Source: Rhodospirillales bacterium (GTDB lineage Bacteria > Pseudomonadota > Alphaproteobacteria > ATCC43930 > CGMCC-115725). From it: a stretch of 41,829 bases of DNA. The position numbers were made by a program, and so were the translations under genes. Positions 1 through 41,829 of the stretch are shown here, in pieces; the stretch's first letter is position 1, and each line of letters begins with the position of its first letter. The stretch covers positions 1 to 41,829 of the forward strand of contig CANJCB010000038.1 of the NCBI GenBank assembly GCA_947473305.1. The letters run 5' to 3'. Below the pieces are notes generated by a model. That model ran no database searches. It saw only the letters and a list, made by a program, of their open reading frames with translations, and had not been told where the DNA came from.

Positions 1-82
1 CATCCCGCGCCTACCCGAACTCGTCGGCAACCAAGCCTGACAAGCAGACAGGCCCAGGGTTTTGCCCCTGTTACCGCAAATG

Positions 83-235
83 CAAGCAACTCATTGATCA
101 CGCCGAGAAATACGCCAACTGGGTGGGGTCAAGTTTCGCGCGACAAATGACCCCCCTCAAATTCGCATGTTTGCCAACCGGATCAACGCGCTGAGAGACT
201 TCAGGGACGGGGTCATTGTTGGGCGCGATTTCACA
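83..235 (-). mobile_element. Partial copy A of a 189-bp inverted-repeat element
   Basis: Read on the minus strand, this stretch matches the copies at 6988-7176 and 11099-11287 almost base for base from the TGTGAAATCGC end at 235 down to about 83. There the match stops, so the far inverted repeat is missing. It lies in the opposite orientation to the other two copies. It carries no open reading frame of its own. The 82 bases to its left are not recognised. TG/CA ends and repeated TGACCCC motifs suggest a non-autonomous relative of an IS21-like element, but that assignment is inference. Confidence 0.8.
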
Positions 236-263
236 CCGAAAGCCTTGCGTACTGCTGGCAACG

Positions 264-2045
264 TCAGTGATGGGTCAGGGCCACCAGGCCACGCTTGCCA
301 CGATTGGCCCATTGCCCGATGAAGAACAATATGAGCGACAAGGTGATCATAACGACCGATACCGCTGCGACGGTCGGATCGATCTCCAGCATCACGCTGT
401 CCCACATCCGCTTGGGCAAGGTGAATACGCTGGTGCCGCTGAGAAACAACGCCATGATCACGTCATCGAAGGATGCCAGGAAGGCAAATAGGGCGGAGGA
501 AACCAGACTGGGTCGGATCATTACCAAGGTGGTTTTACGGAAGGCCAGGATCGGCCCGGCGCCTAAACTGCGGGCAGCTTTCTCTGGCATCAGGTCGACG
601 TTCCGCAGCGCGCTCAACACGATCGTGACGACGAGCGGAATAGCGATGATCATATGCGCCAATACGAGGCCCAGCCGCGTGCCGACCAACTTTAGCGGGG
701 CGAACTGAAAATAGAGCCCGACCGCGATGATGAGATGCGGCACCACAAGCGGCGACATCAAAAAGCTCAAGCAAAAATTGCTGCCGCGAAACTTTGCGCG
801 CGACAGGCCGATCGCGGCCAATGTCCCAACAGACGTAGCGGCTATCATGGTCGCAAGCGCCACTTGGAAGCTGGTGACGGTTGGTCCCATCCAGTCACGC
901 CGAGACAAATAGGTTTCGAACCAGCGCAGCGACAGGCCGCTCGGCGGGAATTCCAGATAGGGGGCCTTGCCCAGGCTCATCGGTAGCAAGATCAGCAGTG
1001 GGAAGAGCAGGAACACCAGCAGGATGCCAACATAAACGCGCAGGAAGGGGGCAAGATCGCGCTTCGGTCCGCGCCTTTCGATCTTCGCATCGGCCCGAGC
1101 CCAGCGTGTCGACCGGCGCGCCCACAGCGTGGCAAGCCATACGGCGATGCGTCCGAGCCAGGGCGCGTTCATCGCTTTGGCCTGTCCGGGGTCCCCTGCC
1201 GAGAAACCGAGAAGGTTGCCGAACACCATGACCAGCACGACTGTGAACATGAGCAATACGAGCGACATCGCCGCCGCCAAATTCCAATCGAGCGCAGAAT
1301 TGACCTGGCGCTCTATCAGCATGACGTAAGTGATCTCCTTGAGGCCACCCAGCAGGGCCGGGGTGATCAGGTAGCCAAGCGTTGGGATGAAGATAAGCAG
1401 CGCACCGCCCGCCACGCCTGGCAGACTGAGAGGAAAGAAGACGCCGAAAAAGGCGCGCATGGGACTGGCGCCGAGTGAGCACGCCGCATCTACCAGTCGG
1501 AGATCGAGCCGTGTCATTACGCTGTAAAGCGGAAAGACGAAAAAAGGCAAAAGCACATGGACGAAGCCGATAAGAACGGCAAAGCGAGTGTAGAGGAACT
1601 GCACCGGCTGATCGATCAGGCCGAGCCCACGCAGGACTTGGTTGAGCGCACCTTCCTGACCAAGAATGGTTATCCACGCGAAGGAGCGGACCAGCGCGCT
1701 TGTCCATAGGGGCAGCACGACGGCGAGAATGACGAAGCGCCGCCCGCGCTCCGACATATGGAGCATCGCATAGGCGATCGGATAGCCGATGACCACGCAA
1801 AGCATTGTAACCTGCGTGGTGATGAGGAAAGTCCGGGACATGACCGGCCCGAAAGCCGGATCCTCGAATACCTCGATGTAATATTTGAAGGACCAGTTCG
1901 GCGCATCGAAGCTTTGCCTGACCAAGTCCAGCATCGGATAGCCGTAAACCGGCAGCATCAAGGCGAGGGCTGGGAGAAGCAATAGGAAGGGTCGCGCCAA
2001 ACGCCCGCCGAAGAGCAGCTGGCGTGAGCGATTTTCTCCAGCCAT
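264..2045 (-). CDS. ABC transporter permease, two fused PotB/PotC-type permease domains
   Basis: This 593-residue inner-membrane protein carries two complete binding-protein-dependent permease domains in one chain. The N-terminal half resembles PotB (EAA loop around DAACSLGASPMRAFFGV). The C-terminal half resembles PotC (EAA loop around KAARSLGAGPILAFRKT). A charged linker at about residues 290-330 joins them. In most polyamine/spermidine-type importers these are separate subunits of about 280 residues each; fusions are known in the iron and polyamine branches. It should form the whole membrane channel with the ATPase encoded divergently at 2178 and the binding protein at 4500-5588. The substrate cannot be read from sequence; polyamine or amine-like is the family default. 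Confidence 0.9.
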   Translation of the reverse strand: MAGENRSRQLLFGGRLARPFLLLLPALALMLPVYGYPMLDLVRQSFDAPNWSFKYYIEVFEDPAFGPVMSRTFLITTQVTMLCVVIGYPIAYAMLHMSERGRRFVILAVVLPLWTSALVRSFAWITILGQEGALNQVLRGLGLIDQPVQFLYTRFAVLIGFVHVLLPFFVFPLYSVMTRLDLRLVDAACSLGASPMRAFFGVFFPLSLPGVAGGALLIFIPTLGYLITPALLGGLKEITYVMLIERQVNSALDWNLAAAMSLVLLMFTVVLVMVFGNLLGFSAGDPGQAKAMNAPWLGRIAVWLATLWARRSTRWARADAKIERRGPKRDLAPFLRVYVGILLVFLLFPLLILLPMSLGKAPYLEFPPSGLSLRWFETYLSRRDWMGPTVTSFQVALATMIAATSVGTLAAIGLSRAKFRGSNFCLSFLMSPLVVPHLIIAVGLYFQFAPLKLVGTRLGLVLAHMIIAIPLVVTIVLSALRNVDLMPEKAARSLGAGPILAFRKTTLVMIRPSLVSSALFAFLASFDDVIMALFLSGTSVFTLPKRMWDSVMLEIDPTVAAVSVVMITLSLILFFIGQWANRGKRGLVALTHH

Positions 2046-2177
2046 GCCCCCGCCTCTATGAAACTCTCCCGGAACCGAAACGATCTTCCGAAATCCCTAC
2101 TTAGTCAATGACATCAAGGGTGACAGGCCCCAACGTTCGGTACAGTATGGATCAACGGCGAGCATCGGATTTATGGG

Positions 2178-3281
<1,104 letters not shown>

Positions 3282-3368
3282 CGCCGAGGGCCAGTCAGAT
3301 TTGGCAACGCGGGGCCGAATTTTTTAATGTCCGCGATATCCAAACCCTCAGAACGATGCTCGGGTGGA

Positions 3369-4442
3369 TCACGGGTCGAGAGGGGCGTTCTCGATCACCC
3401 CAGGAACGTAGATCCCACCCCGCCGTCCACCGCCATAGGCCCGATAATGCCAATAGGACAGATCCTGGGCGTCCGGGGTTACCAGCCAAAGCCGGAGAAG
3501 ATGCCGTTTGCGCTCGACTTCGGGGTAATCCTCAAACGCATTTCGTCCGTGAATCACCGCGAGATTGTTCAGCAGCTGGATATCCCCGATCTGCAGCGAC
3601 ATCGGAAGATGAAAAGCCGGGTCACCGGCGATCCGATCGATGAGCGTCAGTGCCTCTTTTTGTTCATGGGTCAGCCTCGGCAACTCCGGGTAGCGTTCCG
3701 ACATCAGGATCGGCAGCCGATGGTACATCATGGCGGGAGCGTCGCCCGCCTTGTAGAAAACCGGGAGCTGGTAATAGGGCTTGGCGCCGGCCGGCACCTC
3801 GCCGCGGCGATCGGTCCAAAAGGGTTGATAGAGGACGCGCAGAAGATCGGGCCGGGTACTCAGAATTTCGTCGTGGATGGCCGCGCCGCTCGCGATGAAA
3901 CTTTGGCCCCCTGACTTCGCCGGGTGGAGGCAAAGAAGCCCTACGATGTCGCAGAAGTCGGAGTGAAAATCGAGATGCTCATTGGTTGCATAGCGCCGGA
4001 GGCTGTGCTGTTCCATGTCGAAGACATGGCCAAGGAGATGCCCTCGACCGTTTTGGCTGACGGGAAAGCCGAGATGAGTTCCGATACCCCAATAAGCAAT
4101 CGCCGCTTCGCGCGGCGAATAGCGCTCGATCGGCAGCCCTCTAAGTAAGACGAAACCGCGTCCCTGCAGCACCTCGAGCTTGGCGGCCGCGAGCGCCGGG
4201 CCGAGACGGGGCAGGGGAAAATCTTCCCGGCCGATTGCCATGATGTCGAGGCCTTGCCGGATTACCTGTGCGACGGCGGCCTCGATCTCGGCAATCTCTT
4301 CGGTGGAGAAAGAGCGGATCCAATCCGTCCTGTCGACGAGTTCCGCGCCCTTCCAATGGGACGCGCCACCGATCGGTTCGATAGGCGCATCGAACTCGCC
4401 GTCGATCCGCTCGGCTGCGCCGAGTTCGGTCTTTTGCGTCAT
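3369..4442 (-). CDS. TauD/TfdA-family Fe(II)/2-oxoglutarate dioxygenase
   Basis: This 357-residue protein is of the TauD/TfdA/gamma-butyrobetaine-hydroxylase type, which uses Fe(II), 2-oxoglutarate and O2 to hydroxylate or cleave a small substrate. The iron ligands are visible: HxD at His160-Ser-Asp162 (DFHSDFCD) and the distal His298 (AVIHGR). Arg314 or Arg317 in RKRHLLRLW is placed to bind 2-oxoglutarate. It is encoded between a transporter ATPase and a binding-protein gene, 57 bp downstream of the latter's stop, so it probably acts on the imported compound. It converges on the ATPase gene, 87 bp apart. The exact substrate is unknown. Confidence 0.88.
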   Translation of the reverse strand: MTQKTELGAAERIDGEFDAPIEPIGGASHWKGAELVDRTDWIRSFSTEEIAEIEAAVAQVIRQGLDIMAIGREDFPLPRLGPALAAAKLEVLQGRGFVLLRGLPIERYSPREAAIAYWGIGTHLGFPVSQNGRGHLLGHVFDMEQHSLRRYATNEHLDFHSDFCDIVGLLCLHPAKSGGQSFIASGAAIHDEILSTRPDLLRVLYQPFWTDRRGEVPAGAKPYYQLPVFYKAGDAPAMMYHRLPILMSERYPELPRLTHEQKEALTLIDRIAGDPAFHLPMSLQIGDIQLLNNLAVIHGRNAFEDYPEVERKRHLLRLWLVTPDAQDLSYWHYRAYGGGRRGGIYVPGVIENAPLDP

Positions 4443-4499
4443 GGTATAGCCTCTAGTTGTGTGCCGCCGGGCATTCCACCGCAGGCTGCTTCGGGCGAC

Positions 4500-5588
4500 T
4501 CAAGTCACCATCCATTTTCGCCACAGATCGGCGTTGAACTCGAGATTTGATTTTGTGCCGTTTTTCGCCGCCCACCATTCCGCATCCAGCACCACTTGCT
4601 TCTTGAGATTGTCCGGGAAGGATGGGTAGCGGTTTCGCTCGTTCTCCGGAATGAAGGCGAAGGCGTCGCGGTTGGTGGGGCCGCTCGGCTGAAGTTTGAC
4701 GAAGGCGGCTTGGCGGTCGGGTCGCAGCGCGAATTCGATAAGCTTCATCGCGCCGGCGGAATTGGGGCCGCCTTTCGGAACTGCCCAGGTCGTGTTGAAA
4801 AGAATCCCCTCGTTCCAGGTGAAGGCGATCGGCGCGCCCTGCTGGATCAGATCCTGGATGCGCGCGGCATTGGCGAGGCCGACGACGGCACTCCCATCCG
4901 TCAAGGCTTGCGGAATGGCTGCGGCGGTATTGATCCACTTGACAACATCCGGCCGAATCCGGCCGAGACTTTTGTAGGCCCGGTCGAAATCGATCGGATA
5001 GAGCTTGTCCTTTGGGACACCATCGGCCAGGAGCGCGGGTTCGATCGGATTGACCACGTAATCGCCCGCCGGAAGCATCCGTTTGCCCGGGAAACGGGCC
5101 ACGTCCCAGAGATCGGCCCAACGGTCAGGGTGCGGCGAGCCTGCCGGGAAAGCCTTGGTGCTATAGGCGATTACCGATGAGGCCCAAAGGCTCGCGATCG
5201 AAAATGGCTTCTGAAGGTTCTTGTCGATGCCCGCCAGGACCTTAGGATCGATTGCGGAATAGTCGATCTTTTCGAGAAGTCCCTGGCTCGACAGCACGAG
5301 CACATCCGTGGTGACCGCCGGCACGAGGTCCCATTCCATATTGCCGGCCTTGCCCATGACCTGGATCTTCGCGATCGTGAAGCCGGGCACATCGACCACC
5401 CGGATCCCGGTTTCCTTCTCGAACGGCTTGAAGTAGATCTCCCGTTGGGCATCCTGGTAGGCGCCGCCATAGGATGCCACCACCACCTGTCCCTTGTCCT
5501 GCGCTCGCGCTCGTCGGGGAAGTATTGTGGCCGCGAGACCGGTGATCGCCGTAGCGGATGCGTTCTCCAGGAAGTCTCTTCTACGCAT
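4500..5588 (-). CDS. ABC transporter substrate-binding protein, PotD/PotF-like, Tat-exported
   Basis: This is a periplasmic binding protein of about 362 residues, of the extracellular solute-binding group used by polyamine-type importers. I place the start at 5588 rather than the upstream ATG at 5612. The shorter form begins MRRRDFLENAS, a twin-arginine signal with a cleavage-like RRARA site, and GGAAGGA lies just upstream of this ATG. The mature chain contains VVASYGGAYQDAQREIYFKPF, typical of the family. It sits 57 bp downstream of the monooxygenase gene and upstream of the dioxygenase gene, so the three probably form one operon supplying the importer and its catabolic enzymes. Confidence 0.9.
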   Translation of the reverse strand: MRRRDFLENASATAITGLAATILPRRARAQDKGQVVVASYGGAYQDAQREIYFKPFEKETGIRVVDVPGFTIAKIQVMGKAGNMEWDLVPAVTTDVLVLSSQGLLEKIDYSAIDPKVLAGIDKNLQKPFSIASLWASSVIAYSTKAFPAGSPHPDRWADLWDVARFPGKRMLPAGDYVVNPIEPALLADGVPKDKLYPIDFDRAYKSLGRIRPDVVKWINTAAAIPQALTDGSAVVGLANAARIQDLIQQGAPIAFTWNEGILFNTTWAVPKGGPNSAGAMKLIEFALRPDRQAAFVKLQPSGPTNRDAFAFIPENERNRYPSFPDNLKKQVVLDAEWWAAKNGTKSNLEFNADLWRKWMVT

Positions 5589-5645
5589 GGTGATGTCCTT
5601 CCGTTGGATCATAGGGCTGGGTGTGCAGTGGACCGTCCGGTCAGT

Positions 5646-6749
5646 TCAAGGACTCGTCCCGGTAGGGATGTAGCGGGCGGTTCTCAGAGCCTCGTCGTCC
5701 CATTTGGTGCGGGGCCCCGACCCGACCCTGTTCTGGGCATGATCGATGGACGTATTCTGGGTATGCTCGGTCAGCGGGCGTTCCCGGCTTTCCCAAGCAG
5801 CAAGCGCCTCGCCGATTTCCGGATCCTGATCGAGCGCAACCGCCAGACTTAAGGCATTGGCCATGGCGGAGCCCGCCCCTTGACCCAGCGTGGGCGGCAT
5901 GGAATGCGCCGCGTCGCCCACGATCGCCACCCGGCCGACCGACCAGCGCGTGAGCTTCATCGCCTCATAGACGTCGAAGCGGCCCCGATCGCCGATGCGG
6001 CCGAGAATACCGGCGAGGAAGGGGAAGGCTTCCGAATAGACCTCGGAGCGAACGGGCAATGCGGTCGCCGCGAGGTCGCTCTTATGCGCTCCCAGCAGGA
6101 GGTAAACCTCGCGCTGGTTGCAGGGCACATACATCAAGCGATATCTGCCGCTCCAGAAATTGATTACATAGTCGCGGTCGACGGGAGTCAGATCATCTTC
6201 GCGACGATCGACGAGAAGCCGGATGACCCCTTGCTCGTATTGCTCTCGCCAAACCGGTTGGCCGAGCGAATCACGGATCTTCGAGCGCACGCCGTCCGCG
6301 CCGACCACCAGATCGGCTCGATGTTTTCGACCTTTCGCGGCCAGAAGAATACCCTCCGGCTCCGCGCCCAGGGCTTCGGAGCCGGTCTCGATATCGACAC
6401 CCAGCTTTTGGGCTTGCGTCAGCAAGGCCTGGAAGAGGTGCTGCCGCGTCATTGTGATCATCCGGGTTCCGCGATCCGGCCCGAATTTGATCGAATAATA
6501 GGTCTCGTTTCGCTCGTTCCGGCTTTGGTTCAACGGCGCCTCATGCGCACCTGTCACCGCGGCGTCATAGGCTCCCAGCGATTTCAGGATGCGAAGCCCG
6601 TTCTCCCAGATGAAAATTCCGGCCCCGAAAGCGCGCAGCTCCCGCTCCGCCTCGTGGATTCGCACGGTCCAGCCCCGCTGCCGCAACGCGATGGCAGCCG
6701 CCAACCCGGCGAAGCCCGCGCCGGCAATTTCCGCATGACGGCCTACCAT
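5646..6749 (-). CDS. FAD-dependent monooxygenase, UbiH/PHBH-like
   Basis: This 367-residue flavoprotein is of the aromatic-ring hydroxylase type (salicylate or hydroxybenzoate hydroxylase superfamily). The FAD-binding GxGxxG lies at residues 10-15 (GAGFAG). The middle DG motif is VVGADGVRSKIRD (about 148-160), and the second FAD motif is GDAAHSMPPTLGQG (about 278-291). Such enzymes use NAD(P)H and O2 to hydroxylate an activated ring or similar acceptor. It is the first gene of the minus-strand operon, followed by the binding protein and the dioxygenase, so it probably acts on the same imported compound. The substrate cannot be named from sequence. Confidence 0.88.
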   Translation of the reverse strand: MVGRHAEIAGAGFAGLAAAIALRQRGWTVRIHEAERELRAFGAGIFIWENGLRILKSLGAYDAAVTGAHEAPLNQSRNERNETYYSIKFGPDRGTRMITMTRQHLFQALLTQAQKLGVDIETGSEALGAEPEGILLAAKGRKHRADLVVGADGVRSKIRDSLGQPVWREQYEQGVIRLLVDRREDDLTPVDRDYVINFWSGRYRLMYVPCNQREVYLLLGAHKSDLAATALPVRSEVYSEAFPFLAGILGRIGDRGRFDVYEAMKLTRWSVGRVAIVGDAAHSMPPTLGQGAGSAMANALSLAVALDQDPEIGEALAAWESRERPLTEHTQNTSIDHAQNRVGSGPRTKWDDEALRTARYIPTGTSP

Positions 6750-6987
6750 CGATCACCTTTGTTATCGTCCCAACTTATCGAGCGGCATCCTCCGTATGAC
6801 GAGGAAACCGTATTGAAGTTAGCATTTCAACATGATGCTCAAAAGTCGGAATAAGATCCCCGAGAGGTTGTTAAACAGCAAGATTGCCCGCATGTTTGAG
6901 GATGCGGGTGCGGAGTGGACCGCCCTACCGACGTCGTGCCCCGTCGGATGCGGCTAGCGGCGCGCCCCAGATTGCATCTGGTTTGTC
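6750..6987. other. Intergenic upstream region of the monooxygenase operon
   Basis: I see no supported gene here. The stretch next to the monooxygenase start (about 6760-6850) is AT-richer than its surroundings and is the likely promoter region of the minus-strand operon. No clear -35/-10 pair or operator could be fixed. Confidence 0.4.
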
Positions 6988-7176
6988 TGTGAAATCGCGC
7001 CCAACAATGACCCCACCCCTGAAGTCTCTCAGTGCGTTGATCCGGTTGGTAAACATGCGAATTTGAGGGGGGCATCTGTCGCGCGAAACTTGACCCCACC
7101 CAGTTGGCGTATTTCTCGTCGTGATCAATGAGTTGCTTGGATTTTGGATGGGGTCACACTTGGAAGCGATTTCACA
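6988..7176 (+). mobile_element. Complete copy B of the 189-bp inverted-repeat element
   Basis: This is a full-length copy running from TGTGAAATCGCGCCCAACAA to GGAAGCGATTTCACA. The two ends form an imperfect inverted repeat: 22 of 27 positions agree, counting in from TGTGAAATCGC to TGACCCC. Its right end lies inside an IS1380-type transposase fragment. No target-site duplication is visible, and the left flank does not continue that transposase. It encodes nothing recognisable, so it would need a helper transposase. The repeated TGACCCC motifs near the ends are reminiscent of IS21-family termini (inference). Confidence 0.82.
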
Positions 7177-7411
7177 GCGGATCCTCCAGGCAGCCGGCCA
7201 GCCGCTCGCCGATCCGCAGCCGGCGCTCGACCTCGGCCAGCAACAGAACCCCGCCACCCGAGGACAGACGCCCACCATCAAAGCGGGCCACGACGGGCTT
7301 GCCACAGAGAGGTGACAGACCGGGCAGCGGGAGGGTAGGATCAACTGTGGCGGGCATGGCGCTCCGGAACGGCAGATTCGGCTTTAGCAATCGAATCTTG
7401 GGCGATTCCAA
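7172..7411 (-). pseudogene. IS1380-family transposase, N-terminal fragment
   Basis: About 78 residues match the start of IS1380-type DDE transposases: LPGLSPLCGKPVVARFDGG followed by RLSSGGGVLLLAEVERRL and ERLAGCLEDP. The frame then runs into the end of repeat copy B at 7176 and stops, so the catalytic part (normally some 350 more residues) is missing. The remnant of the element's outer end lies at 7432-7452. Confidence 0.8.
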
Positions 7412-7431
7412 CGAGTTACGCTATGCTCACC

Positions 7432-7452
7432 GACCTCCATGAATTATCCAGG
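7432..7452 (-). repeat. Terminal inverted repeat of the IS1380-type remnant
   Basis: On the minus strand the sequence begins CCTGGATAATTCATGG, the typical outer end of IS1380-family elements. It lies about 20 bp upstream of the transposase start. It marks the edge of the decayed element; the matching far end is absent from the window. Confidence 0.65.
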
Positions 7453-7552
7453 TTAGTTTAGGAAGTCTCAGTTGATGCTCGATGCGGTGCTGCGTATCGA
7501 TGGAATATATCACAGAGGGGGGCGGGGAATCAGAGAGCGACGTCATACGAAG

Positions 7553-7903
7553 TCACCTAGTATTAATAAGAATTTGCGCCCCTTTAGTTAAGATACCAGT
7601 ACAAACTGTACCCGAGACCAAGGTTCCGCTTGGACTAATGGCCGTGAATTTTGTTTGATACCAAGACCCAAAGCATCCAGAAAGCCAGCTAAAGCCACCC
7701 ACCTCAATAGGCTTGTATCCGGCGTCTATCAAAACGCGAGTGGCAGTTTCTGGGTCGCTGACAAAGCCTTTTGCCTCAGCAGGTTTAATAATTGCCTCGA
7801 CACCAATTCCCAGTGCGAGCATTGCGATTATCACGCCAGCCCTAATAGTGCAGACAAGAAGTAATCCGGCAAAAACACGGGTAAATATTTTTCTGAGTGA
7901 CAT
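7553..7903 (-). CDS. Small exported or membrane-anchored hypothetical protein
   Basis: This 116-residue protein has a hydrophobic N-terminal segment (about residues 10-33, VFAGLLLVCTIRAGVIIAML) that could be a signal peptide or anchor. The rest reads DPETATRVLIDAGYKPIEVGG, then a WLSGCFGSWYQTKFTA stretch and a SGTVCTGILTKGAQI ending. That pattern resembles small proteins of unknown function common in proteobacterial accessory and phage-derived regions, with two cysteines in the mature part. The gene is visibly AT-richer than the core genes, suggesting transfer. No function is proposed. Confidence 0.65.
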   Translation of the reverse strand: MSLRKIFTRVFAGLLLVCTIRAGVIIAMLALGIGVEAIIKPAEAKGFVSDPETATRVLIDAGYKPIEVGGFSWLSGCFGSWYQTKFTAISPSGTLVSGTVCTGILTKGAQILINTR

Positions 7904-8299
7904 GCAATTCCCGGTTCAAACGCCTAGCCACTGCGTGGTGACCACTCAACCGACATTCCCCAGATCAACGCCAAATACTGCGATCATGGTAGCCATCGTG
8001 GCCATTTCAGGCAAGCGTGAGACCAGTACGATGGTGACCTCGCCCTGATTCGACGCGAAGGCCGGTAAACTTGGCTTGCCGAACCAGCTGATGACGTCGG
8101 TTCCCTTGATCAAGACGCACCTCTCCCGTCGTCATTCGGTTTCTCCCCATCACGACCGGACCCGTCATGCCGGAGCAGGATCAGGCGGTGCCCATTCGCT
8201 CAGCCGATTTCTCATGGCCGATCTCCTGATCAGCCCAGGATGGCGTTGGGCGAGGGTCTACCTCAATTTAGCAGGAAGTTGCGCGACGCGGTGCCGCAG
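7904..8299. other. Non-coding stretch in the accessory region
   Basis: No gene, repeat or RNA is supported here. Short open frames occur but have no recognisable product and no ribosome site. The right end (from about 8240) is in frame with the ParB-like relic that follows but shows no similarity I recognise. Confidence 0.4.
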
Positions 8300-8545
8300 G
8301 CGAAAGCTAGCGCTTGGGAGATTGACGAAAACCTCATGCGATCCGAGCTAACGCCAGCGCAGGAGGCTGACTGCATGGCGAGGCGTAAGGCATTGTGGAA
8401 GGCAAAGAATAGTGGTGCAAGTTGCGCCACTATTCGAGATCGCCCCGGAATGCCTGCGGGCTTTGCGGCGGATACGGCCACCAAGACGGGACGCGACAAG
8501 AGCACCGTCAATCGCGCAGCCTCTCGCGGCGAGAAGATCGCCCCC
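8300..8545 (+). pseudogene. ParB-like partition protein relic (internal fragment)
   Basis: About 82 residues read WEIDENLMRSELTPAQEAD, then ARRKALW and TATKTGRDKSTVNRAASRGEKIAP. This is the region after the nuclease-like domain of plasmid and phage ParB/Spo0J-like proteins, where the helix-turn-helix lies. The conserved N-terminal domain and everything after GEKIAP are missing. The frame continues into sequence with no similarity, so this is a decayed internal fragment from a plasmid or prophage. Confidence 0.65.
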
Positions 8546-8640
8546 GGCGCGAACACCCGCGCTGGGTACTCGACACCGCGCCCATGGCGCCGCTCCCGTC
8601 ACCGCGCTACCATCCGGGCTCACGTTGGCGGGGGCCGACC

Positions 8641-8806
8641 ATGAGAACGATCTCGACGGTTGGGGCTATAGTCATTGCGGCGTTCCTAGGCGCGGCAACG
8701 CCAGTGCTTGCGGGTCCGTATGAGGATGGGCTGGCGGCCGCCAACAGCCAGGACTATGCGACGGCGCTCCGGCTCTGGAAGCCGCTCGCAGACCAGGGTC
8801 AGGCCG
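8641..8806 (+). pseudogene. Sel1-repeat-type exported protein, truncated after the first repeat
   Basis: The ATG at 8641 opens a signal peptide (IVIAAFLGAATPVLA). It is followed by GPYEDGLAAANSQDYATALRL and WKPLADQGQA, the usual start of alphaproteobacterial Sel1/TPR-like repeat proteins. Similarity ends at about 8806, where the sequence turns into the zinc-ribbon relic on the other strand, so only about 55 of an expected 200 or more residues remain. It is a broken gene joined to another fragment. Confidence 0.7.
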
Positions 8807-8917
8807 GCGCCTGCACCATGACCTTGCCGCCCAGCACGTCGCGCCGGGTACATCGGAGACGGCCATTAAGACCGGGCACCGGGTAGTCAGCGCCCAGCTT
8901 CGCGATGAGCGATGGCA
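8799..8917 (-). pseudogene. Zinc-ribbon-like small protein, C-terminal part
   Basis: The minus strand reads MPSLIAKLGADYPVPGLNG followed by RLRCTRRDVLGGKV. This resembles small alphaproteobacterial zinc-ribbon proteins (two CxxC pairs around a SLIAKLG-like helix). The second pair is damaged: RCTRRD where RCTRCG or similar is expected. The frame ends in the Sel1 fragment at 8799. The matching N-terminal part of such a gene lies at 11288-11403. Confidence 0.55.
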
Positions 8918-8988
8918 TTACTGCCCGAGCATAGCGCCGGCAGAAAGATGCTCCGGCGCGCGTCCGCTCTCGCCCCACCTCACCCCGG

Positions 8989-9016
8989 CCCTCTCCCCCC
9001 TGAAGGGCGGAGAGGG
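8989..9016 (-). terminator. CCCTCTCC...GGAGAGGG hairpin downstream of the dioxygenase
   Basis: This is a perfect 8-bp stem with a 12-base loop, 16 bp past the stop of the dioxygenase at 9032. It has the look of the widespread intergenic CCCTCTCCC-type palindromes. There is no run of T after it on the minus strand, so it may be a repeat or a processing hairpin rather than a strong intrinsic terminator. Confidence 0.45.
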
Positions 9017-9031
9017 GGGCCAGCTTATTTT

Positions 9032-10093
9032 CTACGACGCCTTCTTCTGCGGCTGGCCGTAGTACCACTTGCGCAAGTCGCCGTAGCTGATCGGCTGGTA
9101 GAGCGGGGGCCGGTCGGGGCCCTGGCAGGTGGGCAGCACCTCGACCACCGTGTCATCGCTCGGCCCGAAGAAGACCGGGATCGAATAGCGGTCGACCTCG
9201 TTGGTGTTGATCACCCGGTGCTTGGTCGAGAGGTATTCCTCGTTGCTCCATTGGACAAGCGAGTTGCCGGTGTTGACCAACAGGCAGCCGGGGCGGATGT
9301 CGACCTCGCGCCAATGGCCGGAGGGCATGCGCACGGCAAGGCCGGGCACGTCCTGCTGCGCCAGGAAAGTCATCATGGCGTTGTCGGTATGCGGGTTGAT
9401 CCCGTACTGTCGGTTGCCGATCTCCTTCTGGGGCGGATAGTGGAGCAGCGCCAACTGGAGGTGCCGGGTCTTGAACATGTCCTCGAAATAGTCGAGCGGC
9501 ATCTTGAGCGAGATGCACCAGAGCGGCAGGAAGCTCATGGCAAGCTTGTCGATGGCGGCATGATACTTGACCACCGTCTGGCGGAAGCCCGGAAGGTCCG
9601 GCCAGCGGCTCACCGAGTCGCCGGGCCCGATCTCGGGCTTGCCCGCGCGCTCGAAATCGGGCTCCCACTGCACCGAGAACTGGGCGTAGTAGCTGGGCTT
9701 GGTGCCGGTGATGATCGAGGTATTGGTCTGCGACCCATAGGTGCCCCGCGCGCCATAGCCGCGATATCCCGTTCGCATGCTGTCGTCGTCGCGGGCCTTG
9801 AGCGCTTCCTTCGCCTCCAGGGGCAGCGCGTGGAAGGCCTTGCTCTGGGCGAAGGTCGCATCGAGCAGCGCCTGGGGGATGCCGTGGTTCTTCAGGTAGA
9901 AGAAGCCCACGGTCATGGTGATCTCGCGCAGCTTCGCCGCCACTTCCTCGGCGCCGCCGGGGCGGCCGTCGAGATAGGGGGCGAAGTCGAGCGTCGGGAT
10001 CTCCTCAATCGAATCGGGGTGGTCGATCAGGGCGACCGTCGCCTCGTCTTCGCGCATCTCGCCGCGCGGGTCGCGGATCTTGCCGTCATCCAT
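9032..10093 (-). CDS. Isopenicillin-N-synthase-family Fe(II)/2-oxoglutarate-type oxygenase
   Basis: This 353-residue non-haem iron oxygenase has an N-terminal DIOX_N-like region (PTLDFAPYLDG, about 33-44, then GFFYLKNHGIP) and a double-stranded beta-helix core. Iron ligands are His235-Thr-Asp237 (NPHTDNAMM) and His292 (TKHRVINT). The co-substrate site is Arg302-Tyr-Ser304 (DRYS). AAGGAG lies 8 bp upstream of the ATG, so the start is well supported. It is downstream of, and 36 bp from, a binding-protein gene and is probably co-transcribed with it. Bacterial members act on amino acids, plant-hormone-like acids or antibiotics precursors; the substrate here is unknown. Confidence 0.9.
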   Translation of the reverse strand: MDDGKIRDPRGEMREDEATVALIDHPDSIEEIPTLDFAPYLDGRPGGAEEVAAKLREITMTVGFFYLKNHGIPQALLDATFAQSKAFHALPLEAKEALKARDDDSMRTGYRGYGARGTYGSQTNTSIITGTKPSYYAQFSVQWEPDFERAGKPEIGPGDSVSRWPDLPGFRQTVVKYHAAIDKLAMSFLPLWCISLKMPLDYFEDMFKTRHLQLALLHYPPQKEIGNRQYGINPHTDNAMMTFLAQQDVPGLAVRMPSGHWREVDIRPGCLLVNTGNSLVQWSNEEYLSTKHRVINTNEVDRYSIPVFFGPSDDTVVEVLPTCQGPDRPPLYQPISYGDLRKWYYGQPQKKAS

Positions 10094-10129
10094 CGGATGT
10101 CTCCTTCACTGGGAAGCGGGTGGCGCGCT

Positions 10130-11002
10130 TCAGAGGGCGCAGGCCTGCTCGCCGCTGATGTTCATGAACTTCTCATCATATTCGAAATCGTGCTGCTTGA
10201 GGATCTTCGCGACCTCGCCCGACTTCTTGAGCGCCCGGAACTCGGCCACGAAGGCGTCGCGCAGGTCCGTGTCGTCCAGGCGGAAGGCGCCGCCCGAGCC
10301 CCGGTTGGGATGGCCCGAATCGACGGGCGCGATCTCGATGCCGCCGCGCTGGCTCTTCAGGAGCTGCATGGTCTTGGCGTCGGAGGTGACGATCGGCACG
10401 CGCTTGGCTGTGAGCCCCTCGTAGAGCAGCGGCGTATCGCTGAACTGCGCGATCTCGACCTTGTCCTTCCGGCCGGCCGCCTCGATGCCCTGCTGGAGAT
10501 AGGGAAGCTCCGCGCTGCCCTTGGAGATGCCGATCAGGCTAAAGGCCGCGCCGAGCTCGGTGAAGCTCTTGGGCGGATCCTTGACGGTCCCCGGCAGGTA
10601 GCCGATCCACTGGGTCTCGTCCTTGCGGTAGAAGGGGTCGCAGAAGAGCACCTGCTTGCAGCGGTCGGGCGAGATGGTGAGGCTCGCGCCGATCATGTCC
10701 CAGCGACCGGCCTGGAGCCCGGGGACGAGCTCGCCATAGGCCGCGACGAAAGCCTCGATCTTGGGGATGCCCATGCGCTCGACCACGGCCCTGACGAGGG
10801 TGGGGGCGATGCCGATCAGGGTGCCGTCGGGGTTGAGCGTGCTCCAGGGCATGTTGTTGGCGATGCCGATCCGGATCGAGCCCTGCTGCTTCAGCTTGGC
10901 CAGAGCCCCCCGGTCCGCCGCCGCCGGCCGCACGATCGCCGCCGCGCCCGCCACCGCCAGAACCCCGCGCCTCGTCCACTGACGACCCCTGCCATGCCCC
11001 AT
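10130..11002 (-). CDS. Periplasmic amino-acid/ectoine-type solute-binding protein (SBP_bac_3)
   Basis: This 290-residue binding protein begins with a twin-arginine-like leader (RQWTRRGVLAVAGAAAIV). The core reads IRIGIANNMPWSTLNPDG, then LVRAVVERMGI and GELVPGLQAGRWDMIGASLTI. This resembles EhuB, the ectoine/hydroxyectoine binder of the family-3 amino-acid-binding group. No matching permease or ATPase gene lies nearby, so the importer is either elsewhere or lost. The neighbouring oxygenase suggests the ligand may also be its substrate, but that is inference. Confidence 0.85.
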   Translation of the reverse strand: MGHGRGRQWTRRGVLAVAGAAAIVRPAAADRGALAKLKQQGSIRIGIANNMPWSTLNPDGTLIGIAPTLVRAVVERMGIPKIEAFVAAYGELVPGLQAGRWDMIGASLTISPDRCKQVLFCDPFYRKDETQWIGYLPGTVKDPPKSFTELGAAFSLIGISKGSAELPYLQQGIEAAGRKDKVEIAQFSDTPLLYEGLTAKRVPIVTSDAKTMQLLKSQRGGIEIAPVDSGHPNRGSGGAFRLDDTDLRDAFVAEFRALKKSGEVAKILKQHDFEYDEKFMNISGEQACAL

Positions 11003-11098
11003 GATCGATTCCCCTGAAAAGAGCGTACTTTGCAGATTGCTGCCCTCATCCTAGCCGCATGCGCGGCCGGGGTCACGCGTCTCCTGGCATGATGGCGC
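11003..11098. other. Upstream region of the binding-protein/oxygenase pair
   Basis: This 96-bp stretch lies between the binding-protein start and repeat copy C. No gene is seen. Any promoter for the minus-strand pair must lie here or within the repeat; none is clear by eye. Confidence 0.35.
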
Positions 11099-11287
11099 TG
11101 TGAAATTGCGCCCAACAATGACTCCGCCCCTGAAGTCTCTCAGCGCATTGATCCGGTTGGCAAACATGCGAATTTGAAGGGGGTCATCTGTCGCGCGAAA
11201 CTTGACCCCACCAGTTGGCGTATTTCTCGGCGTGATCAATGAGTTGCTCGGATTTTGGGTGGAGTCACACTTGGAAGCGATTTCACA
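11099..11287 (+). mobile_element. Complete copy C of the 189-bp inverted-repeat element
   Basis: This copy has the same length and orientation as the one at 6988-7176, with scattered substitutions. The ends are TGTGAAATTGCGCCC and GAAGCGATTTCACA. It abuts a zinc-ribbon gene fragment exactly at its right end (the coding frame at 11288-11403 stops at the junction). The left flank does not continue that gene, and no target duplication is evident. Confidence 0.82.
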
Positions 11288-11403
11288 CCGAGCTTCGCGA
11301 TTAGCGACGGCATGTCCATGTCGGTCGCGTTGTTGCAGGCGAGGCAATGGGCGACGAGATAGCTGCCGTTGCGGTGGGTGCTGCCGAGGGTGGCCGCTGC
11401 CAT
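11288..11403 (-). pseudogene. Zinc-ribbon-like small protein, N-terminal part
   Basis: The ATG at 11401-11403 (minus strand) opens a 38-residue frame containing GSYLVAHCLACNNATDMDM and MPSLIAKLG, with the first CxxC at Cys20/Cys23. The last nine residues repeat the start of the fragment at 8799-8917. Together the two pieces would make a small two-CxxC zinc-ribbon protein. The frame is cut by repeat copy C at 11287. Confidence 0.6.
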
Positions 11404-11802
11404 TGACCTAGTACCTGCCGAAATTGAAAAGCACGCGACGGGTCATCCAGGGGATTTGCACCACGTAGGCGATGCTCCCGCCGAACCTGAAAGCTCCAAA
11501 GAGTTCGCCGACGCCTACTGCGCGCCGAAGCTGGGTGACGTGAAACTCCGGCACGGTGAAAAGCTCGTCGGTCTCTTTTCCTATAGCGCCCTTAGCGGAG
11601 CATTCAAAGATTGGGAGAGTTGTGGGGTTCTTAGCAATCCTGGACCTGGGGCGGGCATTTGTCGGCGGTGCTCCCAGTCGTAGGGCATCACAAGCGCTCA
11701 GAACACGAAATTGTGCAAGCTAAGTCCCCAGCAAGTCCCCAGGGATTTTTACGGCGCCTCGGACATCACGGTCAGCCGCGCGACGGGACCTAAGTCCTTG
11801 AA
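11404..11802. other. Unassigned stretch without a supported gene
   Basis: Open frames here show no family resemblance, ribosome site or coding bias that I trust. The only notable feature is the direct repeat AAGTCCCCAG...AAGTCCCCAG near 11721-11743, a pattern sometimes seen next to old integration sites. Nothing else supports an att site. Confidence 0.35.
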
Positions 11803-11833
11803 TGAAAACAGCCCCCGGAGTTATCCGGGGGCT
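11803..11833 (-). terminator. Intrinsic terminator ending the hairpin-rich RNA
   Basis: This is a 10-bp GC-rich stem (AGCCCCCGGA/TCCGGGGGCT) with a four-base loop, followed on the minus strand by GTTTTC. It would end transcripts coming from the trxB-lysR operon or from a separate small RNA promoter. Confidence 0.65.
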
Positions 11834-12062
11834 AGTTACAGGGAGGCTTCACGTCTGGGAGACGTAAGGGTCCTGAGACCCTCTTCCCGGATCCGAAAAT
11901 CCGGGAACTCGGCGCAACCGCCGAAAGCAGCGATTGCAGAACAGGTTGCGATGAACCATCGCACGATTAAAAAAGTGACTGATGGGTGCAGAATTGACCA
12001 ACCTTAATTTCGGTTGGCTCCTTTGCAAAAACTGCATCTCTACGCTCAATCCTTGAGCAGGA
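11803..12062 (-). ncRNA. Candidate structured small RNA: run of perfect hairpins, possibly AbcR-like
   Basis: Seven perfect hairpins occur in about 250 bp: 11810-11833 (10-bp stem), 11851-11865 (6), 11867-11882 (6), 11884-11907 (9), 11909-11924 (6), 11947-11963 (7) and 11998-12017 (6). A further one, GCTCAA/TTGAGC, is at 12044-12058. On the minus strand the last hairpin is followed by GTTTTC, so transcription probably runs leftward and ends there. The hairpin at 11851-11865 displays CTCCCA, the anti-ribosome-site motif known from alphaproteobacterial AbcR (alpha-r15) RNAs. The gene just upstream on the same strand is an LsrB/VtlR-type regulator, whose relatives control AbcR RNAs. The AbcR link is inference, and the region is longer than a single AbcR. 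Confidence 0.5.
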
Positions 12063-12133
12063 GCATAAAATTAGCCCATTAGGGGACGGTGGAAGTAGAA
12101 AAACGGAAAGGTCTATTTAACCATGACGCGAAA

Positions 12134-13027
12134 TCAGCCGTTTTTTGCCTCAGCGACTTTACGCAGGAGGAAGTCGCGGAAGACCGCGATGCGCTTGGAA
12201 GAGCGTAATTCCTCGGGATAGACGAAATAAGCCTCGACCTCGGGGCCGGGCAGATCGACCAATACGCGCACCAGGCCTTGAGCCTCATGGGTCATGTAAT
12301 CGGGCAGCGCCGCCAATCCCAGGCCGCTCTCCGCCGCCCGGAAGATCGCATAGACGTTGTTGACGGTCAGTATGGGGCGGCGCTCGTGACCGGCGTTGGA
12401 GCCCGCGTCGATGAGCCAATTGACGCTCGGTGTCGGCGGACGGGCATCGGTGCCGTAGATGATGATCCGGTGCTTGTCGAGATCCTCGGCCTTCTGCGGC
12501 ATCCCGTGCTTTTTCACATATTCGGCCGAGGCATAGATGTTGTAGCGCACGGTCATGAGATGGCGCTGCACCAGATCGGGCTGGCGGGGCGGCGACATGC
12601 GGATCGCCACATCGGCCTCGCGCATGGAGAGGTCGAGTTCGGCGTCGTCGACCACGAGGCTGATCTGGATTTCGGGATAATGGTCCAGGAACTCGCGGAT
12701 GCGGGGCGCCAGCCAGGCGCCGCCGAAGGCCACCGCCGCCGTCACCTTGAGCGGTCCTCGGGGGCGATCCTTCGATTCCTGCAGCATCGCCTCGGTCATG
12801 GCGAGCTTGGCGAACACCTCGCGGGCGGTGCGAAAGAGAAGGTCGCCCTGCTCGGTCAGGATCAGACCGCGCGCGTGCCGGTGGAAGAGCGGCACGCTGA
12901 GGCTTTCCTCCAGCGCGCTGATCTGCCGGCTGACCGCGGATTGGCTCAGGTTCAATGTCTCGCCGGCATGGGTAAAGCTGCCAGCCTCCGCCACGGCGTG
13001 GAAGACCCGCAGCTTATCCCAGTCCAT
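12134..13027 (-). CDS. LysR-family regulator, LsrB/VtlR-like
   Basis: This 297-residue LysR-type transcription factor begins MDWDKLRVFHAVAEAGSF, the hallmark N-terminus of the LsrB/VtlR group. The helix-turn-helix is at about residues 18-37 (LNLSQSAVSRQISALE) and the effector-binding domain spans about 90-295. I chose the ATG at 13027 because upstream in-frame codons add 45 low-complexity residues not found in the family. It lies 59 bp downstream of trxB, an arrangement conserved in many Alphaproteobacteria. Relatives control oxidative-stress, envelope and virulence genes and, in Brucella and Agrobacterium, AbcR small RNAs. The chain contains no cysteine, unlike redox-responsive LsrB. Confidence 0.88.
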   Translation of the reverse strand: MDWDKLRVFHAVAEAGSFTHAGETLNLSQSAVSRQISALEESLSVPLFHRHARGLILTEQGDLLFRTAREVFAKLAMTEAMLQESKDRPRGPLKVTAAVAFGGAWLAPRIREFLDHYPEIQISLVVDDAELDLSMREADVAIRMSPPRQPDLVQRHLMTVRYNIYASAEYVKKHGMPQKAEDLDKHRIIIYGTDARPPTPSVNWLIDAGSNAGHERRPILTVNNVYAIFRAAESGLGLAALPDYMTHEAQGLVRVLVDLPGPEVEAYFVYPEELRSSKRIAVFRDFLLRKVAEAKNG

Positions 13028-13086
13028 ACCCCGCCCCCAGGACGGAGCGCCTCCGAGCGATGTCGGCATGCTTGCCCCCAGACTTT

Positions 13087-14055
13087 TTATTCGGCTGCTT
13101 TCAGCGACCCTGCCACCTCGTGCGCGGCAATGAACTTCTCGGCCTCCAGAGCCGCCATGCACCCCATGCCCGCCGCGGTCACCGCCTGGCGGAAAATCTT
13201 GTCCTTGACGTCGCCGGCCGCGAAGACGCCCGGGATCTCGGTCGCCGTCGAATCGGCGCGCGTCATGAGATAGCCCTCAGCATCGAGCGGCAATTGACCC
13301 TTGAAGATCTCTGTGACCGGCGTATGGCCGATGGCGATGAAGACGCCGTCGCAAGGCACCTGCTTGGTCTCGCCGGTCCGGGTGTCGCGCAACTTCACGC
13401 CGGTGACATGGGGCGGATTCTGCTCGCCGACGATCTCGTCGACCGTGGCGTTCCAGACGACCTCGATCTTCGGGTTCCGGAACAGCCGGTCCTGTAGGAT
13501 CTTCTCGGCGCGGAAACTGTCGCGGCGATGGACAACCGTCACCTTGGTCGCGTGGTTGGTGAGGTAGAGCGCTTCCTCGACCGCCGTATTGCCGCCGCCG
13601 ACCAGGACGACCTCCTTGCCGCGGAAGAAGAAGCCGTCGCAAGTGGCGCAAGCGGACACCCCGAAGCCGCGATAGGCGTCCTCGCTCGGCAACCCGAGCC
13701 AGCGCGCCTGAGCGCCTGTCGCGATGACGACCGTCTCGGCGACGAAGACATCGCCCGAGTCGGCTTTGCAGACGAAGGGACGGCGGGAGAAATCCACGGA
13801 GGTGATGATGTCGAAGACGGTCTTGGTCCCGACATGCTCCGCCTGCTTCTGCATCTGTTCCATGAGCCAGGGGCCCTGGATCACGTCGGAGAAGCCGGGG
13901 TAGTTTTCCACATCAGTCGTGATCGTGAGCTGGCCGCCGGGCTGAAGTCCCTGGACCAGGATCGGCTGGAGATTGGCGCGCGCCGCATAGATCGCGGCGG
14001 TATAGCCCGCAGGCCCCGCGCCGATGATGAGAACTTTCGTGTGGTGTTCGGTCAT
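13087..14055 (-). CDS. trxB: Thioredoxin-disulfide reductase
   Basis: This 322-residue flavoenzyme reduces thioredoxin with NADPH in the cytoplasm. The FAD-binding GxGxxG is at 12-17 (GAGPAG), the redox pair Cys136-Ala-Thr-Cys139 is in SACATCDG, and the NADPH motif is VGGGNTAVEEAL. The C-terminal FAD-binding motif is PGVFAAGDVKD. The length and all motifs match the low-molecular-weight bacterial type. It is the middle gene of a minus-strand operon, 20 bp after an unknown 634-residue protein gene and 59 bp before the LysR gene. Confidence 0.97.
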   Translation of the reverse strand: MTEHHTKVLIIGAGPAGYTAAIYAARANLQPILVQGLQPGGQLTITTDVENYPGFSDVIQGPWLMEQMQKQAEHVGTKTVFDIITSVDFSRRPFVCKADSGDVFVAETVVIATGAQARWLGLPSEDAYRGFGVSACATCDGFFFRGKEVVLVGGGNTAVEEALYLTNHATKVTVVHRRDSFRAEKILQDRLFRNPKIEVVWNATVDEIVGEQNPPHVTGVKLRDTRTGETKQVPCDGVFIAIGHTPVTEIFKGQLPLDAEGYLMTRADSTATEIPGVFAAGDVKDKIFRQAVTAAGMGCMAALEAEKFIAAHEVAGSLKAAE

Positions 14056-14075
14056 AAGGTCGTTCCCGCCCGGCT

Positions 14076-15980
14076 CTAGAAGCCGAACATGTGGTCAAGG
14101 CTGAAGGCACCGTCGCGCCCGATCAACCCATGATAGCCGAAGAGCCGGCAGGTTCTATCGTCAACGACGATATAGGCGCCATCTCCCGCCTGTTTTCTTT
14201 CGGCCGGGTCGAAGATCTCGGAATAGCGCCAGAAATGGGAGCCGGAGCAGGGGATCGAGATCCGCCGTTGGGCGACCACCCCACCCCCCTGGTCATGGAG
14301 CCTGAGATCCGTCGTGCTTGTCCCATGCCAGGGCAGCGAGGCCGGATAGATCAGATGGCACAGGGTGTCGTAGGGCTCCGGTCCCAGCCGCAGGAAGAGC
14401 CGGGTGGAGAGACCCGGCGCGCGGCCCGCATAGGATTGCGGTTCGTTGCGATAGGTCATGACGGTGTTGAAGACATGGGCGCCGAAGCTCGTCTCCGCCG
14501 CATGGCCCGAGGCGCGGTCCTCGTAGCGGAAAAGCCCATGCAGCCAACCGTCGGCGTCATCCCCCGCCGAGGGATCGTAGACGATCTCCAAATGTCCGAA
14601 GCCCGAGGGCAGCGCATGGCCGTTGATCGCCTCGTCGAGATCGAGCTTCGTCGAATGATCGCGCGCGAGTCTGCCGAAACGGTGGGTCGTCACCTCGCGG
14701 CCCGAGGCGTCGTAGAGGATTGCGCCGATGGGCAAGCTCTGCTGGCAGGTCGCCATGGGCGTCGGGAGCGCGATTGACCGCCAGATGTCGCGCGGCAGGA
14801 TCGGGGCCGGCAGAAGATAGCCCTTGCCGAGGAGATTGCCCAATTCGCCGATCCGGGGATCGGGCTTCAAGTCGGTGCGCTCCACATTGGCGTGGGCAAT
14901 GCGGGTGCGGCGGCCGCTGGTGATCTCGTAGCGGGGCCGGACGAAGTGCTTGCCGGCCACGATCTCGATCTGCTCGGGCCATCTGAGGTCCGGCAGCAAT
15001 TCCGTTACGTCGATCTCGCGGGTCGCGAAGGGACCAATGGGCTCCTGCAGGACGCGGATTTCCGGCGACCCCATGCGGTTCATCCCGATCTCGCCCGCCG
15101 GAATGGGGCAAGGGTGGCTGTTCTGGACCCAGAGCACGACCCGTTCGCCCTCGTCGGGAGCGGGGAGGCCAGCGTAGAAATCGGCCGGCCAGGAATTGGC
15201 GTCATGGGTGCAGGAAAGGCTGGGATTGCCGTCGTCGCCGAAGGTGTCGAGGGCGTATTTGACCACGTCATGGCCCGTCGCGCCGACCGCATGGAGAAAG
15301 AGCTGGCCCGTGAAGTCCTGCAAGTGGAAGCGCCTGCGAATGTGGCGGCTGTCGAGGGTGATGGCGGCGACGCCTTCGGCCACCGTTTCTTCCCATTCGG
15401 CAATCGGTTGCCCCTTGCCGTCCAGGAGCAGGCACCAGAGTCTCACTTCCTTCGCGCCGTAGCCCGCCCAGTAGTTGGCCGTGACGAGGCGGGTGTGCTG
15501 TCCACCGCCGTCGCGGAAGAAGGCGAAGTTGGTCGCGAAATTGAGCGGGCTCAGATAGTCGCGCTTGTTGGTGATGCAGCGCTCCGGCAGGCGGATCGCA
15601 TCGAGACTCAGGACCTCCGCGCCCTCGGGCAGCAGATGGCGGATGTGATCGATGAGCTTACCGGCGTCGAAAGCCGCGACGAAGACCACCTTGGCGCCCG
15701 ATGATTTTAGGTCGGTCACAGGTTGCGCGGGTCGACCCAGCACGGGCTTGCCGATCTCGGTCACATCCTGGACGTAGCAACCGGCGAGCGTCAGACCGCC
15801 GAGATCGTGGAATTCCGCGAAACCGTCCGCGAAGCCCAGGGGGTCGTAGACCGCGACCGGACCTCGGCCCAGCACGGCGAAGAGCGCCGGCAGAGCCCTT
15901 GCGGCGAGCGGATGGGTCACGGCCTTGTAGAAGCTGTTGCCGCCGCTCTTGTTGCTGAAAGTCTCGATCTTAAGCGGCAT
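14076..15980 (-). CDS. Conserved-looking hypothetical protein, 634 residues
   Basis: I do not recognise this protein's family. It has no signal peptide, no membrane segment and no classic enzyme motif. The composition is that of a soluble, beta-rich protein with many aromatic residues and several His/Cys positions (for example SLSCTHDANSWPADFYAGLP). The N-terminal part contains a Rossmann-like stretch GAKVVFVAAFDAGKLIDHI (about 95-113). The reading frame is long, with good GC-rich codon usage throughout, so the gene is real. It ends 20 bp before trxB and is likely co-transcribed with it. Confidence 0.8.
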   Translation of the reverse strand: MPLKIETFSNKSGGNSFYKAVTHPLAARALPALFAVLGRGPVAVYDPLGFADGFAEFHDLGGLTLAGCYVQDVTEIGKPVLGRPAQPVTDLKSSGAKVVFVAAFDAGKLIDHIRHLLPEGAEVLSLDAIRLPERCITNKRDYLSPLNFATNFAFFRDGGGQHTRLVTANYWAGYGAKEVRLWCLLLDGKGQPIAEWEETVAEGVAAITLDSRHIRRRFHLQDFTGQLFLHAVGATGHDVVKYALDTFGDDGNPSLSCTHDANSWPADFYAGLPAPDEGERVVLWVQNSHPCPIPAGEIGMNRMGSPEIRVLQEPIGPFATREIDVTELLPDLRWPEQIEIVAGKHFVRPRYEITSGRRTRIAHANVERTDLKPDPRIGELGNLLGKGYLLPAPILPRDIWRSIALPTPMATCQQSLPIGAILYDASGREVTTHRFGRLARDHSTKLDLDEAINGHALPSGFGHLEIVYDPSAGDDADGWLHGLFRYEDRASGHAAETSFGAHVFNTVMTYRNEPQSYAGRAPGLSTRLFLRLGPEPYDTLCHLIYPASLPWHGTSTTDLRLHDQGGGVVAQRRISIPCSGSHFWRYSEIFDPAERKQAGDGAYIVVDDRTCRLFGYHGLIGRDGAFSLDHMFGF

Positions 15981-16112
15981 CGGTCAAGTTTCTGCGGTCG
16001 TTTCGCAAGCGCTGCTGCCCTGAACTTGGACACGGGCGGGGATGAATGCTAGCCCGTGGCGGGTAAAAAGAATGTGGCGATACCCTCTTCACCTGGATAG
16101 TCTCCCGCCCGC

Positions 16113-17609
16113 ATGGCGACAAGCAATCATATTCAGACCATTGAAACCGCCGAAGAGCGCCATTGGCGTTATGCGCTTTGGGCGGTGTCGGCGGTCACGA
16201 TGCTGCGACTCGCCTGGCTGTTCGCCGACCGCCTCGACCTCTATCCCGACGAGGCGCAGTACTGGCTCTGGGCCCAGGCGCCGAGCATCGGCTATTACTC
16301 GAAGCCGCCACTGGTGGCCTGGCTGATCGCCACGACGACCGCCTTTCTCGGCAATGCCGAGGCGGGGGTGCGCTTTTCGGCGCCGCTGTTGCACCTGGGC
16401 GCCGCCTTTTTCATCTATGGGATCGCCAAGCGGCTTTATGATTCGCGGGTGGCGGCCTGGTCGGCGGTGGTCTATGCGACCTTGCCGGGGATTTCCGCCT
16501 CTTCGATCATCATCTCGACCGACGCGCCGCTCCTCTTCTTCTGGGCGGCGGCGCTCTATGGTTTTCTCCGTGCGCGGGAGCCGGGTGGCGTGCGCTGGTG
16601 GATCGGCGTCGGGATCGCGGCGGGGCTGGGGCTTCTCTCGAAATACGCGATGGCCTATTGGCTCGTCTCCGCGCTCGTCTATCTGCTGATCGTCCGGGAC
16701 GAAAGAAAGCATCTGCCCGGGTTCCTCGTCGCCAGCCTGATCTCGCTTCTGGTCTATCTGCCGAATTTCGTCTGGAACTGGCTCAACGGCTTCCAGAGCT
16801 ATAAGCACACAGGCGACAATGCCGACATCGGCAATGCGGGGATCCATCCGGGAGCCTTCCTGGAATTCGGGGGTTCGCAATTCGGGGTTTTCGGCCCCAT
16901 CCTCTTCGCGGCTCTCATTTTCTTTGCGCTGACCCAGGGCCGCCGCCTGCTGCGTCCGCCAGCATCCCTGCTGGCCTGGTTCGCGCTGCCCACCTTGGTG
17001 ATGATGCTGGGCTTGAGCATGGCCACCCGCGCCCATCCCAATTGGTCGGCCCCCACTTATGTGAGCGGCACGATCCTGGTCGTGGCCCTTTTGCTGGAGC
17101 GCGGCTGGGGTCGGCTCGTTTCGATTTCCGTGGCGATCCATATCGTGGCGGTCGTTGCGCTCCTCGGGGCGAAGGACATCTCGGCCGCCATCGGCATGGA
17201 GATCCCCGGCAAATACGACCCGCTCCATCGCCTCAGGGGATGGAAGACAATCGGCCGCGTGGTGACCCAGACCCTGGCTCGGACGCCGAATGCGACACTC
17301 CTATGCGACGATCGCGAGGACCTGGCCTCGCTCCTCTATTACGTGCAGCCGCCGGTTGCCGGGAAATGGAACGCGGTCGGAGGGATCCACGACTGGTTCG
17401 ATGCGACCCGGGACATCTCCCAGGATATCGGCGCCGACTTCCTCCTCGTCAGTCGCCGCAAGCAATTGGGCGTCGTCGCGGATTACTTCAACGAGATCGG
17501 CCCTATCCAGCACATCACCGTGCCGGTCGGCCGCGGCGAGCAGCGCGATTACCTGATGGTCGAACTCAAGGGCTTCAAAGGCTACCGCCTGCCGCCCGCC
17601 GCTAAGTGA
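16113..17609 (+). CDS. GT39/ArnT-like membrane glycosyltransferase
   Basis: This 498-residue integral membrane protein is of the dolichyl-phosphate-mannose/ArnT (PMT_2) type, which moves a sugar from a polyprenyl-phosphate donor onto a lipid or protein outside the membrane. The first periplasmic loop carries the catalytic acidic pair in YPDEAQYW (Asp46/Glu47). This is followed by YYSKPPLVAWLI, the usual second signature. About ten hydrophobic segments follow, and the C-terminal 130 residues are soluble. Its 3' end overlaps the convergent phosphatase gene by 8 bp. With the PAP2 and ELM1-type genes next door, a role in modifying an envelope lipid or glycan is likely (inference). Confidence 0.88.
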   Translation: MATSNHIQTIETAEERHWRYALWAVSAVTMLRLAWLFADRLDLYPDEAQYWLWAQAPSIGYYSKPPLVAWLIATTTAFLGNAEAGVRFSAPLLHLGAAFFIYGIAKRLYDSRVAAWSAVVYATLPGISASSIIISTDAPLLFFWAAALYGFLRAREPGGVRWWIGVGIAAGLGLLSKYAMAYWLVSALVYLLIVRDERKHLPGFLVASLISLLVYLPNFVWNWLNGFQSYKHTGDNADIGNAGIHPGAFLEFGGSQFGVFGPILFAALIFFALTQGRRLLRPPASLLAWFALPTLVMMLGLSMATRAHPNWSAPTYVSGTILVVALLLERGWGRLVSISVAIHIVAVVALLGAKDISAAIGMEIPGKYDPLHRLRGWKTIGRVVTQTLARTPNATLLCDDREDLASLLYYVQPPVAGKWNAVGGIHDWFDATRDISQDIGADFLLVSRRKQLGVVADYFNEIGPIQHITVPVGRGEQRDYLMVELKGFKGYRLPPAAK

Positions 17610-18945
17610 CGGATAGGGTGGGGCGCGTGAGGGATATTCCGTAGCGTTCCAGCGTCTGGCGCAGCGCCAAGGTCGTCACGGCACCGACGAAGCAGCCGCC
17701 GATGACATCGCTCAGGTAATGCGCGTCGATGATGACGCGGCTCGCCGCCACCAGCCCGGCTGCCGCCAGATAGATCCTGAGATGACGCGGCCAGAGGATC
17801 CAAAGCGCGGTGGCGAGCGCCGCGACCGTGGTTGCGTGGCCGGAGGGAAAGGACCAGTAATCGGCCTGGAAGCGCAGGCCCTGGAAGCCGAAGAGCCCGT
17901 CGTTGAAGAGGATCTTCGGTCGCGCCCTGCCCGCCAAGATCTTTATGACGTCGGCGACGATGCCGGAGACCGCCACTGCCAGGAAGAGAAAGGCGGGCGT
18001 CCAGGCCAAGCGGTTCAGGCGTTCCGCGCGATGGGCCGACCAACTCGCCCGCGCGGCAAGCTTCAGCGTAAGATATAGCGCCAGGAAAAAGGCGAGATAG
18101 CTGCCCGACAGGCCGAAATCGGTGACGAAGCGAAAGAAATTCAGGAACCAGTCCGGGGCGAGCTTGAAGGCCCGCGCCAGGGGCCGGTCGAGGATCGCGT
18201 AGGAGACGACCAGGCCACCGAAGGCCGCGAAGCTCATCTTCGCCAGGGTCGAATTCCAGCGGTCGAGCGGCCCCCAGAGCACCCGCAATCCATCCCGCTC
18301 CACTACCCAGCGCCAGGTGAGCCAGGTCGTGCCGAAGACGAAGAGCCCGGAAAAGACCACATCCGATAGGAAATGCCCGCCTTGCGCGATCCGCGCGATG
18401 CCGACGACGGCCCCTGCGGCCAGCGCTACGACCGTCGTCTGCCGTCGCCTCACCCCGACTGGGATCAGGAAGGCCAGGGAGACGAGATAGAAACCCATGG
18501 CCGGGTGGCCCGCCACGAAGGAGCAGTTCCGCTCGCATTGACGGGCCGGAAGGGGGGCGGGAGTGAACTGCTTGGTCCCGCCGAAGGCTTCGACCTGCGA
18601 GGGGCGCGCGCGGCCCCAATGATCCTTCAGGACGGTATTGACGAGAAGACCGGGACCGAGGAGCAGGGCAATGACGAGAAAGGCGATGCGCGGCCGGTCG
18701 AGCCCGAAAAGCGCCCGTTTCCGCCAGACCAGAGAGGCCGCCGCAGCCAGGGCCAGCAGCAGGACCGCTTCGGTCACCCTCGGGACGATGTCGTAAAGAA
18801 AGCGGAACGGCGCCCAATTGGCGAGGAAGAAGCCTTCGCCCGGCCGCCAGAAAAGCCCCGTGGTCCAAAGATCGAGACCCGGAAAGAAAAGGAAGAGCGC
18901 ACTCGCCCCTGCCAGGGCCGCGAGATAGATCGCAATCCCGCGCAT
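17602..18945 (-). CDS. Membrane phosphatase with two tandem PAP2 domains
   Basis: This 447-residue membrane protein contains two PAP2 (type 2 phosphatidic acid phosphatase) units. Unit 1 reads KDHWGRARP, then VAGHPAMG, then RIAQGGHFLSD. Unit 2 reads KILAGRARP, FPSGHATT and SRVIIDAHYLSD. Unit 2 has all three canonical motifs. In unit 1 the usual PSGH is VAGH, keeping the catalytic histidine. Single-domain PAP2 proteins are about 200-250 residues, so this is a fusion or internal duplication. The start is the ATG overlapping the stop of the ELM1-type gene (TGATG), indicating translational coupling. Likely substrates are lipid phosphates such as undecaprenyl pyrophosphate. Confidence 0.88.
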   Translation of the reverse strand: MRGIAIYLAALAGASALFLFFPGLDLWTTGLFWRPGEGFFLANWAPFRFLYDIVPRVTEAVLLLALAAAASLVWRKRALFGLDRPRIAFLVIALLLGPGLLVNTVLKDHWGRARPSQVEAFGGTKQFTPAPLPARQCERNCSFVAGHPAMGFYLVSLAFLIPVGVRRRQTTVVALAAGAVVGIARIAQGGHFLSDVVFSGLFVFGTTWLTWRWVVERDGLRVLWGPLDRWNSTLAKMSFAAFGGLVVSYAILDRPLARAFKLAPDWFLNFFRFVTDFGLSGSYLAFFLALYLTLKLAARASWSAHRAERLNRLAWTPAFLFLAVAVSGIVADVIKILAGRARPKILFNDGLFGFQGLRFQADYWSFPSGHATTVAALATALWILWPRHLRIYLAAAGLVAASRVIIDAHYLSDVIGGCFVGAVTTLALRQTLERYGISLTRPTLSVT

Positions 18946-19898
18946 CAGGCGGCGCGCTTCATGAGGAGGTCGCGGATCATCGCAGCCGCCCGCGCCGTAT
19001 CGTTGAGCGGCGGATAGGACCATCGCTCGACCTGCCCGCGGAAGGGGCGGGTGACTTCGGCTTTCTCCATCATCGCATGGAAGCGGCGGAACTTCGTCGA
19101 CCCGCCTTCCAGCTCGATGACATGGACTGGCTTGCCCGTGGCGCCGGCCTCGCTGACCATGGAAACCGAATCGCCGGTCACCAGGATGGCATCCGCCAGC
19201 CCCAAGAGGCCGAAATAGGGATTGTCGCCGCTCCCGTCCCAGATATAGGCCGCGCAGCCCTTGAGCTTCTCGCGCAGGAGCGCAAGACCGGCCTCGCCTG
19301 TGCGTCGCGACGGCGTGATCGCGAGGCCATATCCGCGTTTGGAGACCTGGACAAGGTCGTCGGCGAGCTGACCCAGCCGCTCCAGGGTCAGCCTATAGAC
19401 CTTGTTGTTGCCACCCAGCAGGACGGAGACCAGCGGGCGCGGCAGATCTGCCAGCATCGGGGCGAAGCGTCTGCGCCCTTCCTCCAGCATCGCGGGCGTG
19501 ACCCGGTGGACGGCGCCCCGGGTCAGCACGACGTTGTCGCCTCGGGTGTGGTCGTGCTCCGGCACCACCATCAGGTCCACGTCCTGTCGGCCCGCATGCG
19601 GATCCTGGATATGGACCCAAAGCGTATGGCCCTTGTTCGCCGCCTTGACCGCTCGCGCCGGAGCTACGGTGTTGCGTCCGCAGCTGATGATGACTTGAGG
19701 CCAGGGCGGTTCCAGAAGATCGCCCTCGGGGCTTATGGCCATCAGGGGCTGGACCCAGAGCGAAGGCATCAGGTGCCGCCAGGGCGCGCGGATCACCAGC
19801 CGTTTCTCGACGAAGGGCAGGCCCAGCGCCTCCGCCAAGCCGAGCACCTGGCTCCTCATGCCCTGCTTGCCATCATGCAGAACCCAGACCTGAGACAT
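18945..19898 (-). CDS. ELM1-family (DUF1022) protein
   Basis: This protein of about 317 residues belongs to the family named after plant mitochondrial-fission factor ELM1. Visible features are WVLHDGKQGMRSQVLGLAEAL at the N-terminus, IISCGRNTVAPARAV, VSVLLGGNNKVYRL and a C-terminal ILVTGDSVSMVSEAGATGKPV. The last stretch resembles the nucleotide-sugar side of GT-B-type transferases. The bacterial function is unproven. Coupling to a double-PAP2 phosphatase and proximity to a GT39 gene suggest envelope glycan or lipid work (inference). A GTG two codons upstream (19904) is an alternative start; I use the ATG at 19898. Confidence 0.85.
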   Translation of the reverse strand: MSQVWVLHDGKQGMRSQVLGLAEALGLPFVEKRLVIRAPWRHLMPSLWVQPLMAISPEGDLLEPPWPQVIISCGRNTVAPARAVKAANKGHTLWVHIQDPHAGRQDVDLMVVPEHDHTRGDNVVLTRGAVHRVTPAMLEEGRRRFAPMLADLPRPLVSVLLGGNNKVYRLTLERLGQLADDLVQVSKRGYGLAITPSRRTGEAGLALLREKLKGCAAYIWDGSGDNPYFGLLGLADAILVTGDSVSMVSEAGATGKPVHVIELEGGSTKFRRFHAMMEKAEVTRPFRGQVERWSYPPLNDTARAAAMIRDLLMKRAA

Positions 19899-19923
19899 TC
19901 TCACGCGATCTCAACCAGCAAAG

Positions 19924-19954
19924 TTGCCTCGCCCCCGTGAAATTGGAATATAAT
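19924..19954 (+). promoter_or_regulatory. Candidate promoter of the Lrp-type regulator
   Basis: A perfect TATAAT lies at 19949-19954, with TTGCCT 19 bp upstream (19924-19929). Transcription would begin near 19961, inside the longer reading frame. This supports the regulator starting at the ATG at 19991. Confidence 0.5.
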
Positions 19955-19990
19955 TACCAGCTTCACCGGCTGGCGCGAGAAAATCCCGCA

Positions 19991-20467
19991 ATGCGACGCA
20001 TCAAGCTCGACAAGATCGACCGCAGGATCCTCCGCGATCTGCAGGCCGACGGCCGCATGACCAATGTGGAACTGGCGCAGCGGGCAGGCATTTCCGCGCC
20101 CCCCTGCCTGCGCCGGGTGCGGGCCTTGGAAGAGGCGGGTTTCATCCGAGGCTATCACGCGGATATCAACCCCGAGGCCCTGGGCTATGGGGTCACGGTC
20201 TTTGCCCAGGTCGGGCTTGCGAGTCAGGCGGAACCCGATCTCAAGGCTTTTGAGGCGCTGGTTGCGACCTGGCCGGAGGTGCGGGAGGCCCATATGCTCG
20301 CCGGCGAGACGGATTTTCTTCTGAAGGTGGTCGCCGAGGATTGGGACGGCTATCAGAAATTCCTGACGACCCAGCTCACCGCCGCGCCCAATGTGAGCCA
20401 CGTGCGCACGTCACTCGCCATCCGGTCCTCGAAATACGAGCCGGGCGTGCCGATCGAGCTGGATTAA
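19991..20467 (+). CDS. Lrp/AsnC-family transcriptional regulator
   Basis: This 158-residue regulator has an N-terminal winged helix (DKIDRRILRDLQADGRMTN through SAPPCLRRVRALEEAG) and a C-terminal RAM/ACT-like ligand domain (GVTVFAQVGL through ETDFLLKVVAED). Such proteins bind amino acids and assemble as octamers. I start it at MRRIKLDK (19991), not at the upstream ATG at 19937. The longer form adds 18 residues absent from the family and overlaps a good -10 box. It is divergent from the ELM1-type gene and converges on greA, with 9 bp between the stops. Confidence 0.92.
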   Translation: MRRIKLDKIDRRILRDLQADGRMTNVELAQRAGISAPPCLRRVRALEEAGFIRGYHADINPEALGYGVTVFAQVGLASQAEPDLKAFEALVATWPEVREAHMLAGETDFLLKVVAEDWDGYQKFLTTQLTAAPNVSHVRTSLAIRSSKYEPGVPIELD

Positions 20468-20476
20468 GCCGGCTTC

Positions 20477-20956
20477 CTAGCGGAAATCGACGGTGACGAC
20501 CTCATAGGACTTGGCGCCCCGGGGGGTCGTCACTTCGACGCTTTCGCCGGTGCCCTTGCCGATGAGCGCGCGGGCGAGGGGCGACGTCACCGAGAGCAGG
20601 CCCTGGCTGATGTCGGCCTCGTCCTCGCCGACGATCTGGAAGACCTGTTCTTCGTCGGTCTCCTCATCGGCGAGCTTCACGGTCGCGCCGAATTTTATGA
20701 CCTTGCTGCCCGAGAGCTTCGAGACGTCGATCACCTCGGCCCGGGCGATCTTGTCCTCGAGTTCCATGACACGGCCCTCGATGAAGCTCTGCCGCTCCCG
20801 CGCCGCGTGATATTCGGCGTTTTCCGAGAGATCGCCATGATCGCGCGCCTCGGCGATGGCCCGGATGATGGCTGGACGATCTATCGTCTTCAGCCTCTTC
20901 AATTCCTCCTGCAGCCGGGTGTAGCCGTCCGCAGTCATCGGGATCTTGTTGCTCAT
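20477..20956 (-). CDS. greA: Transcription elongation factor GreA
   Basis: This 159-residue factor rescues backtracked RNA polymerase by stimulating transcript cleavage. The N-terminal coiled coil carries the acidic tip in [19 protein letters not shown] (about 35-54). The C-terminal FKBP-like domain contains [21 protein letters not shown] and [13 protein letters not shown]. Length and motifs are standard. It follows carB on the minus strand, 88 bp away with a terminator between, so it probably has its own promoter. Confidence 0.97.
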
Positions 20957-21000
20957 GAGGAAAGGGCTTTTAGGTTAGTTGGAAGGAAAGGCCGGATAGT

Positions 21001-21039
21001 GAAAACACCACCCTCCCCGGGCGGCGCTGCCCGAGGGTG
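21001..21039 (-). terminator. Intrinsic terminator after carB
   Basis: On the minus strand, a hairpin (outer stem CACCCT/AGGGTG, inner CGGGC/GCCCG, with a small bulge) is followed within three bases by TGTTTTC. It lies just past the carB stop and separates carAB from greA. Confidence 0.7.
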
Positions 21040-21044
21040 CGGTG

Positions 21045-24305
<3,261 letters not shown>

Positions 24306-24312
24306 CGGGGGG

Positions 24313-25488
24313 TTACTTCGCCTTTTCCATGAGGTCGGCGAAGCGCCGGAAGAGGTAATGGCTGTCCTGGGGGCCGGGGCTGGCCTCCGGATGATATTGC
24401 ACCGAGAAGATCGGCTTGCCCTCGACCTTCAGGCCCTCGTTGGTCCCGTCGAAGAGCGAGACATGGGTGACCTTCACGTCCTTGGGCAGGCTTTCCGGCA
24501 TGACGACGAAGCCGTGGTTCTGACTGCTGATCTCGACCTTGCCGGTTTCGAGGTCTTTCACGGGATGATTGGCGCCGCGATGCCCCGCCGGCATCTTCTG
24601 CGTCGTCCCGCCCAGCGCCAGCGCTAGGAGCTGATGCCCGAGGCAGATGCCGAAGATCGGCTGGCCCTTTTTGATAAGCTCCCGCAGGACTGGCACCGCA
24701 TAGGTCCCGGTGGCCGCCGGATCGCCGGGGCCGTTGGAAAGGAAGATGCCGTCAGGCTTATGGCGCAGGATGTCTTCGGCCGTGGCCGTCGCCGGCACCA
24801 CGGTGACCTTGCAGCCTTCCGACGCGAGCATTCGCAGGATGTTCCGCTTCGCCCCGTAATCGACGGCGACCACGTTGAAGCGCGGCTTGTCGAGCTTGCC
24901 ATAGCCCTCGCCCATAACCCAACGGGTCTCGTCCCACTGATAGGTCTGGCGGGTGGTGACTTCCTTGGCGAGATCCATGCCTTCGAGCCCTGGCCAGGCC
25001 TTCGCCTCTTCGATCAGGGCGGGGATATCGATCTTGCCGTCGGCGGCATGGACGACGATCCCGTTGGGCGGGCCCTTGTCCCGGATGCGCCGGGTCAGCC
25101 GCCGCGTATCGATGCCCGCGATGCCGACGAGGCCCTGGCCTTTGAGCCAGCTGTCGAAATGCCGGCTGGCGCGGTAATTGGCGGGTTCGGTGATATCGGT
25201 GCGGATGACGAGGCCGCGCGCCGCGGGCGTCGTGGTTTCCACGTCCTCCTCGTTGGCGCCCACATTCCCGATATGGGGGAAGGTGAAGGTGATGATCTGC
25301 CCGGCATAGGAAGGATCGGTCATGATCTCCTGATAGCCGGTCATGCTGGTGTTGAAGCAGACCTCGCCGACCGCCTGGCCGGTGGCCCCGATGCCGCGGC
25401 CCCAGAAGACGCTCCCGTCGGCGAGCACGAGCGCCGCGTTGCAGCCCTCCGGCCGAAATGGGATGGGCGAGGATCCGGGGTTACTCAT
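24313..25488 (-). CDS. carA: Carbamoyl-phosphate synthase, small (glutaminase) subunit
   Basis: This 391-residue amidotransferase subunit supplies ammonia from glutamine to CarB. The N-terminal CPSase domain begins [19 protein letters not shown]. The class-I glutaminase domain has the nucleophile in [16 protein letters not shown] and the His-Glu pair in [14 protein letters not shown] use the ATG at 25488. Extending upstream adds 30 cysteine-rich residues with no counterpart in the family. It is divergent from the yqeY gene. Confidence 0.97.
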
Positions 25489-25759
25489 GCGGGCTCGCTC
25501 TTCCTTTACCTTCGGGGCGCCCGTGCAAAGACCTGCCGCAGTGTAAGCGGCAGCGCAGCAAGTCTGCAGTCGGGCCAAACGGGCATCAGATAGACGCTCG
25601 CGCTTCCCCCGTCAAGCCCGGCTGGCTTGACGATTTGACGGTAGCGGCATCTAGAAGTTTGTTTATTTTCAAGTACTTAAATATCTGACGACGGAATATT
25701 TCCATCCACCGTCCGGCTCCGGTAATGTTCGACCTCGATAATGCCTGGAGACAGCCCTC
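25489..25759. other. Divergent control region between carA and yqeY
   Basis: No gene is seen here. An AT-rich core (about 25650-25690) probably holds back-to-back promoters. I could not fix -35/-10 pairs with confidence and saw no clear arginine-attenuator or PyrR-type structure. Confidence 0.4.
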
Positions 25760-26218
25760 ATGTTGCGCGAAAAAGTAAGCGAGACCTTAAAGGAAGCCAT
25801 GAAGGCGAAGGATTCCCGCCGAGTCTCGGCGCTCCGCCTCATCATGGCCAAGCTCAAGGACAAGGATATCGAGGTTCGCGTGAAGGGCAACATGACCGGC
25901 ATTCTGGATGGCGAGATCCAGCAGATGATGCAGAGCATGATCAAACAGCGGCGCGAGTCGATAGAGCTTTACACAAAAGGCAACCGCTCGGAACTCGCCG
26001 CCCAGGAACAGGGCGAGATCGACGTGATCGAGACTTTCCTGCCGCAGCAGCTCGACGATGCCGCCTTGGAAACGGCGGTGAAGGGCGTGGTCGCGGCGAC
26101 GGGCGCCTCTAGCATCAAGGACATGGGCAAAGTCATGGCAGGCCTCAAGGAAGCCCACGGTGGTCAATACGACCCCAGCAAGGCCAGCCTTGCGGTGAAG
26201 AAGGTGCTCGGCGGCTAG
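25760..26218 (+). CDS. GatB/YqeY-domain protein
   Basis: This 152-residue protein of the YqeY family is an alpha-helical protein related to the tail domain of the GatB amidotransferase subunit. It begins MLREKVSETLKEAMKAKD and contains RVSALRLIMAKLKDKDIEVR, then EIQQMMQSMIKQRRESIELY and EIDVIETFLPQQL. Its biochemical role is poorly defined; a link to tRNA handling is inferred from GatB. Location near dnaG-rpoD is typical in Alphaproteobacteria. Its stop overlaps the convergent cupin gene's stop by 4 bp. Confidence 0.95.
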   Translation: MLREKVSETLKEAMKAKDSRRVSALRLIMAKLKDKDIEVRVKGNMTGILDGEIQQMMQSMIKQRRESIELYTKGNRSELAAQEQGEIDVIETFLPQQLDDAALETAVKGVVAATGASSIKDMGKVMAGLKEAHGGQYDPSKASLAVKKVLGG

Positions 26219-26691
26219 AACTCGCTCCCGTCTTTCTTGCGGAAGACGCGAGACACCCCGTCCGCGCTTTCGATCGCCATGATGTCGTCGTCGGGATAAG
26301 TCACCCGATCCCCGGCGGAACGGTCGCCCACCTCCAGATAGATGACCTCGCGATTCGTGCGGTTTACGAGCGCATGGGCCCTGCCATTCGCTGGGAACCC
26401 TGCGCACATGCCGGGCTTCAATGGCGTTTCGCCCTCGTCGGTGATGAGGACCGGCTCGCCTTCCAGGACATAGATCAACTCGTCCTGGGTGCTGTGGGCA
26501 TGGCGCAATGCCGAAGAGCCGCCCGGCAGGATGCGGGTCAGGTTGACGCCGAAGTTCTTGAGCCCGAAAGCTTCGCCGAGGGGGTGTTTGAACCGCTTCA
26601 GCATCTGGCTCGCATAGGGTTCCGGGTAGTTGGAAGCCTTGGCGCGGGCGGGCACGCTCAGGGCATCGACGGCGATCGGACCTTTGGTCAT
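26215..26691 (-). CDS. Cupin-domain protein
   Basis: This is a single-domain cupin of about 158 residues. The metal-binding first motif is RHAHSTQDELIYVLEGEP (two His and a Glu). The second is PANGRAHALVNRTNREVIYLEVG. The start is the ATG at 26691 (MTKGPIAVDAL), 8 bp past the DyP peroxidase stop with GAGG just upstream. A longer frame would overlap the peroxidase gene. Such small cupins can be isomerases, dioxygenases or sugar/acid binders. Nothing here settles the activity. Confidence 0.85.
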   Translation of the reverse strand: MTKGPIAVDALSVPARAKASNYPEPYASQMLKRFKHPLGEAFGLKNFGVNLTRILPGGSSALRHAHSTQDELIYVLEGEPVLITDEGETPLKPGMCAGFPANGRAHALVNRTNREVIYLEVGDRSAGDRVTYPDDDIMAIESADGVSRVFRKKDGSEF

Positions 26692-26699
26692 CCCATGCC

Positions 26700-27584
26700 T
26701 CAGAGATTGAGAGCGGAAAGATCGAGCCGGTTGCCCTTGGCCGGTGGGCACCAGAAATAGCTGCCCGAGATCGGCCGCGAGAAGCGGAAGAGGGCGTCCA
26801 CCGTACCATCGTCGAGCCCGGCCATCCGGCGAAGTACCCGCTCGAAAGCGTCGAGCGAGGCGCCATAGGCGATGAACTCCAGCCCTTGCTCGACCCCGTT
26901 CGACCAGGGCATGGAACGCCGGACCATGAAAGCGGCGGGCTCGTAGTCTTCCTGGGTCGCCCGCTTCACATGGGCGGAAATCGGCGCATCCTCGATCTCC
27001 TCGTTGGTATCCTGGCGGCGGCCGAGCATCGCGTCCTTCTCGGCCTGGCTGTGGCCGTTGAAGTGCTTGAGGTCATGGACCCAGCGCTGCACCGCGACGA
27101 AGCTCGACCCGACCCGGCCCTCGCCCGAGGGGATCAGGGCCACGGCCACGCCATGATCGCCCACCGGGCTCTCCGTCCCGTCGATGAAGCCGGTGAGATC
27201 GCGGCCCTCGCCATAGGTGAAGGTGTCGATGGCGTCATTGAGCGGGAAGGCCTCGCCCAGGAGCTGCTTCACCGCTTCCGACCGATCGAAAAGCGCCGTC
27301 CGGTCGGGCGCGCGCAGGAAAACCCAGATCGACTGCTGGGTCGAGGGCACCACGGCCCCGGGACCCGAAAAGGCGGGGAAAGTTCTCAGTCCCGGTATTT
27401 CCCCGCCAACTCCCCTGACCAGGGGCTCGCCGAGGCCCACAGCGCCCCAGCCAAGGTCGAAGCCATCCGCAAAACGTCCCAGCCCGTGCTTTGCATCCGC
27501 TCCGGGCGCGAGCCTGAAATTGAGCGATCGGCCATAGCCATGGATTTGCCCGAGAACGCCAGGCTGAGCGAGATGTGCGGACAT
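26700..27584 (-). CDS. DyP-type haem peroxidase
   Basis: This 294-residue peroxidase uses haem and H2O2 to oxidise dyes, aromatics or other substrates. The diagnostic GxxDG distal motif is GFIDGTESP (about residue 137). The proximal haem-binding His is in PISAHVKRA and the conserved Arg in VRRSMPWSN. There is no signal peptide, so it is cytoplasmic or carried in an encapsulin-like shell; no encapsulin gene is nearby. GGAG is well placed before the ATG at 27584. It forms an operon with the cupin gene, 8 bp downstream. Confidence 0.92.
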   Translation of the reverse strand: MSAHLAQPGVLGQIHGYGRSLNFRLAPGADAKHGLGRFADGFDLGWGAVGLGEPLVRGVGGEIPGLRTFPAFSGPGAVVPSTQQSIWVFLRAPDRTALFDRSEAVKQLLGEAFPLNDAIDTFTYGEGRDLTGFIDGTESPVGDHGVAVALIPSGEGRVGSSFVAVQRWVHDLKHFNGHSQAEKDAMLGRRQDTNEEIEDAPISAHVKRATQEDYEPAAFMVRRSMPWSNGVEQGLEFIAYGASLDAFERVLRRMAGLDDGTVDALFRFSRPISGSYFWCPPAKGNRLDLSALNL

Positions 27585-27662
27585 GGAGGGACTCCGGGAA
27601 AAAGTACAACTTTCTCCCTAGTCCAAGCTCATGAACGGGTCAATCGCAGTGTTCGTGCGCGC

Positions 27663-28421
27663 CTATTTCCCCCGGGGGATGATCACCGGAACGACCACGG
27701 GCGCGGCCGAGGGAGGCGGCGGGGGCAGGGGATTGGACGTGCTGGACGAACGCACCTCGCGAACGATGCCCTGGTCGTCGACGTACACGGCGAGGAATTT
27801 CGTCCGGCGCAGCGCCTCCCCCATGTCCTCTTCGACGTATTCATAGATCAGCGCATGTCCCTTGCGGGACGAGATCATAGGATAGCTGGAGCCCCCGGTG
27901 GGCTTGCCGAAAAGCGCTATGACGTCCGCCTCGTGACTCTTGTCGCGTTCGATCAGCGCGACCTTGGTCTCGTCGAAATTGGTGCTGTCGGCTTGGAAGC
28001 TGCTGATGCCGACATATTCCACGAGCTTGCCGTTCCAGAAAAGAAGTCGCAGCGTCCGTGCCGGCCTGACGCCGGCAAAGCGGCCGATCAGCTGCTGACC
28101 CGAGGCATCCAGAAACCGGTAGCTCAGCCGCTCATAACTCCCGGTCTCCCGGGCGGAGACGAAGACCGATTGGCCCATGAGAAGCCGGATCACCTCGAAT
28201 TGAGTGGAGGGCGGCTGCAGCACGTCGCTCGTTTGGCTGCTCCGGCTGACGGCGGGGCCGAGCATGGCGGTGGCTTCGGCGGGTGTCGTCTCTCCGAGTT
28301 TCAGCGCGCCGTCGGACGGCATCTTGAAATCGCGCCCGGCGGTGCAGCCGGTGAGCAGCGCTAGGAGGACAAAGGCGAGCCCGAGCGCGTGCTTTGGCGC
28401 TGCCCTGCGAAGGATTGACAT
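27663..28421 (-). CDS. Outer-membrane-type lipoprotein, possibly BamE-like fold
   Basis: This 252-residue protein starts at MSILRRAAPKHALGLAF with a lipobox LLTGC, so the mature chain begins at a lipidated Cys. Two segments look alike: TPAEATAMLGPAVSRSSQTS and EADVIALFGKPTGGSSYPMI, each followed by a predicted beta-hairpin (FEVIRLLM; ALIYEYVEED). This pattern is reminiscent of the SmpA/BamE fold, but the match is weak. The tail is proline-rich (NPLPPPPPSAAP). The upstream in-frame ATG at 28523 would add 34 arginine-rich residues before the signal and is rejected. Confidence 0.78.
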   Translation of the reverse strand: MSILRRAAPKHALGLAFVLLALLTGCTAGRDFKMPSDGALKLGETTPAEATAMLGPAVSRSSQTSDVLQPPSTQFEVIRLLMGQSVFVSARETGSYERLSYRFLDASGQQLIGRFAGVRPARTLRLLFWNGKLVEYVGISSFQADSTNFDETKVALIERDKSHEADVIALFGKPTGGSSYPMISSRKGHALIYEYVEEDMGEALRRTKFLAVYVDDQGIVREVRSSSTSNPLPPPPPSAAPVVVPVIIPRGK

Positions 28422-28574
28422 TCGAAGCTTCCCCCAAAGTCTCTTGTCGACCCGAATAGCGGGGGACAATCTGCCCGCCGGGTCACGGCGACGCAAGCCG
28501 CGGGTCTCGCGCGCTGCTTCCAACTCCTATATCGTGATCCCTACCTCATCCGACCGAAGAGAGTCCCCTGGCCG

Positions 28575-30407
28575 ATGGCCTTTCCGCCTCAATTCCTCGA
28601 CGAACTGCGTGGCCGGCTTTCGCTGGCGAGCATTGTCGGGCGGCAGGTGCGGCTCATCAAGCGCGGCCGGGAATACGTGGGTCTCTGCCCCTTCCATAAC
28701 GAGAAGTCGCCTTCCTTCAACGTGGTGGAGGACAAAGGCTTCTTCCATTGCTTCGGTTGCGGAGCCCATGGGGACGTCATCGGCTTCGCCATGCAGGCGG
28801 GCAACTTAAGCTTCCCCGAGGCGATTGAGACCCTGGCGGCCGAGGCAGGGCTCGAAGTCCCCAAGCCGACGCCCGAAGATCGCGAGCGGCACGAACGCCA
28901 AGCCGGGCTCCAATCCGCCATGGAAGCCGCCTGCGCCTGGTTCGAGGCGCAGCTCTGGGCGCATCAGGGCCGCAATGCGCTCAACTATCTGGAAGGCCGC
29001 GGGCTGGACCGGGCGACGATCAAGCGCTTTCGCCTGGGCTATGCGCCGGAGGATCGGGGCGGGCTGAAGCGCGCGCTGCTGAAGGATTTTCCGGAACCCC
29101 TCTTGCTGGAGGGCGGTCTGCTGCGTCGCCCCGAAGGCGGCGGCGAGACCTATGACTATTTCCGGAACCGGGCGATCTTCCCGATCGGCGACCGGGGTGG
29201 GAAGATCATCGCCTTTGGCGGGAGGGTAATGGGAGAAGGGCAGCCCAAGTACCTCAATTCTCCCGAGACCCCGCTTTTCCAGAAGGGCCGGACCCTCTAC
29301 GGCTGGGCGGCGGCGCGGGCCGGGGCGGCGCGCAGCTCTTCGGCCATCGTCACCGAAGGCTATATGGACGTGATCGCGCTCCATCGCGCCGGCTTCGACA
29401 CGGCGGTGGCGCCGCTCGGCACCGCGCTTACCGAGACGCAGATCGAGGAACTTTGGCGGCTGGCGCCGGAGCCGGTCATCTGTTTCGACGGCGATGCGGC
29501 GGGAATCCGTGCTGCCGCGCGGGCGCTCGACCGGGCCTTGCCGCTCCTGAAACCGGGGTTGAGCCTGCGTTTTGCGGCGCTGCCGGCGGGCGAGGATCCA
29601 GACACCCTGATCCTGCGCCGGGGCAAGGTGGCCATGCAGAGCGTGCTCGACCGGGCGTTGCCCCTGGCCGAAATGGTCTGGACGATCGAGGTCAAGGCCC
29701 AGCCTACCGATACCCCGGAGCGCCGGGCTGCCTTCGAGAAGCGGCTTGAGGAGCGCGCCCGCGCCATCGCCGACAAAACCGTGCAGGATCATTACCGGCA
29801 GTTCTTCAAGGAGCGGCTCTACGGCCTTTTCAACGCCCGCCGCGCCATGCCGGCAAAACGCCAGGGACAGTGGCAGCAAACCCGTCGCCGCGGCTTCCTG
29901 CCGGAACCAAAGATCGTAGGTTCCACCCCCGCTGACCCCAATCCCTTGATCCGGCGGCAGCAGGAAATCCTTCTCGCAACCCTCGTCAATCATCCCGAAC
30001 TTTTGCATGAAGTTGCCGAAGACTTGGCAACTCTGGAGTTCCCGGCTGCCGACCTTGACAAATTGAGCCGTGAAATCCTACACATCCACGGGGCCAATCC
30101 CGATCTTGACGCGGGCATGCTCGAACGCCACCTTTGTTCAAACGGATTTACGGGGACCGTGGAAAGCTTGCTCTCTCCTCAGGTCATGGGCCACTGCGCG
30201 TTTGCGCGGCGGGATGCGAAAATTGAGGCTGCGCGCAGCGGTTGGCTCCACGCCCGCGATTTGTTCCGGGATCCGCAGCGGCGGGCCCAGTTGGTCGAGG
30301 CGGAGCGGGACTTCGCCAACGACATGACGGAAGAGGGGTGGGCTCGCTTCCAAGCTCTGAACCAGAGCTCGGCGAGCGAGGAGACAGGGGAAGAAAGCTT
30401 GTCGTGA
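28575..30407 (+). CDS. dnaG: DNA primase
   Basis: This 610-residue primase makes RNA primers for replication. The N-terminal CHC2 zinc finger is CPFHNEKSPSF through HCFGCGAHGD (about 38-66). The catalytic TOPRIM core contains IVTEGYMDVIALHRAGFDTAVAPLGTAL in two parts, then VICFDGDAAGIRAA. The C-terminal domain, which binds the DnaB helicase, is helical and divergent as usual. Length is normal for Alphaproteobacteria. It lies immediately before rpoD, the conserved macromolecular-synthesis arrangement. Confidence 0.97.
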   Translation: MAFPPQFLDELRGRLSLASIVGRQVRLIKRGREYVGLCPFHNEKSPSFNVVEDKGFFHCFGCGAHGDVIGFAMQAGNLSFPEAIETLAAEAGLEVPKPTPEDRERHERQAGLQSAMEAACAWFEAQLWAHQGRNALNYLEGRGLDRATIKRFRLGYAPEDRGGLKRALLKDFPEPLLLEGGLLRRPEGGGETYDYFRNRAIFPIGDRGGKIIAFGGRVMGEGQPKYLNSPETPLFQKGRTLYGWAAARAGAARSSSAIVTEGYMDVIALHRAGFDTAVAPLGTALTETQIEELWRLAPEPVICFDGDAAGIRAAARALDRALPLLKPGLSLRFAALPAGEDPDTLILRRGKVAMQSVLDRALPLAEMVWTIEVKAQPTDTPERRAAFEKRLEERARAIADKTVQDHYRQFFKERLYGLFNARRAMPAKRQGQWQQTRRRGFLPEPKIVGSTPADPNPLIRRQQEILLATLVNHPELLHEVAEDLATLEFPAADLDKLSREILHIHGANPDLDAGMLERHLCSNGFTGTVESLLSPQVMGHCAFARRDAKIEAARSGWLHARDLFRDPQRRAQLVEAERDFANDMTEEGWARFQALNQSSASEETGEESLS

Positions 30408-30516
30408 GCGGCGGGCAGCGGACATTCGGTGGCGGGTCAAACCCGCTTATTTGAGCGATAGCTGACCTGTCGGCGGATCGATCCCGACGGGTTTTGTAAA
30501 GGTCAAAGGCGAAAGC

Positions 30517-32490
<1,974 letters not shown>

Positions 32491-32511
32491 GGCTGCCTAG
32501 GCGGTTTTGGA

Positions 32512-32544
32512 AAAAGAGCGGGACATGGGTTGTCCCGCTCTTTT
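32512..32544. terminator. Strong bidirectional intrinsic terminator between rpoD and the RNA methyltransferase
   Basis: This is a perfect 14-bp stem (AAAAGAGCGGGACA/TGTCCCGCTCTTTT) with a five-base loop TGGGT. A run of T is present on either strand. It lies between the convergent stops of rpoD and the methyltransferase gene and can end both transcripts. Confidence 0.9.
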
Positions 32545-33815
32545 CATTTGGAGCGCTTGGTGAAGCTCGCCACCAGTTCCACATGGTGGGACCAGGTGAA
32601 CTGGTCGACGACCTTGACGCTCTGGAGCCAATAGCCGCCATCCACCAGGATGCGGGCGTCGCGGGCGAAGGTGGCGGGATTGCAGGAAACGCCGATGAGC
32701 AGCGGGACCTTGCCCGCGGCGAGGGCCTTGACCTGTTCCTGGGCCCCGGCGCGCGGCGGGTCGAAGACGATGGCGTCGTAGCGGTTGGCCTCGTCGCGGC
32801 GCAGCGGATTGCGGAAGAGGTCCCGTCGGAAGGCCCGGGGCACCCGGGGGCCTTTGGCTTTCATCAGGGCGCGGATTGCAGGCTCGACGCTCTCATAGGC
32901 ATCGACGGACCCGTGCCCCAGCATCGGCCCGGTGAAGGTGCCGCAGCCAGAAAAGAGATCGGCGAATTTTCCCCTCTGCGGCAGCAATTCCATCACGGCC
33001 TCGACCAGCGCCATTTCGCCGGCCTTGGTCGGCTGAAGGAAGGCCTGGGGCGGAAGGGCCACGTCGAGCGAGCCGAATTTGGCGACCAGCGGGCTGGTCT
33101 CGATCATCGCCTCCAGCGAAGCTTTTTCGCCAGCCCGCCAGGAAATGCGGTCCAGGCCGGCTTGCCGCGCGAGCAGCGTCAGCGCTTCGCGCAGTTGGAG
33201 ATCGGGAACGCCTTTCCTGCCGATGGGACCGGTGATGACCATGTCGAAGCGGCCGTTCACCGTCTGGACGAACACATCGGCCCCCTTGCCCTCCTGCAGG
33301 ATGGGAGCGAGCCCCACGGTCAGTCTTGCCCTGAGGTCCATGATGGCCGGATCGGCGATCAGGCAGGAGGCGATATCCGTCACCTGATGGGACCGACGGC
33401 GGAAATAGCCCAGGGTGACCTGATTGTTCTTTTTAAAGGCGGCGAAAGTGGCGCGGCGGCGATTGCCGCCGGGTAGGAAGACGGGATCCCGCCAGACCTT
33501 GGGTTTCAGCCCTCTTTTCTGAAGCGCGTCGCGGACGATCCCCAGTTTCCAATTCCGGTAGAAAGCCTCCCCGGCATGCTGGAGGGTGCAGCCGCCGCAA
33601 AAGCCATAGTTCGGGCAAGGGGCTGTGACGCGATGGGGAGAGGACTGGACCACCCTGACCAGATCGCCCCGCAGCACGCCGTCGTCGTCCGGATGGATCT
33701 CGGCCTCGACGCTATCTCCCGGCAGCGCGCGGTCCACATAGACGCGTCCCCGCTGCGACAGGTGCACGCCGTCGCCCTTGGGGCCTAATTTATGGATAAG
33801 CAGCGTAACGGCCAT
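32544..33815 (-). CDS. 23S rRNA (uracil-5-)-methyltransferase, RlmD/TrmA family
   Basis: This 423-residue SAM-dependent enzyme methylates uracil at C5 in rRNA or tRNA. The N-terminal TRAM domain (about 1-60) is followed by an iron-sulfur cluster motif, CPNYGFCGGC plus a later Cys. The methyltransferase core has FADLFSGCGTFT for SAM binding. The catalytic Cys is in GVSCNPATFARD and the general base lies near DPPRAGA. RlmD (RumA) or RlmCD is the closest type, but the exact target uridine cannot be set from sequence. It shares the terminator with rpoD. Confidence 0.92.
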   Translation of the reverse strand: MAVTLLIHKLGPKGDGVHLSQRGRVYVDRALPGDSVEAEIHPDDDGVLRGDLVRVVQSSPHRVTAPCPNYGFCGGCTLQHAGEAFYRNWKLGIVRDALQKRGLKPKVWRDPVFLPGGNRRRATFAAFKKNNQVTLGYFRRRSHQVTDIASCLIADPAIMDLRARLTVGLAPILQEGKGADVFVQTVNGRFDMVITGPIGRKGVPDLQLREALTLLARQAGLDRISWRAGEKASLEAMIETSPLVAKFGSLDVALPPQAFLQPTKAGEMALVEAVMELLPQRGKFADLFSGCGTFTGPMLGHGSVDAYESVEPAIRALMKAKGPRVPRAFRRDLFRNPLRRDEANRYDAIVFDPPRAGAQEQVKALAAGKVPLLIGVSCNPATFARDARILVDGGYWLQSVKVVDQFTWSHHVELVASFTKRSK

Positions 33816-33935
33816 TGTTTCTTTTCAATCGAAATCCCGAGTTTCGCCAGCGGATATTTCGGAGCGGGGACTGCGGGGGCCGAAAAAGACATATGGTCGC
33901 GCGGGGGGCCGTTCTCCAAACCTCCATGAGAAACA

Positions 33936-34334
33936 TTACTGCTGGAGGTTCAGAAGCCATGTCACCGACAGGGCGACGAGCGACAGCAGGCAGATGACCC
34001 AGAAACCCACCTGGGGGAGCTTGCCCGGGGCTACCAAATGCTTTCCCACGATCTGGCCGCTCGGTTTTGGCAGCAGGTTGGCCAGTCGCCCGGATACAGC
34101 GGCGATATCGGCGGCCGGGGGAAGCTCGGAAAAGCGATCGAGAATGCCAGAGAGCGCTTGGACAGCCTTCGGCTTCGTCAGCCCCGAAAGACGGGCGGCC
34201 TCCGCCCAGGGATCGAGGCCGAGCCTCGTCAGCGCGGATAGCACGCTCAGTTCTACGCCGTTTGCCTCCTCCCCCACCGAAGCGAAGAGAAAGGCATTAA
34301 ATTCGGAATTAATCAGAGCATATTCACTACGCAT
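33936..34334 (-). CDS. Small membrane-tethered hypothetical protein
   Basis: This 132-residue protein contains the stretch NAFLFASVGEEANGVELSVLS and LTRLGLDPWAEAARLSGLT, a pattern I have seen in small alphaproteobacterial proteins of unknown function. A single hydrophobic helix at the extreme C-terminus (VGFWVICLLSLVALSVTWLL) suggests a tail anchor with the body in the cytoplasm. The gene stands alone, between the RNA methyltransferase and an XRE-cupin regulator. No function is proposed. Confidence 0.7.
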   Translation of the reverse strand: MRSEYALINSEFNAFLFASVGEEANGVELSVLSALTRLGLDPWAEAARLSGLTKPKAVQALSGILDRFSELPPAADIAAVSGRLANLLPKPSGQIVGKHLVAPGKLPQVGFWVICLLSLVALSVTWLLNLQQ

Positions 34335-34497
34335 AATTCTTATCCCAAAAATATTCTCATCTTGGATATTCCATGCATAAAGAGTCGGTACTAAGTAAGC
34401 GAGTTACAAGATCTGTGCGGCGGGGGCTCGCGTTCCCATCGGCCGAAACGACGTGGCCGTGGACGCGCCCGCGACGCGATTGTAGGGTCGCGCAATC

Positions 34498-35109
34498 ATG
34501 ACGAAAGAGAAGAGAAACGGTGACGCGACCAAAGAAGACCCTACCCGGGAACTCGCGGGCGTTGTCGCCGGAAATCTAAGCCGGCTGCGCGCAAGCAGGG
34601 GGCACACGCTAGCCGCGCTCGCGAAGCTGGCGGGGGTCAGCCGAGCCATGCTGAACCAGATCGAGCTCGGCCGGAGCATGCCGACCATCGGGCTTCTCTG
34701 GAAGGTCGCCCGGGCGCTCGATGTGCCTTTTGCAGCTCTGATGAGCGATGCCGCCACGGGCGGTACGGTCGTTTTGAAGGGCGGTATGACGAAGATCCTC
34801 ACTTCGGCTGACGGCAGCTTTACCTCGCGCGCGCTTTTCCCTTTCGAAGGCGAACGGAGGGTGGAGTTCTATAAACTGACGCTCGCCCCCCATGCGACCG
34901 AGAAAGCCGAACCCCATGCGCCGGGCACCATGGAAAATCTGACCGTCGCCAAGGGGGAGATCGAAATCGGCTTGGGCGCCGAGCACCATCTTCTGGGGCC
35001 GGAGGATGCAATTCTCTTTCAGGCGGATCTGCCGCACAGCTACCGCAACCTGAGCTCCGAGACCGCCGTCATGTACTTGGTAATGACCTATGTCGATGAA
35101 ATCGGATAG
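34498..35109 (+). CDS. XRE-family regulator with C-terminal cupin sensor
   Basis: This 203-residue regulator has an XRE helix-turn-helix at about residues 25-82 (NLSRLRASRGHTLAALAKLA, then SRAMLNQIELGRSMPTIG). A cupin domain follows from about 110 to 200 (HAPGTMENLTVAKGEIEIGLG, DLPHSYRNLS). In this class the cupin usually binds a small ligand. It precedes the metNIQ-type operon on the same strand, 416 bp away, and may control it or nearby genes; that is only positional inference. Confidence 0.92.
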   Translation: MTKEKRNGDATKEDPTRELAGVVAGNLSRLRASRGHTLAALAKLAGVSRAMLNQIELGRSMPTIGLLWKVARALDVPFAALMSDAATGGTVVLKGGMTKILTSADGSFTSRALFPFEGERRVEFYKLTLAPHATEKAEPHAPGTMENLTVAKGEIEIGLGAEHHLLGPEDAILFQADLPHSYRNLSSETAVMYLVMTYVDEIG

Positions 35110-35147
35110 CGGGTCTCAGGCAATATAGCAGACATAAAGATTATATA

Positions 35148-35177
35148 TTGACTCTTCGAAATCGGGGCGGCTAGGAT
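35148..35177 (+). promoter_or_regulatory. Candidate sigma-70 promoter of the metNIQ operon
   Basis: TTGACT (35148-35153) and TAGGAT (35172-35177) are separated by 18 bp. Transcription would start near 35184, about ten bases before the SAM-II aptamer, which is where a riboswitch leader should begin. Confidence 0.65.
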
Positions 35178-35193
35178 GTGCCTCGATCCCCAA

Positions 35194-35252
35194 GGGTCCG
35201 CGGGCATTTGACGAACAGCAGCTTGCGCCGCGTCAACAAACGCTAAAGCGCC
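35194..35252 (+). promoter_or_regulatory. SAM-II riboswitch
   Basis: The conserved SAM-II core appears in order: ATTTG (35206-35210), GCTTGC (35221-35226), then GTCAACAAA and CGCTAAA (35241-35247). Stem P1 is CGCGG (35199-35203) with CCGCG (35228-35232). Metal-A-type alphaproteobacterial SAM-II RNAs that I remember have CGTGG/CCACG at the same place, so the stem is kept by covariation. SAM-II elements sense S-adenosylmethionine and shut down methionine-related genes, usually by hiding a ribosome site. Here the metN start is 270 bases away. The nearest ribosome site downstream serves a small upstream ORF at 35299, so that ORF may be the direct target. Confidence 0.85.
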
Positions 35253-35270
35253 ACGGAAGCGATTTCGTGG
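35251..35270 (+). promoter_or_regulatory. Hairpin between SAM-II aptamer and upstream ORF
   Basis: A perfect CCACG/CGTGG stem begins at the last bases of the aptamer. It may compete with aptamer folding or space the aptamer from the GAGGG ribosome site at 35287-35291. Confidence 0.4.
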
Positions 35271-35298
35271 TGGAAACCCAAATCACGAGGGTCCCACG

Positions 35299-35394
35299 AT
35301 GACCGACAGGCTCCTTGCTCTCCTCTCCCATCGCGACGCCCGCCAGGCTCTCATGCCCGGCTCGGCCTGTCGCCGCTGTCGCCTCTCCTGTTGA
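35299..35394 (+). CDS. Cysteine-rich leader peptide (31 residues)
   Basis: The small ORF starts at ATG 35299, eight bases after GAGGG. It encodes MTDRLLALLSHRDARQ and ends SACRRCRLSC, with three cysteine codons (24, 27, 31) in the last eight positions, the final one just before TGA. It lies between a SAM-II riboswitch and a perfect hairpin four bases past its stop. This layout is like a translated attenuator that reports cysteine supply. The peptide was too short for normal gene calling. That it is translated is inferred from the ribosome site, position and codon placement. Confidence 0.6.
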   Translation: MTDRLLALLSHRDARQALMPGSACRRCRLSC

Positions 35395-35397
35395 TCC

Positions 35398-35419
35398 GGC
35401 CGCGCTTTTAGGCGCGGCC
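35398..35419 (+). terminator. Terminator-like hairpin after the leader peptide
   Basis: A perfect 8-bp stem (GGCCGCGC/GCGCGGCC) with loop TTTTAG is followed by the pyrimidine-rich ACTTCTTCCC. It could act as an intrinsic or pause-type terminator, but the T run is weak. It begins four bases past the leader stop, so a ribosome stalled at the last cysteine codons would cover or disturb its left arm. Confidence 0.5.
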
Positions 35420-35446
35420 ACTTCTTCCCGATAGGTCCTAGCAGTA

Positions 35447-35463
35447 CCGCCTCATCGAGGCGG
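35447..35463 (+). promoter_or_regulatory. Second leader hairpin before the coupled small ORF
   Basis: A perfect 7-bp stem (CCGCCTC/GAGGCGG) with loop ATC ends next to the GGAGAG ribosome site of the 16-codon ORF at 35476. It may tune access to that site. Confidence 0.45.
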
Positions 35464-35475
35464 CGGAGAGTCCCC

Positions 35476-35526
35476 ATGCGTCCAATTCCGACCATCGTTC
35501 CCTTCCTCCCGAGGGAGCAAGGCTGA
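35476..35526 (+). CDS. Short ORF translationally coupled to metN
   Basis: A 16-residue frame (MRPIPTIVPFLPREQG) is preceded by GGAGAG and ends in TGATG, overlapping the metN ATG by one base. Ribosomes finishing it would be placed at the metN start. It may be a second regulatory peptide (three prolines) or a coupling device. Translation is inferred, not shown. Confidence 0.4.
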   Translation: MRPIPTIVPFLPREQG

Positions 35527-36680
35527 TGTTCATCACACCCAACGATCCCATGCTCGATAGCGCATTGGCTTTCGACGGGGTGAAGGAACCCCCCGGATAT
35601 CCCGAGGAAACGTTCAGGAAAGCCGGCAGACGGGCGGGCTCGGTGCGGCTCGCCGGGCTCCGGCGGGTCTTCGAGACGCCGACCGGTCCTCTCACCGCTC
35701 TCGACGGCATCGATCTCGGAATCGAGCCCGGCGAAATCTTCGGCATCATCGGGCGCAGCGGAGCCGGGAAATCGACCCTGATCCGCTCGATCAACCGGCT
35801 CGACCGCCCAACCGGCGGAAGCGTCTTGGTCGACGGCGAGGACATCACGAACCTGCCGGAAAGCGCCTTGCCGGCGGTGCGCCAGCGCATCGGCATGGTG
35901 TTCCAGCATTTCAATCTGCTCTCTGCCAAGACGGTGGCTGAGAACGTCGCCCTGCCGCTCAAGATCGCGGGCGTGGCACGACGGCATCGGGAGGCCCCGG
36001 TGGCCCGCCTGCTCGATCTCGTCGGTCTTGCCGACAAGCGGGACGTCTATCCGGTGCAGCTTTCGGGTGGGCAGAAACAGCGGGTGGGAATTGCCCGCGC
36101 GCTCGTCACGGATCCGGACATCCTGCTCTGCGACGAGGCGACCTCGGCGCTCGATCCGGAGACCATGCTCTCGATCCTCGATCTCCTCAAGGACATCAAC
36201 CGGCGGCTCAATCTCACGATCATCCTCATCACCCACGAGATGACGGTGATCCGCGAGATCTGCGACCGGGTGGCGGTTCTGGAGGCCGGGCGTGTGGTCG
36301 AAAGCGGCCCGGTCTGGGAAGTCCTGGGCGAGCCCCGGGCCGAAGCGACCCGCCGTCTCCTCCGCTCCACCGCGCTTGAATTGCCGGAGTTCCTCACGGC
36401 CCGGCTCAAGTCCAAGCCGGCTCCTGATCGCGATGCGCTGATCCGCCTCCATTACGCAGGCCCGCGCGCCTTCGATCCGGTGCTGGCTGATCTGGCACTC
36501 GAACTGGGCGTCCGTGCCAGCGTCGTCCATGGCGCGGTGGATACGATCCAGGACCATCCCATCGGCGTTCTTGTCGTCGCCATTCCGCCCGACGCGCCGG
36601 TGCCGCTGGAAGAAACGCTCCTGTTCCTGACCCGCAAGGTCGCTCGCGTGGAGATGCTGGGCCATGTCACCCGTCGCTGA
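35526..36680 (+). CDS. metN: Methionine-type ABC importer ATPase
   Basis: This 384-residue ATPase is of the MetN type. The ABC domain starts near residue 40 with Walker A (GRSGAGKST), signature LSGGQKQR, Walker B (ILLCDEATSALD) and the H-loop in ITHEM. A C-terminal NIL/ACT-like domain (about 300-384: AFDPVLADLALELGVR, IPPDAPVPLEETLLFL) is the methionine-sensing module of MetN proteins. A 40-residue N-terminal extension is unusual; an internal start is possible, but the ribosome site and the TGATG junction favour 35526. It opens the operon and overlaps metI by 17 bp. Confidence 0.93.
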   Translation: MFITPNDPMLDSALAFDGVKEPPGYPEETFRKAGRRAGSVRLAGLRRVFETPTGPLTALDGIDLGIEPGEIFGIIGRSGAGKSTLIRSINRLDRPTGGSVLVDGEDITNLPESALPAVRQRIGMVFQHFNLLSAKTVAENVALPLKIAGVARRHREAPVARLLDLVGLADKRDVYPVQLSGGQKQRVGIARALVTDPDILLCDEATSALDPETMLSILDLLKDINRRLNLTIILITHEMTVIREICDRVAVLEAGRVVESGPVWEVLGEPRAEATRRLLRSTALELPEFLTARLKSKPAPDRDALIRLHYAGPRAFDPVLADLALELGVRASVVHGAVDTIQDHPIGVLVVAIPPDAPVPLEETLLFLTRKVARVEMLGHVTRR

Positions 36681-37314
36681 TCTCTTCTGGCAGGCCTCGG
36701 TCGAGACCCTGACCATGGTCCTGATCTCAGGAGGTCTCGCCTTCGTCGGAGGACTGCCGCTCGCGGTGATCCTCGTGGCGACAGATCGCGGCGGGATCCG
36801 GCCCATGTCCGGCCTCAATAGGGTCCTAGGCGCGGTCATCAATGGCTTTCGCTCCACCCCCTTCATCATCCTGCTGGTGGCGCTCATTCCGCTGACGCGG
36901 CTCATTGTCGGCACCTCCATCGGCACGGCGGCGGCCATCGTGCCGCTGACCATCGCCTCCATCCCCTATTTCGCGCGCATCGCCGAAGTCTCGCTCCGCG
37001 AAGTCGATCGCGGCCTCGTCGAGGCGGCGCAGGCGATGGGCGCCACCCGTTGGCAGATCGTCCGGGAAGTGCTGGTGCCGGAGGCGCTTCCCGGCATCGT
37101 CTCTGGCTTCACGGTGACGCTCGTCAGCCTCATCGGGGCCTCCGCCATGGCGGGCGCCGTGGGGGCGGGCGGGCTCGGCGATCTTGCCATCCGCTACGGA
37201 TACCAACGGTTCGACACCTCGATCATGGTCGCCGTGATCGTCTTTCTTATCCTCATCGTCAGCGGCGCGCAGACCGGCGGCGACCGGCTCTCCCGCCGGC
37301 TCGACAAGCGCTGA
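36664..37314 (+). CDS. metI: Methionine-type ABC importer permease
   Basis: This 216-residue inner-membrane subunit is of the MetI type with about five membrane helices. The EAA coupling loop is EAAQAMGATRWQIVREV followed by LVPEALPGI. Family length is about 217, so it is complete. It starts within the end of metN (17-bp overlap), showing translational coupling, and is followed 25 bp later by metQ. Confidence 0.94.
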   Translation: MSPVADLFWQASVETLTMVLISGGLAFVGGLPLAVILVATDRGGIRPMSGLNRVLGAVINGFRSTPFIILLVALIPLTRLIVGTSIGTAAAIVPLTIASIPYFARIAEVSLREVDRGLVEAAQAMGATRWQIVREVLVPEALPGIVSGFTVTLVSLIGASAMAGAVGAGGLGDLAIRYGYQRFDTSIMVAVIVFLILIVSGAQTGGDRLSRRLDKR

Positions 37315-37339
37315 CATTTTTTCCAAAGGAGTTCCCATC

Positions 37340-38128
37340 ATGAAATTCGGAAGAACCTTCGCGGCGCTCGCCGTCGCGATCCTCATCGCCGGTCCCGTCC
37401 AGGCGGCCGACCATATCAAGATCGGCATCCTCGGCGGCGACAGCGAGCTGATCTGGCAACAGGTCAAGAAGATCGCGGCCAAGGACGGTCTCGACATCGA
37501 GGCGATCCCCTTCACCGACTATACGATCCCCAATGCGGCGCTGGATGCGGGCGACCTCGACGCCAATGCCTTCCAGCACAAGCCCTATCTCGAAAACCAG
37601 ATTAAGACGCGGGGCTATAAGATCACCGCCATCGCGCCAACGACGATCTCGCCGATCGGGCTCTATTCCCACAAGGTGAAGAAGCTCGCCGATCTGAAGG
37701 ACGGCGCGTTGGTCGGCATTCCCAACGATCCGAGCAACGGCGGGCGGGCACTCCTGCTGCTCCAGGCGCAGAAACTCGTCACCCTGAAGCCCGGCACCGG
37801 CGTGACCCCGACCGTCTTGGACATCACCGACAACCCGAAGCACTTCAAGTTCAAGGAGGTCGATGCGGCGCAGCTTGTCCGTAGCCTCGACGATCTCGAC
37901 GCGGCGGTCATTAATTCGAATTATGTGACGCCGGCGGGCATCAACCCCGTTCGAGATTCGCTCGCCATCGAAGTGCCCGAGAACAATCCCTACGGCAATG
38001 TCATCGCCGTGCGCACCGCCGACAAGGACAAGCCGATCTACAAGAAGCTCGTGGCAGCCTTCGACAACGATGAGATCCGCAGCTTTATCAACAGCCATTT
38101 CGATGGCGCCATGATCCCGGCGTTTTGA
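37340..38128 (+). CDS. metQ: Methionine-type periplasmic binding protein (NlpA/MetQ family)
   Basis: This 262-residue MetQ-type binding protein has a standard signal peptide ending PVQA before ADHIKIGILGG. There is no lipobox cysteine, so unlike E. coli MetQ it is probably a soluble periplasmic protein. Family signatures include LDAGDLDANAFQHKPYL and GALVGIPNDPSNGGRALLLL. AAAGGAG lies before the ATG. With metN and metI it completes an importer for methionine or related compounds. Confidence 0.94.
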   Translation: MKFGRTFAALAVAILIAGPVQAADHIKIGILGGDSELIWQQVKKIAAKDGLDIEAIPFTDYTIPNAALDAGDLDANAFQHKPYLENQIKTRGYKITAIAPTTISPIGLYSHKVKKLADLKDGALVGIPNDPSNGGRALLLLQAQKLVTLKPGTGVTPTVLDITDNPKHFKFKEVDAAQLVRSLDDLDAAVINSNYVTPAGINPVRDSLAIEVPENNPYGNVIAVRTADKDKPIYKKLVAAFDNDEIRSFINSHFDGAMIPAF

Positions 38129-38130
38129 GA

Positions 38131-39114
38131 ATGAAGCGCCTTCTCTCCCTAGCGCTGGCGGTCGGTTTTCTGGCCACCGCCACGCCCGCCCGCGCCGAAG
38201 TCTCGGAGGTGCGTTTCGCCCGCCAGCTCGGCCTCGGATATCTCCAGCTCTACGTCATGGAGGAATTGAAACTCGTCGAGAAGCAGGGGGCGGCGCTGGG
38301 TGTGCCGCTAACCGCACGCTACGTTCCGCTGGGCGGCCCCGGACCTATCAACGACGCCTTGCTTTCGGGGAGCGCCGAATATGGCGCGGCCGGTGTTCCG
38401 CCCTTCATCATCCTCTGGGACAAGACCCGCGCCAACGTCCAGGTGAAGGGGGTCGCGGCGCTCAACGCGCAGCCGGCTTTCCTCAACAGCAACAAGCCCG
38501 GGATCAAGACACTTGCGGATTTCACGCCCCAGGACCGGATCGCGTTGCCGGGCGTGAAGCTCTCCTTCCAGGCGATTCTCCTGGAAATGGCGGCGGAGAA
38601 GGCCTTCGGACCGGGCCAGCATTTCAAGCTCGATCCGCTGACCGTGACCCTGGCCCATCCCGACGGCGCCACCGCCCTGCTTGCGGGTCGTACCGAAGTG
38701 ACGGCGCATTTCACGAGCCCGCCTTTCCAGTACCAGGAACTGCAGGATCCCAAGATCCATCGGGTCTTGAGTTCCTATGAGACGACCGAAGGCCCGGCGA
38801 GCTTCAGCGCGCTCTGGACCACGACCAAGTTCCGCGCCGCCAATCCCAAGACCTATCAAGCGGTCCTCGCGGCGGTCGAGGAAGCGACGAAATTCATCAA
38901 TGAGAACCGCGCCGAGGCTGCTCGCATCTTCCTGAAAATCGACCATTCGAACCAGCCGCAGGGCTTCATCGAAGGGATCCTCGGGGACAAGGACATCATC
39001 TATTCGACGACCCCGCTCGCCCTCGGGAAATTTACCGACTTCATGGCGCGCATCGGGAGCATCGGAACCCAACCCAAAAGCTGGATCGATCTCTATCTTC
39101 CCCGAAATCCATGA
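38131..39114 (+). CDS. NitT/TauT-type substrate-binding protein 1
   Basis: This periplasmic binding protein of about 327 residues is of the SsuA/TauA (NMT1/THI5-like) type. It has a signal peptide (LLSLALAVGFLATATPARA) and a mature start EVSEVRFARQLGLGYLQL. The ATG at 38131 lies two bases after the metQ stop; the TTG at 38125 is less likely. It is clearly a paralogue of the next gene: shared features are the AEVSEVR start, the LGG...NDALL(S/T)G block, the QAILL(E/Q)MAAEKAFG block and the ending with SWxDxYxP. The ligand is unknown; sulfonates, taurine or a related sulfur compound fit the family and the SAM-controlled operon. Confidence 0.9.
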   Translation: MKRLLSLALAVGFLATATPARAEVSEVRFARQLGLGYLQLYVMEELKLVEKQGAALGVPLTARYVPLGGPGPINDALLSGSAEYGAAGVPPFIILWDKTRANVQVKGVAALNAQPAFLNSNKPGIKTLADFTPQDRIALPGVKLSFQAILLEMAAEKAFGPGQHFKLDPLTVTLAHPDGATALLAGRTEVTAHFTSPPFQYQELQDPKIHRVLSSYETTEGPASFSALWTTTKFRAANPKTYQAVLAAVEEATKFINENRAEAARIFLKIDHSNQPQGFIEGILGDKDIIYSTTPLALGKFTDFMARIGSIGTQPKSWIDLYLPRNP

Positions 39115-39151
39115 CCGCGCCGGAAGCTGACGAGCGCGCTGGAGAGTCCCA

Positions 39152-40168
39152 ATGAATTTTCGAACTCTAGGGACGGCGCTGTTTTACGCCGTCACCTTCA
39201 CCCTCGCTTTTCCGGTTACGCCCCTGCGGGCAGAGGTTTCCGAAGTCCGCATCGCGCAGCAATTCGGTTTGACCTATCTGCCACTCATTGTCGCTCGGCA
39301 TGAGAAGCTGGTCGAGAAACGGGCGGAAGCCGCCGGTCTTTCCGGGCTCAAGGTAAGCTGGATCAGGCTGGGCGGCGGGGCGTCGATGAACGACGCGCTC
39401 CTGACCGGCAGCGTCGAATTCGCCTCGGCCGGCCTCGGGCCGTTGCTGACGCTCTGGGACAAGACGCGCAACAATCTCGGGGTGCGCGGCGTGGTGGCGA
39501 TGGATGCCTCGGCGGTGCTCCTCAACGTCAACCGAGCCGACCTTAAGACCGTTGCGGATCTCAAGGACACCGACCGGATCGGCCTGCCGACCGTCAAGAT
39601 CTCCCATCAGGCGATCCTGCTCCAGATGGCGGCGGAGAAGGCTTTCGGGATCACGCAATACGATCGTTTGGACAAGCTCACCGTGACGCTGGCCCATCCC
39701 GACGCCTATGCCGCGCTGATTTCAGGCAGGACCGAGATCACCGGCCACTTCGGCAATTCGCCCTTCATCTACCAGGAACTCGACCGGCCGGGCATCCACA
39801 CTCTCCTCTCGTCGGTGGACGTGATCGGCGGCCTCGGCACGGTCACGTCGCTTTTCACCACCGCCAAGGTCCGAAGCGACAATCCCAAAGCCTATCGCGC
39901 CGTCTTCGATGCAATGCGCGATGCGCAGGATCTGATCGAGAAGGACAAGGCGCGTGTCGCCCAGATCTATATCGAGGAGGAGAAGGGCCCCTTGAGCGCC
40001 GCCGAGATCCAGAAGCTTCTGGAACTGCCCAGCGCGCGCTACAGCAGCGCGCCGATAAACTCCGAGAAATTCGCCGACTTCATGGTCCGCACGGGCGCCC
40101 TTAAGACCAAGCCGCAATCCTGGCGCGACTACTATTTTCCGGAACTCCACGAGTTGCAGGGAAGCTGA
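39152..40168 (+). CDS. NitT/TauT-type substrate-binding protein 2
   Basis: This 338-residue second copy of the SsuA/TauA-type binding protein has a signal peptide ending TPLRA before EVSEVRIAQQFGLTYLPL. It retains the same block structure as the preceding gene but is clearly diverged, so the duplication is not recent. It is followed two bases later by the ATPase gene. Two binding proteins feeding one ATPase-permease pair suggests the system accepts more than one ligand. That is inference. Confidence 0.9.
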   Translation: MNFRTLGTALFYAVTFTLAFPVTPLRAEVSEVRIAQQFGLTYLPLIVARHEKLVEKRAEAAGLSGLKVSWIRLGGGASMNDALLTGSVEFASAGLGPLLTLWDKTRNNLGVRGVVAMDASAVLLNVNRADLKTVADLKDTDRIGLPTVKISHQAILLQMAAEKAFGITQYDRLDKLTVTLAHPDAYAALISGRTEITGHFGNSPFIYQELDRPGIHTLLSSVDVIGGLGTVTSLFTTAKVRSDNPKAYRAVFDAMRDAQDLIEKDKARVAQIYIEEEKGPLSAAEIQKLLELPSARYSSAPINSEKFADFMVRTGALKTKPQSWRDYYFPELHELQGS

Positions 40169-40170
40169 GG

Positions 40171-40968
40171 ATGGCTTCTGACACGGCAGGTCCCATCCTC
40201 ACGCTCAGCAACGTCACCCTTCAATACGGCGGCGAACGGCAGGTAACCGCGGTCCAGAACGCGAGCTTCCAGGTCTGGAGCGGCGACCGCTTCGTCATCC
40301 TGGGGCCTTCGGGCTGCGGGAAATCCACCCTGCTGAAGGCGGTCGGCGGCTTCCTGCATCCCATCCGGGGCGAGATCGCGCTGGACGGACGCCGGGTCTC
40401 GCGGCCCGGTCCCGACCGCATCATGGTTTTCCAGGAATTCGACCAGCTCCTGCCCTGGAAGACGGTTCGAGGGAACGTGACTTTTCCCCTGCGCGAGAAC
40501 GGCGTGCCCCGCGCCGAAGCCGCCCAGCGTGCCGAAGAGCATCTGGCGAGGGTGGGGCTCTCCCGCTTTGCCGATCACTATCCGCATCAGCTCTCCGGCG
40601 GCATGAAGCAGCGCGCGGCGATTGCCCGGGCCTTGGCGCTGGAGCCGCGCATCCTGCTGATGGACGAGCCTTTCGCGGCGTTGGACGCGCTCACGCGCCA
40701 GAAGATGCAGGAGGAGCTGCTGCGGCTTTGGGACGAACTCGGCTTCACGCTCCTTTTCGTCACCCATTCGATCGAGGAGGCGGTGCTGGTGGGGAGCCGT
40801 ATCCTGCTGCTGTCACCGCACCCTGGCCGCATCCGGGGCGAATTGAGCGTGCCGCCGGCCCCCGACCATAAGCTCAACGCACAGCATCATGCCCTGCAAC
40901 GGCGGATCCATGGACTGCTGTTCGACGAGCGGCAGCCCGAGCAGGAGGCGAGGATCGCCCATGGCTGA
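40171..40968 (+). CDS. NitT/TauT-type ABC importer ATPase (SsuB/TauB-like)
   Basis: This 265-residue ATPase has Walker A (GPSGCGKST), a Q-loop in MVFQEFDQLLPW, signature LSGGMKQR, Walker B (ILLMDEPFAALD) and the switch His in VTHSIEEA, all typical of the SsuB/TauB/NrtD group. It lacks the C-terminal sensor domain of MetN, so it belongs to the second transporter. Its stop overlaps the permease ATG by eight bases. Confidence 0.93.
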   Translation: MASDTAGPILTLSNVTLQYGGERQVTAVQNASFQVWSGDRFVILGPSGCGKSTLLKAVGGFLHPIRGEIALDGRRVSRPGPDRIMVFQEFDQLLPWKTVRGNVTFPLRENGVPRAEAAQRAEEHLARVGLSRFADHYPHQLSGGMKQRAAIARALALEPRILLMDEPFAALDALTRQKMQEELLRLWDELGFTLLFVTHSIEEAVLVGSRILLLSPHPGRIRGELSVPPAPDHKLNAQHHALQRRIHGLLFDERQPEQEARIAHG

Positions 40969-41686
40969 CCAGACCATCCGGCCGGACTACATCCGCGAGC
41001 CCGAGCCGCCCCTGGCCGAAGACTATCTGCCCATATACGCCCCTTGGTGGCGGCGGCTTGGCGCGCTATCGCCGATACGGCAGGCAAGCCTTCTCGTCGT
41101 CATCGCGATCGTCTGGCAGCTCTACGCCAGCGCGCTGGGCAACGACCTGGTTCTGCCGACTTTCGGTGCGACGGCCAGCGCCTTCTGGAAAGGCATTGTC
41201 AATGGCCCGCTCCCTTTGCGCGCCTGGACCTCGCTGCAATTGCTGCTGACGGGCTATGTGCTCGCGGTGGTGCTGGCGACCGCGCTGACGCTCCTCGCGG
41301 TCTCTACCCGGATCGGAACCGATCTCCTGACCCTTTGCACCGCGATGTTCAACCCGCTGCCCGCCATCGCGCTCCTGCCCTTGGCGTTGCTCTGGTTCGG
41401 GCTCGGCGAGAAGAGCGTCATCTTCGTGTTGGTCCATGCGGTGCTCTGGCCCCTCGCACTCAACACCCACACGGGCTTTCTCGGCGTGCCCGAAACCCTG
41501 CGCATGGCCGGTCAGAGCTTCGGTCTCAAAGGCCCGCGCTATTCCCTGAAGATCCTGGTCCCGGCGGCCTTCCCCTCTATCCTGACGGGGCTCAAGATCG
41601 GCTGGGCCTTTGCCTGGCGGACCCTGATCGCGGCGGAACTGGTGTTCGGTGTCAGCTCAGGCTCCGGCGGGCTCGGCTGGTATTGA
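40961..41686 (+). pseudogene. NitT/TauT-type ABC permease (SsuC/TauC-like), 3' end lost
   Basis: The start is ATG 40961, after AGGAGGCGAGG. The 241-residue product is normal through the coupling loop (TLRMAGQSFGLKGPRYSLK) and ends SGSGGLGWY. Intact relatives continue about 40-50 residues with the last membrane helix. The stop codon is supplied by foreign sequence that begins at TGATCGG (41684), so the permease lost its last helix to an insertion. It may be non-functional. Confidence 0.85.
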
Positions 41687-41829
41687 TCGGCCCCCATCGA
41701 TTGGTCCGGTTTGAATGTTAGTGGATGGTTGGTTTAGGGTCTAGCGCGGGCGGCGTAGCTGGTCGGGATTGCGCAGCCGACCGCGCGGCAAGAGCTGGGA
41801 CAAAAACCTCCGGGGCTGGTGGCTTGTAG
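41684..41829 (-). mobile_element. Insertion element, left end in the window
   Basis: The sequence changes abruptly at 41684, inside the permease codons, to TGATCGGCCCCCATCGATTG and beyond. It then holds the C-terminal end of a transposase on the minus strand, so this is the end of an insertion element continuing past the right edge. TG-start ends fit several families; the exact one cannot be named. Confidence 0.75.
41718..41828 (-). CDS. Transposase C-terminus (integrase-core type), partial
   Basis: The minus-strand frame reads YKPPAPEVFVPALAA through PPALDPKPTIH and stops at 41718. The YKPPAPEV stretch is typical of the tail just after the rve/DDE integrase core of insertion-sequence transposases. 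The rest of the gene is outside the window. The family (IS3-, IS481- or IS21-like) is not settled. Confidence 0.6.
   Translation of the reverse strand, partial: YKPPAPEVFVPALAARSAAQSRPATPPALDPKPTIH

Follow-up and report, generated by a model that had tools for sequence, protein, structure and literature searches.

The run of hairpins at 11803–12062 of the stretch of DNA analysed here (the window, 41,829 nucleotides of a contig from a Rhodospirillales bacterium) is, taken as a whole, quite probably best explained as the gene of a trans-acting small RNA together with its promoter region, including control by an LsrB-type regulator and use of the gene as an integration site. Comparison with relatives shows that the predicted RNA combines a highly conserved single-stranded CCUCCCUGU, a hairpin with a CCC loop and a terminator, and that it has been kept directly behind an LsrB/VtlR ortholog, often with trxB, in many alphaproteobacterial families. 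As a transcription unit the small RNA gene is putative, known from its sequence. The following features could be identified:

11804–11964, minus strand: putative small RNA gene, about 160 nt; the 3' end is the terminator, the 5' end is estimated from the distance to the operator
11947–11963, minus strand: 5' hairpin a, 7 bp, loop of 3
11909–11924, minus strand: hairpin b, 6 bp
11884–11907, minus strand: hairpin c, 9 bp
11867–11882, minus strand: hairpin H3, of the GGGTC-GACCC type
11851–11865, minus strand: hairpin H4, ACGTCT-CCC-AGACGT; the att identity begins here
11838–11850, minus strand: unpaired linker GAAGCCTCCCTGT, anti-ribosome-site stretch
11810–11833, minus strand: intrinsic terminator hairpin, 10 bp, loop of 4, followed by TTTT
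11807–11865, minus strand: 3' part, att core, duplicated (copy at G000:C13:1858–1917 of the own genome, beside an integrase)
about 11997–12018, no strand: promoter-side block GCCA...AAATT...TGG, conserved in a 20-locus alignment; presumed role in the promoter
11998–12017: hairpin of the earlier note within this block, counted among the eight hairpins of the run
12024–12036, no strand: predicted LsrB-type operator, TGCA-N5-TGCA, an exact match to a T-N11-A palindrome
12044–12058, no strand: hairpin located between the operator and lysR; the 20-locus alignment shows no conservation of it
12134–13027, minus strand: LysR-type regulator without cysteine, probable LsrB/VtlR ortholog (Pfam HTH_1 and LysR_substrate)
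13087–14055, minus strand: trxB, thioredoxin reductase (TIGR01292 above cut-off)

Structure of the hairpin run and its conservation

An earlier note on this DNA had described seven or eight perfect hairpins of different sequence between 11810 and 12058, and had held them to be neither chance nor a repeat array. Eight perfect hairpins, all with different stems, were counted at 11803–12062 (stem of at least 6 bp, 6–10 pairs, G-U permitted), and the description stands on both points. Dinucleotide shuffles of the same region (n = 200) gave a mean of 1.3 hairpins and a maximum of 5, and among sliding windows of 260 bases over the whole sequence (n = 320; mean 2.3, maximum 7) none reached eight. No direct repeat of at least 12 bases and no tandem array could be found inside the run; a short repeat of 11 bases in 1.9 copies lies outside it, at 11722–11742. 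The folding z-score of 11797–12070 is −5.9 on the minus strand and −6.3 on the plus strand, none of 200 shuffles being equally stable, and that of the predicted RNA itself is −6.4. A terminator-like hairpin with a T run (11834–11809) is found within the run on the minus strand only, in agreement with the intrinsic terminator that had been proposed for that strand. The CTCCCA said to be exposed in a hairpin is so only in part, as the loop of hairpin 11851–11865 consists of CCC only and the remaining letters are paired in the stem. A clearer single-stranded anti-ribosome-site stretch is the linker (11850–11838) directly behind this hairpin.

The small RNA gene is conserved in an alignment of 20 loci from the same family. 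Hairpin-a-like stems with other letters precede hairpin c in several relatives (GCGAT-ATCGC in L011, GCGAC-GTCGC in L020; the register is approximate), and hairpins of other sequence occupy the position of hairpin b in some (TCGACGG-CCGTCGA in L006, GGGTCA-TGACCC in L015). When the RNA is folded alone, an overlapping hairpin of 11 bp (11938–11913) is preferred over hairpin b. A stem of the TTCCC/TTTCC...GGAA/GGGAA type was present at hairpin c in all 25 family loci compared. H3 was missed by a simple stem search in 10 of 108 non-redundant copies linked to a LysR gene.

Strong covariation supports an RNA product. A covariance model of H3, H4 and the terminator (model R1), which matches the window at 11804–11883, was applied to 49 loci, and in the resulting 52 matches (51 distinct) all 21 pairs have changed on both sides: six of six in H3 (51 distinct sequences), six of six in H4 and, within the family, nine of nine in the terminator. 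In this alignment, which is fitted to the model, 96.9% of paired cells can pair, compared to 29–42% with the partner slid, and none of 500 shuffles comes close. R1 was built from an alignment (A2) with a hand-written structure, for which 19 of 25 sequences preselected for their stems were used and the other six were left out; the count over 52 matches includes rows free of this preselection, yet fitted to the model. With an effect of this size, there can be little doubt that selection has acted on the structure as RNA. Structural conservation downstream of the LysR gene is thus present in related genomes, and the comparison shows the hairpins of the putative minus-strand RNA to be under strong structural selection. 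RNAalifold, which had been suggested along with the earlier note for homologous loci, succeeded in part: on a plain MAFFT alignment (A1; 76 of 83 non-redundant loci, seven with unclear H3 having been excluded by eye) the invariant hairpin H4 alone was recovered, and the other stems were not, because the variable stems are misaligned in A1. The linker part AGCCTCCCTGT is invariant in all 76 rows of A1; as most rows come from matches listed by an exact-pattern scan, the invariance of the core among R1 rows is partly by construction.

The likely RNA start leaves two of the eight hairpins on its upstream side, one within the conserved promoter-side block, as would be expected if the run consisted of protein-binding dyads only and had no RNA product. 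The terminator with its T run and the covariation in H3, H4 and the terminator speak against this, and make it hardly credible as an account of the run.

The regulator and the control region

The earlier note was right to call the gene upstream of the run LsrB/VtlR-like. The closest solved structure to its product is 9HH1, LsrB of Agrobacterium tumefaciens (E 2.2e-95, compared to 2.4e-37 for the next structure; 9HH1 is named as LsrB structure in PMC11975290), and trxB adjoins the gene in front. We regard the protein as a probable LsrB/VtlR ortholog, being closest to LsrB among LysR structures, a judgement made on similarity rather than on a tree. The trxB-vtlR neighbourhood in Alphaproteobacteria and the position of AbcR behind vtlR in Agrobacterium were already known (PMC7486931), and according to a 2025 paper LsrB is confined to Rhizobiales (PMC11975290). 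A thiol switch within the regulator has been described for Agrobacterium LsrB (PMC11975290); as the LysR protein of the window contains no cysteine at all, such an internal switch cannot be the signal here. Cysteines are likewise absent from 94 of 121 full-length LysR proteins in the loci examined, and number three in three Rhizobiaceae proteins and one in four Rhodobacterales proteins within the aligned part.

Alignment of the 20 same-family loci revealed two conserved blocks upstream of the RNA, namely TGCAGTTTTTGCA (12036–12024) and the promoter-side block. Among 79 loci, the non-redundant subset of 111 listed loci with a short enough gap, 43 contain the palindrome TGCA-N5-TGCA with at most one mismatch, compared to 6.2 in shuffles, a few of these 43 matches lying elsewhere; a spacing of 4 is enriched as well (29 of the 79 versus 5.0). 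An exact copy of the published LsrB box, GCAT-N3-TG-N3-T, is present in 14 of these loci versus 0.9 in shuffles, and the box is also found before AbcR in Sinorhizobium meliloti, R. leguminosarum and Shinella. The box of the window at 12024–12036 matches the T-N11-A palindrome, not the published half-site. A second exact TGCA-N5-TGCA in the window, at 31307–31319, may be a further LsrB site.

The S. meliloti box spans −61 to −49, and the promoter loses more than 22-fold of its activity when the box is removed (PMC8844928). When the right half of the palindrome (from 12026) is placed at −61 by analogy, the RNA would start near 11964–11965, just before the hairpin at 11963–11947. LsrB would then bind the box and activate transcription from about this position. 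With such a start the hairpins at 11998–12017 and 12044–12058 lie outside the RNA, and they look like operator or promoter DNA. The reading of the whole 250 bp run as one RNA was dropped, since 11998–12058 is better read as operator plus promoter. Of the earlier expectation of an RNA longer than usual, the predicted length remains, about 160 nt compared to the 121 and 114 nt of AbcR (PMC8844928), but not an RNA of the whole run.

No sigma-70 consensus promoter could be found upstream of the RNA, where promoter scores are barely higher than in shuffles (8.1 versus 7.8). This could mean that the RNA is a processed 3' end of the lysR mRNA, cut by RNase E, in the way that SorX is derived from the 3' UTR of ompR-1 (PMC8625941, PMC6238624); the RNA also lies on the lysR strand, at a median of 202 bp behind the gene in the census described below. 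We consider such an origin unlikely, as the DNA that separates lysR from the RNA holds a conserved LsrB-type box and another conserved block, SorY and AbcR have promoters of their own (PMC6238624, PMC8844928), and in three genomes (G068, G178 and G188) the RNA is 1.8–3.4 kb away from lysR.

Distribution of the RNA and relation to AbcR and SorX

In a BLAST search of 39 genomes of the same family (own included), the 3' part was found in 26, mostly as about 11838–11890 or 11838–11908. An exact scan for the core of about 28–29 bases gave at least 119 stretches, with Azospirillum, Magnetospirillum, Reyranella, Kiloniella, Acidocella, Acidiphilium, Micavibrio and Caedibacter among the matches listed (80 titles). 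In 96 of these 119 loci, among the matches listed, a LysR gene lies upstream (in 94 within 1 kb), while 17 have no LysR gene upstream and six have too little sequence. A census of 192 alphaproteobacterial genomes (own included, at least 90% complete) found an R1 match in 90, the LysR gene in 119 and both in 83; the RNA lies downstream of LysR on the same strand within 12 kb in 71 genomes and within 1 kb in 65. Regulator and RNA are thus a conserved unit, as the earlier note had supposed, with both close together in about a third of the genomes sampled (65/192). The pairing is not absolute, given the 17 listed loci without LysR and the 48 of 119 LysR-bearing genomes without an R1 match downstream of that gene. 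No R1 match was found in the LysR loci L252 (a plasmid paralog of Azospirillum), L251 (Methylobacterium) and L258 (Microvirga). Separately, in the loci L050 and L054 (Caedibacter, Caedimonas), L083, L096, L139 and L146 the RNA core is kept and LysR was not found in the available upstream stretch. One locus (L155, from genome G180) carries three R1 matches in tandem behind LysR, in parallel with the tandem AbcR1/AbcR2.

The earlier note had proposed an AbcR-type RNA. What stands of this is a putative minus-strand RNA gene with a terminator and anti-ribosome-site motifs; the assignment to AbcR/ar15 by Infernal search with Rfam models failed. No Rfam family reached its threshold in a scan of the whole window or of 20 further loci, and ar15 (RF02345) gave no row for 11600–12200 even at E up to 10. 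The model itself is sound: in the three Rhizobiaceae records scanned out of six with LysR (S. meliloti, R. leguminosarum and Shinella; LysR 48–50% identical) it gave six matches of 97–127 bits, two in tandem behind each LsrB, an arrangement like that which the note had mentioned for abcR and this regulator in Agrobacterium. In the two annotated records (L249, L250), lrp and trxB are annotated before LysR. A search with RF02345 in the 192 class genomes gave no matches (0/3 for the surroundings in G142), but is uninformative because the controls matched nowhere either; ar15 is known from Rhizobiaceae and Brucellaceae (PMC3712013).

The window RNA and AbcR1/AbcR2 (PMC7486931, PMC8844928) share the trxB-lsrB-RNA arrangement, the strand, an LsrB-type box upstream, an intrinsic terminator, and one anti-ribosome-site motif in a hairpin loop with another in the linker. 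The motifs in the window are CCC (within CTCCCA) in the H4 loop and CCTCCC in the linker, in the place of the aSD1/aSD2 motifs of AbcR (PMC8844928) though with other letters. The window RNA differs in having more hairpins, a regulator without cysteines, the linker motif CCUCCCUGU instead of UUCCCCUC, and one full and one 3'-half copy in the genome rather than the two or more copies typical of ar15. Could it be a true AbcR whose sequence has diverged too far for the Rfam model to detect? The common location and logic would fit, as would the fact that clan CL00108 of Rfam unites ar15 with suhB, which matches weakly here. The chances of this appear low, in view of the absent ar15 row, the different linker motif, and the failure of R1 in turn to match, at E up to 10, any AbcR gene of S. 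meliloti, R. leguminosarum or Shinella. We therefore retain the reading as a small RNA gene with AbcR-like features outside ar15.

The SorX (RF02784) and SorY (RF02651) RNAs of Rhodobacter sphaeroides have a linker CCUCCCUGUU followed by a GC-rich terminator, and a linker of the ACCTCCCTG type is present behind LysR in Rhodobacterales too. SorX scored above its gathering score (49–54 bits) behind LysR in all four Rhodobacterales loci scanned out of seven records (two of Paracoccus, one each of Octadecabacter and Pseudorhodobacter), where R1 matched weakly (17–23 bits, E 0.0002–0.008). Behind LysR in L160 both models match, R1 with 32.6 bits and SorX with 52.3 (threshold 46.6), and in L193 the scores are 60.7 bits for R1, 44.9 for SorX and 37.7 for suhB; in L189 SorY matched with 62 bits, below the model threshold of 111. 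SorX-type RNAs thus lie behind the LysR ortholog in the three Rhodobacterales genera as well as in the R1-positive L160. For the window SorX gave no row, and in the 20 loci it scored at most 32.3 bits compared to the gathering score of 46.6. SorX of R. sphaeroides also differs in its derivation from an mRNA 3' UTR and in the hairpin before the linker. The highest Rfam row for the window is mmgR/suhB (RF00519; minus strand 11796–11870, 18.8 bits versus 41), which shares CCUCCCU before the terminator but stays below its gathering score of 41 in every scan, with at most 37.7 bits (L193) and 33.5 bits in L009. One locus behind LysR therefore carries three kinds of RNA with CCUCCC-type motifs, R1-type, ar15 and SorX-like, and common descent of the window RNA and the SorX-like RNAs is likely. 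AbcR and SorX have so far been treated as separate, order-specific RNAs; finding LsrB together with three types of RNA in one place makes it possible to test how AbcR regulation originated.

AbcR silences transporter mRNAs through anti-ribosome-site motifs (PMC8844928), to which the linker GAAGCCUCCCUGU and the H4 loop are similar; SorX and SorY also target transporter mRNAs (PMC8307010). By analogy with AbcR, the RNA would pair through CUCCC/CCUCCC with the ribosome-binding sites of target mRNAs and block their translation. The pattern CAGGGAGG-N3-9-ATG occurs at 16 sites in the genome, compared to six for the reversed pattern, and the control AGGGAGA-N3-9-ATG at 73 compared to seven, the control motif also pairing partly with H4. 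Nine of the 16 sites were scanned (seven with ORFs of at most 58 aa were dropped), as were 10 of the 14 control sites with ORFs of at least 100 aa among the first 20 taken. Parts of ABC transporters were encoded by four of the nine ORFs behind CAGGGAGG and by four of ten behind the control, in both sets three binding proteins and one permease, so that the comparison does not discriminate.

The RNA gene and tyrosine integrases

The 3' part of the RNA gene is duplicated in the own genome on contig C13 (59 of 60 alignment columns identical, one gap), beside a gene for a tyrosine integrase with PF00589 and PF13356 (L002:129–1331). A duplicated 3' end beside such an integrase was found both here and in L197 (39 bp exact). 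One contig of genome G128 carries both an R1-scoring copy and a half copy, separated by 10.5 kb, and has an integrase at its far end; the two copies are identical for 39 bases starting at ACGTCTCC and then diverge in their terminators, and the LysR gene sits on another contig. Altogether five integrase genes, 32–56% identical to each other, begin 2–206 bases from half copies and are directed away from them (in L123 the first integrase domain begins at residue 72, and the true start may be further off). The duplication of the 3' half next to P4-type integrases suggests that the gene is an integration site at which these enzymes would recombine. Beside each of the five integrases, the half copy begins to resemble the RNA at hairpin H4, which makes it probable that elements integrate at H4 and carry a 3' end of their own. 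The gene would survive by having its 3' end supplied by the integrating element. No integrase was found near the half copies L030, L070 (both with short flanks) and L196 in a search with one query integrase.

Half copies also occur in contigs of viral origin, with terminase and portal genes (L150), a terminase-like gene (L151) or a repressor gene (L154), and two further viral contigs (L152, and L153 with a portal gene) carry H3 as well, close to the contig end. These copies beside integrases and in phages might suggest that the hairpin cluster is mainly a recombination site or the remnant of a mobile-element end, its RNA-like features being secondary. This is very improbable: 96 of the 119 listed pattern-scan copies lie behind lysR, the base pairs covary in all three model helices, which an att site does not need, and, on visual inspection, neither H3 nor the upstream hairpins are present in the half copies next to integrases. 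A small RNA gene that also serves for integration remains the preferred reading.

The arrangement resembles that of tRNA and tmRNA integration sites, where the 3' end of an RNA gene is the insertion target of a tyrosine integrase; in islands of the Islander type the element restores the end, and the displaced fragment marks the other border (PMC4383910). The difference is that the target here would be a regulatory small-RNA gene, and ARAGORN found no tRNA or tmRNA in the window. Such a gene would be an addition to the integration sites of genomic islands, previously mostly tRNA and tmRNA genes. A literature search on the core sequence found no paper, and in the literature on small-RNA genes as integration sites none was recognised as describing the RNA gene of the window. 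As far as the literature searched goes, the following are new: the RNA family and its distribution, the occurrence of three types of RNA at a single locus, LsrB orthologs from outside Rhizobiales that lack cysteine, and the exploitation of the RNA gene by integrases.

A wider scenario can be offered tentatively, and we hold it to be somewhat less probable than its alternatives taken together. A small RNA behind LsrB may be ancestral to most Alphaproteobacteria, with AbcR and the SorX/SorY-like RNAs as its descendants, originally under a cysteine-free LsrB that sensed something other than thiol oxidation, thiol sensing having been gained later. Hairpin H4 would also be the crossover site for many diverged P4-type integrases, each integration swapping the terminator, and for this reason the terminator would be far more variable than the core of about 28–29 bases.

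Left of 11800 the window contains transport genes, TauD and a gene for an FAD enzyme, which would fit the cargo of an integrated element. G000:C13:1–1857 (L195) and window positions 1–11800 may together belong to one integrative element, bounded by the RNA gene here and by its duplicate on C13; both contigs end inside it. In the IMG/VR contigs L150 (position 2928), L151 (9936) and L154 (1443), H4 and a CCTCCCTGT linker are followed by a terminator-like sequence of their own, and these phage copies may be either attP sites or a phage-borne mimic of the host RNA.
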